From Natronorubrum texcoconense (GTDB lineage: Archaea > Halobacteriota > Halobacteria > Halobacteriales > Natrialbaceae), in the NCBI RefSeq assembly GCF_900100335.1, contig NZ_FNFE01000001.1:1-64000 (forward strand): a stretch of 64,000 bases of DNA. Direction: 5' to 3'. Position numbers and translations under genes: made by a program. Position 1 is the stretch's first letter. Each line of letters begins with the position of its first letter. This document shows positions 1 through 64,000 of the stretch, piece by piece. Below the pieces are notes generated by a model, which ran no database searches, was not told the origin of the DNA, and was given only the letters and a program-made list of their open reading frames with translations.

Positions 1-350
1 TACTGTTCTACGGTGTCCTTCGAGACACTACCCGCCGTTCCGACGTAGTACGAGCGCGTCCATTTGATACGGTCGTCGTATCGCTGATTGTAGTACCGCG
101 CGGAGATGCCCTTTAGCCAATTGACGAGCAACGACGGTTCGTTGCGCGGCGGACTTCCCACGAACAGGTGTACGTGGTCGGGCATGATTTCGACCTCTAC
201 GAGTTCGAGGTCTTTGTCGTCGCATATCTCCGCGAAGATGGTTTTGAGACGTTCTTTGGTTGCGCCCATCAGACGTGGCTCCCGGTACTTCGGGATGAAC
301 ACTATGTGGTAGTAGAGTTCGTATTTCGCGTGACGGGTACTCTTCACCAT
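1..350 (-). CDS. tnpA: IS200/IS605-type Y1 transposase TnpA, cut by window edge
   Basis: The reverse strand from the ATG at 350 encodes a protein starting [20 protein letters not shown], the usual start of small single-strand HUH transposases of the IS200/IS605 group. The HUH metal-binding pair is visible as PDHVHLFV near residue 58, followed by the conserved GSPPRN and NWLKG..AR segments. The family is about 130 residues; 116 codons are present. The window ends two bases into the codon after ..SKDTVEQ. Those two bases are TA, which is where the catalytic tyrosine is expected in this family. The enzyme cuts and rejoins single-stranded transposon ends. A TnpB/IS1341 partner, if any, would lie to the left of the window. 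Confidence 0.9.
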
Positions 351-373
351 CTATGCATACTATAATCAGATTG

Positions 374-384
374 ATACTTAAACG
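374..384 (-). promoter_or_regulatory. TATA-like box of tnpA
   Basis: On the minus strand CGTTTAAGTAT lies about 25-34 bases upstream of the tnpA ATG at 350. This is the usual distance and base content of a haloarchaeal TATA element giving a nearly leaderless transcript. Confidence 0.45.
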
Positions 385-440
385 TGCCGACAGAACCCCG
401 GCAGTGCTTTCGACGGCGGAAGATTAACGAGAATTACGGC

Positions 441-472
441 GCGCATCCCCGCCCTGAAGGGCAAGGCTTTGC
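441..472. repeat. Imperfect palindrome, likely IS200/IS605 end
   Basis: CCCCGCCCTGAAGGGCAAGG forms a short hairpin (GCCC/GGGC with a TGAA loop, flanked by further GC pairs). It sits upstream of tnpA, where IS200/IS605 elements carry the end hairpin recognised by the transposase. Similar GC hairpins with a TGAA or CTTTAG loop are typical of haloarchaeal elements of this group. The exact element border cannot be fixed from one end. Confidence 0.5.
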
Positions 473-618
473 ACCTGTTTCACGTAACCACGTGTTTCCC
501 GACTCGGCCGGGTGATTCGACGACTGATTCACTAGCTGTTACCGTGTTGAATGTTACCGCTATTCAGAAAAGTAATATTACCCGCTACGCTTATTGAGTG
601 GGGCTCACAGTGGCGAAC

Positions 619-2640
619 ATGGGCGACGAGTGGCGAGCAGTCGAAACCGAATCCGAGGTGATCTCGGACGAGCGGAGCGAACTCGAAGACGCGTTCGCCC
701 GCGTCTCCGACGCCGTCTACACGCTGAATTCCGACCTGCGGTATACGCTCGTCAACGAGCGAGCCAGGTCCCTTTTCGACCGATCCGTGGCCGACGCAGT
801 CGACGAACCCGCGGACGCAGATGGGGCCGAGGACGGTGTGGGGACTGGGCCCGTGACCGACCGCCTCGAGTCGCTGTTCGGCGATGCACACCAACGCGCG
901 TTCGAACGCCAGCGACAGGTCACCGTCGACGCACACGACGAACGGATCGACCGCTGGTTCGAAGCGCGGTGTCATCCCGACGAGTCCGGCGTGACCGTTC
1001 TCGTCGCCGACGTCACCGAACGCAAGCGGCGCGAGCGGCAACTCGAGGAGGACAACCGGCGGCTCCGATCGATCTTCGAGGACGCACACGACGCGATCCT
1101 CGTCGGCGACGAGAACGAGATCGTCGCCGCCAACCCGGCCGCAAGCGACCTGTTAGGGATCGATCGGTCGGAAATCGCCGGCCGTTCGCTCAAGGAGTTT
1201 ATCCACGCCGATCACGACGTCAGTTCGGCCTGGGAGACGTTTCTCGAGCAGGGGCGGCTCCGCGGTTCGTTCTCGCTGGTCCGACCCGACGGGACGGAAC
1301 GGATCGTCGAGTACAACTCCGTCGCGAACGTGTTGCCCGGAACGCATCTCTCGATTCTCCGGGACGTTACCGAGGCCCGACGACGCGAGGGGGAACTCGA
1401 GCGCCATCGCGAGCGGCTGGCGGCGCTCGATCACGTCAACGGCGTCGTTCGCGAGATCAACGACGCCATCGTCACCGGATCCACGCGGGCCCACCTCGAG
1501 CGCGTCACCTGCGAGTCGTTGGCCGACTCGCCGTCCTACGAGTTCGCGTTCATCGCGGACGTCGACGCCAGATCGAAGTCGATCACTCACCGCGTCGAAG
1601 CGGGGATCGACGGCTACGTTCAGTCGATTCCCCTTTCGACTGCGTCCGACGATCCCGCCGGCCGCGGTCCGGCCGGAAAAGCGATTCGAACCAGGGAGAT
1701 ACAGGTGTCGAACGACGTCTTCGCGGACCCAGATTTCGAACCCTGGCGCGAGGACGCCCGCGAACACGGCTACGAGTCGGCCGCCGCAATCCCGATCGCG
1801 TACGACAGCGTGCTGTACGGCATCCTCGGGATCACCAGCGCACGTCGAAACGCGTTCAGCGACGAGGAGCGCGACGTCGTCGCCCAACTCGGCGAAATTT
1901 TGGGCCACGCCATCGCCGCTCTCGAGCGCAAACGAGTCCTGCTCGGCGACGAGCTGATCGAACTCGAACTCGTCATCGACGACGCCGTCGCGATGTTCGA
2001 CGGCCCGGACATGACCGGCCACTCGGTCTGGTTCGACCGGGTCGTCCGGACCGGCGACGAACAGTACCTCGAGTACGGGAGAACGGCCGCCGAGACGTTT
2101 CCGCTGCTCGAGGAGATCGTCGAGCGCGTTCCCCACTGGAACGAGGTGTCGGTGCTTCAGCGAACAGCCGGCGACGTGAAGTTCGAGTTATCGATTACGT
2201 CTCCGCCGATGTTCGGGGTTATCGACGCCTACGGCGGCTACGTCGAGGCGGCGGCGATCCACGACGGCGAGTATACCACGACGGTCCACTTTCCGACCGG
2301 GACGGACGTCGGCGCCGTCATGGACGAGCTAACGGACGTCTATGCGAGCATCCAAACCGTCGCCCGGCGCCAGATCTCCCCCTCGAGCGAATCGCTGGAC
2401 CAGCTCCAACACCAACTCGCCGAAGCGTTGACGGATCGGCAGCGAACCGCCCTCGAGATGGCCTACTACGGCGGCTACTTCGAGTGGCCTCGCGACAGTT
2501 CGGGTGAGGAGGTCGCCGACTCGATGGACGTGACGGCCGCCACGTTCCACGAACACCTCCGGGCGGCCCAGCACAAACTCATTGCGATGATCCTCGACGA
2601 CGCGGAGACGGCCGGAGAACGGTCGACCGACGATCGCTGA
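619..2640 (+). CDS. PAS-PAS-GAF-Bat HTH transcriptional regulator (bacterio-opsin activator-like)
   Basis: A soluble sensory transcription regulator of about 673 residues. Two PAS domains come first (a weak one near residues 20-140, then the clear SIFEDAHDAILVGDENEIVAANPAA stretch, residues about 150-265). A GAF-like region follows (about 280-440, with RGPAGKAIRTREIQV). A bacterio-opsin-activator middle domain comes next, and the C-terminal 60 residues are an HTH_10 domain (LTDRQRTALEMAYYGGYFEW... VADSMDVTAATFHEHLRAAQ). Bat-like proteins read redox, light or small-molecule cues and act at promoters; the target here is unknown. The ATG at 619 is preferred; an in-frame GTG at 598 adds seven residues. 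An AT-rich TATA-like stretch near 572-580 fits either start. Confidence 0.85.
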   Translation: MGDEWRAVETESEVISDERSELEDAFARVSDAVYTLNSDLRYTLVNERARSLFDRSVADAVDEPADADGAEDGVGTGPVTDRLESLFGDAHQRAFERQRQVTVDAHDERIDRWFEARCHPDESGVTVLVADVTERKRRERQLEEDNRRLRSIFEDAHDAILVGDENEIVAANPAASDLLGIDRSEIAGRSLKEFIHADHDVSSAWETFLEQGRLRGSFSLVRPDGTERIVEYNSVANVLPGTHLSILRDVTEARRREGELERHRERLAALDHVNGVVREINDAIVTGSTRAHLERVTCESLADSPSYEFAFIADVDARSKSITHRVEAGIDGYVQSIPLSTASDDPAGRGPAGKAIRTREIQVSNDVFADPDFEPWREDAREHGYESAAAIPIAYDSVLYGILGITSARRNAFSDEERDVVAQLGEILGHAIAALERKRVLLGDELIELELVIDDAVAMFDGPDMTGHSVWFDRVVRTGDEQYLEYGRTAAETFPLLEEIVERVPHWNEVSVLQRTAGDVKFELSITSPPMFGVIDAYGGYVEAAAIHDGEYTTTVHFPTGTDVGAVMDELTDVYASIQTVARRQISPSSESLDQLQHQLAEALTDRQRTALEMAYYGGYFEWPRDSSGEEVADSMDVTAATFHEHLRAAQHKLIAMILDDAETAGERSTDDR

Positions 2641-2711
2641 GCGTCGCGACCGCGGCACACGTCGGCCGCGACGTACCGGGATTGATTACGTCCCCGTTCC
2701 ACGTCCCACAC

Positions 2712-3617
2712 ATGCAAACCCACATCGTCCCGGTCGGCTTCGACTACGACCGGTTGATCGCGCCGCTGGTGCGCGATCAGATCGACGTCGACAGCGTCAT
2801 CCTCCTCGAGGGTGCCGTCGGGAGCGAGGCCAACGTCGAGTACTCCCGGCACCTCTCGGAGAAACTCGAGACCGACTTCCGGAACCTGCTCGGGGCGAGC
2901 ACGGAGCGATTCGTCCTCGAGGACGTCTACGACTACGACGCGGCCTTCGAGCAGGCCTACGAACTCATCACGGGCGAGCTCGACGCCGGGAACGAGGTCT
3001 GGGTGAACGTTGCCGCGATGCCCCGAACCGTGAGCTTCGCGTTCGCCAACGCCGCCCACTCGCTGATGGTCGAACGCCAGGAGGACCGCGAGGGGATCCA
3101 CACCTACTACACGGCTCCAGAGAAGTACCTCGAGACGGAACTCGCCGAAGAGCTTCGCGAGCAGATCGCCATTCTCGAGGATCTGGGGGCGCAGGAAGCG
3201 GCTGTCGACGGCGATCGGATCGACGATCGGTTGGAGAGCGCCCGCGACCTCCTCTCGGAGTTCGACGAGCGAGGAACGACCATCGGGGCCAAGGAGATCG
3301 ACGGTCGTCACATCGTCGAGCTACCGGTCGCCTCCTTCTCGAACGTCAAGCCCTTCGAGGAACTCATTCTCTACAAACTCGGCGAGGACGGCGAGTTCGA
3401 CTCGGTCTCCGAACTGGCGGAATCGCTCGCCCGCGAACTCAACGAGGAGTACACCGACAGCTTCCGCTCGAAGGTCATCTACAACGTCGACCGGCTGGGT
3501 CCCGGCGGCAAGGGCTACATCGAGCGCGAGGAGCACGGGAAATCCTACCGAACCAGGCTCTCCCGGATCGGCGAGCTGTGGGTGCGAGCGCACTCCGACA
3601 GCGGTTCGGAGTCGTAG
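2712..3617 (+). CDS. HFX_2341/DUF6293-family regulator with CARF-like N-domain and winged helix
   Basis: A 301-residue protein. The N-terminal 130 residues (MQTHIVPVGFDYDRL... NEVWVNVAAMPRTVSFA) look like the Rossmann-type HFX_2341 N-domain, which resembles CARF ligand-sensing folds. The C-terminal third (PFEELILYKLGEDGEFDSVS... YRTRLSRIGELW) reads as a winged helix of the type that pairs with it. Family members are annotated as haloarchaeal transcriptional regulators. The ATG at 2712 starts exactly at the conserved MQTHIVPVG; an in-frame ATG ten codons upstream adds non-conserved residues. No cas gene or CRISPR array is in the window, so any link to cyclic-oligonucleotide signalling is inference only. 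Confidence 0.75.
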   Translation: MQTHIVPVGFDYDRLIAPLVRDQIDVDSVILLEGAVGSEANVEYSRHLSEKLETDFRNLLGASTERFVLEDVYDYDAAFEQAYELITGELDAGNEVWVNVAAMPRTVSFAFANAAHSLMVERQEDREGIHTYYTAPEKYLETELAEELREQIAILEDLGAQEAAVDGDRIDDRLESARDLLSEFDERGTTIGAKEIDGRHIVELPVASFSNVKPFEELILYKLGEDGEFDSVSELAESLARELNEEYTDSFRSKVIYNVDRLGPGGKGYIEREEHGKSYRTRLSRIGELWVRAHSDSGSES

Positions 3618-3766
3618 TACTGCGCGAAGTCGGGCGCTTTCGCGACCGTTCTCGAGCGCCAATGAGTGTCGATTGCCGTCGCGGACGAGCGGGTCCCCAA
3701 CCCGGTTTCGGCCACGATACCTCAAGTAGATCGACGACGAAGGGCGTGGTACGGGACCATCCACCG

Positions 3767-4528
3767 ATGACAGCAATCGACATCAACTGCGACATGGGCG
3801 AGAGTTTCGGCAACTGGACGATGGGACGCGACGACGAGGTGATGCCGTACATCACCTCCGCGAACATCGCCGGCGGCTACCACGCGGGCGACCCCCACGT
3901 CATGCGCGAGACCGTCGAACTCGCGGCGGAACACGACGTGGGGATCGGCATCCACCCCGGTCTGCCAGATAAGATGGGATTCGGCCGGCGAACGATGGAC
4001 GCGACGCCCGAGGAGGTGCGCGATTACGTCGTCTACCAGTTAGGCGCCCTGCTGGCGTTCGCGAGACGCCACGGAGCGACGGTCCAGCACGTCAAACCCC
4101 ACGGCGCGATGTACTCGATGCTCTCCGAGAGCGCGGACCACTGTCGGGCCGTCATGGAGGGCATCCTCGAGGTCGATCCCGATCTCGTCTACCTGGCGAC
4201 CGATATGAACATCTACGAAGTCGCCGAGGAGTACGACGAACTGGACGCCGTCTTCGAGGGCTACGTCGACCTCGACTACAACCCCGATCGTACGCTGATC
4301 GTCGAGAAATCGGTCGAGCCGAAGGATCCCGAACTGGTCGCGGATCGCGTCGTCTCCATCGCGACCCGCGGCGAAGTCGAGGCCGTCGACGGCACGATGA
4401 TCGACGTCCCCGCGTCGTCCATTTGTATTCACGGTGACGGACCGAATGCGGTCGAACTGCTCGAGTCGATCCACGAGCGACTCGAGGCGGAAGGAATCGA
4501 ACTCGCACGCCTCGACGAACTGGTCTGA
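3767..4528 (+). CDS. pxpA: 5-oxoprolinase subunit A (LamB/YcsF family)
   Basis: A 253-residue protein of normal length for the YcsF/LamB family. It carries the diagnostic motifs DINCDMGESFGNW (residues 4-16), SANIAGGYHAGDP (about 33-45, where most family members have C for the second G), HPGLPDKMGFGRR (about 64-76) and VKPHGAMY (about 108-115). PxpA acts with PxpB and PxpC in ATP-dependent opening of 5-oxoproline to glutamate. The ATG at 3767 is chosen because the conserved TAIDINCDMG follows at once. It converges on the biotin carboxylase gene (30 bases between stops) and is the plus-strand member of the Pxp/biotin cluster. Confidence 0.9.
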   Translation: MTAIDINCDMGESFGNWTMGRDDEVMPYITSANIAGGYHAGDPHVMRETVELAAEHDVGIGIHPGLPDKMGFGRRTMDATPEEVRDYVVYQLGALLAFARRHGATVQHVKPHGAMYSMLSESADHCRAVMEGILEVDPDLVYLATDMNIYEVAEEYDELDAVFEGYVDLDYNPDRTLIVEKSVEPKDPELVADRVVSIATRGEVEAVDGTMIDVPASSICIHGDGPNAVELLESIHERLEAEGIELARLDELV

Positions 4529-4557
4529 GACGGTTGGTGTAACGATACGCCGGCGGA

Positions 4558-5910
4558 TCAGGCCTCGTCCAGCCCCTCGAACTGCTCGTCGAGGTACTTC
4601 GTCGTGTGCTCGCTGTCGACGAACGCGTCGTCCTCGAGCACCGCGAGGTGGAACGGAATCGTCGTCGAGATGCCCTCGATGTCGGTCTCTTCGAGGGCCC
4701 GTTTACTCCGTTCGAGCACCTCCGTTCGATCCTGGGCGGTCACGATGAACTTCCCGACGAGCGAATCGTAGAACGGACTGATCCGATCGTCCTGATTGAC
4801 GCCGTCGTCGACGCGGACGCCCATTCCCGTTGGGGGTCGGTACGTCTCGAGGGTGCCTGGCGTCGGCGAAAAGTCGTTGTACGGGTCCTCGGCGTTGATT
4901 CGGAACTCCATCGCCGCTCCGCGGGTCTCCACCTCGTGCTGTTCGAACGAGAGTTCCTCGCCCGCGGCGACGCGGAACTGTTCTTTGACGATGTCGATTC
5001 CCGTCACCGCCTCGGTGACCGTATGTTCGACCTGAATCCGGGCGTTGACCTCGAGGAAGTAGAACTCGCCGTCCTCGTAGAGGAACTCGACCGTCCCGGC
5101 GTTACTGTAGCCGGCTTCGGCGACGCCGGATCGGGCGGACTCACAGAGCTCTTCTCGCGTCTCCTCGTCGAGCACCGGCGAGGGCGTCTCCTCGATGAGC
5201 TTCTGCTGGCGGCGTTGCACCGAGCAGTCCCGTTCGTAGAGGTGGCGGACGTTCCCGTGCTCGTCGCCGATGACCTGCACCTCGATGTGGCGCGGGTTCT
5301 CGAGGAAGCGCTCGACGTAGACCGCGTCGTTGTCGAAGTAGGCTTCTCCCTCGCGTTTCGCATTTTTGAAGGCTTCCTCGGCCTCCTCGGGAGTATCGAC
5401 AACTTTCAACCCGCGGCCGCCACCGCCGCCGTCGGCCTTGATGGCGACCGGGTAGCCGTGTTCGTCGCCGAAGGCTTTCACCCGTTCCGGGTCGTCGATC
5501 GGTTCGTCGGTTCCGGGAACGATCGGGACGCCGGCGTCGGCCATGATGGCGCGCGCTTTCGTCTTCTCGCCGAAGTCGGCCATCGCGTCCGCCGGCGGCC
5601 CGATCCAGATGAACTCCGAGTCCTCGACGCGGCGGGCGAACGACTCGCTCTCCGCGAGGAAGCCGTAGCCCGGGTGGATCGCGTCGGCGCCGGTCTCGCT
5701 CGCCGCCTCGAGCAGCGACTCCTGGTCGAGATAGCTCTTGCCGGCGACGGAGGAGCCGACGTGGACGGCCTCGTCCGCGCGCCGGACGTGTTTGGCCGTC
5801 TCGTCGGCGTCGCTGTAGACGGCGACGGTGTCGATTCCGAGTTCGGTCGCCGCTTGCATCACGCGGACCGCGATTTCGCCGCGGTTCGCAACGAGTACTT
5901 TGGTGATCAT
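4558..5910 (-). CDS. Biotin carboxylase subunit (ATP-grasp)
   Basis: A 450-residue stand-alone biotin carboxylase, the usual AccC length. It starts with the conserved [17 protein letters not shown]. The ATP-grasp glycine-rich loop is [13 protein letters not shown] (158-170), and the active-site strand is [10 protein letters not shown] (287-296) with E287, N289, R291 and E295 in place. It carboxylates biotin on a carrier protein using ATP and bicarbonate. It is the third gene of the pxpB-pxpC-BC minus-strand operon (17 bases after pxpC). Partnership with PxpB/PxpC-like proteins and a separate carrier suggests a urea-carboxylase-type rather than acetyl-CoA-carboxylase role, since no acyl-CoA carboxyltransferase gene is present. 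The substrate is unknown. Confidence 0.92.
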
Positions 5911-5927
5911 TTATTGACAAATCCGCA

Positions 5928-6893
5928 CTACAGCGACTCCTGAATGTCCGTAAGCAGTTCGTCTCGCTCGCGACGGATCTCGAGCGCCTCCTCGACGTCG
6001 ACCGCGTTGAAGTCGACGGTGCTGTGGGTTCGACACTGCGAGAGCGCGCCGCGGTCGGGGCTGACGATCGTTCCGACGGTGGTGTAGCCGCCGCCGGTAA
6101 CGGCGTCTCGCATCAGGATGATCGGCTGGCCGGCCATCTGGATGGAGCCGACGGGGTAGCCGAGGTCGACGACGTTGGTGACGTCCGTCCCGGCGCCGAA
6201 CGGTTGCTCGCGCTCCTCGAACATATCCCTGATATCGGGCCCCTCGAACCGGTAGCCGACCCGGTCGGCCTCGTCGGAGACCTTCCAGTCGGCGTCGAGG
6301 AAGCGCTGTCGTCCCTCGTCGGTGAGCCGGTAGTCACAGAGCCCCATCACGACGTTGATCTCGTTGGTCGAGTAGTCCGGACGGTCCGCCTCGTCGATCG
6401 AGTTCCCGATCACGTCGTCGACGTCCGCCGAGGGCTCGCCGATGGGCAGTTCGTCGCCCGCCTCGAGCGATCGGCCTTCGTGACCACCGATGCCGATCAG
6501 GGTGTACGTCGATCGACTCCCCATCACCGGCACGATGTCGACGCCGCCGGCGACGGCGAGGTACGTTCGCGCGCCTTCGGTCGCGAACTCGAGACTGAGC
6601 GTGTCGCCGGCGTCGGCCTGCACGGCCGTCCACATCGGGACCGGCTCGTCCTCGAGTGTGGGCTCCATCTCCGCCCCCGTGACGGCGAAGACGGCGTCGT
6701 CCTCGAACTCGACGTCCGCGCCCATGTAGGTCATCTCGAGGGTCGCGTCGGATTCGTCGTTGCCGACGAGCCAGTTGCCCACTTTGTGTGCGAACTGGTC
6801 CATCGCGCCGGAGGGCGGCATGCCGATGTGATAGTGGCCGTGGCGGCCGGTGTCCTGGACCGTCGTGACGAGTCCGCCGTCGAGAATCCGCAT
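5928..6893 (-). CDS. pxpC: PxpC/AHS2-type carboxyltransferase subunit
   Basis: A 321-residue protein of the KipA/PxpC/allophanate-hydrolase-subunit-2 family. The start reads GGLVTTVQDTGRHGHYHIG, and GMPPSGAMDQ follows near residues 24-33; VTGAEMEPTL, YLAVAGGVDIVPVMGS and DRGALSQC also fit. PxpC of classical 5-oxoprolinase usually has a different residue pattern before xGAMD, whereas the PPSGxMD form is what I recall from the AHS2 part of urea carboxylase. The ATG overlaps the pxpB stop by one base (TAATG), so the two are translationally coupled. It likely forms the acyl-transfer half of a heteromer with PxpB. The label pxpC is by family, not proven function. Confidence 0.85.
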   Translation of the reverse strand: MRILDGGLVTTVQDTGRHGHYHIGMPPSGAMDQFAHKVGNWLVGNDESDATLEMTYMGADVEFEDDAVFAVTGAEMEPTLEDEPVPMWTAVQADAGDTLSLEFATEGARTYLAVAGGVDIVPVMGSRSTYTLIGIGGHEGRSLEAGDELPIGEPSADVDDVIGNSIDEADRPDYSTNEINVVMGLCDYRLTDEGRQRFLDADWKVSDEADRVGYRFEGPDIRDMFEEREQPFGAGTDVTNVVDLGYPVGSIQMAGQPIILMRDAVTGGGYTTVGTIVSPDRGALSQCRTHSTVDFNAVDVEEALEIRRERDELLTDIQESL

Positions 6894-7795
6894 TACTCGA
6901 GCACCTCCAGGAGCCGCTCGTTGTAGCCGTCCGGGTCCTCGAAGAACGCCTGGGGCTCGAAGTCGACTCGATCGTAGTTGTACTCGTAGCTGCCGTCCTC
7001 CACCTCCTCGCGGATCGCGTCGTACTCCTCGCGGTCGATCTGCCGGAAGTTGAGGATGTCGCCCGGGTTGGGGAGCACCATCGACTCTTCGAACGCCGAC
7101 AGCTCCTGGTCGACGTCGAGCACTTCGACGGGCGTTCGACCGTAGAGCTGGTAGCCGCCGGCCCCGGGGACGGGGTAGATAGCCGTAAATGCGCCGCCGA
7201 AGCCGATCGCTCGACTCGGCGTCGCGGTTCGGGGCTGTTCGTACTTCGGCACCTCGATCTGCTCGTCGCGGGGGACCATCTGGAAACAGAAGGGCAGTCC
7301 GGGGACGAAGCCGATCATCGTCACCATGTGCGGCGCGCCCGAGTGGTGGTCGACGAACGCCTCGACGGAGTCGAAGCCGTTGAGTTCCGCGGAGTACTCG
7401 AGGTCCGTTGCATCCGGATCCTGGTGGCGCTCCCGGAAGTCCATCAGCGTGTCGTGGGTCCACGGATCGTCGTAGAAGACCGGTATGTCGAACACGCGGG
7501 CCTCCCACTGGTAGTCGGAGACGTCGATCTCGTCCTCGAGCGATTTCAGCTCCTCGATCAGTTCGTCGGGGTGCAACACGGCCGGATCGAACTGGATCAG
7601 ATAGGAGGCGTTCGACGGTGCGACTTCGACGAGTCCCTCGAGACTGTTCTGGCGGATCTCCTGCGTGATCGCCTGCGCCTTGAAGTTCGCGTCGAAGCTC
7701 ATCGCCTCGTCGAGTTCGACGAACACCCAGTCGTCCCCGCCGTACTCGTACCGCGGCGACGGAAGCTCTTGCCTCGTTATCGTTTGCTCGCTCAT
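6893..7795 (-). CDS. pxpB: PxpB/AHS1-type carboxyltransferase subunit
   Basis: A 300-residue KipI/PxpB/AHS1-family protein. Typical segments are VTMIGFVPGLPFCF, YEQPRTATPSRAIGFGG, YPVPGAGGYQLYGRTPVEV and LPNPGDILNFRQI. It is longer than most bacterial PxpB (about 220-240 residues) because of an extra acidic C-terminal tail of about 55 residues. The ATG at 7795 (MSEQTITRQ) is chosen; an in-frame GTG at 7822 adds nine unlikely residues. It is the first gene of the operon and faces the biotin-carrier gene across a 186-base divergent promoter region containing a palindrome. Confidence 0.85.
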   Translation of the reverse strand: MSEQTITRQELPSPRYEYGGDDWVFVELDEAMSFDANFKAQAITQEIRQNSLEGLVEVAPSNASYLIQFDPAVLHPDELIEELKSLEDEIDVSDYQWEARVFDIPVFYDDPWTHDTLMDFRERHQDPDATDLEYSAELNGFDSVEAFVDHHSGAPHMVTMIGFVPGLPFCFQMVPRDEQIEVPKYEQPRTATPSRAIGFGGAFTAIYPVPGAGGYQLYGRTPVEVLDVDQELSAFEESMVLPNPGDILNFRQIDREEYDAIREEVEDGSYEYNYDRVDFEPQAFFEDPDGYNERLLEVLE

Positions 7796-7919
7796 CCTAT
7801 TTCCCAAGAGAACGGTTACCACTGTATAGATGCCGACTAGAGTCGGACGAGAAACGTACTAAAACAATTACACGAGTTCGTAAACTATGGTGACTGATGT
7901 GTTTACAATGATGTTCGGG

Positions 7920-7945
7920 GAGGTATAGGTTTGTCAAAACCTATA
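7920..7945. promoter_or_regulatory. Palindromic operator/promoter between pxpB and the biotin carrier gene
   Basis: TATAGGTTT (7924-7932) and AAACCTATA (7937-7945) form a perfect 9-base inverted repeat around GTCA. The site lies 36 bases before the carrier ATG and about 130 bases before the pxpB ATG. Read on either strand it also gives an AAACCTATA element that could act as BRE plus TATA box. The left flank GAGGTATAGGTTTGT is nearly repeated upstream of the molybdenum-hydroxylase operon at 12146. Confidence 0.55.
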
Positions 7946-7981
7946 TGCTCGGAGACCCTATCGAATAGTAAGATTTCATAA

Positions 7982-8227
7982 ATGACGACAGAACACATCC
8001 AGTCACCGATGCCCGGCGTCTTCTACACGCGTCCCGATCCGGACGACCCGACGTTCGTCGACGAAGGCGACGAGGTTTCGGAGGGGGACGTCGTCGGGCT
8101 GGTCGGCGTCATGAAGAACTTCCACGACATCACCGCGCCGGCGGACGGCACGGTCACCGAGTTCGTCGCGGAGAACGAACAGGAAGTCGACGCCGGCGAC
8201 GAGCTGCTGGTTCTCGAGACCAACTGA
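7982..8227 (+). CDS. Stand-alone biotin/lipoyl-attachment carrier protein
   Basis: An 81-residue single biotinyl domain: SPMPGVFYTRP, then GDVVGLVGVMKNFHDITAP and the closing half EVDAGDELLVLE. The modified lysine should be K45 in VMKNF; the usual AMKM context is altered but the MK pair is kept. It is probably biotinylated by a BirA encoded elsewhere and moves CO2 from the biotin carboxylase to the PxpB/PxpC half. It has its own promoter, divergent from pxpB, with the palindrome at 7924-7945 in front. A lipoyl role is less likely because of the MK context and the neighbours. Confidence 0.88.
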   Translation: MTTEHIQSPMPGVFYTRPDPDDPTFVDEGDEVSEGDVVGLVGVMKNFHDITAPADGTVTEFVAENEQEVDAGDELLVLETN

Positions 8228-8324
8228 CGCCCGTTTCCATCGGTGGAGACCTACACACCGTCGTCGCCGTGTCTTCGGTCACAGTCGCCCATTCTCGAGC
8301 GAACGCAACACTACCGAACGGCAC

Positions 8325-9194
8325 TCACTGACCAACGTCTAGCACGTCGTACAGCGCGCGCTCGGTATCGATCGTCAGCAGGTGCTCGCGATACTCGGCG
8401 CTGGCCTGTACGTCCGAGACGAACGCGTCGGCGTCCAGCGCGGTGCCCGCCTCGGCCGCCGCCGCGGTGATCGTCTCCTCGCTCACCGCACTCCCCTCGA
8501 GTTCGTCCTCCACACCCGACAGTCTCGCAGGCGTCGTCGTCGCACCGGTGACGGCGACTCGAGCCGCCTCGATCGTCTCGTCGTCAGTACGCAGCCAGAC
8601 GCCGACGCCGACCATCGCGTAGCCCGAGAGCGGGTCTCGGCGCTTGCGGTAGCCGCTCACGGCGTCGTCGTCGGTCGGAATTCGAACCGCAGTGACGATC
8701 TCGTCGTCGGCGACCGCCGTCTCGAACGGCCCCTCGAAAAGCTCGGCGGCGTCGATCGTTCGCTCGCCGTCCGAGCCGCGAACCTCGAGCGAGCCCTCGA
8801 GCGCGAGGAGGGCGGCCGGCGGATCCGAGCGCGGATCGCCGTGGGCGAGATTGCCGCCGATCGTGCCGCCGTTTCGGACCGGCGGATCGCCCAACTCGGA
8901 GGCGGCGTCGGCGAGCGCGGCCGCGTGTTCGCGGACGATTTCCGAGTCGGCGATCTCGGCGTGGGTGGCGAGTGCGCCGACCGAAATGCTTCCGCCGTCC
9001 GACGATTCGATCGCGTCGAGCCCGTTCAACTGTCCGATATCGACGAGCGCCGGCGGCGACTCGTCCCCGGTCTTCATCCGCGGCAGCAATCCGTGCGCGC
9101 CGGCGACCAGTTCGGCGCCGTCGTGGTCGCCGAGCAGTTCGACCGCCTCCCCCACGCTGTCGGCGCGGTAGTAGTCGAAGTCGTTCGTGTACAT
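8325..9194 (-). CDS. Molybdenum hydroxylase, FAD-binding medium subunit (CoxM-like)
   Basis: A 289-residue FAD subunit of the xanthine-dehydrogenase/CO-dehydrogenase family. FAD contacts are seen as LVAGAHGLLPRMKTG (about 29-43) and RNGGTIGGNLAHGDPRSDPP (about 107-126). It passes electrons from the molybdenum centre through the 2Fe-2S subunit to FAD. Its ATG overlaps the stop of the large-subunit gene by one base (TGATG). Gene order on the minus strand is small-large-medium. The third gene ends 97 bases from the convergent biotin-carrier gene. Confidence 0.9.
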   Translation of the reverse strand: MYTNDFDYYRADSVGEAVELLGDHDGAELVAGAHGLLPRMKTGDESPPALVDIGQLNGLDAIESSDGGSISVGALATHAEIADSEIVREHAAALADAASELGDPPVRNGGTIGGNLAHGDPRSDPPAALLALEGSLEVRGSDGERTIDAAELFEGPFETAVADDEIVTAVRIPTDDDAVSGYRKRRDPLSGYAMVGVGVWLRTDDETIEAARVAVTGATTTPARLSGVEDELEGSAVSEETITAAAAEAGTALDADAFVSDVQASAEYREHLLTIDTERALYDVLDVGQ

Positions 9195-11581
9195 CAGTTG
9201 TCACCCCCGGTGGCCCGCCAGACCGACTCCGGCGTGATCGGCATGTCGAGGTGGTCGACGCCGAACGGCTCGAGCGCGTCCGCGACGGCCGAGACGATCG
9301 TCGGCGCCGCCGCGATGGTCGCCGACTCGCCGACGCCTTTCACCCCGATGGGGTTGTGCGGGCTCGGCGTCACCGTGTTGTCCGTCTCGAAGTCGGGCAA
9401 CTGCGTCGCGTGCGGGACGACGTACTCGTCCATCCGACGGGTTCGGAGGTGACCGTCGTCGTCGTACGCCGCCCCTTCGTAGAGCGCGGCGCCGATCCCC
9501 TGTGCGATCCCGCCGTGGACCTGCCCCTCGACGATCATCGGGTTGATGATCTCGCCGCAGTCGTCGACCGCGACGTAGCGTTCGATCTCGATCTCGCCCG
9601 TCTCCGGTTCGACCTCGACGACCGCGACGTGCGTACCGAAGGGGTAGGTGAAGTTCTCCGGGTCGTAGAAGTTCGTCTCCTCGAGCCCCGGATCCATCCC
9701 CTCCGGCAGGTCGTGGCCGAGGTAGGCCTCGTGGGCGATGGTCTGGATGTGCAGCGAGCGATCCGGCGCGCCGGCGACGTGAAACTCGCCGTCGTCGAAC
9801 TCGATGTCGTCGACGCTGGTCTCGAGTTGGTGTGCCGCGATCCGACGGGCCTTCTCCCGGACCTCGCGCGCGCCGCGGGCGATGGAGCCGCCGCCGACCG
9901 AGGCGCTGCGACTCCCGTAGGTGCCCATCCCCTGTGGAATTCGATCCGTGTCGCCCTCGACGACCGTCACGTCGTCGACGGAGACGCCCAGTTCTTCGGC
10001 CGCGACCTGGGCGTATGTCGTTCGGTGGCCCTGTCCCTGATCCGCCGTTCCCGCGAGGACGGTCACCGATCCCGTCGAGTCGAAGCGCACGATCGAACTC
10101 TCCCAGCCGCCGGCCTGCGCGCCGAGGTCGCCCGCGAGTCCCGAGGGCGAGAGCCCGGCCGATTCGATGAAGCTGCCGATCCCGATGCCGATGTATCGGC
10201 CCTCGTCTCGAAGCTCACGCTGGCGCTCGCGTAACTCCTCGTAGTCGACGTGCTCGAGCGCCAGATCCATCGCGCGCTCGTACTCGCCGCTGTCGTAGAC
10301 CAGCGCGGCCGCCGATTCGTAGGGAAACTCGTCCGGTGGGACGAGGTTTCGCCGACGCAGTTCGGCCGGGTCCATCTCGAGTTCCCGCGCGGCGACGTCG
10401 ACGAGCCGTTCGATCACGTAGATCCCTTCGGCTCGCCCCGCACCGCGGTAGGCGTCGACGGGCGTCGTGTTCGTGAACGCGCCGACGACGCGGCAGTGGA
10501 TGGCGGGGATCGTGTACTGGCCGGAGAGGACGGTCGCGTACAGATAGGATGGCGTCGCCGTTCCGAACTGCGAGAGCTGCGCGCCCAGTCCGGCGTGCGT
10601 TTCGACGCGAACGCCGCGAATCGTCCCGTCGTCGTCGAGCGCGATTTCGCCGGTCGTCACGTGATCGCGACCGTGGCAGTCGGTCAGGTAGCTCTCCGAG
10701 CGCGTCGCCTGCCACTTCACCGGCCGCCCGAGTTGCATCGAGCACCAGGCCGTCACGGCCTCGTCCGGGTAGTGGTAGATCTTGCTCCCGAAGCCGCCGC
10801 CGACCTCGGGGGCGATCACCTGAATCTTGTTCTCCGGGAGTCCGAGCGTCCCCGCCGAGAGCAGCATTCGATGCAGGTGGGGGTTCTGACTCGTCATCCA
10901 GAGACGGAGCTTCCCCGTCGCCTCCTCCCAGTCGGCGAGGGCCGCTCGCGGCTCCATCGCGTTCGGGATGAGACGCGGTTGTCGAAGGTCGACGCTCGCG
11001 ACGCGGTCGGCGTCGGCGAACGCCTCGTCGGTCGCGTCCGCGTCCCCGAGTTCGAAGTCGAACGCGACGTTGTCCTCGGCCTCGTCGTGGACCGGCGGAA
11101 CGTCGCGCTCGACGGCGTCGACCGGATCGGTGACGTGCTCGAGTTCCTCGTACTCGACGTGAATGTGCTCGAGGGCGTCGGAGGCCGCGTGTCGAGTCTC
11201 CGCGACGACGGCGGCGACGGGGGTCCCCTCGTGGCGAACTTTGTCCGTGGCGAGCATGCGGTACTGGGGCTGGACGAGCCCGGGGAGGTCCCACGCGGTC
11301 GGGATCGTGTTCGGAACGCCGCTTTCGACGACGTCCTCGCCGGTGAACACCGCGAGCACGCCCTCCATCGCTTCCGCGTCACTGGTGTCTATACTCTCGA
11401 TTCGCGCGTGAGCGTGGTCGGAGCGCCGAATCGCCAGGTGGGTCGTTCCGCGCAGGGAGATATCGTCGGTGTACTCCCCGGACCCGGTCAGCAGCGGAAC
11501 GTCCTCGCCGCGTTCGATCGCGGCGCCGAAGGCCCCGCTGCCATCACCGTCGGATGCTCCGCTCGCGTCCGCGTCGCTCAT
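9194..11581 (-). CDS. Molybdenum hydroxylase, molybdopterin-binding large subunit (CoxL-like, AYRGAGR type)
   Basis: A 795-residue molybdopterin-cytosine-dinucleotide-type large subunit. The active-site loop is AYRGAGR (377-383), not the AYxCSFR of true (form I) CO dehydrogenase, so CO oxidation is unlikely. The general-base glutamate is E752 in GVKGVGES. GQGHRTTYAQVAAEELGV and GGGFGSKIY are the usual cofactor-binding segments. The ATG overlaps the small-subunit stop (ATGA). The substrate is probably an N-heterocycle or aldehyde, but cannot be read from sequence. No XdhC/CoxD-F maturation genes are in the window. Confidence 0.9.
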   Translation of the reverse strand: MSDADASGASDGDGSGAFGAAIERGEDVPLLTGSGEYTDDISLRGTTHLAIRRSDHAHARIESIDTSDAEAMEGVLAVFTGEDVVESGVPNTIPTAWDLPGLVQPQYRMLATDKVRHEGTPVAAVVAETRHAASDALEHIHVEYEELEHVTDPVDAVERDVPPVHDEAEDNVAFDFELGDADATDEAFADADRVASVDLRQPRLIPNAMEPRAALADWEEATGKLRLWMTSQNPHLHRMLLSAGTLGLPENKIQVIAPEVGGGFGSKIYHYPDEAVTAWCSMQLGRPVKWQATRSESYLTDCHGRDHVTTGEIALDDDGTIRGVRVETHAGLGAQLSQFGTATPSYLYATVLSGQYTIPAIHCRVVGAFTNTTPVDAYRGAGRAEGIYVIERLVDVAARELEMDPAELRRRNLVPPDEFPYESAAALVYDSGEYERAMDLALEHVDYEELRERQRELRDEGRYIGIGIGSFIESAGLSPSGLAGDLGAQAGGWESSIVRFDSTGSVTVLAGTADQGQGHRTTYAQVAAEELGVSVDDVTVVEGDTDRIPQGMGTYGSRSASVGGGSIARGAREVREKARRIAAHQLETSVDDIEFDDGEFHVAGAPDRSLHIQTIAHEAYLGHDLPEGMDPGLEETNFYDPENFTYPFGTHVAVVEVEPETGEIEIERYVAVDDCGEIINPMIVEGQVHGGIAQGIGAALYEGAAYDDDGHLRTRRMDEYVVPHATQLPDFETDNTVTPSPHNPIGVKGVGESATIAAAPTIVSAVADALEPFGVDHLDMPITPESVWRATGGDN

Positions 11582-12057
11582 CGTTGCTCACCCAACTGGT
11601 CCGCCGTGGCTTCGATCGCGTCGACGATGTTGTGGTAGCCGGTGCATCGACAGAGGTTCCCTTCGATGGCGTCCCGGATCTCCTCGCGCGACGGATCCTC
11701 GTTCTCCCGCAGGAACGTGTCGGCGGACATGAGCATCCCAGGCGTGCAGTAGCCACACTGGAGCCCGTGATTCTCCTGAAACTGCTCCTGCAGGGTCGAC
11801 AGTTCGCCGTCGTCGGCGAGTCCCTCGACCGTCTCGATCTCCGCGCCGTCGGACTGGACGGCAAACCGCGTACAGGATTTGATCGTCTCGCCGTCGACTC
11901 TGACGGTACAGGCGCCGCATCGCCCGGTCTCACAGCCGACGTTCGCCCCGGTGTAGCCGAGTTCCTCTCGGAGCGCCGAGACGAGCAGCGTTCGTGGTTC
12001 GACCGTCAGTTCGTGGTGTGTGCCGTTGACTGTTACAGAAATATTGTGTTCTGACAT
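11578..12057 (-). CDS. Molybdenum hydroxylase, 2Fe-2S small subunit (CoxS-like)
   Basis: A 159-residue two-cluster ferredoxin subunit. The plant-type cluster ligands are in CETGRCGACTV plus a downstream SCTRF cysteine. The second cluster is CGYCTPGML...CRCTGYHNI. Length and motifs match CoxS/XdhA small subunits. It is the first gene of the small-large-medium operon. A 288-base gene-free stretch lies upstream and carries the motif shared with the pxp promoter. Confidence 0.93.
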   Translation of the reverse strand: MSEHNISVTVNGTHHELTVEPRTLLVSALREELGYTGANVGCETGRCGACTVRVDGETIKSCTRFAVQSDGAEIETVEGLADDGELSTLQEQFQENHGLQCGYCTPGMLMSADTFLRENEDPSREEIRDAIEGNLCRCTGYHNIVDAIEATADQLGEQR

Positions 12058-12345
12058 TATTACTCCCGGAGCGTTCGGTCGGCTCCGTCCCGAGTATTGT
12101 TTCCAACCCTCGCGTTAGAAACTCACATGCTATGCACACCGCATCGAGGTAAATAGGTTTGTGACCGAAATCACCGCCTCCGACCGTCATCGAACCGGAC
12201 ATATCACTCGCGAATCTCGTACCACTCGTGAATTGCACCACTCGGCGCGCGGTCGATGGTGCAGACGACACCCGAACCGTCAGTCGCCGGCGACGGGCCA
12301 GTTGGGGGCGATCGAATCTTTCGAACTGAGTCGAAAAAGCGCTCC
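12058..12345. other. Gene-free stretch between the Mo-hydroxylase operon and the RND gene
   Basis: It holds the hydroxylase promoter region (shared motif at 12146-12163) and, nearer the RND gene end, a TGCACCA/TGGTGCA inverted repeat (12234-12263) that could terminate the RND transcript. No open frame with coding character was found. Confidence 0.5.
12146..12163 (-). promoter_or_regulatory. Motif upstream of the Mo-hydroxylase operon shared with the pxp promoter
   Basis: On the minus strand CACAAACCTATTTACCTC lies about 95 bases before the small-subunit ATG. The pxp site reads GACAAACCTATACCTC; the two agree at 15 positions when a two-base gap is allowed. The motif could be a common activator or repressor site, or a similar BRE/TATA pair. 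Confidence 0.4.
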
Positions 12346-14961
12346 TTAGCGTGCTCGAGCCAGTACGCGCTCCCGGAGTACGAGCAGACACGGCAGGACG
12401 GTGAGGCAGGCGACGAACGCGAAGACGATACTCAGCCCCGTCACCAGCCCGAACCGCTGAAGCGGCGGTGCGAGCGCGAGCGCGAGGACCCCGAAGCCGG
12501 CCGCCGTCGTGGCCGCGCTGCCGAGGAGCGCGCCGCCGGTACCCGTAATCGTCGCGGCGAGGGTCTCCTCGAGCGACTCCCGCTCTTCTCGTTCCGCAAT
12601 AAACCGCTCGCCGACGTGGATGCTGTAGTCGACCCCGAGACCGATCGCGAGACTGGTGATGACGGCCGTCTCGCTGTTGAACGGCAGGTCGAGCAGCGCC
12701 ATCGCGCCGAGCAGCCACGCGAGGGCGGCGACCACGGGCGCGAGCGTGACCGCGCCCAGCGAGAGCGCACGGTGGCGAACCCAGTAGAGGACCGTCAGGA
12801 ACGTCAGGATGACCACGAGCGTGACCGCAAAGGCCTGGACGAGCGTCTCGAGGAGGGCGTCTTGGACGACGGCGGTCGTCACGGGGCCGCCAGCCGCGAC
12901 TGCGGTGACTGGCCCGTTGCTTTGGATCGCGGCCGCGAGGTCACGAGTGTCGTCGGCGACGGTCTGTGCGGCCGCGTCACCCTGGACGCTGACCAGCAGC
13001 CGGGACGTCTCGTAGCTCCCGTCGTCGGTCCGGTAGATTACCTCGGAGGCACGGTCCGGATCGACGTCGAACAACACGTCGTAAAAGCCGTCGACGTCCT
13101 CGTTTGGCAGGTCGTCGCCGGTCGTATCGCGCTCCTCGAGGGCGGCCGCGACGCTCTCGTTCTCGCTCGCGAGTTCGCGGATGACCGATGGCGGCCCCTC
13201 GATCGCTGCAGCGCCGCCCGGTCGAACGATGATCGTACTATCGTCGCCGACCCCGCTGATCGCGTCGTCCATCGCGACGAGCGCGTCGGGATCGGTCACG
13301 TCGCCACGTATCAGTATCTGTGTTTGACTTCCCTCGCCGCGTTCGGCGAAGTTCGCGCCGAGGTAGGCGGCGTCGTCGCTGATCGTGTACGTGTCCGGCG
13401 CCAGCGGCCCGGGGAGGGACTTCGCCCACTCGGGGGCGTCTTCGGGGAGGAAATCGGCCTGATTGAATTCCGTATCGATCGTCGTCGCGCCGTAGGCGCC
13501 GCCGGTCGCGAGCAAGAATCCGACCAGCACGACCGCAAGCGGCGCGCGGCGAGCGAGCGCCACGAATCGCGATAGGACGCGGTTGACGACGCTCGTGCCC
13601 GTTCCGAACGGCTGTTTCGCTCGATTTCGTCCGAACCGACCCTCGAGCACGTCGTCGACCTCGACCTTGAGCGCCGGGACGAGGACGGCGAAGGCGACGA
13701 ACGTCGCGAGAATGCCGCCGGCGCTCAGTACTGCGAAGTCCTGAATCGCCGGGAGCGGACTGACCACGTTCGAGAGGAAGCCGACGCCCGTCGAGACCGT
13801 CGCGGCTCCGAGCGCGAGGACGACGCCCGACAGTCCGAGCGTCATGCCGGCCCGCGTCCCGACGAGGCCGCCGTCCGACTCTCGTGGGTGTTCCGTTTCC
13901 GTCCCGTTTTCGCCGTTCTCCGCCGCCAACGCTTCCGTTTCCTCGAGTTCCCCCGCTCTGGCCTCCCGATACCGCATCACGACGTGGAGCGCGTAGTCGA
14001 TGCTCAGCCCGATCAGGAGGAAGGGGACGGCGATGAGCAGTTGACTCGAGGGGACCTCGAGCCAGCCCTGAATACCCGCGAGCCAGGCCATGACGACAGC
14101 GATGCCGAAGACCGCGATGAGTACGTCGACGACGTCCCGGTACGTGACCGCGAGGACGCCGAGGACGAGCACGAGCGCGACGGGCGTGATGATCGCGAAG
14201 CTGTCGCCGACGGCGCTCGCGGAGGCCGCGTCCGTAACTCCCTGGCCGAAGAGGAACGCGTCGTCGAAGCGCTCGTCGACGAGCGCGTCGATTTCGACCT
14301 GCGCGTCGTAGGTCGCCTGTGGCACCTCGTCAGGGCCGCTCTCGTCGACCTGGAAGATGAATGTGATCCGCGACTCGGCCTCGGTCTCGCCCGGCTCGTA
14401 GCTGGTTGGGAGGAACTCGTAGGCGTCCTCACCGCCCTGATCGCTGTCGGGATCGAGCACGTCCGCGAGCAACGCTTCGACCTCTTCGTCCGAGCGCGAC
14501 TCGAGGGCCTCGATCCCCTCCTCGAGCGTCGGCTGGCTCGTATCCGGCGGGCCGTTCGCCGCCGCGGCCCGATCCTCGAACACCGCGCCCGTCGCGACGA
14601 TGTTCTCGAGCCCGACGAACCCTTGGTCGTCGAGCGTCGCGTTCAGGTCGTCGTCTTCGCGTACCTCCTGCTGAAGGTATAGTCCCTCGAGCAGCGAGTC
14701 GCGAGTCAGCACGTCGCCGCCGTCGTCGCGGACGACGAGTTGTGCGATGACGCCGTCGTCGGTGCCGTAGGTTTCGTCGATCTCTGTCAACGCCTCGGTC
14801 TCTTCGGAGTCGGTCTCGAAGTCGCCGATTTCCCCGTCCTCGCTCTCACCGATCACGGCACCGGCCGCGACGACGGCGGTGAGCAACAGGACCAGCACGA
14901 CGACGAGGCGGCTGTGAGAGACGACGAGATCAGCATACCGCTGCCCCAATCCTCCGCTCAT
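12346..14961 (-). CDS. RND/MMPL-superfamily exporter
   Basis: An 871-residue two-half transporter. Each half has one N-terminal membrane helix (residues about 18-38 and again near 470-490), a large external domain, and a bundle of five helices. The helices around LLIAVPFLLIGLSIDYALHVVMRYREAR and SLAIGLGVDYSIHVGERF hold the G(x)SIDY/GVDYS signature of the MMPL/HpnN group. Such proteins move lipids, sterol-like compounds or other hydrophobic solutes outward using the ion gradient. The substrate is unknown. It is transcribed in the same direction as the upstream small genes' opposite strand and stands alone. Confidence 0.85.
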   Translation of the reverse strand: MSGGLGQRYADLVVSHSRLVVVLVLLLTAVVAAGAVIGESEDGEIGDFETDSEETEALTEIDETYGTDDGVIAQLVVRDDGGDVLTRDSLLEGLYLQQEVREDDDLNATLDDQGFVGLENIVATGAVFEDRAAAANGPPDTSQPTLEEGIEALESRSDEEVEALLADVLDPDSDQGGEDAYEFLPTSYEPGETEAESRITFIFQVDESGPDEVPQATYDAQVEIDALVDERFDDAFLFGQGVTDAASASAVGDSFAIITPVALVLVLGVLAVTYRDVVDVLIAVFGIAVVMAWLAGIQGWLEVPSSQLLIAVPFLLIGLSIDYALHVVMRYREARAGELEETEALAAENGENGTETEHPRESDGGLVGTRAGMTLGLSGVVLALGAATVSTGVGFLSNVVSPLPAIQDFAVLSAGGILATFVAFAVLVPALKVEVDDVLEGRFGRNRAKQPFGTGTSVVNRVLSRFVALARRAPLAVVLVGFLLATGGAYGATTIDTEFNQADFLPEDAPEWAKSLPGPLAPDTYTISDDAAYLGANFAERGEGSQTQILIRGDVTDPDALVAMDDAISGVGDDSTIIVRPGGAAAIEGPPSVIRELASENESVAAALEERDTTGDDLPNEDVDGFYDVLFDVDPDRASEVIYRTDDGSYETSRLLVSVQGDAAAQTVADDTRDLAAAIQSNGPVTAVAAGGPVTTAVVQDALLETLVQAFAVTLVVILTFLTVLYWVRHRALSLGAVTLAPVVAALAWLLGAMALLDLPFNSETAVITSLAIGLGVDYSIHVGERFIAEREERESLEETLAATITGTGGALLGSAATTAAGFGVLALALAPPLQRFGLVTGLSIVFAFVACLTVLPCLLVLRERVLARAR

Positions 14962-15113
14962 CGACTCTCCGTCCCTCCCCTTCCGTCACGCCACGCGACT
15001 CGGTGATAACGTGGAGCGGCGACCCGCGGTCTCGCGTTCATTGCAGCATATTCGAACCGGGAGAGCCATAGGGGTTCGGATCGAAACCGATGTTGTATAA
15101 TCCGATACCGATT

Positions 15114-15749
15114 ATGAACACGGACATCGACCGCGAACGCGGCGTGCTCAGCCCGGCCGACCGAGCCTACCTGCTGGGCGACCGAGAGATGAGCCACGAA
15201 CAGTCGAAGCGAAACGCCGAGGCGCGCATCCGACGCCGGATTCACGCTTCCACGGTCGATTTCGACCTCCTCCTCCACACGTTGCCCGAGAAGGACCGGA
15301 AGCAGGTGTTCGAGCGGACCACGACCGACGCGGCGTTTCTGGACGGTCTCCGGGCAATGGTCGCCTTCGTCTACCTCGGCACCGAGCGGTACGGCGTCGA
15401 CTTCGAGGAGATCCTCACACCCGCCGTCAGGAGTTCCGAGGAGTACCTCGCCGCGACCGACCGGGACGAAACCGTCTCCGTCGACGTGACCTTCGACGTC
15501 GAGACGACGGTCGAATCGTCGCTCGAGGGGATCACCGAACGACTGGACGCGGGCGACCCGGTGACGCCGCGAGAGCTGTTTTCGATCGTCATGCAGGGGA
15601 CGTACGACGCGACCCGGCACGACCGCATTCGCGTGGTCAGCGTCGACGGCGACGACAGCGGACCGTCGCTCGAGCGACTGGCGACGTACCTCGACGGCGA
15701 CCTCGAGCGCGTTTCGGACGGGATCGCGGTTATTCGTTTGAGCGAGTAG
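15114..15749 (+). CDS. Conserved haloarchaeal protein, unknown function
   Basis: A 211-residue soluble acidic protein. Its start, LSPADRAYLLGDREMSHEQS followed by an Arg-rich helix (RNAEARIRRRI), is a recurring opening in haloarchaeal proteins that I cannot assign. The middle is helical, and the end (RVVSVDGDDSG... ERVSDGIAVIRLSE) is strand-like. The ATG at 15114 is used; an in-frame ATG at 15090 is possible, but it overlaps a TATA-like GTTGTATAAT. The last 20 bases overlap the end of the convergent sensor-domain gene. Confidence 0.65.
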   Translation: MNTDIDRERGVLSPADRAYLLGDREMSHEQSKRNAEARIRRRIHASTVDFDLLLHTLPEKDRKQVFERTTTDAAFLDGLRAMVAFVYLGTERYGVDFEEILTPAVRSSEEYLAATDRDETVSVDVTFDVETTVESSLEGITERLDAGDPVTPRELFSIVMQGTYDATRHDRIRVVSVDGDDSGPSLERLATYLDGDLERVSDGIAVIRLSE

Positions 15750-16551
15750 GGTCGTCTGTGGCTTCCGCCGGAGGGCCGAGTCGACGGACGACGACCGCGA
15801 AGGGGTCGTAGCCGTCCTCGAGTGCGAGTCGCGCGAACCGGCCCCAGAGACGAGCGAGCGCGTTGAGGGCGTGGAACGTGCCGAACAGCAGACCGATTCC
15901 GAGTACGGCGACCGCGAGCGCCTGCGGGAGGGTCGAAATCTCCCAGTAGCCGACGGTGAACACGGCGTCGACGCTGACGAGCAGATAGTCCCAGCCGAGA
16001 TGCAGCGTCTGGTGAATCTCGGGCGCACGATCCGACACGGTACCGACGTACAGCCCCGGCTGGTCGTAGTAGAGCGGGACCGTGAGCATGGCAATCGCGG
16101 TCGACAAGCCGGTACCGACGAGCACGAACGAGACGACACCGAGCGCGAATTTTACGGGGAGATACAGCACGGCCGTCCACGTCTTTCGGTGAGTCGCGAG
16201 CGAGCGAATCCGCTCGGTGTGCGTGTCCCCATCGGGGCTCGTCCGCGGCTCGATTTCGACGTTCAGCAGCGTAGCCGTCAACCACCGATCGAAGCCGGCG
16301 AGCGCGAGCGAAGCGACGACCACGGCGGCCAGCAGCGGAATCCCGACGAGGATAATCGAGAGTCCGACGCCGAGTGAAACCCCCGTCACGACGAACACGA
16401 AGTAGGCGATGCCCAGCGGAAAGGCGAGCAACAGATAGGCCAGATTCAGGTACGTCCGGCGCCGGAACGGCACCGCGACGAATCGCTTGAGCCCCGCCGC
16501 CGCTCGTCCGAGGTGGCCGTCGGCAAGTGTCGTCGCGGTGCGCGCCATTCG
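15730..16551 (-). CDS. Sensor-domain (PF13796-type) membrane protein
   Basis: A 273-residue protein with two pairs of hydrophobic helices (YLLLAFPLGIAYFVFVVTG, then the IILVGIPLLAAVVVASLAL stretch; and LPVKFALGVVSFVLVGTGLS with a closing helix near the C-terminus). This is the layout of the putative Sensor domain found in actinobacteria and haloarchaea. No kinase or HTH part follows. The ATG at 16551 is preferred over 16590 because TTTATTTTTT sits about 27-32 bases before it, a good TATA position for a leaderless start. Confidence 0.75.
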   Translation of the reverse strand, partial: RMARTATTLADGHLGRAAAGLKRFVAVPFRRRTYLNLAYLLLAFPLGIAYFVFVVTGVSLGVGLSIILVGIPLLAAVVVASLALAGFDRWLTATLLNVEIEPRTSPDGDTHTERIRSLATHRKTWTAVLYLPVKFALGVVSFVLVGTGLSTAIAMLTVPLYYDQPGLYVGTVSDRAPEIHQTLHLGWDYLLVSVDAVFTVGYWEISTLPQALAVAVLGIGLLFGTFHALNALARLWGRFARLALEDGYDPFAVVVRRLGPPAEATDDPTRSNE

Positions 16552-16640
16552 GCCGTGAGTGCTCCCCGCGAAAAAATAAACGTTCGCCATCTGACGAAAC
16601 GGGATCGGACGTACCGCGATCCCCGCCGTTTTCCTCCCGG

Positions 16641-17474
16641 TTAGGACAGCGACGACACGTCGACTCCGCCCGTCGTCGTCTCGAGTCGCAGCGTCGGCCC
16701 GCCGTCGCCCAGCGTTCCCGTCACGAGGTCGTCCTCTCGCGTCTCGTCGGTCAACTCGAGGCCGGCGACGTCGACCTCGCCCGTGCCGGTACTCGCGTGA
16801 AGTTCGGCGTCGAGATTCGGATCGACGGCGGCGGAGACGCCGCCGGTCGTCGTGCTGATCGTCGTATCGCCGTCGATCGCGGGCACGTCGGTTGCGACCC
16901 GGCCCGTGGTCGTGTGGACGTCCGCGACCCCCTCGACGTCGCGGATCTCGATCTCGCCGGTACTCGCCCGCGCGCCGACCGTTCCGTCGACGTTAGAGAC
17001 CTCGATCTCCCCCGTCGTCGCCTCGATCGTCGGATCGCCGGTCACCTCCGCCACCCTGACGCGGCCGACGCTCGCTTCGATTCGCTCGACCGTCAGCGCC
17101 TCGGGAATCTCGAGATCGAGGTTCATCGTTGGCTGGCTCTCGAACCAGCCGACGCTGCCCGTCCACTCCGAGCGGATCTCGAGGGTTCCGCCGTCGGTTT
17201 CGGTTCGGAGTTCGAGCTCCTCGAGGTCGGTTCGAATCGAACTCGCCTGCTTTTCGATATCGAGATCGATGTCGTCGCGGTCGGTACCGACGACCGTAAT
17301 TTCGCCCACGTTGCCGTAGACGGCGAGTCGGTCCGCGTCCGCCGACGAGAGCGTTTCGTGCGCCTCGATCCGCCGGCCGACCAGCGGTGTCATCCCGCTA
17401 CAGCCCGCGAGTGCCGACAGCAGGCCCGCCCCCGCGGCCCCGAGCAGCGTTCGTCTCGACGTCTGCGCGCTCAT
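16641..17474 (-). CDS. DUF4097-family beta-strand lipoprotein (Tat)
   Basis: A 277-residue secreted lipoprotein. TSRRTLLGAAGAGLLSALAG followed by Cys is a Tat signal with lipobox; the lipid cysteine is near residue 25. The rest is a run of short beta repeats with T-T-G turns (IEATTGEIEVSNVDG, ASTGEIEIRDVEG, TTTGRVATDV, STTTGGVSA), the DUF4097 right-handed beta-helix pattern. It is probably anchored on the outer face of the membrane. Function is unknown. Confidence 0.85.
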   Translation of the reverse strand: MSAQTSRRTLLGAAGAGLLSALAGCSGMTPLVGRRIEAHETLSSADADRLAVYGNVGEITVVGTDRDDIDLDIEKQASSIRTDLEELELRTETDGGTLEIRSEWTGSVGWFESQPTMNLDLEIPEALTVERIEASVGRVRVAEVTGDPTIEATTGEIEVSNVDGTVGARASTGEIEIRDVEGVADVHTTTGRVATDVPAIDGDTTISTTTGGVSAAVDPNLDAELHASTGTGEVDVAGLELTDETREDDLVTGTLGDGGPTLRLETTTGGVDVSSLS

Positions 17475-17856
17475 AGTATCATCCAGAACGTGATACCACG
17501 TTAACCCGATCGGTCGACTGTCGGCGGCCCAACCGGACCCCGGAATTTTTATACGAGAACTGGGACGCCGATTCGACTACTCCGGAGCGGCGACGGTCGC
17601 GACGAAACACCTAACACCGTTCCCCGCAGTACAGCTACATATGTCCGACACCGTCGCGAGTACGGCCGGCACGCTCGACGGCCCGTCCGACGCCGTTTTC
17701 GTAGGGGCACCATAGCCCCACACCACCCACCCCGTTTCGACGGATGTATTGTCGGCGACCAGCATTCACCGAGCAACGACCGGTATCTCCAATGAACGAC
17801 CACAGTTTCGACGACACGACGACGCACGGCCGACGCCCGAGACGGGCGGTGAGAGC
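17475..17856. other. valS upstream region with long leader and a 24-codon open frame
   Basis: A TATA-like TTTTTATA at 17546-17553 predicts transcription from about 17578, giving a leader of about 280 bases before valS. Inside it an ATG at 17641 opens 24 codons ending at 17715 (MSDTVASTAGTLDGPSDAVF and four more residues, three Val in all). A GGGGC/GCCCC hairpin overlaps its stop (17704-17719). No other feature was recognised. Confidence 0.4.
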
Positions 17857-20538
17857 ATGAGTACGGACGCGCCGGAGCAGGAGGGTGAGGACGTCCGAGA
17901 TGGCGAGCCGAGCCTCGAGGGCGGCTACGACCCCGCAGCGGTCGAATCACGTTGGCAACGTCGCTGGATCGACGCGGACGTCTACGCGTACGACGGCGAT
18001 CCGGGTCAGGATCCGAACACGACCTACGCGATCGACACGCCGCCGCCGACGGTCTCGGGCAGCCTGCACATGGGCCACCTCTACGGCTCCACGCTGCAGG
18101 ACTTCGCGGCCCGTTTCCAGCGAATGGCCGACGGCGACGTCCTCTTTCCGTTCGGCTACGACGACAACGGAATTGCCTCGGAACGGCTAACCGAGGAGGA
18201 ACTCGACATCCGCCACCAGGACTACGAGCGACGCGAGTTTCAGGAACTCTGTCGCGAGGTCTGTGCGGAGTACGAGGCCGAGTTCACGGAGAAGATGCAG
18301 TCGCTCGGGACTTCGATCGACTGGAACAACACCTACAAGACGATCGAACCCCGCGTCCAGCGCATCTCGCAGCTCTCCTTCCTCGATCTCTACGAGAAGG
18401 AGCGCGAGTACCGCAAGAAGGCCCCCGCGATCTGGTGTCCCGAGTGCGAAACCGCCATCTCGCAGGTCGAGACCGAAGACGACGAGCGCCACTCGCACTT
18501 CAACGACATCGCGTTCGAACTCACCGGTGACGATGCACCCCGAGAGGAGTTCGTTATCTCCACGACCCGGCCCGAACTGATTCCGGCCTGCGTCTCCGTT
18601 TTCGTCCATCCGGACGACGAGGAGAACCAGGATCTGGTCGGCGAGACCGCTCGAATCCCGCTCTTCGGCCACGAGGTGCCGATCATCGAAGACGAGCGCG
18701 TCGACATGGAGAAAGGCAGCGGCGTCGTCATGTGCTGTACGTTCGGCGACCAGAACGACATCGAGTGGTACCAGGCCCACGACCTCCCGCTGCGCGTCGC
18801 GATCGACGAGTCCGCGACGATGACCGACCTCGCCGGCGACTACGAGGGGCTCTCCACGGAGGAGGCCCGCGAAGAGATCGTCGAGGATCTCGAGGAGGAG
18901 GGCTATCTCCGCGACCGCTGGGAGATCACCCACGCCGTCGGCGTCCACGAGCGTTGTGACACGCCCGTCGAGTACCGCGTCTCCAAGCAGTGGTACGTCG
19001 AAATTCTGGATCACAAGGAGGAATACCTCGAGGCCGGCCGGGAGATGGACTGGTACCCCGAGAAGATGTTCACCCGCTATCAGCACTGGATCGAGGGCCT
19101 CGAGTGGGACTGGCTGATCTCCCGCCAGCGCGACTCGGGGATCCCGTTCCCGGTCTGGTACTGCGAGGAGTGTGACAACGAGATCATGGCCGAGCGCGAG
19201 GAGCTGCCAGTCGACCCGCTTTCGGACGAGCCGCCGGTCGACGCCTGTCCCGAGTGCGGCCACGACGAGTTCGTCCCGGAAGAGGACGTCTTCGACACGT
19301 GGGCGACCTCCTCGCTGACGCCCCTCATCAACGCGGGCTGGGACTGGGACGCGGAGACCGAGGAGTTCGCCATGGACAACCCCGAACTCTACCCGTTCGA
19401 TCTGCGTCCGCAGGGCCACGACATCATCTCGTTCTGGCTGTTCCACACGATCGTCAAGTGTTACGAACACACCGGCGAGGTGCCGTTCGACGCGACGCTG
19501 ATCAACGGCCACGTGTTAGACGAGAACCGCGAGAAGATGTCCAAATCGCGGGGGAACGTCGTCGAACCCGATGCGGTGCTCTCGGAGTATCCGGTCGACG
19601 CCGTCCGATTCTGGGCCGCCAGCGCCGCCGTCGGCGACGACTTCCCCTACCAGGAGAAGGACCTGACCGCCGGCGAGAAGCTCCTGCGAAAGCTCTGGAA
19701 CGCCTCGAAGCTCGTCGACACCCTCGCTCCCGCCGAGCCCGAGGAGCCGGCCGAACTCGAGGCGATCGACCGCTGGCTGCTCGCAGAACTGGACGACGCC
19801 GTCGAGACGCTGACGACCCACCTCGAGAACTACGAGTTCGCGAAGGCTCGCGACCGACTGCGAACGTTCTTCTGGAACACGTTCTGTGACGACTACCTCG
19901 AGATCGCGAAGGGCCGCGAGGATAACCCCTCGACGCAGTACGCGCTTCGAACCGCCCACCGCACGTTCCTCGAGCTGTGGGCGCCGTTCCTGCCACACGT
20001 CACGGAAGAGATCTGGCAGGCGGTGTACAGCGATACCGAGGGGAGCCTCGCCGAGACCAGCATCCACACGCGCGACTGGCCCGCACCACGGGGGTACGAG
20101 GCCGATCTCGAGGCCGGCGAGACCGCGATGGAGGTCATCTCGGCGCTGCGACGCTACAAGAGCCAGAACCAGCTGCCGCTGAACGCCGATCTCGAGTCGG
20201 TGTCGGTCTACGGTCCCATCGAGGGCTTCGAGGACGCCATCCAGAACGTGATGCACGTCCAGGAACTGACCGTCCTTGAGGACGAACCCGAAGTGACGAC
20301 CGAGGTCGCGAACATCGACCTCGACTACTCGACGCTCGGACCCAAGTTCGGCTCGAAGGTCGGCGAGATCGACGCCGGGATCGAGAGTGGTGAGTACGAA
20401 ATCGACGATGGCGCTGGTGTACTGCGAGTCGCCGGCGAGGAACTCGAGGATGACCTGTTCGAGGTCGAACTCGAGCGCACCTATTCCGGCGAGGGCGAAA
20501 TGATCGAGACCGAGTCGGCGGTCGTCGTCCTCGAGTAA
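17857..20538 (+). CDS. valS: Valyl-tRNA synthetase
   Basis: An 893-residue class I synthetase that charges tRNA-Val. The HIGH box is HMGH (71-74) after PPPTVSGSL; the KMSKS box is exact (560-564). Editing (CP1) domain and zinc knuckles CPECETAI and CPECGHDEF are present. The C-terminal anticodon-binding domain carries WAPFLPHVTEEIW. The ATG at 17857 (MSTDAPEQEG) is used, with a GGTGAG ribosome-binding-like sequence six bases upstream; an in-frame ATG 36 codons upstream at 17749 would add a low-similarity tail. Confidence 0.97.
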   Translation: MSTDAPEQEGEDVRDGEPSLEGGYDPAAVESRWQRRWIDADVYAYDGDPGQDPNTTYAIDTPPPTVSGSLHMGHLYGSTLQDFAARFQRMADGDVLFPFGYDDNGIASERLTEEELDIRHQDYERREFQELCREVCAEYEAEFTEKMQSLGTSIDWNNTYKTIEPRVQRISQLSFLDLYEKEREYRKKAPAIWCPECETAISQVETEDDERHSHFNDIAFELTGDDAPREEFVISTTRPELIPACVSVFVHPDDEENQDLVGETARIPLFGHEVPIIEDERVDMEKGSGVVMCCTFGDQNDIEWYQAHDLPLRVAIDESATMTDLAGDYEGLSTEEAREEIVEDLEEEGYLRDRWEITHAVGVHERCDTPVEYRVSKQWYVEILDHKEEYLEAGREMDWYPEKMFTRYQHWIEGLEWDWLISRQRDSGIPFPVWYCEECDNEIMAEREELPVDPLSDEPPVDACPECGHDEFVPEEDVFDTWATSSLTPLINAGWDWDAETEEFAMDNPELYPFDLRPQGHDIISFWLFHTIVKCYEHTGEVPFDATLINGHVLDENREKMSKSRGNVVEPDAVLSEYPVDAVRFWAASAAVGDDFPYQEKDLTAGEKLLRKLWNASKLVDTLAPAEPEEPAELEAIDRWLLAELDDAVETLTTHLENYEFAKARDRLRTFFWNTFCDDYLEIAKGREDNPSTQYALRTAHRTFLELWAPFLPHVTEEIWQAVYSDTEGSLAETSIHTRDWPAPRGYEADLEAGETAMEVISALRRYKSQNQLPLNADLESVSVYGPIEGFEDAIQNVMHVQELTVLEDEPEVTTEVANIDLDYSTLGPKFGSKVGEIDAGIESGEYEIDDGAGVLRVAGEELEDDLFEVELERTYSGEGEMIETESAVVVLE

Positions 20539-20722
20539 CGCCACGGCTCGTTACCGCTCTTCGTTCTGCCGTATCCGCGTCCAAAAGCGTTGACTGCGCG
20601 GTGGTTCGCGTATTGGACACTTCGCTACCCGTGTAGGTCCCAATTCCAGATACTAACGAAATTCGTGGGTACCATAGCACATTACCCGAAACATTCTGGA
20701 AATTAGTACGGTAGTAACAGAA

Positions 20723-20820
20723 CGTTTATGTCATCGTTCACCCATTCGTGATGTGTGCTCTGCTGAAGTTGCCGTTCGACGACAAGTCGTGAGTAGCCGT
20801 GTAAGCCGAGTACAGAGCAC
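20723..20820 (+). promoter_or_regulatory. TATA box and self-closing 5' leader of the DUF7344 gene
   Basis: CGTTTATGTC near 20722-20731 is a good TATA element, placing the transcript start near 20752. The leader then begins with GTGCTCTG (20755-20762), which is perfectly complementary to CAGAGCAC (20813-20820), the last bases before the ATG at 20822. The leader could fold into a closed stem that affects access to the start codon. Confidence 0.4.
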
Positions 20821-20821
20821 T

Positions 20822-21193
20822 ATGAAGACAGAAACCTCGAACGTGAAATCTTCGAACAGCACCGCATCCCTCTCCACGAACGCCGTCTTCGACATACTAC
20901 TCGAAGAACAGCGACGGGACGCGTTGTCGTACCTCTCACAGAAAGTTGGGGCTGTGTCAGTCGACGAACTCGTCGAAGGGATCGCCCACCGCAACGGTGA
21001 CCTGACACCGGAACGACTCGAGGCGATCTCGACTCGATTCCACCACGCCCACCTGCCGAAACTGATCGACTCGGCCGTCGTTCGATACGATCCGGCGACC
21101 GGGACGATCGAGCGTCGCGATGCGGCTCGAATCCTCGATCCGTACCTCGAACTGGCCTCGCTCGAGGACGGACGACAGCCACGGTCGGCGTAG
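20822..21193 (+). CDS. DUF7344-type haloarchaeal winged-helix-like protein
   Basis: A 123-residue protein. The stretch NAVFDILLEEQRRDALSYLS followed by VSVDELVEGIAHRNG and HHAHLPKLIDSAVVRYD is the DUF7344 pattern: a winged-helix-like domain common in haloarchaea and often called regulatory. Ligand and targets are unknown. The ATG at 20822 gives the best start because the upstream in-frame extension falls inside the leader stem. Confidence 0.75.
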   Translation: MKTETSNVKSSNSTASLSTNAVFDILLEEQRRDALSYLSQKVGAVSVDELVEGIAHRNGDLTPERLEAISTRFHHAHLPKLIDSAVVRYDPATGTIERRDAARILDPYLELASLEDGRQPRSA

Positions 21194-21208
21194 TGTCGCT
21201 TGGGGGAT

Positions 21209-21895
21209 TCAGGTCGCACGCGACGATTGGACCTTTTTGGCGCAGGTCGCGAGCGCGAGAAACAGCGCGAGCAGCGTAAACGTCACTTCCCCGGCGGCGA
21301 CGACGCCGAGCGCGTCGGCCCCGAGATACATCGGTTCGTCTCGAGCGACGGGGATCGAGGTGTGATGCGGGTCGCCGACGATCGGGACGAAGTAGTCGAC
21401 GATCAGGTTGCTCGCGTACCAGACGAGCGCGACGGCGACCGCCCAGACGGGGAAGTCGGTAATCCGGTGGAGGACGAACGCCTGGACGACCATCGCGAGG
21501 TGGCTCCAGAAGAGGAACTGAAACATCAGCGGATGCAGGTAGCCGTACGCGTCGGAAAACGCGAGCAGCGTGTACGGCGTCCAGAGTCCGAGGATGATGT
21601 TTCCGAAGAACGCCAGCGACGTCAGCCACGGCTGCTCGTAGCCGAGTTTCCACGCGGCGACCGCGAGCGCGATGAACAGCGTCGCCATCGGGCTGTCGGG
21701 CACCCACGGCCACATCACCGCCGGCGTCTCGGCGAACTGCCCGGAGTAGTACCAGAAGCCGAAGGCCGTCCCCGCGAGGTTGATCGCCACGACGAGCCAG
21801 GCGAACCGAAGGCCGAGGTCCTCGAGTCGCTTCGGAACGGGTGCGAGATACGTCGGCAACGGGTCACGGTCAGGCAGCCGGGTCGTCGCGGACAT
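21209..21895 (-). CDS. DUF1405 membrane protein
   Basis: A 228-residue integral membrane protein with about six helices (FAWLVVAINLAGTAFGFWYY, the MATLFIALAVAAWKL stretch, FGNIILGLWTPYTLL, MVVQAFVLH, VWAVAVALVWYASNLIVDYF and the C-terminal GEVTFTLLALFLALAT). The pattern and length match the DUF1405 family of archaea and Bacillus. Function is unknown. The ATG at 21895 (MSATTRLPD) is used over an upstream one at 21928. Confidence 0.8.
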   Translation of the reverse strand: MSATTRLPDRDPLPTYLAPVPKRLEDLGLRFAWLVVAINLAGTAFGFWYYSGQFAETPAVMWPWVPDSPMATLFIALAVAAWKLGYEQPWLTSLAFFGNIILGLWTPYTLLAFSDAYGYLHPLMFQFLFWSHLAMVVQAFVLHRITDFPVWAVAVALVWYASNLIVDYFVPIVGDPHHTSIPVARDEPMYLGADALGVVAAGEVTFTLLALFLALATCAKKVQSSRAT

Positions 21896-22016
21896 CGTTT
21901 CACCTGTCGTGACGGTCGACACTCGCAAAACAGTAGCGGTTGTCGAGTATCACTCATGCACGGAAAGACAAGTACGTCACGTCGGCCCCGTCCGAGTTCG
22001 CTACACCGACCGTCCG

Positions 22017-23687
22017 TTACTCGGTCGGGTCGTCCGCGTCGCCTCGTCGGCGCAGCCACTCGAGGCCGAGGGCGCCGCCGACGAGTCCCGCACCTGTGGT
22101 GAAGCCCGGAACGCCGTCTGTATCTCCGTTGTCCTCGGCGTCGGTCGTCCCGTTCTCTGTCTGATCACCGGTGTCGGTATCTCCGTCGTCACCGCCATCA
22201 TCTCCGAGAGACCCGTCGTCGGAACCGGTGAAATCGTCGCTCGAATCGTCCTCACACTCGGAGTCGGACTCCGTGTTCGGGCAGTCGGAGTCACCATCGT
22301 CCGCGTCTCCGTCGTCTTCCTCGCCCGCATCGCCGTCCGCGTCGTCGGAGGCTTCCTCGTCACCGTTCGCGTCGTCGCTCTCGCCCGCGTCTCCGTCGCC
22401 GGAGTCGTCGGAATCCTCATCCTTCCGCTCGTCATCACCGTTCTCATCGCCTTCGTCAGCCGCGTCTTCGTCGTCTACTCGCTCGCGGAGCGCGACGAGT
22501 TCGCCGTCGTTGTCGACATAGATGGTTTCCCCGCTGATCGCACGAATGTGTCCGATCGGTGCGTCGTCTTTCGAGATCGTCCACTTCTCGCTCCCGTCGC
22601 GTTTGTCGAGCGCGACGAGTGTCTGATCGTACTCACGGTCTCCATAGTTGTGGCCGTCCACCTGAAAGTAGACGTAGATGGTCTCGCTACTGATAACGGC
22701 CTGTCCGTAGGTGTACGTAACGTCGATTGTCCAGTCGTACTCGTCGCCGTGGATCGAGTGGCTGCCGTAGCCTTGATCGTTTCCTCCGATCACGGATTCG
22801 TTGCTGAGTGTCGGTCCGGATCTCACCGTGGGTAGATTCATCATCTCGCCGGTTTGTGCATCGTAGAGCGCGAGTTCAGGGCCCGACCTCTCGCTGAGAA
22901 CCCCCGTCTCCGTCGCGTAGATACTTTGGTCCGTGATACCAGAGTACCACGTTTCGTCTCGCCAGACGGTCTCTCCGGTCGTGGGGTCGAAAGCGAACGT
23001 TCCTGTCTCCGTTCCGGCGTAGACGACGCCGTTCGCCGCGGCGGCTCCGGTGACGAATTCGGACTCCCGTTCGTCACCGTCGGTCGACTCGACGACGGCC
23101 GATTCTTTTCGCCACTGGACTGACCCGTCGTCGGTCTCGAGCGCGTAGAGTGTGCCGTCGGCGACGACGAAGACGCCGTCGTACGCCACCGTGTGGCTGC
23201 TCGTCCACTCTTCGGGATCGAAGTCACTCTCCCAGCGGACGTTGCCGTCGTCCCGGTCGAGCGCCACGATTTCGTCGCCGCCAAGGTAGACTCTCTCGCC
23301 GGCTACCACGGGGTCGCGCGCGTCGATGTCGGTGTTCTCCCAAACGAGCGCGCCGTCCGCCGCGTCGAGGGCGACGACCCCATCCGCGGTCGTCGTATAC
23401 ACGATGTCGTCGGCGACCGCGACGGTGCTGTCGTGATTAACGGACCAGGCTGCTTCGAGGGATTCGCCGTCGAACTCGTGGCCGTCTCGGACGAATCTGG
23501 CGTGTCCAGCGCCGCCGCGGTACGACGCCCAGTCTTCGTCCGCCCCTGGATTTGGATCCAGGTCCGGATTTGGAAGGTCATCGACGCGGTCGTCGGCTTC
23601 GGACGCACCCGCTGTGATCGACGCCAGCCCACCGGCCGAAAGTGCTGCACCAGTTGCCAGTACCGAACGGCGATGCCATTCTTCCAT
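22017..23687 (-). CDS. Secreted PQQ-repeat beta-propeller with PGF-CTERM anchor
   Basis: A 556-residue exported protein. EEWHRRSVLATGAALSAGG is a Tat-like signal. Residues about 60-410 are blades of the PQQ/outer-membrane-protein type (VVALDAADGALVWE, IVALDRDDGNVRWE, LYALETDDGSVQW, FAFDPTTGETVW, LVALDKRDGSEKW). An acidic Asp/Glu/Ser linker of about 100 residues follows. The end is PGF, a hydrophobic helix and RRR, the PGF-CTERM signal cut by archaeosortase A and replaced by a lipid anchor. The role may be surface binding or protein assembly; real PQQ binding is not shown. Confidence 0.85.
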   Translation of the reverse strand: MEEWHRRSVLATGAALSAGGLASITAGASEADDRVDDLPNPDLDPNPGADEDWASYRGGAGHARFVRDGHEFDGESLEAAWSVNHDSTVAVADDIVYTTTADGVVALDAADGALVWENTDIDARDPVVAGERVYLGGDEIVALDRDDGNVRWESDFDPEEWTSSHTVAYDGVFVVADGTLYALETDDGSVQWRKESAVVESTDGDERESEFVTGAAAANGVVYAGTETGTFAFDPTTGETVWRDETWYSGITDQSIYATETGVLSERSGPELALYDAQTGEMMNLPTVRSGPTLSNESVIGGNDQGYGSHSIHGDEYDWTIDVTYTYGQAVISSETIYVYFQVDGHNYGDREYDQTLVALDKRDGSEKWTISKDDAPIGHIRAISGETIYVDNDGELVALRERVDDEDAADEGDENGDDERKDEDSDDSGDGDAGESDDANGDEEASDDADGDAGEEDDGDADDGDSDCPNTESDSECEDDSSDDFTGSDDGSLGDDGGDDGDTDTGDQTENGTTDAEDNGDTDGVPGFTTGAGLVGGALGLEWLRRRGDADDPTE

Positions 23688-23767
23688 ACCATCGCCGGTG
23701 TCGAGTACTGTCGTTGCTATACCGTTTCTAATCCGAATTGTTACCCATACAACTGTTTCAGATACCT

Positions 23768-23794
23768 TCCCCCCGCGCTTTAGCGGGTAGGGGA
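23768..23794. repeat. Solo IS605/IS1341-like end hairpin
   Basis: CCCCCCGC-GCTTTA-GCGGG-TA-GGGG forms a hairpin with a CTTTAG loop. I recall this form from the right ends of haloarchaeal IS200/IS605 (TnpB-type) elements. No transposase frame is next to it. It ends about 15 bases before the next gene's ATG, so it may instead shape that gene's leader. Confidence 0.35.
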
Positions 23795-23807
23795 CGTCGA
23801 TGGTCAC

Positions 23808-24587
23808 ATGCACTGCAGGTCCGACGGCCGAACTCGAGTCACCCTCTCGACCGGCCACGAGATCGCTCTGCCGCTCGAACTCGAGTTCGCGCTCGGCGGC
23901 GTCACGGTCCCGGCGCGGCGTGATCGGCTCGAGGCGCTGTTGCCGCCAGGGCTCTCTGCGCTCGCGATCGCACCCGGGATCGGTTGCGTGACGTTCGTCG
24001 GGATTCAGTACCACCGCGTCGGTAGCGGACGAAGCGACGGCGAGGATGCGAACGACGGCGAGGCGGGTCTCGAGCCCTACGACGAGTTCGCGGTCATCGT
24101 CCCGGCCGTTCGCGGGAGTCGGACGGCGCTTCCGTTCGCTCAGTTGGCCGACGGCGAGGTCAGTGGCTACGTCCACTGGCTGCCGGTGACGACCGACGCG
24201 TCGGTCGCGCTCGGGCGCGAGATCTGGGGCTACCCGAAGGAGCGAGCCGATATCACGGTGACTGACGGGCCGCGAGGGCTGCGAGCCGTCGTCGGAGGGA
24301 CCGAGACGCCAACCGTTCGCCTCGAGGTCCCGCGCCCGCGAACTCGAGCGACCACTCGCGATCGCGACTGGACGATGTGGAGTTACACGACGAAAGACAG
24401 CGACCTGCTGCGAACGCGAGCCGAGATTCACGGCGAGATCGCGCTCGGCTCGCCGATCGGGACGGAACTCGAGATCGACTCCGAACTACGAGCGACGCTC
24501 GGCTGTTGGAATCGCCCGCTCGCGCGTCTGTACGGCTCCCGGGCCCGGGCGCGACTCCACGCGGGCGCTCCGGTCGATGCATTGTGA
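23808..24587 (+). CDS. Acetoacetate decarboxylase-family protein
   Basis: A 259-residue protein. The Schiff-base lysine motif of acetoacetate decarboxylases is visible as EIWGYPKERADI with K144. HWLPVTTDASVALGREIWG and the C-terminal WNRPLARLYGS segment fit the broader family, many of whose members act on other substrates or are uncharacterised. It starts 15 bases after an IS-end-like hairpin. It is followed by pdxS after 117 bases with no evident link. Confidence 0.75.
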   Translation: MHCRSDGRTRVTLSTGHEIALPLELEFALGGVTVPARRDRLEALLPPGLSALAIAPGIGCVTFVGIQYHRVGSGRSDGEDANDGEAGLEPYDEFAVIVPAVRGSRTALPFAQLADGEVSGYVHWLPVTTDASVALGREIWGYPKERADITVTDGPRGLRAVVGGTETPTVRLEVPRPRTRATTRDRDWTMWSYTTKDSDLLRTRAEIHGEIALGSPIGTELEIDSELRATLGCWNRPLARLYGSRARARLHAGAPVDAL

Positions 24588-24704
24588 GTCTTCAGTTAGT
24601 CTTGCGAGAGCGATTCTGCTGATCCACCTCGCAGCGTTTCGGTTCGTCAACCAGTCGTATCCGGAACGGATACGCGTAAGTGTGGTGGCTCCTAACGGCG
24701 CAGT

Positions 24705-25616
24705 ATGTCCGAGACTGAGACTGATCTCGAGGAGCTCCGACGCGGGACCGACCTCGTCAAGCGCGGATTCGCCCGGATGCAGAAAGGCGGCGTCATCATG
24801 GACGTCGTGAACAAAGAGCAGGCCCGAATCGCCGAGGACGCCGGCGCCGTCGCCGTCATGTCGCTCGAGGCCGTCCCCGCGGATATCCGCAAGCGCGGCG
24901 GCGTCGCTCGGATGGCAGACCCCGCGGACGTCGAGGAAATCGTCGACGAGGTCTCGATTCCGGTGATGGGCAAGTCCCGCATCGGGCACACGAAGGAGGC
25001 CCAGATTCTCGAGGCCGTCGGCGTCGACATGATCGACGAGTCGGAAGTGCTCACCCCCGCCGACGACGCCTACCACATCGACAAGCGCGACTTCACCGCA
25101 CCGTTCGTCTGCGGAGCCCGAAACCTCGGTGAGGCCCTGCGACGGATCGACGAGGGCGCGGCGATGATCCGAACGAAGGGCGAAGCCGGCACCGGCGACG
25201 TCAACCAGGCCGTCCACCACCAGCGCACGATCAAGGGCGCGATCCGCGAACTCGAGGGCATGAAACACGAGGAGCGCGAGGCCTACGCCCGCGAGATCGA
25301 GGCCCCCGCGGAACTGGTCCACGAGACCGCCGAGATGGGGCGACTGCCGGTCGTCAACTTCGCGGCGGGCGGGATCGCGACGCCCGCCGACGCCGCGCTC
25401 ATGATGCACCACGAGTGCGACGGGATCTTCGTCGGCAGCGGCATTTTCGGCGCGGAGAATCCGCCAGAGATGGCCGAAGCGATCGTCGAGGCGACGAACA
25501 ACTGGGACGACCCCGAGACGCTCGCCGAGATCTCGAAGCATCTCGGCAAAGGGATGAAAGGCGACGCGAACGCCGATCTCGCCGAAGAGGAGAAGCTGCA
25601 GGGCCGCGGCGTCTGA
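24705..25616 (+). CDS. pdxS: Pyridoxal 5'-phosphate synthase lyase subunit
   Basis: A 303-residue PdxS, which joins ribose 5-phosphate, glyceraldehyde 3-phosphate and ammonia from PdxT to make PLP. Conserved stretches are [33 protein letters not shown] (with a catalytic lysine) and [16 protein letters not shown]. Length is normal for the family. PdxT, the glutaminase partner, is not in the window. Confidence 0.97.
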
Positions 25617-25710
25617 TCGCTCGCAGGCGAAAAATCGTTTCTCCGTTACTCCCGATTCGCGACCGTTCGGCAAGCACCTCCGTTTTCTCCGTACGCCGCC
25701 TACAGTTCGT

Positions 25711-26493
25711 ATGAGCCAGGCATCGTCTTCGTCCACGTTCGAGCAACTGTCCGAGAACCTCAAAATGGGTGCCATCCGGTTACTCGAGGAAACCACCACC
25801 GACGAGTCGGACGAGACGCTGTCGACGACGGCGGCCGAACTCTGGGACGTCGTCGAGGAAGTCGAGGACCTCTTCGGGACGATCGACCTCGAGAAGTTAC
25901 CCGACGTCGTCGAGGTGTCGGCACTGCCGGATCTTCTCGACCTGGACGAACTCCCGGAGGCAATTCGCGAGCGGGATCCGGACGTAGCGTTGGATCTCAG
26001 CACGATCCGGCACGTTATCCACCTCCGAGAGCTCTGGAACACCGTCGACCTCGTCGATTTTCAGAAGGAACTACGACAGCTCAAAGCCGAACTCGAGGAC
26101 GTCGTCGGCCCCGACGCACTCGACTCCTCCGGCGACTCCGAAGCGGCTGCCGACGTCGAGTCGTTCGTCGACGAAGTAAAAGCCGACGCGCCGGATGCAG
26201 CGCTCCAGCAACAGGCGAAGAAGGCGGCGAAAGCGGCCCGAAGAGGGGTTCTCGAGGGCCACACGAAGTTCGAAGAGCTGTACGAGTCGAAACAGCGCGG
26301 CTCGGGCTACGCCGGCCGACGACCGGTCTCGAACAATCCGACGACGGTGTCGTCGGTTCCCGCCGGTCCGCTGCCAGCCAGCGTCTCCACGCGCGTGTCG
26401 ACCGTCCCGAGCAACGTTCGCGGGGCGAAGGTCGATGCGCTCCCGCGGATCTACGGCCGGCGCTGGAAGACGGCCCGCGGCTCGAAGCGGTGA
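25711..26493 (+). CDS. Conserved haloarchaeal protein, unknown function
   Basis: A 260-residue soluble acidic protein. The first 180 residues are mostly helical (FEQLSENLKMGAIRLLEET, LWDVVEEVEDLFGTIDLEKL, HLRELWNTVDLVDFQKELR). The end is a basic, proline/serine-rich tail finishing IYGRRWKTARGSKR. I do not recognise a named domain. It stands alone between pdxS and a convergent small membrane gene. Confidence 0.65.
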   Translation: MSQASSSSTFEQLSENLKMGAIRLLEETTTDESDETLSTTAAELWDVVEEVEDLFGTIDLEKLPDVVEVSALPDLLDLDELPEAIRERDPDVALDLSTIRHVIHLRELWNTVDLVDFQKELRQLKAELEDVVGPDALDSSGDSEAAADVESFVDEVKADAPDAALQQQAKKAAKAARRGVLEGHTKFEELYESKQRGSGYAGRRPVSNNPTTVSSVPAGPLPASVSTRVSTVPSNVRGAKVDALPRIYGRRWKTARGSKR

Positions 26494-26510
26494 GCCGCGA
26501 CCAGCGGGCC

Positions 26511-26861
26511 TCACCACCACGTCCGCGGTGGCGGAACGAGCCCCACACCGACGAGTCCGAGAAACGCGAGGTACGTTATCGCTCCGCCACAGAACAACGA
26601 TAGCACCACGGTTGGCGCGATCGAAGCGCCGACGGCCACGACGAGCAACGCGAGGACGACGGACGCTGCCTGTACTACCGGTCGTTCCCAGTACTCTCGA
26701 ACGGTAGCCACGTCTCGAGCGGCGACGAGTTCGAACGCAATCGTCCCGAGTCCACCCAGGGCGAGCGCGAGCGGCGACAGCGACGCGTCGACCAGAACGA
26801 AGGCGATACCGACGGCGGCGAGAACGAGTATCGTGAGTGCGGCGTCGGTTCGGGCTCCCAT
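26511..26861 (-). CDS. Small four-helix membrane protein
   Basis: A 116-residue hydrophobic protein with four predicted helices (ALTILVLAAVGIAFVLVDAS, LALALGGLGTIAFELVAA, VVQAASVVLALLVVAVGASI, TVVLSLFCGGAITYLAFLGL). It ends PPPRTWW. It is probably co-transcribed with thrB, whose stop-proximal end lies 28 bases upstream. Function is unknown. Confidence 0.65.
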   Translation of the reverse strand: MGARTDAALTILVLAAVGIAFVLVDASLSPLALALGGLGTIAFELVAARDVATVREYWERPVVQAASVVLALLVVAVGASIAPTVVLSLFCGGAITYLAFLGLVGVGLVPPPRTWW

Positions 26862-26889
26862 CGGTGGCTACTCGAGGCGACGGTGACGA

Positions 26890-27771
26890 TCAGTCCCGGT
26901 ACAGCCGCGCACCCTCGCCGACGTGAGTCTGATAGGCGCGGCAGTCGATACCGCTCGCCTCGAAGGCGTCGACCATCGCGCCGGCGATGTCCCGTTGCTC
27001 TTGCTGGTGACAGACCGCGAGGATACCCGGGCCGGCCCCGCTGACCGTGACGCCGGTCGCGCCTGCCTCGAGGGCGGCCTCGCGGACGTCGTCGTAGCCG
27101 TCGATCAGCGCGGTGCGCCGGGGCGTGACGATGGCGTCGTTCATGCCGCGGCCGACGAGCTCGGGATCGTCCCGGGTCATGCCGACGGTGAGCGTAGACG
27201 CGTTGCCGACGGTGTCGACGACGTCCGCGAGTTTGGCGGAGTCGGGAACGACGCCGCGCGCGTCGCGCGTCGACACGGACTGTTCTGGGAGACAAGCCAC
27301 GACGGGGATCCGCGCGTCGACCTGCGTGACGTCGTCGTCGGTGACGACGGTAAAGCCGCCCAGCAGCGACGGGGCGACGTTGTCGGCGTGGGCCTCGCCG
27401 GAGACGAGCGCCTCCCCTTCGGCGGCGATCGGGACGAGTTCCTCCCGCGAGAGGCCGCGGTCGTAGAGCGCGTTGAGCGCGACGGCCGCCGCGGCCGCGC
27501 TCGCGGCGGACGAGCCGAGCCCCGAGGAAGGGCGGACGCCCTTGTCGATCTTGATGTGGGCCGGTGCGTCGAGCGCGTCGGCGACCGCGCCGACGGTGTT
27601 CTGTTTCGGGTCCTCCGGAATGTACTGGCTGCCGGCGCCGGTGATCGAGATGCGCGTTTCCGGCGCGCGTTCGACCCGAACCACGTCGGCGGGCGTCTCG
27701 AGGGCGACACCGAAGACGTCGAAGCCACTCCCGAGGTTCGCGCTCGTCGCCGGTGCCCGCACGGTGAGCAT
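26890..27771 (-). CDS. thrB: Homoserine kinase
   Basis: A 293-residue GHMP-family kinase that phosphorylates homoserine in threonine synthesis. The start LTVRAPATSANLGSGFDVFG and the ATP loop KGVRPSSGLGSSAASAAAAA (about 82-101) are diagnostic. The third GHMP motif is seen as GVTVSGAGPGILAVCH. The ATG at 27771 begins the conserved N-terminus; an ATG nine codons upstream is less likely. No other threonine gene is nearby, as is common in haloarchaea. Confidence 0.95.
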   Translation of the reverse strand: MLTVRAPATSANLGSGFDVFGVALETPADVVRVERAPETRISITGAGSQYIPEDPKQNTVGAVADALDAPAHIKIDKGVRPSSGLGSSAASAAAAAVALNALYDRGLSREELVPIAAEGEALVSGEAHADNVAPSLLGGFTVVTDDDVTQVDARIPVVACLPEQSVSTRDARGVVPDSAKLADVVDTVGNASTLTVGMTRDDPELVGRGMNDAIVTPRRTALIDGYDDVREAALEAGATGVTVSGAGPGILAVCHQQEQRDIAGAMVDAFEASGIDCRAYQTHVGEGARLYRD

Positions 27772-28071
27772 GCCGATTGCTTCCGAGACTGCAGGCAAAA
27801 AGGTAGCGGACCGCGACGGCCCGGAAGCGCGCGATCCGCCGACGACGGTCCGATCGAATGCGAGTGACTCGAGGCGCTGGCGAATCTGTTCGCCGGATTC
27901 GACCGAAACGATCTCGCTGCCAACACCGTTCTACAGCGCTCGGAACGATCTCGTCTCAGTAACTGACGGCGAAAACAGAGAAAACGGATTCGAGACGTCT
28001 TCGATGGATCGTCGACGGTGGGCCCGTGGACGATCGGCTATCGCGATTCGGCCCGGCGCGAGAGCGGGACC
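27772..28071. other. Gene-free stretch between htr and thrB
   Basis: Both flanking genes read leftward. On the minus strand it holds T-rich runs (TTTTCTCTGTTTTCG near 27970-27985) that may end the htr transcript, and a TTTTTG stretch before thrB. No credible open frame was found. Confidence 0.4.
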
Positions 28072-31000
28072 TTATTCGTCGTCCGTGTTCCCGAACGTGA
28101 ACACGTCGTCGTCGTTCTCGACGGTGTCGTCCGCGTCGTCCTGGGTATCGGCGTTCTCGGTATCGGCCGGTACTGGCTCGGCGTCGGTTTCTGGCTCGTC
28201 GTCGGTCTCGGTATCCTCGACCGGCTTGAGCGGCTCTGCAGCGTTCTCTTCGACCGGCTCCGTAGCGCCCTCTCCGAGCGGATCGGTCGCGTCTCCGTTC
28301 GGTTCTCCTGCATCGCCCGCGAGCGGATCCGCGTCGTCGGCGGATTCGGTCTCCGGCTCGGCTGCCGGCTCGCCAGCCACGACGTCGGCGTCGCGTTCGT
28401 CGTCGATCCCGAGAATCTCTTCGGCACCCAGTTCGGTGGCGTCGCCCGATGACTCGCCGATGTTAGGCACGTGCGCATCCTGCTCGGTATCGGGTGCTGG
28501 TGCAGGTTCGGCGTCGGGTTCCGGTGCCGCCGCCGGCTCTGCATCCGTCTCCGGTGCGGGATCAGTGGATCTCCCCTCGCTGAATCCCGACTGCGACGTC
28601 GTTCCAGTCTCCTCGGCCTGGAAACCGGTCGATTGCGGCGTCTCCGAATCGCGCGTCTCGGCAGGCTCGCTCGTCTCGGGCTGGCTCGACTCGAGCGTGA
28701 TTCCTTGACCCTGCCTCTGGTCGTTCGCCTCTGGTGTCTGCTCCTCGGACGCTTCGTCGCCGGTCTCGAGACCCGGCAGATCCGGATCGTCGTCCTCGTC
28801 GAAGTCCAGTTCGAGAGCCGCGCGGTCGGCGTCGGTATCGAACCGGTCGAGCGCCTCGGAGAGCTCTGCGGCCTGCCCGGAGAGGTTCGAAGCGGACTTC
28901 GTCACTTCGGTCAGTGCGGTGGTCTGCTCTTCGGCCGCTGCGGCGACGTTCTCGGCTTCGGAGGTCGTTTCCTCGGAGACTGTCGCGGCATCGTCGACCA
29001 TCGCGACGACTTCCTGCGTCGAGGCGGCCTGCTCTTCGGTCGCCGCGGAGATTTCCTGGACACCGATGTTGGTCTCCTGTGCGAGATCGGCGATCTCCTC
29101 GAGCGCCTTCACGGCCTCTTCGACCTGTTCGCCGGCGTCTTCGATGTTCTCGCTGGTACCTGCGACTTCGTCGGCGGACTGTTCGGTCCGCTCGCGGATC
29201 GCCTCGAGGCGGTCTTCCGCCTCGTCGGCCGCTTCCGCGACGTCCTCGGAGAGGGCCTTGACTTCCTTCGCGACGACGGAGAAGCCTTCGTCGTCCTGGC
29301 CGCCCGCGGAGCGAGAGGCCTCGATGTTGGCGTTCAGCGCCAGCATGTTCGTCTGTCGAGCGATCTCGGAAATCGTCGCGATCAGCTCGTCGATCTGCTG
29401 GACCTCCTCCTCGAGCCGGCGGATCTCGTCGACCGCGCCGCCCGCTTCCGTCTCGATCTCGTTCATCGCGGCGATGGCTTCCTGGGCCGCCTGCTGACCC
29501 TCTTGGCCGGTGTCGACCGTCCGTTCCGCGATGTCTGCGACCTCGTTCGACGAGGCGGCGATCTCTTCGGTCGTCGTCGAGAGCCCGCTCATCTCCTGGT
29601 TGACCGACTGGAGCGACTCGTTCTGTCGCTCCGCACCGTCGGAAATCTCCTGGATCGACTCGGTGACCTGCTGGGAGGCGGATCGGACCTCCTCGCTCGA
29701 GGCGGTCACCTGTTCAGAGGCAGTCGCGACGTCGGTCGCGAACCGGTTGAGTTCGGCCACCGTCTGCTCGATCTCCTCGAGCATCTGGTTGAACTCGTCG
29801 GCGATCTCCGCCATCGCCTCGTTGTCGCTTTCGGCGTCCATCCGAGCGGTCAGATTACCGTCGGCGGCCGCCTCCATGACGTCGCTGTACTCGTCGGCTT
29901 TCTCCTCCAAGTGGCCGTTGATCTCTTCGACCCGCTTGCGTTCGCGTTCGGCGTCCTCGCGGGCAGCTTCGGCCTCCTCGATCTGTTCGCGGAGGGCGTC
30001 GCGCATCGAGTCGAATCCGTTGTAGAGTCGGCCGATGTTGTCGACCCGTTTGGTCTCTAAGTCGACGTCGAGGTCTCCCTCCTCCATCTTGCTCGCCTTG
30101 CCGGTGAGCCGATCGATCGAGACGGCCGTGTTCCGACCGAGCACGGCGCCGATCAGCCCGATCATGAGCACGCCGGCGAGCGTCGCGTAGATACCCCAGT
30201 CGTTGACCGTGTTGACGAACCCGTAGGCCTGGCTCTCGGGTTCGTGGGTCACGACGACCCAGTCGGTCCCCAGTACGCGCGCGGAACTGACGACGTAGTC
30301 CTCGTCGTCGCTGAAGTCGTATGCGGCGGTGTCGAAGCTCAGCGCGGAGCCAGGGACCTGATTCGTCCCGGCGCCCTCGGTTCGTGCCGGCTCGACGATG
30401 GTGTCGGCGTTCTGATCGCCGTAAGCGAGGCCGAGCGTCTCGTGGTCTTCGCCGTAGCCCTCGTTGTCGGCCATGACGTTGTTGTCACCGTCGACGACCA
30501 TCGTCGTGATCCCGTCGTCGTCGGCGAGCCGGTTCGCGTGCGCCTCGAGTTCGGCCGTGTAGACGATCGCTCTGTCGTCCGCGTTCGGGACCGACAGCAC
30601 GTAGGTCATCACGGTAACTTGCTCGTCGCCGAGTTCGCGGTCGACGGTGTAGGCGTCAGAGACCCACGGAACGCCCTCCGATTCGGCGGCTTCCTCGTAG
30701 GCTTCAGCAGGGACGCCATCGATCTCGTCGACCGTCGTCGGCTCTTCGCCCCCGGTGTCGAGGTTCGTACTCGCGAGGACCGTCTCGTCGTCGGTGTCGA
30801 CGTAACTGATCGCGTGCGTGTCCGCATCGAGATGTTCCTCCCAGTCGAGGAACCGTTCTTCGATCGCGTCCGGCTCGTCACTGGCGACGACGTCCGACCA
30901 AGCGATCACCCCGATGGTATGTTCGTTTTGTTCGTTCCACATCTGCAGGTTCTGCGCTTCCTGACTGGCGAACGACGTGTGGTCGTCCTGCACACGATCC

Positions 31001-31140
31001 TCTACCTGATTCGTGATTCCAGCGGTCGCACCGAACCCGACCAGCCCAACCCCCAGACCGAGTATCAATAGCACGATCCCGAACTTGACCGCGTATCGAC
31101 GGCGGATAGCTGATGGTACCAATCGTCGAAAGACGTCCAT
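28072..31140 (-). CDS. Halobacterial methyl-accepting transducer (Htr) with dCache-like sensor and long acidic tail
   Basis: A 1022-residue chemoreceptor. The first membrane helix is at about 19-38 and the second at about 313-333; between them lies a 270-residue external dCache-like sensor domain. HAMP follows (about 333-385), then a second HAMP-like segment and a long coiled-coil signalling region. Its hairpin tip is IARQTNMLALNANIEASR (about 590-608), the CheA/CheW contact. Residues about 780-1022 are an Asp/Glu/Pro/Ala-rich tail with no known fold. It is divergent from three solute-binding lipoproteins, which suggests detection of bound solutes at the membrane, as for BasT and CosT. The signal is unknown. 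Confidence 0.92.
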   Translation of the reverse strand: MDVFRRLVPSAIRRRYAVKFGIVLLILGLGVGLVGFGATAGITNQVEDRVQDDHTSFASQEAQNLQMWNEQNEHTIGVIAWSDVVASDEPDAIEERFLDWEEHLDADTHAISYVDTDDETVLASTNLDTGGEEPTTVDEIDGVPAEAYEEAAESEGVPWVSDAYTVDRELGDEQVTVMTYVLSVPNADDRAIVYTAELEAHANRLADDDGITTMVVDGDNNVMADNEGYGEDHETLGLAYGDQNADTIVEPARTEGAGTNQVPGSALSFDTAAYDFSDDEDYVVSSARVLGTDWVVVTHEPESQAYGFVNTVNDWGIYATLAGVLMIGLIGAVLGRNTAVSIDRLTGKASKMEEGDLDVDLETKRVDNIGRLYNGFDSMRDALREQIEEAEAAREDAERERKRVEEINGHLEEKADEYSDVMEAAADGNLTARMDAESDNEAMAEIADEFNQMLEEIEQTVAELNRFATDVATASEQVTASSEEVRSASQQVTESIQEISDGAERQNESLQSVNQEMSGLSTTTEEIAASSNEVADIAERTVDTGQEGQQAAQEAIAAMNEIETEAGGAVDEIRRLEEEVQQIDELIATISEIARQTNMLALNANIEASRSAGGQDDEGFSVVAKEVKALSEDVAEAADEAEDRLEAIRERTEQSADEVAGTSENIEDAGEQVEEAVKALEEIADLAQETNIGVQEISAATEEQAASTQEVVAMVDDAATVSEETTSEAENVAAAAEEQTTALTEVTKSASNLSGQAAELSEALDRFDTDADRAALELDFDEDDDPDLPGLETGDEASEEQTPEANDQRQGQGITLESSQPETSEPAETRDSETPQSTGFQAEETGTTSQSGFSEGRSTDPAPETDAEPAAAPEPDAEPAPAPDTEQDAHVPNIGESSGDATELGAEEILGIDDERDADVVAGEPAAEPETESADDADPLAGDAGEPNGDATDPLGEGATEPVEENAAEPLKPVEDTETDDEPETDAEPVPADTENADTQDDADDTVENDDDVFTFGNTDDE

Positions 31141-31226
31141 AGATACAGTAGGGGTGAGAGTGTCCCTACATAAATTGTCAGCCGCCGTTATCGGTGCTGA
31201 TAATCGGTTATGGAAGTGGTATTTTC

Positions 31227-31256
31227 ACCGAACGGAAAGATAGTTTCCCGTTCGGT
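31227..31256. promoter_or_regulatory. Inverted repeat between htr and the first binding-protein gene
   Basis: ACCGAACGGAAA (31227-31238) and TTTCCCGTTCGGT (31244-31256) pair over 12 bases with one bulge and a five-base loop. The site is in the 275-base divergent region, too far from either gene end to be a simple terminator, so a shared operator is likely. A second, smaller GTAGGG/CCCTAC repeat lies at 31148-31169 in the htr leader. Confidence 0.5.
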
Positions 31257-31374
31257 CGAAAAACGCTCCTGCTGTGGTGAAATTTACTCTGAGGCGTCGT
31301 ATCCGGGAACATCTTCCAATCCGTGCGATTCGTCAAAGCTGTGTTCACGCCGTTCGACCGTTGTGAGACACTCT

Positions 31375-31388
31375 CCACAACTGTTAAG
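31375..31388 (+). promoter_or_regulatory. Promoter box of first binding-protein gene
   Basis: CCACAACTGTTAAG ends 28 bases before the ATG at 31416. The same 14 bases occur at the same distance before the second paralogue, consistent with a BRE plus TATA box giving a leaderless transcript. Confidence 0.6.
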
Positions 31389-31415
31389 AAACGGAGGTCG
31401 AAATCTCGGGTTAGT

Positions 31416-32738
31416 ATGACCGAAGAGAGGTGCAGGGATGCACGTACTTTGTCGACCGCGTCTTCTACACTGGAGCGCCGGACACTCCTCAAAGCGGCAG
31501 CGGGTGGGGCGGCCGGTGTCTCGGTAGCAGGATGTCTCGATGCGTACGAAACCGTCGCCGGCTCGAGCGACGACGAGGAACCGATCACGATCGGGATACT
31601 GACGCCGGATCCGAACAGCGACTTCATCGGTCGATCGATCGAACAGGGAGTCGAACTCGCCGTCGACCAGCTCAACGACGAGGACGGCGTGCTCGGTCGA
31701 GAGATCGAGACCGTCGTCGGCGATACGAACGGCAGTCCGCTCGAGGCCCGCCGCCAGTACGATCGCCTCGTCCTCGAAGAGGGCGCAGATGTCACGATCG
31801 GAATGTTCGCGACCGAAGCGCTGCAGGGGATTATCGACAAGATCGCCGAGCAGGAGACGATCCACATCACGGCGGGCTCCGCGACGTCGTCCGTGAGCCG
31901 GCTCGTCCACGAACAGTACGACGACTACAAGTATCACTTCCGTGCCGGACCGGTCAACGACGTCACGCTGGGTGAGGTGCAACTCGACTTTCTGGACGAG
32001 ATGGGGCCCGAGATCGGGTGGGATTCGGTCGCGATGCTGGCCGAAGACTACGCCTGGAACGACGGCGTGTGGGAGACGTTCGAGGAGAGCCTGCCGACCG
32101 ACACGACCGACGTGACGATGTGGGACCGGTACTCGCCGGCGACCAACGACTTCACCGACATCTACGACGCCGTCGCGGAGTCGGGTGCGGACGCCGCCTA
32201 CATTTCGACTGCACACACCGGAACGGACGCGATACTGGACTGGGCGACGGACCAGCGAGAGTTCGCCTTCGGCGGGATCCACGTGCCGATGCAGCTTCCG
32301 GAGTACTACGGCATGGTCGGCGGCGCCTGTCGGTACGGGGTCGGGTACGCCAGCGCGACGGCGACGAGCGAGCTGACCGAGCACACCCAGCCGTTCGTCA
32401 GCGACTACGAGGCGTTCCACGACGGGAGCACACCGGTGTACACCGGCTACATCGCCTACGACGCGGTCAACCTGTTCGCCGAGGCGGTCGAACGGGCCGA
32501 CTCCCTCGACAGCGACGTCCTCGTCGAGGAACTCGAGGCCACCGAACACACCGGAACGACCGGGACGATCGAGTTCCACGATCGGGATCACCCGCACGCT
32601 CACGACGTCGTGTACGGTGAAGATAACGTCCACCCGGTTTTCTTCCAGTGGCGAGAGGACGGTGGGGAGGGAGTTCAGGAGACGATTTGGCCTCACGATC
32701 AGGCAACCGCAGACTACGTCGACCCAAGCTGGCTCTAA
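31416..32738 (+). CDS. Solute-binding lipoprotein, type I (Leu/amide-binding-like), paralogue 1
   Basis: A 440-residue periplasmic-binding-type protein. ERRTLLKAAAGGAAGVSVAG followed by Cys is a Tat lipoprotein signal. The mature domain reads ITIGILTPDPNSDFIGRSI, then VVGDTNGSPLEARRQYDRL, a family pattern of the branched-chain amino acid/amide/urea-binding group (Peripla_BP_6). It has no permease partner here. It lacks the Pro-Gln-rich insert of paralogues 2 and 3 (here ATDQREFAFGG). It is expected on the outside of the membrane, handing a solute to the divergent Htr or to a distant transporter. Confidence 0.88.
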   Translation: MTEERCRDARTLSTASSTLERRTLLKAAAGGAAGVSVAGCLDAYETVAGSSDDEEPITIGILTPDPNSDFIGRSIEQGVELAVDQLNDEDGVLGREIETVVGDTNGSPLEARRQYDRLVLEEGADVTIGMFATEALQGIIDKIAEQETIHITAGSATSSVSRLVHEQYDDYKYHFRAGPVNDVTLGEVQLDFLDEMGPEIGWDSVAMLAEDYAWNDGVWETFEESLPTDTTDVTMWDRYSPATNDFTDIYDAVAESGADAAYISTAHTGTDAILDWATDQREFAFGGIHVPMQLPEYYGMVGGACRYGVGYASATATSELTEHTQPFVSDYEAFHDGSTPVYTGYIAYDAVNLFAEAVERADSLDSDVLVEELEATEHTGTTGTIEFHDRDHPHAHDVVYGEDNVHPVFFQWREDGGEGVQETIWPHDQATADYVDPSWL

Positions 32739-32901
32739 CGCTGCGCCCCCCGTTTCCGCTACTTATTTCCATCGCGTATTGGCGATCATCGAAACTGTCG
32801 AATTAAACAGAAATAAACCGGACACCCGTTCTTTCACTTACCGATGGTGGCTACGAAGTCGACGTTCGTATACTAGTGTGAGTAAGTCACGCGGCATTCG
32901 C

Positions 32902-32915
32902 CCACAACTGTTAAG
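32902..32915 (+). promoter_or_regulatory. Promoter box of second binding-protein gene
   Basis: CCACAACTGTTAAG is identical to the box at 31375 and ends 28 bases before the ATG at 32943. Each paralogue therefore seems to have its own promoter rather than one operon promoter. Confidence 0.6.
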
Positions 32916-32942
32916 CAAGCTAGGAAATAATGACTGTTTGAT

Positions 32943-34310
32943 ATGCATGAACGAGAGTGCCATGGGAGGCAGGCGGGATCCAGGGTACGATCGAAGCCGG
33001 TAGATCGACGGACGGTTCTCAGAGCGACCGCCGGCGGCGCAACGGGGGTCGCTCTCGCAGGCTGTCTCAGTTCGTACGAGACGATTACGGGTAGCAGTAG
33101 CGACGACGAGGAGACGATCACGATCGGGATGCTGGCTCCCGAGCCCGAGAGCAACTTCGTCGGCCGCTCGATGGCCCAGGCGGCCGCGGTCGCCGTCGAC
33201 GAACTCAACGAGAACGGCGGCATCGACGGCAAGGAAGTCGAGCTGGCGGTCGGCGATACGAACGGGAGCCCGCTCGAGGCCCGTCGCCAGTACCAGCGGC
33301 TCATTCTCGAGGAAGGTGCGGATGTCACGGTCGGCATGTTTGCGAGCGAGGCGCTCGTGAACATCTTGGACGATATCGCCGAGCAGGAGACGATCCATCT
33401 CACCGCCGGCGCGGCGACCCAGATCGCGAGTCGACGGGTGCACGAGGAGTACGATCGCTACAAGTATCACTTCAGGGTCGGGCCGACGAACGACGTCGAC
33501 CTCGGTCGGGCACAGATCAACTTCATGAACGATATCGCGACCGATATCGGCTGGGAGTCGATCGCGGTGCTCGCGGAGGATTATCCGTGGGCCGACGAAC
33601 CGTGGCGCATCTATCAGGAGCAACTCGCCGACACCCCCGTCGACGTCGTGATGGACGAGCGCTATCCCCCGGCGACGAACGATTTCTCGGAGATGTACGA
33701 CGACGTCGTCGAGGCGGGCGCCGACGCGGTGTTCATCTCGACCGCACACACGGGTACCGACGCACTCCTCGACTGGTCGTATCCGAACCGTCCCGATCCC
33801 CAACCGCAGCCCCAGCCGTTCGCGTTCGGCGGGATCCACGTCCCGATGCAGTTGCCGACGTACTACGAGGACACGAACGGCGCGTGTCGGTACGGGCTGG
33901 GGTACTCGGCCGCGACGGAGGAAAGCGAAATCACCGAAGTGACGCCGCAGTTCGTCGATCGCTATTACGACACGTTCGGCACCTACCCACAGGATATGGG
34001 CTACTACACGTACGATTCGGTCGCGCTGTTCGCCGAGGCCGTCGAACGCACCGGGACGACGGAGACCGACGAACTGATCTCGGAACTCGAGGGAATCGAG
34101 TACACCGGTGCCACTGGGGCGGTCGAATTCTACGATACGGACCACGTTCACGCACACGATCGAGTGTACGACGTGGGCGACGACTCGACGGTCGGTATCT
34201 ACTTCCAGTGGCAGGAAACCGACGACGGCGAGGGCGTCAGAGAGGTTATCTGGCCCGAAACGTACGCGACCAGCGAGTACGTGACGCCACCGTGGCTCGC
34301 GGACGGCTGA
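32943..34310 (+). CDS. Solute-binding lipoprotein, type I, paralogue 2
   Basis: A 455-residue paralogue with Tat lipobox DRRTVLRATAGGATGVALAG then Cys. Shared core: ITIGMLAPEPESNFVGRSM, LAVGDTNGSPLEARRQY and FAFGGIHVPMQLPTYY. It carries a YPNRPDPQPQPQP insert before FAFGG that paralogue 1 lacks and paralogue 3 nearly repeats. So 2 and 3 probably come from the later duplication. It ends near EVIWPETYATSEYV..PPWL. The ATG at 32943 fits its promoter box. Ligand is unknown. Confidence 0.88.
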   Translation: MHERECHGRQAGSRVRSKPVDRRTVLRATAGGATGVALAGCLSSYETITGSSSDDEETITIGMLAPEPESNFVGRSMAQAAAVAVDELNENGGIDGKEVELAVGDTNGSPLEARRQYQRLILEEGADVTVGMFASEALVNILDDIAEQETIHLTAGAATQIASRRVHEEYDRYKYHFRVGPTNDVDLGRAQINFMNDIATDIGWESIAVLAEDYPWADEPWRIYQEQLADTPVDVVMDERYPPATNDFSEMYDDVVEAGADAVFISTAHTGTDALLDWSYPNRPDPQPQPQPFAFGGIHVPMQLPTYYEDTNGACRYGLGYSAATEESEITEVTPQFVDRYYDTFGTYPQDMGYYTYDSVALFAEAVERTGTTETDELISELEGIEYTGATGAVEFYDTDHVHAHDRVYDVGDDSTVGIYFQWQETDDGEGVREVIWPETYATSEYVTPPWLADG

Positions 34311-34472
34311 CGGCCACTCCGCCGCTTCCGTCTCCGTCACCCCTGTGAGTCCGTCGACGGCCGGTATCGGTCGTCGCCCTCGAGACTCGCTTTCCAGTGG
34401 CGACGCTCAAAAAATCAGTTCTGATAGTCGCTTGCCAACAATTATCATAGGCGTCTGTGAACGGGGTGCAGT

Positions 34473-35834
34473 ATGACCGGGGCCGAGGGCCACGATACGA
34501 CGGGACGGACGCACTCGAGCGCGAGCGGCGGACGGCGACGATTGAATCGGCGGACGCTGCTCAGAACGACAGGGGGGACCATCGCCGGCGTCTCCCTCGC
34601 AGGCTGTCTTAGCTCCTACGAGACGGTCGTCGGGAGCAGCGCCGAAGAGGAGTCGGTGACCATCGGGGTGTTGGCCCCGGATCCGGACAGCGACTACATC
34701 GGCCGGTCGATCGTTCGAGCCGCGGAGGTCGCCGTCAGCGAACTCAACGAGAACGGAGGTATCGACGGCCAGGACGTCGACATGGTCGTCGGCGACACGA
34801 ACGGGAGCCCGCTCGAGGCGCGTCGACAGTACCAGCGACTCCTCCTCGAGGAGGGGGCCGACGTAACGGTCGGCGTCTTCGCGAGCGAGGCGCTCATGAA
34901 CATCATGGACGACATCGCCGACCAGGAGACGATCCATCTCACCTCCGGCGCGGCGACGACGGCGGCCAGCGGACTCGTTCACGACGAGTACGACCGGTAC
35001 AAGTACCACTTCCGCGTCGGGCCGAACAACGACTCGGATCTCGGGCAGATGCAGGTCGACTTTATCGACGACATGGGCCCGGATCTCGGTTGGGAGTCCG
35101 TCGCGCTCCTTGCGGAGGACTACCAGTGGACCGAAAAGCCGTGGGAGGTCTACCAGGAGCAGCTGGCGAGTACGGGCGTCGAAATCGCCATGGAAGAGCG
35201 ATACTCTCCGGCGACGAGCGACTTCTCGGATCTCTACGACGAGGCCGAGGCGGAGGGAGCCGACGCGGTCTTCATCACGACGGCCCACACCGGGAACGAG
35301 GCGCTCCTGGACTGGTCGTACCCGAATCGACCCGACCCCCAACCCCAGCCGCGGCCGTTCGCGTTCGGCGGCATCCACGTGCCGATGCAGTTGCCGGCGT
35401 ACTACGACCTGGTCGGCGGGGCCTGTCGATACGGCGTCGGTCAGACGAGCGCGACGGCGACCAGCACGATCACCGACAAGACCCAGCCGTTCGTCACGGC
35501 CTATCAGGACGCCTTCGACGGTGCGAACCCGGTCTACACGGGCTATCACACCTACGACGCCGTCATGCTGTTCGCCCACGCGGTCGAGGAATCGGGGACG
35601 CTCGACGCCGACGACCTCGTCGGGACTATCGAGGACGCCTCGTTTACCGGCGCGGCCGGCACCGCCGAGTTCCACGACCCGAGCCACGAGTTCGCACACG
35701 ACCTCGTCTATCAGCGGGAGGATACCCTCTACTTCCAGTGGCAGGAAACCGATGACGGCGAGGGCGTCCAGGAGGTCGTCTGGCCCGAGGAGCAGGCCAC
35801 CGCCGACTACGTAACGCCGCCGTGGCTCGAGTAA
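34473..35834 (+). CDS. Solute-binding lipoprotein, type I, paralogue 3
   Basis: A 453-residue paralogue with Tat lipobox NRRTLLRTTGGTIAGVSLAG then Cys. It shares VTIGVLAPDPDSDYIGRSI, VVGDTNGSPLEARRQY, a YPNRPDPQPQPRP insert and FAFGGIHVPMQLPAYY with paralogue 2, and ends near YVTPPWLE. A CCAACAATTATCA element 26 bases before the ATG matches the position of the other two promoter boxes but not their sequence, so its control may differ. Confidence 0.88.
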   Translation: MTGAEGHDTTGRTHSSASGGRRRLNRRTLLRTTGGTIAGVSLAGCLSSYETVVGSSAEEESVTIGVLAPDPDSDYIGRSIVRAAEVAVSELNENGGIDGQDVDMVVGDTNGSPLEARRQYQRLLLEEGADVTVGVFASEALMNIMDDIADQETIHLTSGAATTAASGLVHDEYDRYKYHFRVGPNNDSDLGQMQVDFIDDMGPDLGWESVALLAEDYQWTEKPWEVYQEQLASTGVEIAMEERYSPATSDFSDLYDEAEAEGADAVFITTAHTGNEALLDWSYPNRPDPQPQPRPFAFGGIHVPMQLPAYYDLVGGACRYGVGQTSATATSTITDKTQPFVTAYQDAFDGANPVYTGYHTYDAVMLFAHAVEESGTLDADDLVGTIEDASFTGAAGTAEFHDPSHEFAHDLVYQREDTLYFQWQETDDGEGVQEVVWPEEQATADYVTPPWLE

Positions 35835-35955
35835 TTCCGCGGCAGACTGCGACGCTGAACCGGCTGTTCTCCGACGGACCGCTGTGTGTCTCGTAATGAC
35901 GGACGCGAGCGACGGCGGAAGCAGGATAACTGCGAGATCGGGGACGATCTCCGCG

Positions 35956-37191
35956 TTAGAACAGGTAGTGCTCCTCTAGATCCTGCGGGAGAATAATCTC
36001 GATCTCGCCGTTCGATTCGTACTCGTGGACCGTCTCGACCAGCGTCTCGAACGCCTCGAGATCCTCGTCCTCGAGGCGGTGGTAGAACATCGACGTGATG
36101 CCCCTCATCTCGGCCGTCCGCTCGAGCGCTCGTTCGACGCGCTCGACGTCGGGTTCGCCGATGCGGGAAGCCAGCCGCGTGTTCGTGTTGTACCCCTGGA
36201 CGGGCGGGCCGCCGGCGAAGCCGATCGAATGATACTCGTCGACGAGTTCGATCGTCGTCTCGTCGTACTGGCCGAACGGGTACGCGAAGTACTCGGCGTC
36301 GTCTTCGAACCCCTGGTCGATGAGCCACTCCTTCCCGTCGCGGATCTCGGCTTCCTGCTCCGCCGCGCTGAGTTCGGGCAACTGGGGGTGGCTCATGGTG
36401 TGATTCGCGACGCACCAGCCGGCGTCGTGGAGTTCGTGGAGTTCGTCGGTCGTCACCCGCGGGTCCCCGCCGGCTTCGCCGCGTTCGACGTAGTTGGGGT
36501 TGATGAACGTTACCGCCGGATAGCCGTATTCCTCTAAGATCGGCAGCGCCTTCGTGTAGTCCGTCTTGTGAGCGTCGTCGAACTGGATCATCACTTTGCC
36601 CGTCTCCGGACGGGGGGTGAAGTGGAAGTCGTCGAACCAGATCGTCCGATCCTGGCCCTCGCCCGTACTTATCTGGAGGTGCACTTCGTCGACGCTTCCC
36701 GCGTCGAACCCGTCGTCGACGTCTGTCACGCCGAAGTTGTACCGCTCGAGCGGTAGGTCGGGGGTGATCCCGCGCCGATACTCGATCGAGTTGCGTTCGC
36801 TGTCGACCAGCCGAAGCCACGGAACGACGAGGTCGTCCGACGCGACCGCGACGCCGGGTACGACCTCCGTCAGCTCACGCGACTCCGAGAACGTTTTTGA
36901 GAGTCTAGCACTCCCCGCCGTCACCTCGAATCGAGCGCTCTGCGAGCCGACGAGCGCTCGGTTCTCGTCGGCCGTCAGCGTGCCACCAGTGACGTCCCAG
37001 CGGTCGAGGTCCTCGAAATCGTCGTCGGTTCCCGCGGCGTCGGGGTAGTCTCGCGACTCGTCGCCGTTGCCGGTCGAGGACGATCCGTCGTCGCCGTTCC
37101 CCGAACTCGAGTCGAGAAACGTGGCGTCGGTACAGCCGGCGAGTCCAGCCGCCGCTGACGTTGCGACGGCGAGGTACGTTCGTCGTTTCAT
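35956..37191 (-). CDS. Polysaccharide-deacetylase (NodB) lipoprotein
   Basis: A 411-residue exported enzyme. KRRTYLAVATSAAAGLAG then Cys is a Tat lipobox (lipid Cys near residue 20). A Gly/Ser/Asp linker follows, then a carbohydrate-binding-like beta region (about 60-200), and a NodB catalytic domain. The metal and base residues show as MIQFDDAHKT (Asp-Asp) and NHTMSHPQL (HxxxH). FAYPFGQYDE is the next family motif. It probably acts on surface glycans. It stands alone on the minus strand. Confidence 0.85.
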   Translation of the reverse strand: MKRRTYLAVATSAAAGLAGCTDATFLDSSSGNGDDGSSSTGNGDESRDYPDAAGTDDDFEDLDRWDVTGGTLTADENRALVGSQSARFEVTAGSARLSKTFSESRELTEVVPGVAVASDDLVVPWLRLVDSERNSIEYRRGITPDLPLERYNFGVTDVDDGFDAGSVDEVHLQISTGEGQDRTIWFDDFHFTPRPETGKVMIQFDDAHKTDYTKALPILEEYGYPAVTFINPNYVERGEAGGDPRVTTDELHELHDAGWCVANHTMSHPQLPELSAAEQEAEIRDGKEWLIDQGFEDDAEYFAYPFGQYDETTIELVDEYHSIGFAGGPPVQGYNTNTRLASRIGEPDVERVERALERTAEMRGITSMFYHRLEDEDLEAFETLVETVHEYESNGEIEIILPQDLEEHYLF

Positions 37192-37366
37192 TGACGAGAG
37201 AACAGGTCAGCTACCACTATTGTTACGTAGCCGTTACTGTCCCTTTCCGAAAAGAAATCAGAATGTAAACGCTCGTTTGGCGACCGTTTCGCTCGCCGAA
37301 CGGTCGGCCGAATGGCGGCCTACAGCCGTTGTACGGCCGGTTCATACGTACTGCTGGAAGTTATTT

Positions 37367-37402
37367 CCGGCGCAACCGCGAGCAGTCCTGCGGTTGCGCC
37401 GG
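37367..37402 (-). terminator. Strong hairpin after the DUF6149 gene
   Basis: CCGGCGCAACCGC (37367-37379) and GCGGTTGCGCCGG (37390-37402) pair perfectly over 13 bases with a 10-base loop. Further out CTGCTG/CAGCAG and TACGGCC/GGCCGTA also match. On the minus strand it lies 23 bases after the DUF6149 gene's stop and is followed by AAATAACTT, so transcript end or stability is a likely role. Confidence 0.5.
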
Positions 37403-37424
37403 GGAATCGGTACAGCAGGCCGTA

Positions 37425-38018
37425 TCAGTCCTCGAGATCGTCGTCGTCGACTCCGACGGCCTTCGAGACGTCGGCGTCGTCGGGTTCAGCCCGTCCACCG
37501 ACGACGAGCTCGCCGTCTTCGGTTTCGACGTAGACGTCGTCCGCGAACCCGCCCTCCGCGTGGGGGTGTTCGGGGTCCTCGAGCCGTTCGGGCGTCGACG
37601 GTGCCTCGGGGAGCCCCTCTGGCGGTGCGAACTGGCCGAGCGGGTCGTCGATCGTGATATCCCAACGCTCGAAGAACTCCCCGTAGCGGTCGTAGTGGGC
37701 CTCGAGTTCGTCAGTAGGAATCTCCATCATCTCGGTCCAGCCGTGGTTGTAGAAGTCGAAGTTGGCCTGAATGTGGGTGATTTCGCGCGCTTCAGCCTCC
37801 GAGTACCCCTCCTGGAGTGCCTTCAGATAGCTATCCATCGTCGCGTCGAAGAGCGCGTCGAGTCGCTCTTTTCGGTCGTCCGCGTGCTCGGGGTCGGCTT
37901 TCCCGAGGAAGATCTTGGTGTGCATCCGAACCAGTCCCGACGTCGCGACCGAGCGGACGACCGGCGTCTCGAGGGCCTTCCGAGAGGCGAAGTGACGGGC
38001 GTTTTGACGAAGTTTCAT
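37425..38018 (-). CDS. DUF6149-like haloarchaeal protein
   Basis: A 197-residue soluble acidic protein. The conserved start KLRQNARHFASRKALETPVV and HIQANFDFYNHGWTEMMEIP match what I recall as DUF6149. The C-terminal 60 residues are low-complexity and acidic (ETEDGELVVGG... DDDDLED). A GTTATTGACC TATA element about 27 bases upstream of the ATG at 38018 supports this start. Function is unknown. Confidence 0.7.
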   Translation of the reverse strand: MKLRQNARHFASRKALETPVVRSVATSGLVRMHTKIFLGKADPEHADDRKERLDALFDATMDSYLKALQEGYSEAEAREITHIQANFDFYNHGWTEMMEIPTDELEAHYDRYGEFFERWDITIDDPLGQFAPPEGLPEAPSTPERLEDPEHPHAEGGFADDVYVETEDGELVVGGRAEPDDADVSKAVGVDDDDLED

Positions 38019-38288
38019 ATGCCGGGTTAGGGTGGGGGAGGTCAATAACGGTTTGGCTAACGACGTACCCCGGTCGGGCGATCGGCGGGCACCGCTCGTC
38101 TGAGACGAAACTGTCAGCGATAACAGCAAACCTTGCAATATTCAGAATTGGAACGAAGGCGACGCGGCCCCGCTACCAATCGTTACACTATTCGGCCGAT
38201 ATGTCACGATCGTTGTCTTCAGTCTGGCGGCTGGACGAAATAGACGAGATAGCAACCCACTTTAACCCGCATTACGAACGTTCCGGAT

Positions 38289-39527
38289 ATGACCCAGTAC
38301 GTGATCATCGGTGACGGGATCTCGGGCAGTTCGGCTGCCGAGACCCTCCGGGAAGAAGACCCGGATGCGAAGATTACCGTCATCACCGATGAGGGGGAGC
38401 CACTGTACAATCGGATTCTCATCAAGGAACACGCGAAAGGAAAACTCCCCGAAGCCCCCATCTCGATCCACGAGGAAGAGTGGTACGAGGAACGCGACAT
38501 CGAACTCTCGCTCGACACGCACGTGACGAGCGTTGATACCGACGAGAACGTCGTCCACACCCACGACAGCGGCGACATACCCTACGACAAGCTGCTGGTC
38601 GCGACCGGCGGGACGCCGACCCAGCTGCCCGTCGACAACAGCGATGCAGACGGGATCCACCACTTCTGGACGTTCCAGGACGCACGCGGGATCCGCGAGA
38701 GCGCGGAAGCGGCCGACAACGCCGTCGTCGTCGGTGCCGGTCTCCTCGGCATCGACTTCGCCGCCGTCTGTGGTGCACAGGGCGTCGACGGCAAGTATCT
38801 GATGCGCGGCGACCGCTGGTGGCGCTACGCGCTCTCGGGCGAGGGCGCGGAGATCATGCACGAGGGTATGCGCGACGTCGGCGTCGAACCCGTCTTCGAC
38901 AGCGGGGTCGACCACTTCGAAACCGACGACGACGGTGCCGTGACCGCGGCCGTCGATCCGAACGGCGACCGGTACGACTGTGACTTCGCCGGCGTCGCTA
39001 TCGGACTGACGTTCAACACGGAGTTCCTCCGCGGAGCGGGTCTCGAGCAGGACAACGGCATCCTCGTCGACGAGTACATGCAGACCAACGTCGACGACAT
39101 CTACGCGGCCGGCGACATCACGCGCTTCTACGACGTGTTGCTGGGCGAGCAGGCACAGAACGGCTCGTGGGGCTCGGCCAAAGAACAGGGCCGCGTCGCC
39201 GCGGTGAACATGGCGGCCGACGCCGAGGAAGAGGAGTTCCAGTGGGTCTCCTCGTACTCGATCACCCACTTCGACTTCCCGTTCCTCTCCTTTGGCCACC
39301 CGACCCTCGGCGACGAGCACGCCGAGCGCAAGTACAGCGACACCGAGTGGCGCCGCGTCGCGTTCAAGGACGGCAAGATCGTCGGCGGCGTCCTCATCGG
39401 CGATCTCTCGCCCCAGAGCAAGTTCAAACAGCTCATGCGCAACCAGCGCGTCGTCGCCGATCAGGCCGAGGTCCTCCTCGAGAAGCAGGTCGATCTCGAC
39501 AACCTCGCGCCGGAACAGGAGCAGTAA
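38289..39527 (+). CDS. FAD-dependent pyridine-nucleotide oxidoreductase
   Basis: A 412-residue flavoprotein of the rubredoxin-reductase/NirB-like class. The FAD loop is YVIIGDGISGSSAAETL (4-20), the NAD(P) loop is AVVVGAGLLGIDFA, and the second FAD site is VDDIYAAGDITR. ATGGTPTQLP is the linking strand motif. The natural electron acceptor is unknown and no ferredoxin or rubredoxin gene is next to it. Confidence 0.88.
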   Translation: MTQYVIIGDGISGSSAAETLREEDPDAKITVITDEGEPLYNRILIKEHAKGKLPEAPISIHEEEWYEERDIELSLDTHVTSVDTDENVVHTHDSGDIPYDKLLVATGGTPTQLPVDNSDADGIHHFWTFQDARGIRESAEAADNAVVVGAGLLGIDFAAVCGAQGVDGKYLMRGDRWWRYALSGEGAEIMHEGMRDVGVEPVFDSGVDHFETDDDGAVTAAVDPNGDRYDCDFAGVAIGLTFNTEFLRGAGLEQDNGILVDEYMQTNVDDIYAAGDITRFYDVLLGEQAQNGSWGSAKEQGRVAAVNMAADAEEEEFQWVSSYSITHFDFPFLSFGHPTLGDEHAERKYSDTEWRRVAFKDGKIVGGVLIGDLSPQSKFKQLMRNQRVVADQAEVLLEKQVDLDNLAPEQEQ

Positions 39528-39681
39528 CGGCGACGTCGGTCGTTCGACGCCGTCGATTGTCACCGATTTTGCCGCCCGGTTTCCCGTCGATACCGTCCGA
39601 AGAGCGTTCGATCTCCGCGTTGGCACTTCGTTTCACCGATCTGTCCGCAACGGTTAAATAGTAAAACGACATTCGCTAACA

Positions 39682-39909
39682 ATGAGCATGGCATCTTGTG
39701 ACATTCTCCGGAGATCGCGACACCTCGAGCGAGTCGAGTCAGTGACGGCTGAGACGACCGTTCGTCACGTCGATCAACTCGATACGGAGACACTGGACGC
39801 ATTTTATCGCGCACTGACGGCCGACCGGCCGGTTTCGGAGGCCGACGTCGACCTCGAGCCGGGCGAAGTGATCGTCTTCACCGACTACTACCGCGTTGCT
39901 CGCACCTGA
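39682..39909 (+). CDS. Small haloarchaeal protein, unknown function
   Basis: A 75-residue protein with the closing motif GEVIVFTDYYRV, seen in short haloarchaeal proteins I cannot name. A TTAAATAGT TATA element sits about 27 bases before the ATG at 39682, supporting a leaderless start; a second ATG two codons later is also possible. Confidence 0.6.
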   Translation: MSMASCDILRRSRHLERVESVTAETTVRHVDQLDTETLDAFYRALTADRPVSEADVDLEPGEVIVFTDYYRVART

Positions 39910-39983
39910 GCGTTCTCGCGTCGCCCTCCCGACTAGTCGGAAGTATCGAAGCCGTTTTCCCCCGTGCGCGTCTTCGCTCTGGT

Positions 39984-40394
39984 ATGAACGGCGGTAGCGA
40001 CATGACCCTGGCGTTCGAACTCGAGGCGCTGAAAGAGCTCGCGTCGCCCGAGAGCGTCTTCGAAGACGCGAGGGGCTGGACCGAGTACATCGGCGTCGTC
40101 TCCGAGAAGCCCACCTACGTGGTGACGAACTTCACGCGCAAGAACCGCATCCGACAGGACTTCTTCTCCGGGCCGCGCGGCAAAGCCGAGAGCCTGGAGG
40201 GCGTCAAAGATCAGTTCGACACCGACCGCTACGTCCTGATCGCCTCGAGCGAGGAAGACGAACAGCTCGCCGAGGAGGTCGGCTGGGAGTACCTCGACGT
40301 CGAAGACGCCGCCGAGGCCGCCGACTGGATCGTCGCCTCGAGCGCCGACGACGAGGCGGACGACGCCGAACCGGTCCGCGACGACTGGCCCTGA
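39984..40394 (+). CDS. DUF7124-like haloarchaeal protein
   Basis: A 136-residue acidic protein. The core ALKELASPESVFEDARGWTE, then VVSEKPTYVVTNFTRKNRIR and FFSGPRGKAESLEGVKDQF, is conserved in haloarchaea (possibly DUF7124). The acidic end is DDAEPVRDDWP. The start may be the ATG at 40002 (MTLAFELEAL) rather than 39984. Function is unknown. Confidence 0.65.
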   Translation: MNGGSDMTLAFELEALKELASPESVFEDARGWTEYIGVVSEKPTYVVTNFTRKNRIRQDFFSGPRGKAESLEGVKDQFDTDRYVLIASSEEDEQLAEEVGWEYLDVEDAAEAADWIVASSADDEADDAEPVRDDWP

Positions 40395-40496
40395 GCGCCG
40401 CCCGGTTGCGATCCCACGGCCGCTAAACGTACCGCCCGATCGACTGCCCGTAGCGAACGGCTATCGTCCCGGACGTCCTCTGGAGCCTGTTGACCA

Positions 40497-41474
40497 ATGA
40501 GCCCACCAGACGATACTCGAATCGACGGGGAGGTCGTCGAGGCGTTCGGCTCGCTCGGCAACCGAACCCGCCTCGAGATTCTGCTCGCGCTCGTCGAGGA
40601 GGAACGCGAGCGTCAGGAGCAGTGGCTCTCGCTGTCGTTTACGGAACTGTACGACGCGGTCGATCTCGAGAGCACGTCACAGTTTTCCTACCACCTCGAC
40701 AAGCTGGTCGGCCGGTTCCTCGCCGAGACGGACAAGGGCTACCGGCTGACCTACAGCGGCGACAAAATCGTCCGAACGGTGCTCTCCGGCGTCTACGAGA
40801 GTACCCGGGCGTTCGACGACGTCGAAGTCGCCGGAGTCTGCGTCTTCTGCGAGGAATCCGCGCTCGTCGCCACGATGGATACGGAACGGTTTGTCGTCCG
40901 ATGTGGGTCGTGCGAGGCGACGCTCGTGACCGACATGCTCCCTCGGAGTCAGACCAGAGCTCGGTCGGCGGCGGCCGTCGTCGACAGCGTCGGCTACCGG
41001 ATCTGGAGCACCTACGTCCTCGTTCGGGGCGGTGTCTGTCCGGAATGCTACGGTCCCGTCGATACCGTCGTCGACGACTACGATCCGGACCGAGACTCGC
41101 CCAACGGTCGAACATTTCACACACTCAGTCACACCTGTCGCGAGTGCTGGCTGGCAATCCACATGCCGATCGAAGTGTCCGCAGCGTTTCACCCCGTAGC
41201 CGTCGCTTTCTTCTGGAACCACGACATCTCGCTGCCGGACTGTCCGATCTGGGAGTTCTTCGAGTACATGGTGACGGACGCGGTGACGACCGACGTTGCA
41301 AGCGTCGATCCCCTCGAGGCGACGGTTACCATCGTGCTGGACGACGAGACCCTGTGTCTCGGGATGGACGAGTCGCTGACCGTCACTCCCGAACCCGTGG
41401 ACGTCGGCGCCGAACTGACGGTCGCCGACGATGAACCGAGAGATGCGGCCGACGACTCGCTCGTGGACGACTGA
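40497..41474 (+). CDS. ArsR-like winged-helix regulator with two Cys-rich modules
   Basis: A 325-residue protein. Residues 12-95 are a winged helix (EAFGSLGNRTRLEILLALVE ... STSQFSYHLDKLVGRFL). Two zinc-knuckle-like pairs follow: CVFCEESALV ... CGSCEA, and CPECYGPV ... CRECW. The C-terminal half is a beta-rich domain common to haloarchaeal members. It precedes the ABC exporter genes by 162 bases on the same strand and could control them. Metal and targets are unknown. Confidence 0.75.
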   Translation: MSPPDDTRIDGEVVEAFGSLGNRTRLEILLALVEEERERQEQWLSLSFTELYDAVDLESTSQFSYHLDKLVGRFLAETDKGYRLTYSGDKIVRTVLSGVYESTRAFDDVEVAGVCVFCEESALVATMDTERFVVRCGSCEATLVTDMLPRSQTRARSAAAVVDSVGYRIWSTYVLVRGGVCPECYGPVDTVVDDYDPDRDSPNGRTFHTLSHTCRECWLAIHMPIEVSAAFHPVAVAFFWNHDISLPDCPIWEFFEYMVTDAVTTDVASVDPLEATVTIVLDDETLCLGMDESLTVTPEPVDVGAELTVADDEPRDAADDSLVDD

Positions 41475-41636
41475 TCTTCGCCGCTTCGTGAAGAGGTGAC
41501 CGACTCAAACATCTTTGAGTAGTTCCGCTGTCAATATGTTTCAAAACAGACAATTATATCCGGGATGGCTGTCTGAGTGCCGTATGGTTCGAGTGATCGA
41601 TACTGACGGACGCGACGGCGCGACGGAGGGTGGAGT

Positions 41637-42554
41637 ATGAACGCGATCGAGCTCGAGGGGCTGACAAAGCGCTTCGGTGACGTCGTCGCCGTTGACGACC
41701 TCGATCTCACCATCGAAGAGGGCGAAATCTTCGGATTTTTGGGTCCGAACGGCGCCGGCAAGTCGACGACGATCGACATCTTGCTGGACTTTCTGCGTCC
41801 AACGAGCGGCACCGTGACCGTCCTCGGCCACGACGCTCAATCGGACGGGCTCGCCGTCCGGGATCGAATCGGCGTCCTGCCCGACGCCTATCACGTCTAC
41901 GACCGACTCACCGGCCGTCAACACGTCAAGTTCGCCATCGAGATGAAAGGCGCCGACGACGACGCTGAGGCGCTGCTCGAACGGGTCCGGGTCGCCGACG
42001 CCGCGGACCGGAAAGCCGGCGGCTACTCGAAAGGGATGCGCCAGCGGATGGTCCTCGCGATGGCGCTCGTGGGCGATCCCGACCTGCTCGTGCTCGACGA
42101 GCCCTCGACGGGACTGGACCCCAACGGGGCCCGCGAGATGCGAGAGATCATCCGCGAGGAGAACGAACGCGGGACGACCGTCTTCTTCTCGAGCCACATC
42201 ATGGAGCAGGTCGAGGCGGTCTGTGACCGCGTGGCGATCATCAACCGTGGCCAGCTGGTCGCCGTCGACACGATCGACGGACTCCGCGATTCGACGGAAA
42301 CCGGCGAGACGCTGTACGTCTACGTCGCGGACCTCGACGAGCGTGTTCTCGAGTCCGTACGGGCCCTCGAGGGCGTCGGTAGCGCGTCGATCGACGATGG
42401 CCGCTTGCGGGTATCCGTCGACGGCGTCTCGAAGTTCGCCGTCTTGCACGCGATCGACGAAGTTGCCGCCGTTCAGGACTTTTCGGTCGTGGAATCGTCG
42501 CTCGAGGACCTGTTCGTCCGCTACACGAACGCGGGCCAGGAGGTCGAAGCGTGA
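41637..42554 (+). CDS. ABC-2-type exporter, ATP-binding subunit
   Basis: A 305-residue ATPase. Walker A is GPNGAGKST, the signature is YSKGMRQRM, and Walker B is LLVLDEPSTGLDPNG. The C-terminal extension (ETLYVYVADLDERVLESVRA...) is typical of drug/Na+/nitrous-oxide-type exporters. Its TGA overlaps the GTG of the permease gene (GTGA), so both are coupled. Substrate is unknown. Confidence 0.92.
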   Translation: MNAIELEGLTKRFGDVVAVDDLDLTIEEGEIFGFLGPNGAGKSTTIDILLDFLRPTSGTVTVLGHDAQSDGLAVRDRIGVLPDAYHVYDRLTGRQHVKFAIEMKGADDDAEALLERVRVADAADRKAGGYSKGMRQRMVLAMALVGDPDLLVLDEPSTGLDPNGAREMREIIREENERGTTVFFSSHIMEQVEAVCDRVAIINRGQLVAVDTIDGLRDSTETGETLYVYVADLDERVLESVRALEGVGSASIDDGRLRVSVDGVSKFAVLHAIDEVAAVQDFSVVESSLEDLFVRYTNAGQEVEA

Positions 42555-43423
42555 CGTGGCTCACCGTCGCGAAGAAGGACTTCCGCGACGCCGTCCAGTC
42601 GCGGGCGCTGTGGTCGCTCGTCGGTATCTTCGTCGTTCTCTCGGTCGTCTCCACGTACGCGTACGTCGAAGCGCCGGCGTTGTTGGGATCGCAGGCGGGG
42701 GCGACGTTCGGCGGCCTGATCTTCTTCACGATCGGGCTCACCGGGCTGTTCGTTCCGCTGGCGGCGATCGTCGTCTGTTACAAATCCCTCGCGGGCGAGC
42801 GCGAACTCGGGAGCATCAAGCTCTTGCTCTCCCTGCCGACGACTCGCGGCCAGGTCTTCGCCGGAAAGGTGATCGGCCGAGCCGCCGTTCTCGCGTTCGG
42901 GCTCAGCGTCGGTCTCGTGGTCGGTATCGGCTTCGGCTCCGTCTTGCTGGGCGAGTTCGACGCCCTCGCCGTGCTGGTGTTCGTCCTCGTCACGCTCTCG
43001 TTCGCGGCGATCTACGCGACGATCGTCGTCGGGATCTCGGCGACGACGGGATCGACTTCGCGCGCGACGACGCTGGCCCTCGGCTTCTTCGTCGTCTTCG
43101 AACTGCTCTGGGACGTGGTTCCGATGGGGATCCTCTACGTCGTCGAGGGCTTCTCGCTCCCGGCGACGATTCCCGACTGGGTGTATCCCGTGATGCAGCT
43201 TTCACCCTCGTCGGCGTACTTCACGACGGTCGTCGCCTTGTTGCCAGACCTCGCGGAGACGGTCGGTGCCGACCCGTCCGGTGCCGGAGCCGGCGTCGAG
43301 GTGAGCGCGACCGAGGCCGAACCGTTCTACGCGACCCCCGAAATCGGCCTCCTCGTCCTCGCTCTGTGGCTCGTCGTCCCGCTCGCCGTCGGCTACTATC
43401 GATTCGACGCGACCGACCTCTGA
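42551..43423 (+). CDS. ABC-2-type exporter permease (NosY-like)
   Basis: A 290-residue permease with a GTG start inside the ATPase stop. It has about six helices (SLVGIFVVLSVVSTYAYV, FTIGLTGLFVPLAAIVVCY, AVLAFGLSVGLVVGIGFGS, LVFVLVTLSFAAIYATIVVG, ALGFFVVFELLWDVV, LLVLALWLVVPLAVGYY). SLAGERELGSIKLLLSLPTT is the coupling segment of ABC-2 permeases. It forms a complex with the preceding ATPase. Confidence 0.88.
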   Translation: MTWLTVAKKDFRDAVQSRALWSLVGIFVVLSVVSTYAYVEAPALLGSQAGATFGGLIFFTIGLTGLFVPLAAIVVCYKSLAGERELGSIKLLLSLPTTRGQVFAGKVIGRAAVLAFGLSVGLVVGIGFGSVLLGEFDALAVLVFVLVTLSFAAIYATIVVGISATTGSTSRATTLALGFFVVFELLWDVVPMGILYVVEGFSLPATIPDWVYPVMQLSPSSAYFTTVVALLPDLAETVGADPSGAGAGVEVSATEAEPFYATPEIGLLVLALWLVVPLAVGYYRFDATDL

Positions 43424-43489
43424 GACCTGAGCGTCGTCGGGTTTTCTCGAGTCGTCGCGCTTATGCCCGGGCCGGCCGAAGGGCGCCCA

Positions 43490-44026
43490 ATGGCAGAGCC
43501 CCGCGTCCCGGGTTCCGGCGGCGATCGAACGCTCGAACTTCCCTGCGGGAAGTCCCTCGATCCACACCAGATCGACCTCGGCATGCGCGAGTACTCTTGT
43601 AGCTGTGGCGACGCCCACGCCGTCGTCACCGACGTCCATCCCCCCTCTCGATTCTTCCCCGAGTCGCTCGTCGAGATTCTTCAGGAGACGATCGAACCCG
43701 CCGACGAGTTCGAGGAGTTCGGCACGCCCCACCTGCTGGGCGTCGTCATGGAGGAGTTTCCCGAAAAGGTCGTCACCTACGACGCGAGCGACGACGGGAA
43801 CGTCGGCTACGCGATGCTGTGGGTGACCGACTTCGACTCCCGCCGGCTCCACGAGATCGTCGTCGAACTCGTCGTCGAACTCATGGATCACGCGATCAGT
43901 CACGCCGAAGACGACAACGCCGTCACCGACTTCGAGTCACAGATGCTCGAGTTCGACGTCAGCGAGTTCGTCGAACAGTACCGTCGCCAGCGCGACTTCG
44001 AGAGCGAACACGACCGCGCATTATAA
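43490..44026 (+). CDS. DUF5815-like haloarchaeal protein
   Basis: A 178-residue acidic protein. LPCGKSLDPHQIDLGMREYS then CSCGDAHAVV suggests a small zinc site; the rest (PEDEFEEFGT-like region, HEIVVELVVELMDHAISHAE) is helical. I match it to DUF5815 from memory. The ATG at 43490 has a TTATG element about 27 bases upstream. Function is unknown. Confidence 0.7.
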   Translation: MAEPRVPGSGGDRTLELPCGKSLDPHQIDLGMREYSCSCGDAHAVVTDVHPPSRFFPESLVEILQETIEPADEFEEFGTPHLLGVVMEEFPEKVVTYDASDDGNVGYAMLWVTDFDSRRLHEIVVELVVELMDHAISHAEDDNAVTDFESQMLEFDVSEFVEQYRRQRDFESEHDRAL

Positions 44027-44067
44027 CCGCACGTATCCGACGAGTACGACCCGCGAACTGCTGACCG

Positions 44068-46455
44068 TCAGCGCCGACTGTCGACGCCGCGGAACTCGAA
44101 TCGCGCGCCACCGGCGTCGCTGTCGGTCACCGTAACGCTCCAGCCGTGGGAGGTGGCGATCCGGTCGACGATCGCGAGTCCGAACCCGGTTCCCTCGGTC
44201 GCGGTCGAGTAGCCGCTCTCGAGGACGCGCTCGCGCTCGTCGCTCGGGATTCCGCGGCCGTCGTCCTCGACGAAAAACCCCTCCCCGTCGGGGAGGTCGC
44301 CGACCGTGACGGTAACGCTGACGTCGATGGGGTCGCCACCGTTAGCAGTGGGTTGCCCCCGTTGGTCGGCACGCACCACGCCGTGTTCGAGAGCGTCCTC
44401 GGGAGCGTCAGCGACCGAGGGCTTGGAAGACGCGGAGCGTCTTCCGGCGTCCTGGTGAGCTTGCGAAGCAGGACTCGTGGAGCTGTGCTCGACGGCGTCC
44501 TCGGGAGTTTGCGACCGAGGGATCGTGGAACCGTGTTCCACGGCGTTTCGAATCAGGTTCTCAAGCAGCCGTTCGAACCGGCGCCCGTCGACCCGAACAA
44601 CGGCGTCCGTCGGCGTCTCGAGGGCGGCGGATCCCGTTTCGACGTGTCGCCAGCACCGTCTGGCGAACACCGCGAGTTCGATCGGGTTGTAGTCCGTAAT
44701 CGGTTTTTCCTCGCGTGCGAGCGTCAGAATGCCGTCGATCAGTCCCTGCATCCGATCGTGCGCCTCGGCGACGGTCTCGAGGCGGTCGTCGTCGCGTCCC
44801 TCCTGCACCAGCGAGAGCTGTCCCTGGGCGACGTTCAACGGGTTCCGAAGATCGTGAGAGACGACGCTGGCGAACGACTCGAGGCGCTCGTTCTGTCGTT
44901 CCAGCGTTCGTTCGCGCTCCTTGCGTTCGGTGATATCGCGGAGGACGCCGACGGTCCCTCGAAACTCGCCGTCCTCCATCGGGAGGAGTGCGAGGTGATT
45001 TTCGGTCGGAACCCGGTCGCCGTCTTTCGTGTGGAGCGTGATCTCGTAGGAGTCCCGCTCGCGGTCGTCGTCGGCCAACAGCGCCGCGATTATCGATTCG
45101 CCCGCCTTGATATCACCGTCGTCGATGACGAGCGAGACGTGTTCGCCGATCTGTTCGTCGGGGCTGTAGCCGATCGAGGTCAGATCGGCGTCGACCGGCG
45201 GAATCACGTTCGTGAACCGGCCGTCGGCGTCCAGTACGTACACTTCGTCGGGGATCGCCTTCAGAATCGTCTCGTACTGCTCGAGTTCCCGCTCGCGTTC
45301 CGTCCGAACGGTGATGTCGCGAACGACGCCGGCGGCACCGCGATACTGGCCGTCCTCGAGCGGGAGCAAAGAGACGTTGTCCTCGCACTGAATCCGCGTC
45401 CCGTCGCTCGTTTCGACCGTGATCTCGTAGGTCTGTTGGGTGCGGTCGGAGCCGCTGGACAGGAGCTCTCGAACGACGTCCGTCCCGCGCTCGACGGACG
45501 GTTCGTCGAGCAGAAACGAGACGGGTTGCCCGATGATGTCGCGCTTCGCGTAGCCGGTTATCTCGGCGTAGGCGTCGTTGACGAACGCGTAGCGGCCGTC
45601 CGAATCGATCGTGTAGACCGGATCGCCGAGCGCTTCGACGATCGTCTCGTAGCGTTCCAGATCGCGTTCGCGATCCCGGTGATCCGTGACGTCTCGAAGG
45701 GTACAGATGAGTCCGTTCCGGTCGGTCGTCGAGAGCGTGTGATCGACGACGATCCGGCTGCCGTCCGCTCGAACGCCGGTCGACTCGTCGTGCCAATAAC
45801 CCTCCGCACGCACCGTCGGGAGCACCTCCTCGCGGACGGTCGCGGCGTCCTCGTCGGTGTACAGCAGTTCCCAGTGCTCGCCGATCAGCTCCGCCGGCTC
45901 GTAGCCGAAACACTCCGCGTACGCCCGGTTCACGTAGACGAACGTTCCGTCCGGATCGAGCAGACTGATCCCCTCCCGCGCGGTTTCGATCGCCCGCCGC
46001 TGACGTTCGTGGTGGCGCTGGCTCCGCGCCGTCTCGACCGCGTTGACGAGTCGGTTGGCGAGCACCGGGTACTCGTCGCTTGCGGTCTCCTTCTGCACGT
46101 AGTCCGTGACACCCGCCGCGATCGCGTCGCTGGCGAGCGCTTCGGACCCGGAGTCGGTACACAGCACGAACGGCACGCGCTCGTCCCGATCGCGAACGCG
46201 TTCCAGCAACGCGAGCCCGTCCGTATCGGCCAGATCGTACTCCGAGACGAGGCAGTCGATTCGATCGGTCTCGAGCCGCGCGAGCCCCTCCCGTGCGGTC
46301 GTCGCGGTGGTCGTCTCGAACCGGTCGTCTTCCCGCTCGAGTCCCGCGGCGAGCTGCGCCGCAAACGCCGGGTCGTCGTCCACATGTAAAACGCGGATTC
46401 GCTCCGGCCGGTCGTCCGCGCGTGGTGAGTCACCGGTCGGTCTCATGACCCCCAT
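44068..46455 (-). CDS. REC-PAS-PAS-PAS hybrid histidine kinase with coding-repeat insertion
   Basis: A 795-residue soluble kinase. The receiver domain is residues 20-130, but the usual phospho-Asp is Glu (E72 in CLVSEYDLADTDG). Three PAS domains follow (about 150-255, 265-375, 385-500). The phosphorylated His is in FASVVSHDLRNPLN. The ATPase part has N637 in the N-box; G1 (DDGRGIP) and G2 (GTGFGLAIV) follow. Between N-box and G1, residues about 642-704 are a repeat insertion (HGSTIPRSQTPEDAVEHSST...). No response-regulator gene is adjacent. The ATG at 46455 is used, with CTATTT about 25 bases upstream; 46446 is also possible. Confidence 0.9.
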   Translation of the reverse strand: MGVMRPTGDSPRADDRPERIRVLHVDDDPAFAAQLAAGLEREDDRFETTTATTAREGLARLETDRIDCLVSEYDLADTDGLALLERVRDRDERVPFVLCTDSGSEALASDAIAAGVTDYVQKETASDEYPVLANRLVNAVETARSQRHHERQRRAIETAREGISLLDPDGTFVYVNRAYAECFGYEPAELIGEHWELLYTDEDAATVREEVLPTVRAEGYWHDESTGVRADGSRIVVDHTLSTTDRNGLICTLRDVTDHRDRERDLERYETIVEALGDPVYTIDSDGRYAFVNDAYAEITGYAKRDIIGQPVSFLLDEPSVERGTDVVRELLSSGSDRTQQTYEITVETSDGTRIQCEDNVSLLPLEDGQYRGAAGVVRDITVRTERERELEQYETILKAIPDEVYVLDADGRFTNVIPPVDADLTSIGYSPDEQIGEHVSLVIDDGDIKAGESIIAALLADDDRERDSYEITLHTKDGDRVPTENHLALLPMEDGEFRGTVGVLRDITERKERERTLERQNERLESFASVVSHDLRNPLNVAQGQLSLVQEGRDDDRLETVAEAHDRMQGLIDGILTLAREEKPITDYNPIELAVFARRCWRHVETGSAALETPTDAVVRVDGRRFERLLENLIRNAVEHGSTIPRSQTPEDAVEHSSTSPASQAHQDAGRRSASSKPSVADAPEDALEHGVVRADQRGQPTANGGDPIDVSVTVTVGDLPDGEGFFVEDDGRGIPSDERERVLESGYSTATEGTGFGLAIVDRIATSHGWSVTVTDSDAGGARFEFRGVDSRR
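44343..44546. repeat. In-frame palindromic repeat insertion in the kinase ATPase domain
   Basis: The insertion holds perfect hairpins GGAAGACGC/GCGTCTTCC (44425-44445, loop 3) and CGTGGAAC/GTTCCACG (44524-44542, loop 3). It also has a GAGC/GCTC variant near 44467-44480 and two direct copies of GCGTCCTCGGGAG...GCGACCGAGGG (near 44392 and 44495), which themselves pair CCTCGG with CCGAGG. All units keep the reading frame. Confidence 0.7.
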
Positions 46456-46601
46456 TTTGCCAGTACGGAGAAATAGATTGGGTCCGCTCTCACGGACAGA
46501 CCGCGTTACGATACTGTCTCCGGCGACTGAATCAACTGGAACGGAGCCGAACGAATCTACCAGGCAACTGAATACCCCCTGACGAACCGGTTGGATCACG
46601 G

Positions 46602-49523
46602 CTACGGCGTTTCGACCGAGACCGCGATCCGTAATCCGCCGCTTGCGCTCTCCTCGAGCGCGATCGACCAACCGTGAGCCTCGACGACCTCGGAAACGAT
46701 CGCCAGTCCGAACCCGGTTCCCTCGGCCGCCGTGCTGTACCCCCACTCGAGAGCAGCGTCGCGCTCGCCGGCCGAGATTCCTGGCCCGTCGTCCTCGATC
46801 GCGAACCCATCCCCGGTCGCGGTCACCGTCACTGTCACGTCGTCGCCGACGTGTTCGCGGGCGTTACGCAGGACGTTCTCGAAGAGCGCACGGAGTCGAC
46901 TCTCGTCGCCGTCGACCGTCGGCAGCGAGCCCTCTCGGTCGACCTCGAGCGTGGGATCGACCGCACGGTGAGCCTGATCGAGGACGACGTCGAGATCGAC
47001 GGTGGCCGTCTCGGTCAGCCGCTGGCCGCTCCGGGCGAGCGCGAGCACGTTCTCGACGAGTTCGTCCATCCGGTCGAGCGCCCACGCGATCTCTTCTACG
47101 TGTCGGTTCCCGCCTTCGTCGACGTGTTCCGCGACGTTTTCGAGCTGGCCCGTCGCGACCGTGAGCGGATTCCGAAGATCGTGGGAGACCGTGCTCGCGA
47201 ACGCCTCGAGGCGATCGTTCTGGCGCTCGAGTTCGCGGCTTCGATCGGCGAGTTCGCACTCGCGGGCGGCGCGGTCGAGGGCCGCCTCGGCGTTCGCGGC
47301 GAGGATTCTGGCGAGCGTTAACGCCTCGGGATCCAGGCCGTTGACCGCGAGCGAACTCACGATGAAGATTCCGTGCTCGCCGAGGGGAACGTGGGCCTCG
47401 CTTCGGACCGGCGTCTCGGGGTTGCGAACGTTCGACGCGCGACGGACGTCGCCGTGGACGATCGCCTCGCCGGCTTCGTAGGCGTCCCAGGCGATACCGC
47501 CGCCGGATTCGATGTAGCCGATGTTTCCGAACAGTTCGACGGCTCGGTCGCTCATCGCCGCGGGAACGAGTCCGTCGTTCGCCTTATCGAGGGGTGCAGT
47601 TTCGGTGTCGGGAGTCGATCCGCCGTCCGAGCGGTCGTCCGTCACCTCGGCCGCCGACCGTGTGTCGCCCGTCGCCTCGGCCGCCGACCGTGTCGTGATC
47701 TCCGGTTCGTAGAGAAACACCGAGTTGAGGTCGAGATCGAGCGCCTCGCTGGCGATATCGGTCATGATGCGTGCGATTTCGTCGCTTTCGGTCGCTGCCA
47801 TCAGTCGTCGCGTTCCGTCGTGCAACCGTCGGATACGGCGCTCGTGTTCCTTCCGGGCCGTAATGTCGCGTATCGCGCCGACGCTGCCGAGCAACTGGCC
47901 GTCGTCGTCGAGCACCGGCGCGATGTTGTCCTCGATGTGGTGTGTCGATCCCGTCGGTGATTCGACGGTCGTTTCGATGGTGGCGCTCCGTCGGTCGTCG
48001 CTCGCCTGAATCTCCTCGATGAGCGTCCACCGCTCCTCGAGTTCGGCCTCGGTGATGAACTCGGTGGCGTGCTCGCCGACGATCGCGTCGCGCGGTTCGC
48101 CGAAGTAGTCGGCCATCGCCTCGTTGACGATCTCGACGCGTCCGGTGGAATCGAGGACGTACATCGAGTCGCTGACGGTCTCGACGAGCGTTCGGTACCG
48201 CTCGAGTTTGCGCTCGCGACGTTTCTGCTCGCTCGTATCCGTGTAGATCGCGTACTCGTGGATCTCGCCGTCGATTTCGGTCGCAAAGCCGCGAAAGAGG
48301 AAGTCCCGGGGACCGTCGGTCGTACAGCGCTCGACCTCGGCCGTGACGACGGACTCGAGACCGACCGACTCGTAGACGTCGATCTCTTCGCTTCCCTCCG
48401 GGACGAGCAGTTCGTCGATACCGTACTCGGTGAGCGCCTCGCGATCGTATCCGAACAGTTCCTCGAACGACGGGTTGACCGCGACGACGCGGACGCCGTC
48501 GGTACGGTCCAGCACTAAGACCGCGTCGGGGACGCTCTCGAACAGCGCGGCGAAGCGCTCGCGCTCGTTTCGGCGCTCTCGTTCCGACCGAATTCGCGAG
48601 ACCGTCGAGGCGACGGTCGCGGCGACGAGTTTGACGATGCTGACCGCGCGGCCGTCGAACGCGTTCGGCGTCGTCGAAATCGTCTGTAAGACGCTATCGG
48701 CGTTGACGGGAACGCTCACGACCGAGCGAACGTCGGCTGCGGTCGGCTCGCCGCTGCCTGCGTACGTCGTCGGATCGATCACCCCTGTCGTATCGGTCCG
48801 AAGCGCTTGCTCGACCAGACCCTCGCAGGTCGGTTCTCGAAAGGCCGCCGTCGCCTCGTCGCCCCCGGTAACCGCAACGGGGGCGAAATCGGCGCTGATC
48901 CGGCTCGTGTCGGGGTCGTCCCGTTCGACGAACATCGCCGTTGCGTCGGTCTCGAGCAGCCGGTCGACGGCGTCGATCGCCAGTCGGTACGTCTCCTCGA
49001 TCGACGAACAGGACTCGAGCGCGTGGACGGCGTCGCGGGTCTCCTCGAGACCGAGCCCGAAGTCGTCGGTCTGAGTCGTCGGGAGGGCCTCGTCGTCGGC
49101 CCGCAGAATCGCTCGCAACTGCTCGGCGAGCAGGTCGCTCGAATCGGTCCGCCCTTTCGGGACGTACCCCGAGAGTCCGGTCGTAATTGCGTCGCTCGCG
49201 ACCGTCTCGTCGCCGTCGGCGGTGTAGAGTACGATCGGGACGGTTGCGAGACCGGCCGCTCGGAGCGAGTCGTACAGCGAGAGCGCGTCGGTTTCCTCGA
49301 GGCGGTACTCGGTGACCACACACGCGTATTCGGTCGTCTCGTCGGCGAGCGCGTCGCGAAGGGCCGCGGCCGTCGGCACTTCTTCGACCGTGAGCGCGCT
49401 GCCGTCCGCCTCGAGTGCCCTCGCGGTCCGTGCTCGATCGGTGGGGTCCGGATCGAGGCACAGAACGGGACCCAACGCCGCGTCACCGCAACTCCCGGAC
49501 TCTGGCATTTCGTCGTCTTTCAT
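46602..49523 (-). CDS. REC-GAF-PAS-PAS-GAF hybrid histidine kinase
   Basis: A 973-residue soluble kinase. The receiver has Glu at the phospho-acceptor place (E72 in CVVTEYRLEETDA). A GAF domain (about 165-320), two PAS domains (about 335-450 and 455-580) and a second GAF (about 595-775) follow. The phosphorylated His is in FASTVSHDLRNPLT; the ATPase has FENVLRNAREH, DDGPGIS and GTGFGLAIV. The second GAF has a duplicated RSAAEATGD/RSAAEVTDD loop. The ATG at 49523 has a CTTATC element about 25 bases upstream. It is 146 bases upstream of the other kinase on the same strand and divergent from carB. Confidence 0.9.
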   Translation of the reverse strand: MKDDEMPESGSCGDAALGPVLCLDPDPTDRARTARALEADGSALTVEEVPTAAALRDALADETTEYACVVTEYRLEETDALSLYDSLRAAGLATVPIVLYTADGDETVASDAITTGLSGYVPKGRTDSSDLLAEQLRAILRADDEALPTTQTDDFGLGLEETRDAVHALESCSSIEETYRLAIDAVDRLLETDATAMFVERDDPDTSRISADFAPVAVTGGDEATAAFREPTCEGLVEQALRTDTTGVIDPTTYAGSGEPTAADVRSVVSVPVNADSVLQTISTTPNAFDGRAVSIVKLVAATVASTVSRIRSERERRNERERFAALFESVPDAVLVLDRTDGVRVVAVNPSFEELFGYDREALTEYGIDELLVPEGSEEIDVYESVGLESVVTAEVERCTTDGPRDFLFRGFATEIDGEIHEYAIYTDTSEQKRRERKLERYRTLVETVSDSMYVLDSTGRVEIVNEAMADYFGEPRDAIVGEHATEFITEAELEERWTLIEEIQASDDRRSATIETTVESPTGSTHHIEDNIAPVLDDDGQLLGSVGAIRDITARKEHERRIRRLHDGTRRLMAATESDEIARIMTDIASEALDLDLNSVFLYEPEITTRSAAEATGDTRSAAEVTDDRSDGGSTPDTETAPLDKANDGLVPAAMSDRAVELFGNIGYIESGGGIAWDAYEAGEAIVHGDVRRASNVRNPETPVRSEAHVPLGEHGIFIVSSLAVNGLDPEALTLARILAANAEAALDRAARECELADRSRELERQNDRLEAFASTVSHDLRNPLTVATGQLENVAEHVDEGGNRHVEEIAWALDRMDELVENVLALARSGQRLTETATVDLDVVLDQAHRAVDPTLEVDREGSLPTVDGDESRLRALFENVLRNAREHVGDDVTVTVTATGDGFAIEDDGPGISAGERDAALEWGYSTAAEGTGFGLAIVSEVVEAHGWSIALEESASGGLRIAVSVETP
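47641..47693. repeat. 30-base tandem duplication in the second kinase
   Basis: Two copies of a 23-base unit (47641-47663 and 47671-47693) differ at one base and are offset by 30 bases, so the frame is kept. They encode RSAAEATGDT and RSAAEVTDD in a loop of the second GAF domain. Confidence 0.75.
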
Positions 49524-49725
49524 CAGTATCGGCGTCCTGATAAGATGTTCGGCCGTTTTCGAAACGCGTCTGTAGCCGACCGAGCGTCGAAGCGAGCGAC
49601 TCATGGGAGTCGTTCCGCGGCGTGTGTGCGGTCTCGCGACGGTTCCGGTTTTCGCGCCGACGGATCGCACCGCCAGTTCGAATTTCGAAAAGCGATTTCG
49701 AGATTCGTACTGTATCGTGGGGCTT

Positions 49726-49733
49726 ATTACGAT
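49726..49733 (+). promoter_or_regulatory. TATA-like box of carB
   Basis: CTTATTAC is about 27-34 bases upstream of the carB ATG at 49760, consistent with a leaderless or nearly leaderless transcript. Confidence 0.4.
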
Positions 49734-49759
49734 GTGCGAACTCCGATTCGACAAGCAAA

Positions 49760-52700
49760 ATGAGCACGGACCATCAGGGCGAGGGCGACACAGGGGACGG
49801 ACGCACGATCCTGTTGATCGGTAGCGGACCGATCCAGATCGGACAGGCAGCCGAGTTCGACTACTCCGGTGCGCAGGCCTGCCGAGCGCTCCGAGAGGAA
49901 GGTGCTCGCGTCGTGCTCGTCAACTCGAACCCCGCGACGATCATGACCGATCCGGAGATGGCCGACGAGGTCTACATCGAGCCGATCACCACCGAGGCCA
50001 TCGCCGAGATCATTCGCAAAGAGCAGCCAGACGGCGTTATCGCCGGTCTCGGTGGCCAGACCGGCCTGAATGTCACCGCGGAACTGGCAGAAGAGGGCGT
50101 CTTAGAGGAGTACGACGTCGAGATCATGGGGACGCCCCTGGACACGATCTACGCGACCGAAGACCGCGACCTCTTCCGCCAGCGCATGGAGAAGATCGGC
50201 CAGCCGGTTCCCCGCTCGACCACGATCTCGCTCGAGGAGGGCGAGAAGGTCTCGGAACTGACCGAAGCGGACCTCAAGGAACGTGTCGAAGCCGCCGTCG
50301 ACGAGGTCGGCGGCCTTCCGGTTATCGCCCGCACGACTTACACCCTCGGCGGGTCGGGATCGGGCGTCGTCCACGAGATGGACGAACTCCTCGCCCGCGT
50401 CCGCAAGGGGCTGCGCCTCTCGCGTAACAGCGAGGTCCTTATCACCGAGTCCATCGCGGGCTGGGTCGAGTACGAGTACGAGGTCATGCGCGACGCCGAC
50501 GACTCCTGTATCATCATCTGTAACATGGAGAACATCGACCCGATGGGGATCCACACCGGGGAGTCGACGGTCGTCACCCCCTCACAGATCGTTCCCGACG
50601 AGGGTCATCAGGAGATGCGCACCGCAGCCCTCGACGTCATCCGCGAACTCGGGATTCAGGGCGGCTGTAACATCCAGTTCGCCTGGCGCGACGACGGCAC
50701 TCCCGGCGGCGAGTACCGCGTCGTCGAAGTGAATCCGCGCGTCTCCCGCTCCTCGGCGCTGGCCTCCAAAGCGACGGGCTACCCGATCGCCCGCGTGACC
50801 GCGAAGGTCGCACTCGGCAAGCGCCTCCACGAGATCACCAACGAGATCACCGGCGAGACGACCGCCGCGTTCGAGCCGGCGATCGACTACGTGGTGACGA
50901 AAGTTCCGCGCTGGCCCAAGGACAAGTTCGACGACGTCGACTTCGAGCTGACGACGGCCATGAAGTCGACCGGCGAAGCGATGGCCATCGGCCGCACTTT
51001 CGAGGAGTCGCTGTTGAAAGCGCTCCGTTCCTCGGAGTACGAACCCGACGTCGACTGGGCCGACGTAAGCGACGAGGAACTCGAGGAACGCTACCTCGAG
51101 CGCCCCTCGCCCGACCGTCCCTACGCGCTGTTCGAAGCCTTCGAACGCGGCTACACGGTCGACGAGGTCGTCGAACTGACGGGTATCTTCGAGTGGTACA
51201 CCGAGCGCTTCAAGCGCATCGCGGACTCGACGCTGGCCGCACAGGAGGGTGACTTCACCGAGGCCGCTATCGCCGGCCATACGAACGCCACGATCGCTGC
51301 AGCGGCAGGCGGCGAGGTCGACGTCGACACCGTCGAGCAGCAGGTACCGGGTCGCACGTACAAGCAGGTCGACACCTGCGCCGGCGAGTTCGAGGCCGAG
51401 ACGCCGTACTACTACTCTTCGCGTAAGAACGAGTTCGAGTCCGGTCCGCTGGTTGGCGACGCCGCGTCGGGCGAGCTCGAGGTCGATATGGACTTAGAGA
51501 GCGTGATCGTCGTCGGCGGCGGTCCGATCCGCATCGGGCAGGGCGTCGAGTTCGACTACTGTTCGGTCCACGCCGTACAGGCCCTACGCGAGATGGGGAT
51601 CGACGCCCACGTCGTCAACAACAACCCCGAGACGGTCTCGACGGACTACGACACCTCCGACGGGCTGTTCTTCGAGCCGATTACCGCCGAGGAGGTCGCC
51701 GACGTGGCCGAGGCGACCGGTGCCGACGGCGTGATGGTCCAGTTCGGCGGCCAGACGTCGGTCAACATCGGCGAACCGCTGCAAGCGGAGATCGACCGCC
51801 GCGGCCTCGAGTGTTCGGTCATGGGAACCAGCGTCGAAGCGATGGACTTAGCGGAGGACCGCGACCGCTTCAACGCCCTGATGGACGAACTGGGGATCGC
51901 CCAGCCCGAGGGCGGCACCGCCTTCTCCAAGACGGAGGCGCTCGAACTCGCCCACGACATCGGCTACCCCGTCCTCGTCCGTCCCTCCTACGTGCTGGGC
52001 GGCCGCGCGATGGAGGTCGTCTACGACGACGAGGAACTCGAGAAGTACATCGAGGAAGCCGTCCGCGTGAGCCCGGAGAAACCGATTCTCGTCGACGACT
52101 TCCTCGAGGACGCGGTCGAACTCGACGTCGACGCCGTGTCCGACGGCGAGGACGTCCTGATCGGCGGCATCATGGAACACGTCGAGGCCGCCGGAGTCCA
52201 CTCCGGCGACTCCGCGTGTATGATCCCGCCGCGCTCGCTCGACGACGACACGCTTGCTCGCGTCCGCGAAGTCACCGAAGAGATCGCCGACGCACTCGAC
52301 ACCGTTGGCCTGCTGAACGTCCAACTCGCCGTGCGTGACGGCGAGGTGTACGTTCTCGAGGCGAACCCGCGCTCTTCCCGTACCGTCCCCTTCATCTCGA
52401 AGGCCACGGGTGTCCCGATCGCCAAGATCGCCGCGAAGGTCATGGCCGGCACCTCGCTCGCCGACCTCGAGATCGACGAGCAGATTCCCGAGCAGACCTC
52501 CATCAAGGAGGTCGTCCTGCCGTTCGACCGCCTGCCCGGCTCGGACCCGCGTCTCGGCCCGGAGATGAAGTCCACCGGCGAGGTCATGGGTAGCGCTGAC
52601 AGCTTCGGCAAGGCCTACGACAAGGCACAGGACGCGACTAACAAGCCGATCCCCGAGTCGGGAATCGCCATCGTCGACCTCTCGGCGGACAAGTTCCCCG

Positions 52701-52990
52701 ACCCGGACACCGAGGCGGGCGACGCGCTCGTCGACGGCTTCACCGACCACTTCGACCTCTGTGAGGAGGTCGACCTCCCGCAGGCCGTCCGCGAGGGCAA
52801 GGTCGATCTCATCGTCTCCCGCGACCGCGACCTCCTCGAGGTCGCCGTCGAGGAGGAGATCACCTACTTCTCGACGCCAGCGAGCGCGTCGGCCGCGCTC
52901 GAGGCGCTCGAGGCCAAAGCCGAACCGATCGACGTCCAGTCGATCACCGACCGTCCCAAACGCTCCGGCGAGTGGGGCCGTTCGGACTGA
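49760..52990 (+). CDS. carB: Carbamoyl-phosphate synthase large subunit
   Basis: A 1076-residue synthetase with the usual two ATP-grasp halves. The first starts LLIGSGPIQIGQAAEFDYSG and the second VVGGGPIRIGQGVEFDY near residue 575. It makes carbamoyl phosphate from ammonia (from CarA), bicarbonate and two ATP for arginine and pyrimidine synthesis. The C-terminal MGS-like allosteric domain is present (VDLPQAVREGKVDLIVSRDR). carA is not next to it, unusual for bacteria. The ATG at 49760 gives MSTDHQGEGD. Confidence 0.98.
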   Translation: MSTDHQGEGDTGDGRTILLIGSGPIQIGQAAEFDYSGAQACRALREEGARVVLVNSNPATIMTDPEMADEVYIEPITTEAIAEIIRKEQPDGVIAGLGGQTGLNVTAELAEEGVLEEYDVEIMGTPLDTIYATEDRDLFRQRMEKIGQPVPRSTTISLEEGEKVSELTEADLKERVEAAVDEVGGLPVIARTTYTLGGSGSGVVHEMDELLARVRKGLRLSRNSEVLITESIAGWVEYEYEVMRDADDSCIIICNMENIDPMGIHTGESTVVTPSQIVPDEGHQEMRTAALDVIRELGIQGGCNIQFAWRDDGTPGGEYRVVEVNPRVSRSSALASKATGYPIARVTAKVALGKRLHEITNEITGETTAAFEPAIDYVVTKVPRWPKDKFDDVDFELTTAMKSTGEAMAIGRTFEESLLKALRSSEYEPDVDWADVSDEELEERYLERPSPDRPYALFEAFERGYTVDEVVELTGIFEWYTERFKRIADSTLAAQEGDFTEAAIAGHTNATIAAAAGGEVDVDTVEQQVPGRTYKQVDTCAGEFEAETPYYYSSRKNEFESGPLVGDAASGELEVDMDLESVIVVGGGPIRIGQGVEFDYCSVHAVQALREMGIDAHVVNNNPETVSTDYDTSDGLFFEPITAEEVADVAEATGADGVMVQFGGQTSVNIGEPLQAEIDRRGLECSVMGTSVEAMDLAEDRDRFNALMDELGIAQPEGGTAFSKTEALELAHDIGYPVLVRPSYVLGGRAMEVVYDDEELEKYIEEAVRVSPEKPILVDDFLEDAVELDVDAVSDGEDVLIGGIMEHVEAAGVHSGDSACMIPPRSLDDDTLARVREVTEEIADALDTVGLLNVQLAVRDGEVYVLEANPRSSRTVPFISKATGVPIAKIAAKVMAGTSLADLEIDEQIPEQTSIKEVVLPFDRLPGSDPRLGPEMKSTGEVMGSADSFGKAYDKAQDATNKPIPESGIAIVDLSADKFPDPDTEAGDALVDGFTDHFDLCEEVDLPQAVREGKVDLIVSRDRDLLEVAVEEEITYFSTPASASAALEALEAKAEPIDVQSITDRPKRSGEWGRSD

Positions 52991-53029
52991 GTTGGCTATC
53001 GGTAGACGCCGAACGTTCGGTCGGATCGA

Positions 53030-53686
53030 TCACGCGGTCCCGGCGAACTGGGCGACCATCGATCCCTGATCGGCGGCGCCGCCCAGCGACGTGCCGACGA
53101 ACTCCATCGCCCCCTCGATCTGATTGCCGCTGTGGAACTGTACGTCGACGACGCCGCCTCCAATTTCGTAGAGCGGCGCGACGATTCCGCCTCGAGGCGT
53201 GAAGATGTTGACCTGCAAACCAGCGGAGACACCCGGCGGGAGGTCGACGCCGAGATCGGCGATGTGTTCGGCCCGGAGCAGCCCCGACGCGTCATCCGTC
53301 TGTACGGAGCCGATCGGTACCGCCGCATCGTTGAGCGTTGGGTCGCCCCCGGTGTTCAATGCGGTTCGAAGCGCCGTGTTGGTGTAGAACGCGATCGCTC
53401 CGCTCTCCGGTGCTCCCAGCGGATTTCCGGAGATGATGGCGACGTCTCTCGGCCCGGCCGAGGTCTGTCCGACGGGCGGAGTGACGAAAAACTGCCCGTC
53501 CCGGTCGAACGCCTCGAATGACGTCTCTCCGACCATACGGAGCCGGTAGAGCGTCGGCTCCGTCGGGATGACCGATTCCTGTGCGCGTGTTCGATCTGCG
53601 ATACCGACGCCGCCGAGACCGAGTACACCCGCCGCTTTGAGCACGGTTCGACGCGAGAGTTCACTACCGACTCCTGTGGCTGTCAT
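53030..53686 (-). CDS. Tat-secreted protein, unknown function
   Basis: A 218-residue exported protein. SRRTVLKAAGVLGLGGVGIA is a Tat signal without lipobox, with a likely cut near RTRAQES. The mature part is beta-rich with Gly/Pro turns (FYTNTALRTALNTGGDPTLN, then GVSAGLQVNIFTPRGGIVAP). No known domain was recognised. It converges on carB with 39 bases between stops. Confidence 0.7.
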   Translation of the reverse strand: MTATGVGSELSRRTVLKAAGVLGLGGVGIADRTRAQESVIPTEPTLYRLRMVGETSFEAFDRDGQFFVTPPVGQTSAGPRDVAIISGNPLGAPESGAIAFYTNTALRTALNTGGDPTLNDAAVPIGSVQTDDASGLLRAEHIADLGVDLPPGVSAGLQVNIFTPRGGIVAPLYEIGGGVVDVQFHSGNQIEGAMEFVGTSLGGAADQGSMVAQFAGTA

Positions 53687-53794
53687 TCTCTTTCACTATT
53701 CCACGAGGAACGAGGAGAATAGGTCGTCGACCGGCTTAAAATACCGTCACGAACGACTGGAACCTCCATCGGACAGGAGTCTCCTGTTCCACGC

Positions 53795-55453
53795 TCACTC
53801 GAGCGTGTACCAGTCGAACTCCTCGATGGCGAACAGATACGAGACGGGGGGTGCGAGGAGCCCGACGACGAGGACGGTCCACGCGGAGATCGTGATGCCG
53901 CGAGCGGAGACCGCCAGTTCGGGTCCGGGCGTCCACGCCGTGACTGCCGTAAACAGGTCGGCGATCAGGCCGGGCGCGTCGGCGTAGAGGACGGCAGCGG
54001 CGATCGCCGTGAGGATGATCGCGGCCGAGTAGACGATGAACGCGGTCTTGCTCGGCATCACCGCCTCGCGGTTGTTCGTTACCTTGACGCTGCCGTATCG
54101 GGGGAAGGCGGCGCCGACGCCGGTCGCGAGCGCCGGCGTCGCGATCGCGCCGACGGTGGTGGCGACGACCAGGACGGCGGTGTGCTCGAGCGAGAGCGGA
54201 CTGAGCAGGCCGAGGGTGAGCGAGCCGAGGAGGGCAACCGGCCCGGCGACGAGGGCGCCGGCGACGACCAGTCCCGTGATCGCCTGCCGGCCGGCGAGGG
54301 GCGAGGCGACGACGGCGGGCAGTGCGCGCCCGAGGTCGCCGAGCGGGTTGAGGGTGAACAGCGCCCCGGCGGCCCAGACGACGTACAGCGAGAGGATCAC
54401 GGCGACGTGAGTCGGCACGGCTCCGGTTCGGGCGATCTCCTGGACGAACGCGATCGATCCCAGCAACGGATAGCCGACGTACACCAGTCGGATCGGCGCC
54501 CGTTTCGTTCGGCGAATCGCGGTCGTCGCCACCGTCCGAACTGGGCGCGAGAGCCCGTACGAGAGCAGTCTCGAGAGTCGATCCGCCGAGTCTGTCGCCG
54601 ACTCTTCCGGCTCCTCGAACCGCGCCGGGTCGGCGAACCAGTGTCGTCGCGCGGAGGCGATACCGACGACGACAGCGACCGTGGTCAGCCCCGCTGCGCC
54701 GAGCAGCGCCCCGAAAGCGGTGGGACTCGAGGCGGCGACGTTCGGGACGCCGAGCAACAGAAGGTGGCCGGGCCAGCCGAGAGGGCTGTCCTGGAGCGCA
54801 TAGAACAGTTGGTCGATGACCAGGTTGAACCGCCCCGTGGCGATGGCGCCGAAGTAGAGCACCCAGAACGCGATGAAGATCACCATCCGGTAGCGGGCGA
54901 TCGGTTCGTAGACGGTGACCAGGTGGCGGACCCAGACGCCGACCACGAAGCCGACGGGAACGGCGGTACAGAGAGCGATGACGACGACGAGCGGCACGAG
55001 CACCACGGGAAGTAGCGTCCCCGCTCCGGAGGCGAAGGCGACGGAGAGAACGACAGCCGGCGGAAGGAGCCAACTCCCGAACAGGAGTATTTCAGCCCCG
55101 ACGACGCCGATGACGACGTTCCGCAGCGGCGTCGAGGTGAGCAGAAAGGCCGGTTTGTCGACGGTTGCGGCCGCCGTAAACGCCCGGATTCCCGCCATGA
55201 ACACCAGAAACAGCCAGGCGACGGCGACGCCGCCCGTGACGAGTTCGGTCGCCGTCGTCGCCTGGGACTGGGTAATTCCCTCTGCGAACTGCTCGCCGAG
55301 CATCGGCAGGAGGTAGCCGCCGGCGACGATGATCGAGCCGAACATGACCGCCGCGAGCAGCCCCATCATGAACAGCTTCGAGCGCTCGTTCGACACCGCT
55401 CGAACCGTGCGACGGAACTCCATCGTGGCGACGAGGAGGGGAACGCGCGACAT
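53795..55453 (-). CDS. Large ABC-2-type permease
   Basis: A 552-residue membrane protein with about 12 to 14 helices (for example FMMGLLAAVMFGSIIVAGGY, FLVFMAGIRAFTAA, AVILSLYVVWAAGALF, AYSAAIILTAIAAAVLY-like and VLVVGLLAPPVSYLFAI). It has no ATPase of its own and is divergent from an ABC ATPase gene at 55673, so the two probably form one exporter. The ATG at 55453 (MSRVPLLVATMEFRR) is chosen; upstream in-frame extension adds a non-hydrophobic tail. Confidence 0.8.
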   Translation of the reverse strand: MSRVPLLVATMEFRRTVRAVSNERSKLFMMGLLAAVMFGSIIVAGGYLLPMLGEQFAEGITQSQATTATELVTGGVAVAWLFLVFMAGIRAFTAAATVDKPAFLLTSTPLRNVVIGVVGAEILLFGSWLLPPAVVLSVAFASGAGTLLPVVLVPLVVVIALCTAVPVGFVVGVWVRHLVTVYEPIARYRMVIFIAFWVLYFGAIATGRFNLVIDQLFYALQDSPLGWPGHLLLLGVPNVAASSPTAFGALLGAAGLTTVAVVVGIASARRHWFADPARFEEPEESATDSADRLSRLLSYGLSRPVRTVATTAIRRTKRAPIRLVYVGYPLLGSIAFVQEIARTGAVPTHVAVILSLYVVWAAGALFTLNPLGDLGRALPAVVASPLAGRQAITGLVVAGALVAGPVALLGSLTLGLLSPLSLEHTAVLVVATTVGAIATPALATGVGAAFPRYGSVKVTNNREAVMPSKTAFIVYSAAIILTAIAAAVLYADAPGLIADLFTAVTAWTPGPELAVSARGITISAWTVLVVGLLAPPVSYLFAIEEFDWYTLE

Positions 55454-55672
55454 CACCGAGCACCACCGCAGCGGTGACGACTGCACGCCGGCAGGGCGAG
55501 ACACGGCAGTTCGGGAACCATACTCGATAGCGCGTCATCCATCCAGTAAATCATTTGGATCCTGTCATTCGCGAGGTCGATATCGTTCGACGAACGCGTG
55601 GTTACTCGTCGGCACCTCAAGCAGCGCCGAATATGTCACACATTTACATCGAGGGCGACGAAACGAGACGGT

Positions 55673-56461
55673 ATGAGCCCCACCGACGCCCCCGCGATCG
55701 AAACCGAGGCCCTCACGAAACGATACGGCGAGACGACCGCCGTCGCCGGGCTGACGATGACCGTCGATCCGGGGACGGTCTACGGCTTCCTCGGGCCCAA
55801 CGGCGCGGGGAAGACGACGACGATGCGGATGCTGACGACGCTGACGAAACCGACCTCCGGGACGGCCCGGGTCGCCGGTCACCCGATCACCGACCGCGAG
55901 GCCGTCACGCCCCACATCGGCTACCTGCCCGAGGAGCCGCCGATTTACGACGAGCTGACGGGTCGCGAACAGCTCGAGTACGCCGCCGGCCTCCGAGACC
56001 TCCCCGACGCCGACGCCACCGAGCGCATCGAGTCGCTGCTCGAGCGGTTCGACCTTCTCGAGGACGCCGACAGGCGGATCGAGGGCTACTCGAAGGGGAT
56101 GCGCCAGAAGGTTGGCGTCATCCAAGCCGTCCTCCACGAGCCGGCCGTCGCCTTCCTCGACGAGCCGACGAGCGGGCTGGATCCCCGGGCCGCTCGAACC
56201 ATGCGCGAGACCATCGCCGACCTCGCGGACCGGGAGATGACCATCTTCCTCTCGACGCACATCCTCCCCGTCGTCGACGAACTGGCCGACGAGATCGGGG
56301 TGCTTCACGACGGCAAACTGGTCGCCCAGGGCGAGCCCGAGACGCTGAAGTCCCGCGCCGAGACCGGCGAGGCGCGGAGTCTCGAGGAGGCGTTCCTCGA
56401 GGTCACGCAGGAACACAGCGACGAGGAGCCGGACCGTTCGGCCGAGCCGCCGATGAAGTAA
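55673..56461 (+). CDS. ABC-2-type exporter, ATP-binding subunit
   Basis: A 262-residue ATPase. Walker A is GPNGAGKTT, the signature YSKGMRQKV, and Walker B VAFLDEPTSGLDPR, with H in LSTHILPVV. The C-terminus is acidic. A CATTTACAT element lies about 30 bases before the ATG at 55673. It faces the permease gene across 219 bases, which suggests divergent control of one transporter. Confidence 0.9.
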   Translation: MSPTDAPAIETEALTKRYGETTAVAGLTMTVDPGTVYGFLGPNGAGKTTTMRMLTTLTKPTSGTARVAGHPITDREAVTPHIGYLPEEPPIYDELTGREQLEYAAGLRDLPDADATERIESLLERFDLLEDADRRIEGYSKGMRQKVGVIQAVLHEPAVAFLDEPTSGLDPRAARTMRETIADLADREMTIFLSTHILPVVDELADEIGVLHDGKLVAQGEPETLKSRAETGEARSLEEAFLEVTQEHSDEEPDRSAEPPMK

Positions 56462-56529
56462 CGTGTGCGCTGTGAGTCGGCGAGCGTCCGCACTGTCGCT
56501 GTCGATCGCGCGGCGGCGATAGCTCACCG

Positions 56530-57177
56530 TTAGAGCGGTTCGTAGACGTACGAGTGACGGATATTCACGTCGTACAGGAGCGTCTCACTGGGCATCCGTC
56601 GGAACCGGAAGACGGCGTAGATATCTCCAACGGCGCCTGCGGTGTTTACTATCAGCACGAATCCCGCCGTGATCGCGATAATCGGTATCGGAACGGCGAG
56701 CAACGGAACGCACGCTGCCGTTATGACGACGAGCGGCGCGAGGGCGACGCGGAGTAGGTCGTTCCGGCGTTGAAATTCACCGAAGACTGCGGCGTAGAAC
56801 GCTCCCATCGCCGGAACCGCGCCGTACACTGCCGTGTGGCCGTACAGTCGGAAGACGACGCCGTGAATCAGTTCGTGAACGACGGTCGTCACAACCAGCG
56901 CCACGAGGAACGGAACGGCGATCGCGGTCAGATCCATCGTCCACGTCGTCGCCGATCCCTCGACCGTCACTTCGTAGAACGTGAACAGTTCCGGCCCGTG
57001 AAGCAGCGACAACAGAGCTACAACGGCGACAGACGAGAGGAGACCCAACAGTCCAGATCCGATCAGGAGCGCTATCATCGGGTACCGAAATTCGTACGGC
57101 TCGGCGTACCCCTCCGGGGTTGGAGGCAACTGGTCCGTCGCGACGGAATCCGAATTAGCCGATATCTTCTTAGCCAC
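56530..57177 (-). CDS. DUF3267-type membrane metalloprotease-like protein
   Basis: A 215-residue membrane protein with a GTG start at 57177 (read as M-A-K-K-I-S-A-N). Helices are near PMIALLIGSGLLGLLSSVAV, IAVPFLVALVVTTVV and VALAPLVVITAACVPLLAVP. The zinc-protease motif HELIH (in VVHELIHGVVF) follows the second helix, and GAVPAMGAFYAAVFGE and VNTAGAVGDIY fit DUF3267. It may be a site-2-type protease or a scaffold lacking activity. Confidence 0.75.
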   Translation of the reverse strand: MAKKISANSDSVATDQLPPTPEGYAEPYEFRYPMIALLIGSGLLGLLSSVAVVALLSLLHGPELFTFYEVTVEGSATTWTMDLTAIAVPFLVALVVTTVVHELIHGVVFRLYGHTAVYGAVPAMGAFYAAVFGEFQRRNDLLRVALAPLVVITAACVPLLAVPIPIIAITAGFVLIVNTAGAVGDIYAVFRFRRMPSETLLYDVNIRHSYVYEPL

Positions 57178-57329
57178 GGCGCCACGTCCGCTGTACGGTC
57201 GTAAGTAGTTACATTGTTTGGCCGGACGGAAACGTGATTGTCCGTCGACGATGGGTCGGGGACGCGGACGGGCCGTGCCGCCAGCGGCGAGTCCGACATT
57301 CCTAAGCGCGCGGACTCTGTGGTTCGGGT

Positions 57330-59882
57330 ATGGAGTATTACGAGGCGGCGGACTTTTTATTCGATCTGCGGCGGTTCCGCCCGAAACCGGGAACGGAGTC
57401 GACGGCGCGGCTGCTCGCCCACCTCGAGAACCCCCACGAAGGCGTCGAGTTCGTCCAAATCGCCGGCTCCAACGGGAAGGGAAGTACGGCGCGGATGGTC
57501 GAACGGAGCCTTCGCGAGGCCGGGCTTTCGGTTGGCCTCTACACCTCACCACACCTCGAGGACCTGCGCGAACGCGTCCGCGTCGACGGCCGCAAGATCC
57601 CCCGGTCGGCGGTCCGTGACTACGTCGAGGCCGTCCGCGAGTACATCACCGAGCGCGGGGCCGACGGCGAATCGCCGACGTTCTTCGAGACGATGACCGC
57701 GATGGCCATCTGGCACTTCGGCCGCGAGGACGTCGACGTGGCCGTCCTCGAGGTCGGTATCGGCGGCAAGTACGATGCCACGAGCGTCGTCGATCCAATC
57801 GCGAGCGCGGTGACGAGCGTCACGCTCGAGCACACGGGCATTCTGGGCGACACCGAGGAAGCGATCGCCCGCGACAAGGCACACGTCGCCCCGGACGACG
57901 CGCCGCTGGTGACAGGCGTTTCGGGGGACGCGCTCGAGGCGATTCGGGACGTTGCCGGCGACGTGGTGACCGTCGAGAGCGCGTCTGCCGCGCAGGACGG
58001 CGAAGCCGACCCCGACGTCACCGTCGAGTACGGGGGACGAGCGAACCACACCGAAGCCGCCGTCGCCATCGAGCGCGACGAGTGGCATCTCGAGACCAAT
58101 ATTCCGCTTCTCGGCACGCACCAGGCCGAAAACGCCGGTATCGCCGCCGTGATCGCGAGGCAGGTGACCGACATCGGGGACGACGACCTCGCACGGGGGC
58201 TGCGAAGCGCCCACTGGCCGGGCCGCTTCGAGGTGATCGACACGGCGCCGCTGGTGATTCTGGACGGCGCCCACAACCCAGGCGCCTGCGAGCAACTCGC
58301 GGAGACGCTTTCGACGTACGCCTACGACGACCTCCACCTCGTCTTCGGCGCGATGCACGACAAGGACCACCGCGAGATGGCCGCGACGCTCCCGACGCCG
58401 GATTCGGTACTCGTCGCCGAGCCGTCGCTCGATCGGGCCGAGGATCGGGACGTCCTCGCGACGGTGTTTTCCGATGCCGGTGCCGACGACGTCCGGACGA
58501 GCACGACGGTACAGGGCGCGCTCGAGACCGCACTCACGGACGCCGGAACCGACGACTGCGTGGTCGTGACCGGCTCGCTGTTCGCCGTCGCGGAGGCTCG
58601 CTCGCGTTGGACCGCTGCCGGCGTGCCGAAGCGGATTCGGAACCTCGCGGACGCCCGCGACGCGCTTGCGACGGCAAACGTCCCTGAAACCGAGAGCGAT
58701 CGATCACAGAGCGACGCCGTCCATCGCGTCGTCACACTGACGGTCGACTCCAGTCAGGCGACCGCGCTGAAGACCGAACTGGTTCGCCTCGGCGGCGAGT
58801 GCGCTCTCTCGGGTCTCCAGCAGCACGCCGAGGCGGTCGAGGCGGTGCTGATGGGGACCGTCGCGCAGTTCGAGGCGCTCGTCGCGACCCTCGAGTCGGA
58901 CGCGGACGGGCAGTCGAGCGGGCTGGGGGACGTCGCTCGAGAGATCCGAGAGATCCTCGAACTCGACGCGGCTACTGCAGCCGCGAACGAAGGGGAATCG
59001 GGCGATTCGGACTCGAGGGAGTCAAACGCACCGGTCTCCGACTCGACTACGGAACGCAGCGACGACCGCTATCCCTGGCACGACCGCACCGCCGTGATGG
59101 GCATTCTGAACGTCACGCCGGACAGCTTCCACGACGGCGGCGAGTACGACGCGCTCGAGGACGCTCTCGCCCAAGCCGAGGCGATGATCGAGGCCGGCGT
59201 CGACGTGATCGACGTCGGCGGCGAGTCGACCCGACCGGGTGCCGACCCCGTCTCGGTCGAAGCGGAGATCGACCGCGTCGTCCCCGTGATCGAACGGATC
59301 GCGGATCTCGACGTCCGGATCTCCGTCGACACGCGCAAGGCCGCCGTCGCGGAGCCGGCACTCGAGGCCGGCGCCGACATCGTCAACGACGTCTCGGGGC
59401 TCGAGGATCCCGAGATGCGCTTCGTCGTGGCCGACCACGACGCGGGGCTCGTGGTGATGCACAGCATCGACGCGCCGGTCGTTCCGGATCGGGACATCGA
59501 GTACGACGACGTCGTCGAGGACGTGATCGACCAGCTCTCCGAGCGCGTGCTGCTCGCCGAGAAGGCCGGGATCGATCGCGACGATATCGTCGTCGACCCC
59601 GGTATCGGGTTCGCCAAGTGCGCCCACGAGAGCTTCGAGATCCTCGGTCGTCTCGACGAGTTCCGCGCGCTCGGCTGTCCGGTTCTGTTCGGCCACTCCC
59701 ACAAGTCGATGTTCGATCACGTGGACTCGGCGGCCGGCGAGCGCGGTCCGGCGACGGTCGCGGCGAGCGCGCTCGCGGCCGACCGCGGCGCGGACATCGT
59801 CCGCGTTCACGACGTTCCGGAGAACGTCGCCGCGATCCGGACGGCGCTCGCGGCGCGCGATCCGGACCGGTTCGAGTGGTAA
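57330..59882 (+). CDS. folCP: Dihydrofolate synthase - dihydropteroate synthase fusion (FolC-FolP)
   Basis: An 850-residue two-enzyme protein. Residues 1-430 are FolC: IAGSNGKGSTARMVE (P-loop), EVGIGGKYDAT and LDGAHNPGACEQL. Residues about 465-545 resemble the N-terminal domain found on some DHPS (VHRVVTLTVDSSQATALK... LMGTVAQFEALVATL). Residues about 590-848 are DHPS: MGILNVTPDSFHDGG, GGESTRPGA, SVDTRKAAV and DPGIGFAK. It joins the pterin to p-aminobenzoate and then adds glutamate. This fusion is known from haloarchaea such as Haloferax. An acidic linker joins the parts. Confidence 0.95.
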   Translation: MEYYEAADFLFDLRRFRPKPGTESTARLLAHLENPHEGVEFVQIAGSNGKGSTARMVERSLREAGLSVGLYTSPHLEDLRERVRVDGRKIPRSAVRDYVEAVREYITERGADGESPTFFETMTAMAIWHFGREDVDVAVLEVGIGGKYDATSVVDPIASAVTSVTLEHTGILGDTEEAIARDKAHVAPDDAPLVTGVSGDALEAIRDVAGDVVTVESASAAQDGEADPDVTVEYGGRANHTEAAVAIERDEWHLETNIPLLGTHQAENAGIAAVIARQVTDIGDDDLARGLRSAHWPGRFEVIDTAPLVILDGAHNPGACEQLAETLSTYAYDDLHLVFGAMHDKDHREMAATLPTPDSVLVAEPSLDRAEDRDVLATVFSDAGADDVRTSTTVQGALETALTDAGTDDCVVVTGSLFAVAEARSRWTAAGVPKRIRNLADARDALATANVPETESDRSQSDAVHRVVTLTVDSSQATALKTELVRLGGECALSGLQQHAEAVEAVLMGTVAQFEALVATLESDADGQSSGLGDVAREIREILELDAATAAANEGESGDSDSRESNAPVSDSTTERSDDRYPWHDRTAVMGILNVTPDSFHDGGEYDALEDALAQAEAMIEAGVDVIDVGGESTRPGADPVSVEAEIDRVVPVIERIADLDVRISVDTRKAAVAEPALEAGADIVNDVSGLEDPEMRFVVADHDAGLVVMHSIDAPVVPDRDIEYDDVVEDVIDQLSERVLLAEKAGIDRDDIVVDPGIGFAKCAHESFEILGRLDEFRALGCPVLFGHSHKSMFDHVDSAAGERGPATVAASALAADRGADIVRVHDVPENVAAIRTALAARDPDRFEW

Positions 59883-60004
59883 CGGGTACAACCGTTCTGT
59901 GCGCGTCCCGCCCCGTTTTCAACGAGCGTTCAGGTGCCGGTCCAACCTTCAACCGTCCGGCCCGTGTAGCTCCTCCGAGCGCAGCGTGCGCGACGGACCA
60001 ACTC

Positions 60005-60787
60005 ATGTCTGAGGAACACGACTCCGACCTGGCGGCGAACATTCCGACGGAGAAACTCGAAGAGTACGACGTCGAAAAACCGGTCGAGACGGCCACGTCG
60101 ATCGTCGACAACCCACAGCGCGTGTTGCTGCCGTTGCTCGGCGGCGGTGCGTTGCTCCTCTCTGCGCTGCGGTCGCTCAAACGGGGGCAGTTTCGCGCGA
60201 TTCCCAAGGGCGCCGTCGGTGCCGGACTGCTGAGCTACGGTCTCCGAAACCAGCGCTCGAGCGAGTCGCCCACGTTCGAACCGAGCACGGTCGAAATCGA
60301 AGGGGGAACCGATGGGAAGGAGACGTCGGACGAGGCCAGCGCCGCCGCCGAGCGCAACGACTCCGGACGAGAGTCACAGATCGATGCGGCGGGTAACATC
60401 GACGAGTCGGCACAGCTCGGCGAGGAGGGCGAGACGGGCTCACGGATCGAGTTCACCGACGACGCGGAACAGGACGAGCCGCGAACGAAACCCGAACACG
60501 GCGGTGACGAGGAGGACCCCCGTCGCAGTACCGACGACGATGACGGGCCGGTCGAGGTCGACGTCTCCGATACGGCGATGGCCGAAGAAGTGGCCGAAGC
60601 GACCGGGCCCGACCCCGAGCAGGCGCAGCCGTCCCAGACCGATGCGACCGAACCCGAGGAGACGCCCGAAGAGGACGCCTCGGACATGAAAGTCGAGCCG
60701 GACGAAGACGCCGACTCGACGAGCGACGAGTCGGAGGCCGGTGTAAGCGACGAGGACGACGAAACTGACGAAGACGACGACCGGTAG
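60005..60787 (+). CDS. Membrane-anchored acidic protein, unknown function
   Basis: A 260-residue protein. One hydrophobic stretch (VLLPLLGGGALLLSALRSL, about 39-57) is followed by a short basic part (KRGQFRAIPKGAVGAGLLSY). Residues about 85-260 are Asp/Glu/Ser-rich with no recognisable fold. It follows folCP by 122 bases on the same strand. Function is unknown. Confidence 0.7.
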   Translation: MSEEHDSDLAANIPTEKLEEYDVEKPVETATSIVDNPQRVLLPLLGGGALLLSALRSLKRGQFRAIPKGAVGAGLLSYGLRNQRSSESPTFEPSTVEIEGGTDGKETSDEASAAAERNDSGRESQIDAAGNIDESAQLGEEGETGSRIEFTDDAEQDEPRTKPEHGGDEEDPRRSTDDDDGPVEVDVSDTAMAEEVAEATGPDPEQAQPSQTDATEPEETPEEDASDMKVEPDEDADSTSDESEAGVSDEDDETDEDDDR

Positions 60788-60868
60788 CCCCGGTACGGCT
60801 CCGACGGACGCTGGCTTCTCGAGGCGAGGTGCGATCGTTCGAGAGGCTCGAGGCTCTCGAGCGGTTCG

Positions 60869-61144
60869 TTATTCCGAGCGACGGGAACCGCTCTCGGCCG
60901 CCTCCTCTTGGGCCGACTGCCAGCCGGAGAGCACGTAGGCGGGCAGCGCGATGGCACCGACCACGAGTAGCGTGCCGGCGACGATCGTCCCGATGGTAAC
61001 GTAGCGCGGACTCAGAGTTAGCGACGCCGGTAGGTCGAACTCGAGGAGCGTGAGGGCGCCGAGAGCGGCGACGCTCGCGAGGGCGACGACGGCGATCGCG
61101 AGCAACGGGAGTGGAGACTCGAGCTGACGAGACTGGTCGTCCAT
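60869..61144 (-). CDS. Small two-helix membrane protein
   Basis: A 91-residue protein with two hydrophobic helices (LPLLAIAVVALASVAALGAL and IGTIVAGTLLVVGAIALPAYVL). Start at 61144 gives MDDQSRQLES. Function is unknown. Confidence 0.6.
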   Translation of the reverse strand: MDDQSRQLESPLPLLAIAVVALASVAALGALTLLEFDLPASLTLSPRYVTIGTIVAGTLLVVGAIALPAYVLSGWQSAQEEAAESGSRRSE

Positions 61145-61298
61145 ACGATGGCTCGTTAGCGACCGTGCATGAGTCATTCGCCTCGCGGACCGAATCCGCG
61201 CCGCGATCCAGGTTTCTGGACCCGATACCGAACACGTTCCCGTCCGGCCTTCGACGCGTTCCGGACGCAATAAGTCCCCTCGCTTCCAAGAGCCGGAC

Positions 61299-62408
61299 AT
61301 GCACTATCAGGAACTCGGCGACTCCGGCGTCGAGGTCAGCGAAGTCGGCTTCGGCGCGTGGGTCGTCGGCACCGACTGGTGGGGCGACCGCTCGGAAGAC
61401 GACGCCCTCGAGATGGTCCGGTACGCTATCGATCAGGGAGTGACGTACATCGACACGGGCGACGTCTACGGTCACGGCCGCAGCGAGGAACTCATCGGCG
61501 AGGCAATCGCGGACGTCCGGGACGACGTGACGCTCGCCTCCAAGGTCGGCTACGACTTCTACAACAACCCCCAGGCCGGCCACGGCGAGTTGCCCAAGGA
61601 GATGGATCCCGACTATCTCCGGGACGCCGTCGAACAGAGCCTCGAGCGACTCGACGTCGACCAGATCGACGTGCTTCAGCTTCACAACGCCGACGTCGAG
61701 GAGATCACCCCCGACGTGCTCGAGTTGCTCGACGAACTCGAGGAAGAAGGGAAGGTTCGCGCGCGGGGTCTCGCGCTCGGTCCCTCGATCGGCTGGCTCG
61801 CGGAGGGCGACCTCGCCATCGAGGAGGAGTTCGACTCCCTCCAACTCGTCTGGAACGTCCTCGAACAGGAGGTGGGCAACCACTTCCTCGAGACGATCGA
61901 GCGGACGGGCTCGTCGACCAGCCTGATCCCCCGCGTCCCCCACTCCTCGGGCATCCTGAACGAGCAGGTCACGCCAGAAACCGAACTCGGCGAGGGCGAC
62001 CACCGCGGCTTCCGACCCGACGCGTGGTACGAGACCGGCTGGGAGAAACTCGAGACGTTGCGGTTTCTGGAACGAGGCGGCGTCTCCGCGAGCGAAGCGA
62101 GCGGACGGCAGGGAGCGACCAGCGGGAGCGACCGTGAACGGACGATGGGGCAGGCCTCCATCGCGTGGCTCCTCTCCCACGACCCGGTCGCAAGCGTGAC
62201 GCCGACGTTCCGCACGAAAGGCGATATCGACGAGTGGGCGGCCGCGAGCGACGTGCCGAAACTCTCCGACGAGGAGCTGGCTCGCGTCGAGGAGTTGTAC
62301 GAGAACGACTTCGACATCGACCGCGACGACGGGATGGACTCGCTGCGCTCGTCGGTCGGCGGCGAGGACATCGAGTCGGCGGGACTCGACAAGCTCGCGG
62401 CCGACTAA
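61299..62408 (+). CDS. Aldo/keto reductase with coding-repeat insertion
   Basis: A 369-residue reductase. The catalytic set shows as TYIDTGDVYGHGRSEE (Asp, Tyr), ASKVGYDF (Lys) and IDVLQLHN (His). It probably reduces carbonyls with NADPH. Residues about 260-283 (GGVSASEASGRQGATSGSDR...) are a Gly/Ser/Arg loop encoded by repeat-like DNA (near 62075-62143) between two conserved helices. The family is about 320-340 residues, so the insert adds most of the extra length. Confidence 0.9.
   Translation: MHYQELGDSGVEVSEVGFGAWVVGTDWWGDRSEDDALEMVRYAIDQGVTYIDTGDVYGHGRSEELIGEAIADVRDDVTLASKVGYDFYNNPQAGHGELPKEMDPDYLRDAVEQSLERLDVDQIDVLQLHNADVEEITPDVLELLDELEEEGKVRARGLALGPSIGWLAEGDLAIEEEFDSLQLVWNVLEQEVGNHFLETIERTGSSTSLIPRVPHSSGILNEQVTPETELGEGDHRGFRPDAWYETGWEKLETLRFLERGGVSASEASGRQGATSGSDRERTMGQASIAWLLSHDPVASVTPTFRTKGDIDEWAAASDVPKLSDEELARVEELYENDFDIDRDDGMDSLRSSVGGEDIESAGLDKLAAD
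62075..62143. repeat. Repeat-like in-frame insertion in the aldo/keto reductase
   Basis: CGCGAGCGAAGCGAGCGG and the following GGGAGCGACCAGCGGGAGCGACC (a near-duplicated GGGAGCGACC) form a low-complexity unit of a kind I recall scattered in haloarchaeal genomes, here kept in frame. Confidence 0.45.
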
Positions 62409-62474
62409 CGGATCGTCGGCCTCTTTCTTCGCGTCCGGCGGCCGATCGACGGATACGACGCTTCTGGTGGCGAC

Positions 62475-62744
62475 TCACTCGGTATCGGTCGTCGTCACTC
62501 TGAACTCGAACTCGAGCTGGCCGCTCGTTTTTACGTTCACGCCGCCGAGTTGCTCCGAGATCTGTTCGCGCGCTCGAGAGCTCGGTTCGACGGTAACGGA
62601 GACGCTGTCGCTGTTCGTGTTGTAGGAGATGTTGCCCACCGTTACGTCGAAGTCGAAGAGCGTCGGCACCTCCGCCCTGAGCTGCTCGCGGACGTCTTCG
62701 ACCTCGGACCGAACGGTTGCCATCTCCTCGTTTAACGTCGTCAT
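62475..62744 (-). CDS. Small haloarchaeal protein, unknown function
   Basis: An 89-residue protein with a helical start (LNEEMATVRSEVEDVREQLR) and an alternating strand pattern (FDVTVGNISYNTNSDSVSVT, LEFEFRVTTTDTE). No named domain was recognised. It stands alone between the reductase and the SDR gene. Confidence 0.55.
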   Translation of the reverse strand: MTTLNEEMATVRSEVEDVREQLRAEVPTLFDFDVTVGNISYNTNSDSVSVTVEPSSRAREQISEQLGGVNVKTSGQLEFEFRVTTTDTE

Positions 62745-62907
62745 CGGCGGAGGTAGCTGCTAGTCGCGCTTAACCGTGTTCCTTGCCCACGTGCCGCATT
62801 CATACGCTTGGGGTCGCTCGAGGTCGGCGGCCGTCGACTATAGTAACAACTGAAACGATTTACACACCGATCGCAACGCTATCCTGCGATCGGGTGCGCA
62901 GTGACTT

Positions 62908-63696
62908 TCAGTGGCTACGATACCCCCGCTGCGTCGCCAGCCACTCCTCCCACGTTATCGTTCCGACAGCTCGATCGGGACAGGTCGCTCCGCCCGCCCG
63001 AAACCCGGAGGCGACCGCACCCGGAATCGGAATCCGGACGACGGGACGGCAACTCCCTCGAGCGTCGCGGTACGTTCGAGCTAAACTCCCGACGGTTCGG
63101 CGCTCGGGACCGCCGACGTCGGGGACGCGACCGGACGCCTCGAGCGCCGCGTAGTCCACGATCGCGTCTGCGACCTCGCCGACGTCGATCGGTTGGAGCG
63201 GGACCTCGGCCGGTACCGGCCAGATCGGGAGCCAGGAGATCGTCTCGAGCAACTCGAAGACGAACGAGTGAAACTGCGTCGCGCGGACGACCGTCGACGG
63301 AACGGCGCTCGCTTCGACGGCCCGTTCGGCTGCCAGCTTGTGCTCGTAGTACGTGTACGGAATCTCGTCGACCCCGACGATCGAGACGTAGACGAAGTTT
63401 GTAACGCCGGCGTCGGCAGCCGCTTCGAGGAGTCGCTCGGTGCCGCGGAGATCGACGCTCTCACTGTCGCCGCGGGGAGCGGTTGCCGCGTGGACGACCA
63501 CGTCGACGTCCGCGAGGGCTGCTCGAACCCCCGTTGCGTCCGCGAGATCCGTCGCGACCCACTCCACCTCGTCGTCGGTGTCCTCCGGTGGGGATCGACT
63601 CGTCGCGCGAACCTCGCGTCCCGCACCGAGCAGTCGGGACCGAAGGGCGCTGCCGAGCGTTCCGGTCGCGCCGGTGAGGAGAGTCCTATGAGTCAT
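62908..63696 (-). CDS. NmrA-like/atypical SDR NAD(P)-binding protein
   Basis: A 262-residue Rossmann protein. TLLTGATGTLGSALRSRLLG is the NAD(P) loop, followed by VVHAATAPRG and FVYVSIVGVDEIPYTYYEHK with the usual YxxxK arrangement blurred (YTYYEHK). The C-terminal part (VVRATQFHSFVFELLETISW) is NmrA-like. It may be a redox sensor or a reductase of unknown substrate. Confidence 0.8.
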   Translation of the reverse strand: MTHRTLLTGATGTLGSALRSRLLGAGREVRATSRSPPEDTDDEVEWVATDLADATGVRAALADVDVVVHAATAPRGDSESVDLRGTERLLEAAADAGVTNFVYVSIVGVDEIPYTYYEHKLAAERAVEASAVPSTVVRATQFHSFVFELLETISWLPIWPVPAEVPLQPIDVGEVADAIVDYAALEASGRVPDVGGPERRTVGSLARTYRDARGSCRPVVRIPIPGAVASGFRAGGATCPDRAVGTITWEEWLATQRGYRSH

Positions 63697-64000
63697 TCTG
63701 TGTGACACTTCGAACCTCCCGTTCAAATCTGTGTTGGCGGATTCGTTCGTGAAGTTACGTCGGGCGAAGGGTGACACGCGCGAAACATGCGGCCCGCAAC
63801 GGTGACGGGGACGAGACCGGTACCCACCCAGACACACCGCCCTCGTTGGCGGGCGGGACCTCAGTTGAGTGGGTACCAGATGCCGAATTTTCCGGCGGTA
63901 ACACTCCACGGTAGTGAGGACCGTCTCGAGCCGTTTCGGGCGGTGATCCGATCACTCCGTATATACGTCCCTCTATATCTGGGTACTTCCCCTATCCTGA
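63697..64000. other. Gene-free right end with a possible stem-loop
   Basis: GGTACCCAC (63819-63827) and GTGGGTACC (63869-63877) are perfectly complementary, and between them CCGCC-CTCGTT-GGCGG gives an inner hairpin. TATA-like TATATACGTC and CTATATCTGG runs near 63960-63980 may belong to a gene beyond the edge. No coding frame was found. Confidence 0.35.

Follow-up and report, generated by a model that had tools for sequence, protein, structure and literature searches.

A haloarchaeal gene set for a candidate biotin-dependent lactamase with a split, urea-carboxylase-like carboxyltransferase

Gene content of the locus

The window analysed here, a stretch of 64,000 nucleotides from Natronorubrum texcoconense, contains between positions 3767 and 8227 five genes, together called the module below. 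They encode a PxpA, a biotin carboxylase (BC), the AHS1 and AHS2 halves of a carboxyltransferase (CT), and a biotin carrier. A reading of the letters without database searches (the sequence-only reading) had placed these genes side by side, and all five are backed by Pfam matches far beyond chance (LamB_YcsF, 2e-87; Biotin_carb_C, 5e-37; CT_A_B, 8e-86; CT_C_D, 1e-41; Biotin_lipoyl, 2e-16). The genes and their flanks are:

2682..3617, plus strand: HFX_2341-family transcriptional regulator, upstream of pxpA (NF051475, 576 bits; cut-off 500)
3767..4528, plus strand: PxpA / LamB_YcsF family protein, 253 aa (PF03746, 2.1e-87), the proposed ring-opening hydrolase
4558..5910, minus strand: stand-alone BC, 450 aa (PF00289, PF02786, PF02785)
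5928..6893, minus strand: AHS2 / PxpC-like CT half, CT subdomains A+B, 321 aa (PF02626, 7.7e-86)
6893..7822, minus strand: AHS1 / PxpB-like CT half, CT subdomains C+D, 309 aa (PF02682, 9.9e-42)
7982..8227, plus strand: single-domain biotin carrier, 81 aa (PF00364, 1.6e-16), with predicted biotinyl-lysine K45 in VMKN
8325..12057, minus strand: CoxM-CoxL-CoxS molybdenum hydroxylase genes (PF00941, PF02738/PF20256, PF00111/PF01799)

The likelier start of AHS1 is the ATG at 7795, which gives 300 aa and agrees with the annotated Natrinema orthologue. The module is carried by more than one transcript: AHS1, AHS2 and BC are tightly packed on the minus strand, and pxpA and the carrier gene lie on the plus strand, one on either side of this block. 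The regulator, which also precedes pxpA in two close relatives, possibly controls the module. The molybdenum hydroxylase, whose CoxL carries the motif AYRGAGR and is found close to the module in 6 haloarchaeal loci, possibly supplies an upstream oxidation step.

The BC has the domains and active-site motifs of biotin-dependent carboxylases in general. The carrier scores 101.6 bits with NF005457 (cut-off 87) and has a predicted biotinyl-lysine motif, MK, at M44-K45; a gene of the biotin protein ligase family is present in the genome. In related carriers the residue after VMK is N, T or S, and the motif here is VMKN rather than AMKM, which counts against the reading favoured below. The PxpA, a member of the LamB_YcsF family, reaches 302 bits with the PxpA subfamily model NF003814 (cut-off 226).

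Family placement and active site of AHS1 and AHS2

Trees built with urea carboxylase (UC) and PxpB/PxpC references group both halves with urea/guanidine carboxylase on starred branches (100/97 for AHS2, 98/96 for AHS1), and starred branches in both trees set canonical PxpB/PxpC apart. This bears out the earlier suggestion that the PxpC-like protein, with its GMPPSGAMDQ motif (AHS2 residues 24-33), is closer to the AHS2 part of UC. The module proteins form a sister group of UC (100/100) and are not nested inside it (98/94 and 95/94 for the module in the two trees). Among NCBIfam models, AHS1 scores higher with urea carboxylase (112 bits) than with PxpB (TIGR00370, 83.3 bits, under the cut-off of 145.55), and AHS2 reaches 210.7 bits with PxpC (NF045499), under the cut-off of 500. 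The single BC-CT-BCCP polypeptide described by TIGR02712 (cut-off 1303.85 bits) is here divided among four genes, which score 499.5 (BC), 219 (AHS2), 112 (AHS1) and 27 bits (carrier). Canonical PxpB lacks some 19 residues that AHS1 carries as an insert in mid-protein; AHS1 also has the extra C-terminal tail that the sequence-only reading had noticed.

The AHS2 structure model (pLDDT 81) matches YbgK (5dud, Z 36.3) and urea amidolyase (5i8i, Z 35.6), and does not discriminate between the PxpC and UC types. The AlphaFold model of AHS1 is poor (pLDDT 59), which puts the pocket geometry out of reach and counts against the favoured reading. The model matches UC best (Z 12.9, 4.8 A, 221 aligned), with PxpB-type chains at Z 9.3-11.8 over shorter stretches, a hint in favour of UC.

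By alignment, the catalytic lysine of UC, Kl-K1605, corresponds to AHS1 K193 (K184 in the 300-aa numbering). Mutation has shown that this general base is required in yeast urea amidolyase (PMC5770610). In the aligned rows the position is Lys in 21/21 module proteins and 4/4 UCs, and Arg in 7/7 canonical PxpB proteins. The substrate positions of UC are Kl-D1584 and Kl-1330, the latter being Asn for urea or Asp for guanidine (PMC11410670). UCs have Asp and Asp/Asn there, whereas the module has Phe (21/21) and Gln (22/22), as does 5-oxoprolinase (canonical PxpBC). The catalytic residue is thus UC-like and the substrate pocket PxpBC-like, so that the earlier term "urea-carboxylase-type" holds for the carboxyl-transfer part, in line with the trees and the lysine, and fails for the substrate; urea and guanidine are rejected as substrates on these residues. 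The lysine does not strictly mark biotin use, since the biotin-linked "type II" AHS proteins of Klebsiella, Aureimonas, Bartonella, Shinella and Lactiplantibacillus have Arg at the base position, a further point against the favoured reading.

Co-inheritance and assembly of the module

AHS1 is found in 23 of 242 haloarchaea, and each of these 23 also has a PRK07051 carrier (present in 24 haloarchaea), PxpA (present in 27) and a module BC orthologue. The latter is missing from all 17 AHS1-negative haloarchaea tested, whose BCs are of the fused acyl-CoA-carboxylase type. Hypergeometric P values for the co-inheritance, uncorrected for relatedness, are about 1e-31 and 1e-28. In proteobacteria the operon pxpA-carrier-BC-AHS1-AHS2 has a fixed order in 76 of 80 loci, the remaining four being interrupted by contig ends. 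The five genes are one co-inherited unit, common to haloarchaea and many marine bacteria; chance clustering is ruled out by the 23/23 co-inheritance together with the operon order. Four haloarchaea have PxpA without AHS1/AHS2, which counts against the favoured reading.

The haloarchaeal and proteobacterial modules drew their BC (AU test, p 1.8e-6) and PxpA (p 1.6e-11) from different sources. An older five-gene cassette inherited whole is thereby ruled out for these two genes, and the set was put together or restocked two or more times around the AHS1/AHS2 clade. Recurrent bacterial neighbours include the biotin uptake transporter BioY (14 loci, directly behind the module in nine), caprolactamase-type HyuA (15 loci) and class III aminotransferase (16 loci), with omega-aminotransferase genes among the neighbours.

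Proposed function and alternatives

The module probably encodes a split, biotin-dependent carboxyltransferase that works with a hydrolase on a lactam, either 5-oxoproline or another (probability about 0.6). The sequence-only reading had arrived at a biotin-dependent amide or lactam carboxylase/hydrolase, which gains support from the grouping with UC, the PxpB/PxpC scores below cut-off and the co-inheritance. The proposal builds on these, on the fixed operon and the general-base lysine, and on the pairing of BC and PxpA with the AHS1/AHS2 clade more than once. The BioY, HyuA and class III aminotransferase neighbours also point this way, as does PDB 9yx5, in which mycobacterial AHS1/AHS2 are bound to a biotin-dependent (long-chain) acyl-CoA carboxylase complex. 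A lactam as the substrate is suggested by PxpA homology and by the neighbouring genes.

In the predicted order of steps, BC would use ATP and bicarbonate to form carboxybiotin on K45 of the small carrier. AHS1 and AHS2 would jointly form a urea-carboxylase-type carboxyltransferase, in which the lysine equivalent to Kl-K1605 would take the proton from the amide nitrogen of a lactam or cyclic amide, the site to which the carboxyl group would pass. The N-carboxylated lactam would be an activated acyl carbamate, whose ring PxpA would hydrolyse, and the carbamate would then shed CO2 to leave the free amino acid. The net reaction would be lactam hydrolysis driven by ATP with CO2 recycled, the same logic as in urea carboxylase plus allophanate hydrolase.

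An unlikely alternative is that another nitrogen compound is carboxylated in a biotin-dependent reaction, be it an open-chain amide, a ureide, or a cyclic imide such as hydantoin; PxpA would then act on the carboxylation product or on an intermediate further along. The pocket residues leave the substrate unfixed, amidases, molybdenum hydroxylases and SDRs lie near some loci, and PxpA without AHS1/AHS2 can adjoin an amidase; however, studied members of the PxpA family act in lactam hydrolysis, and genes for caprolactamase and omega-aminotransferase nearby suggest lactams and the corresponding amino acids. It is rather improbable that the locus encodes an ordinary ATP-dependent 5-oxoprolinase (PxpABC), with BC and carrier serving another enzyme. 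The PxpA subfamily match, the Phe/Gln pocket and the finding of no second AHS1 gene in this genome would suit it, but both halves fall outside canonical PxpB/PxpC in the trees and under the family cut-offs, every AHS1-positive haloarchaeon has BC and carrier, and 6 of 12 module-bearing bacteria own a separate canonical PxpABC.

A split urea or guanidine carboxylase is very improbable. These enzymes are the closest relatives of AHS1/AHS2 and share their lysine, insert and tail, yet the pocket residues differ, PxpA is always there, no allophanate hydrolase was seen among recurrent neighbours, and two module genomes also have full-length UC-size proteins. That BC and carrier belong to an acetyl-CoA or propionyl-CoA carboxylase and cluster here incidentally is barely credible: the BC is annotated as an acetyl-CoA carboxylase subunit and the haloarchaeal module BCs are sister to the fused acyl-CoA-carboxylase type, but the genome encodes another BC, a fused protein of 621 aa that includes a carrier domain of its own, no CoA-type carboxyltransferase gene adjoins the module, and BC and the PRK07051-type carrier track AHS1 in 23/23 genomes.

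Comparison with known systems

With UC and guanidine carboxylase (TIGR02712; K. lactis urea amidolyase, 5i8i and 3va7) the module shares BC, biotin carrier, an AHS2+AHS1 carboxyltransferase with the catalytic lysine, the insert and tail of AHS1, and the motifs KY..PRT.T and GGYQ. It differs in its four separate polypeptides, a carrier of another family (PRK07051, VMK[NTS]), Phe/Gln in place of D1584 and N/D1330, and PxpA in place of allophanate hydrolase. PxpABC 5-oxoprolinase (E. coli YbgJK/YbgL, B. subtilis), which hydrolyses 5-oxoproline with ATP and independently of biotin, likewise has a PxpA member, separate AHS1 and AHS2, and the Phe/Gln pocket, whereas the module AHS1/AHS2 belong to a different clade, have Lys for Arg and the extra insert and tail, and always occur with BC and carrier.

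Biotin-linked PxpABC sets on plasmids of Klebsiella, Aureimonas, Bartonella, Shinella and Lactiplantibacillus also have AHS1, AHS2, BC, carrier and PxpA adjoining. Their AHS1/AHS2 are of the canonical type with Arg, AHS1-AHS2 and BC-BCCP are often fused, and a YcsI-type hydro-lyase and an NRAMP transporter usually accompany them; no tested function was found for these layouts. The same kinds of genes, likened here by description, occur together in SAR11/HIMB59, where "biotin-dependent carboxyltransferases and carboxylases" linked to FArhodopsin and accompanied by PxpA were tentatively connected by the authors to urea degradation (PMC10308929). In Mycobacterium smegmatis, MSMEG_0435-MSMEG_0436 (PDB 9yx5, 3mml) are a split AHS1/AHS2 bound to a biotin carboxylase complex, but there the BC-BCCP is the shared AccA3 subunit, and the likeness lies in the physical association.

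Implications

Tentatively, and at slightly less than even odds, the module may represent a separate enzyme class, a biotin-dependent lactamase that combines N-carboxylation from carboxybiotin with hydrolysis by PxpA, widespread in Proteobacteria and haloarchaea and put together or restocked on at least two occasions around a single AHS1/AHS2 clade. Extended further, this reading suggests that other biotin-linked PxpABC, too, may use carboxybiotin and not phosphorylation. A search of the accessible literature for a lactamase or 5-oxoprolinase that depends on biotin found nothing relevant. For substrate activation by PxpBC-type proteins the literature offers only an assumed phosphorylation (PMC13274462); if the proposal is true, the mechanism of this activation would become testable. 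In that case carboxylation, a chemistry known for urea and not assigned to rings, would be the activating step for lactam hydrolysis. Present annotations as acetyl-CoA carboxylase, allophanate hydrolase or 5-oxoprolinase would change for hundreds of genes, and marine bacteria and haloarchaea would have an added, CO2-recycling route of lactam use.

Gene content and genomic setting

All five genes that the sequence-only reading had grouped as one module are found in the window, where they adjoin a set of molybdenum hydroxylase genes:

3767-4528, + strand, pxpA
4558-5910, - strand, biotin carboxylase (BC)
5928-6893, - strand, AHS2/PxpC
6893-7822 (likelier start 7795), - strand, AHS1/PxpB
7982-8227, + strand, biotin carrier
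8325-12057, - strand, CoxM-CoxL-CoxS molybdenum hydroxylase genes (form II motif AYRGAGR)

AHS1 and AHS2 overlap by 1 base, and a gap of 17 bases separates AHS2 from BC; BC and pxpA are convergent, AHS1 and the carrier divergent. An HFX_2341-family regulator (2682-3617, +) lies directly 5' of pxpA; such a gene is also upstream of pxpA in two loci of close relatives (L038 and L044). Downstream of coxS is a large RND/MMPL-like membrane protein gene (12346-14961, -), kept beside the module in close relatives such as L038. The source genome, a haloarchaeon of the same family as Natrinema, contains a single further BC, 621 aa long and fused to a carrier domain of its own, together with a biotin protein ligase family gene and five HyuB-type genes, and no AHS1 gene other than the module copy was found in it.

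Co-inheritance and origin

Among 242 Halobacteria genomes, AHS1 exceeds the Pfam cut-off in 23, all of which are included in the 24 with carrier family NF005457 above its cut-off and in the 27 with PxpA (hypergeometric P ~1e-31 and ~1e-28, respectively, the relatedness of the genomes not being allowed for). When the window BC was queried against 40 of these genomes, the 23 best matches were those of the 23 AHS1-containing genomes, close to the module in most, and the 17 others gave matches only in open frames at least ~600 aa long that are of the fused acyl-CoA-carboxylase type. Content is constant in haloarchaea and gene order varies from genus to genus. Four haloarchaea (loci L189, L190, L191 and L192) carry same-clade PxpA without AHS1/AHS2, adjoining an amidase in two and near CoxL/CoxS in one; PxpA may have a different partner there.

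Two degenerate peptide patterns from module AHS1 retrieved 576 related loci from a genome collection, of which the best 80, mostly from Alphaproteobacteria, were retained. The order pxpA-carrier-BC-AHS1-AHS2, on a consistent strand, is found in 76, the remaining four ending at a contig edge, and the layout is identical on Thioclava and Rhizobium megaplasmids. The carriers share a VMK motif whose next residue is N, T or S. In six of 12 module-bearing bacterial genomes examined, canonical pxpA, pxpB and pxpC genes form a set apart from the module, and proteins of urea carboxylase length are encoded as well in two of these six, which makes it unlikely that the module simply duplicates either system.

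The module BCs of haloarchaea have haloarchaeal fused BCs of the acyl-CoA-carboxylase type as their sister group (100/99), not the proteobacterial module BCs, a placement already visible in a smaller tree. A single clade of haloarchaeal and proteobacterial sequences is rejected for BC (AU p 1.8e-6) and for PxpA (AU p 1.6e-11). The set was either assembled on two occasions or had its BC and PxpA replaced following transfer, and both readings imply that BC and PxpA are needed beside this AHS1/AHS2.

Phylogeny and active-site residues

Maximum-likelihood trees of AHS1 and AHS2, which the sequence-only reading had called for, were built with urea/guanidine carboxylases (UC), canonical PxpB/PxpC and two other biotin-linked kinds as references. 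All module sequences form a single clade (98/94 for AHS2, 95/94 for AHS1) beside UC (joint branch 100/97 and 98/96), so that both halves group apart from canonical PxpB/PxpC, which lie with the type II biotin-linked AHS sequences on the opposite side of both trees; owing to several long reference branches, the root and the position of single references are unsure. The extra C-terminal tail noticed earlier on PxpB is indeed present and is common to AHS1 and UC, as are a ~19-residue insert (DPWTHDTLMDFRERHQDP), KY..PRT.T and GGYQ, whereas in canonical PxpB each of these features is missing or differs.

Yeast urea amidolyase has K1605 as the putative general base of its carboxyltransferase, an activity crippled by the substitution K1605A (PMC5770610). 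In the alignment, the counterpart of K1605 in the window AHS1 is K193, and the position is Lys in the module (21/21) and UC (4/4) and Arg in canonical PxpB (7/7) and type II (5/5). Lys alone is no proof of biotin use, because type II sits beside BC genes yet has Arg. Residues D1584 and D/N1330 are diagnostic of urea and guanidine carboxylases (PMC11410670); the UC sequences here have Asp at the first position and Asp or Asn at the second. The module has Phe (21/21) and Gln (22/22), like canonical PxpB/PxpC (7/7 and 6/6). By its aligned residues, the enzyme thus combines a UC-type base with a PxpBC-type substrate pocket.

Further biotin-linked PxpABC layouts (loci L150, L153, L157, L158 and L160) have Arg at the UC Lys position of AHS1; most include a YcsI-type hydro-lyase and an NRAMP transporter, as well as AHS1-AHS2 and BC-BCCP fusions.

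Proposed function

Bacterial module loci contain a BioY biotin transporter gene (14 loci, immediately downstream of the operon in nine), class III (omega) aminotransferases (16), an ABC transporter of the sugar type that includes a TorT-like binding protein (30-36), a LysR regulator (54) and a HyuA-type gene matching a caprolactamase subunit model (15; one, when checked, reached 1257 bits where the cut-off is 1000, and seven more share 69-76% identity with it). Some haloarchaeal loci contain amidases or CoxLMS molybdenum hydroxylases. These neighbours point to a lactam or cyclic amide that is taken up and broken down to an amino acid, although they do not name it. CoxL relatives lie close to the module in six haloarchaeal loci.

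Searches with the window AHS1/AHS2 also led to a long-chain acyl-CoA carboxylase complex with M. smegmatis AHS1/AHS2 bound (PDB 9yx5); split AHS1/AHS2 can therefore associate with a biotin carboxylase complex, a hint that even AHS1/AHS2 of the canonical type may act together with biotin. PxpBC phosphorylation is described as assumed in a recent PxpABC paper (PMC13274462). Unstudied split UCT genes were remarked on in a 2011 family study (PMC3199775), and a 2023 paper mentions similar genes with PxpA in SAR11, with urea guessed as substrate (PMC10308929). A functional assignment of the module was not found in the literature searched, which is weak evidence given its thin coverage of subscription journals; as far as searched, the function has no prior assignment.

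The sequences show the parts, their linkage, their phylogeny and the active-site residues; from there we infer a substrate and a chemistry in which BC would carboxylate biotin on the carrier, AHS1-AHS2 would transfer the carboxyl group to a lactam nitrogen with Lys as base, and PxpA would hydrolyse the carboxylated lactam, with loss of CO2. A biotin-dependent carboxyltransferase acting together with PxpA is the favoured reading (probability about 0.8). Its substrate is probably a lactam; 5-oxoproline specifically seems rather unlikely. The module is real and coherent, and it belongs to the urea-carboxylase/PxpBC kind and not to a separate category.
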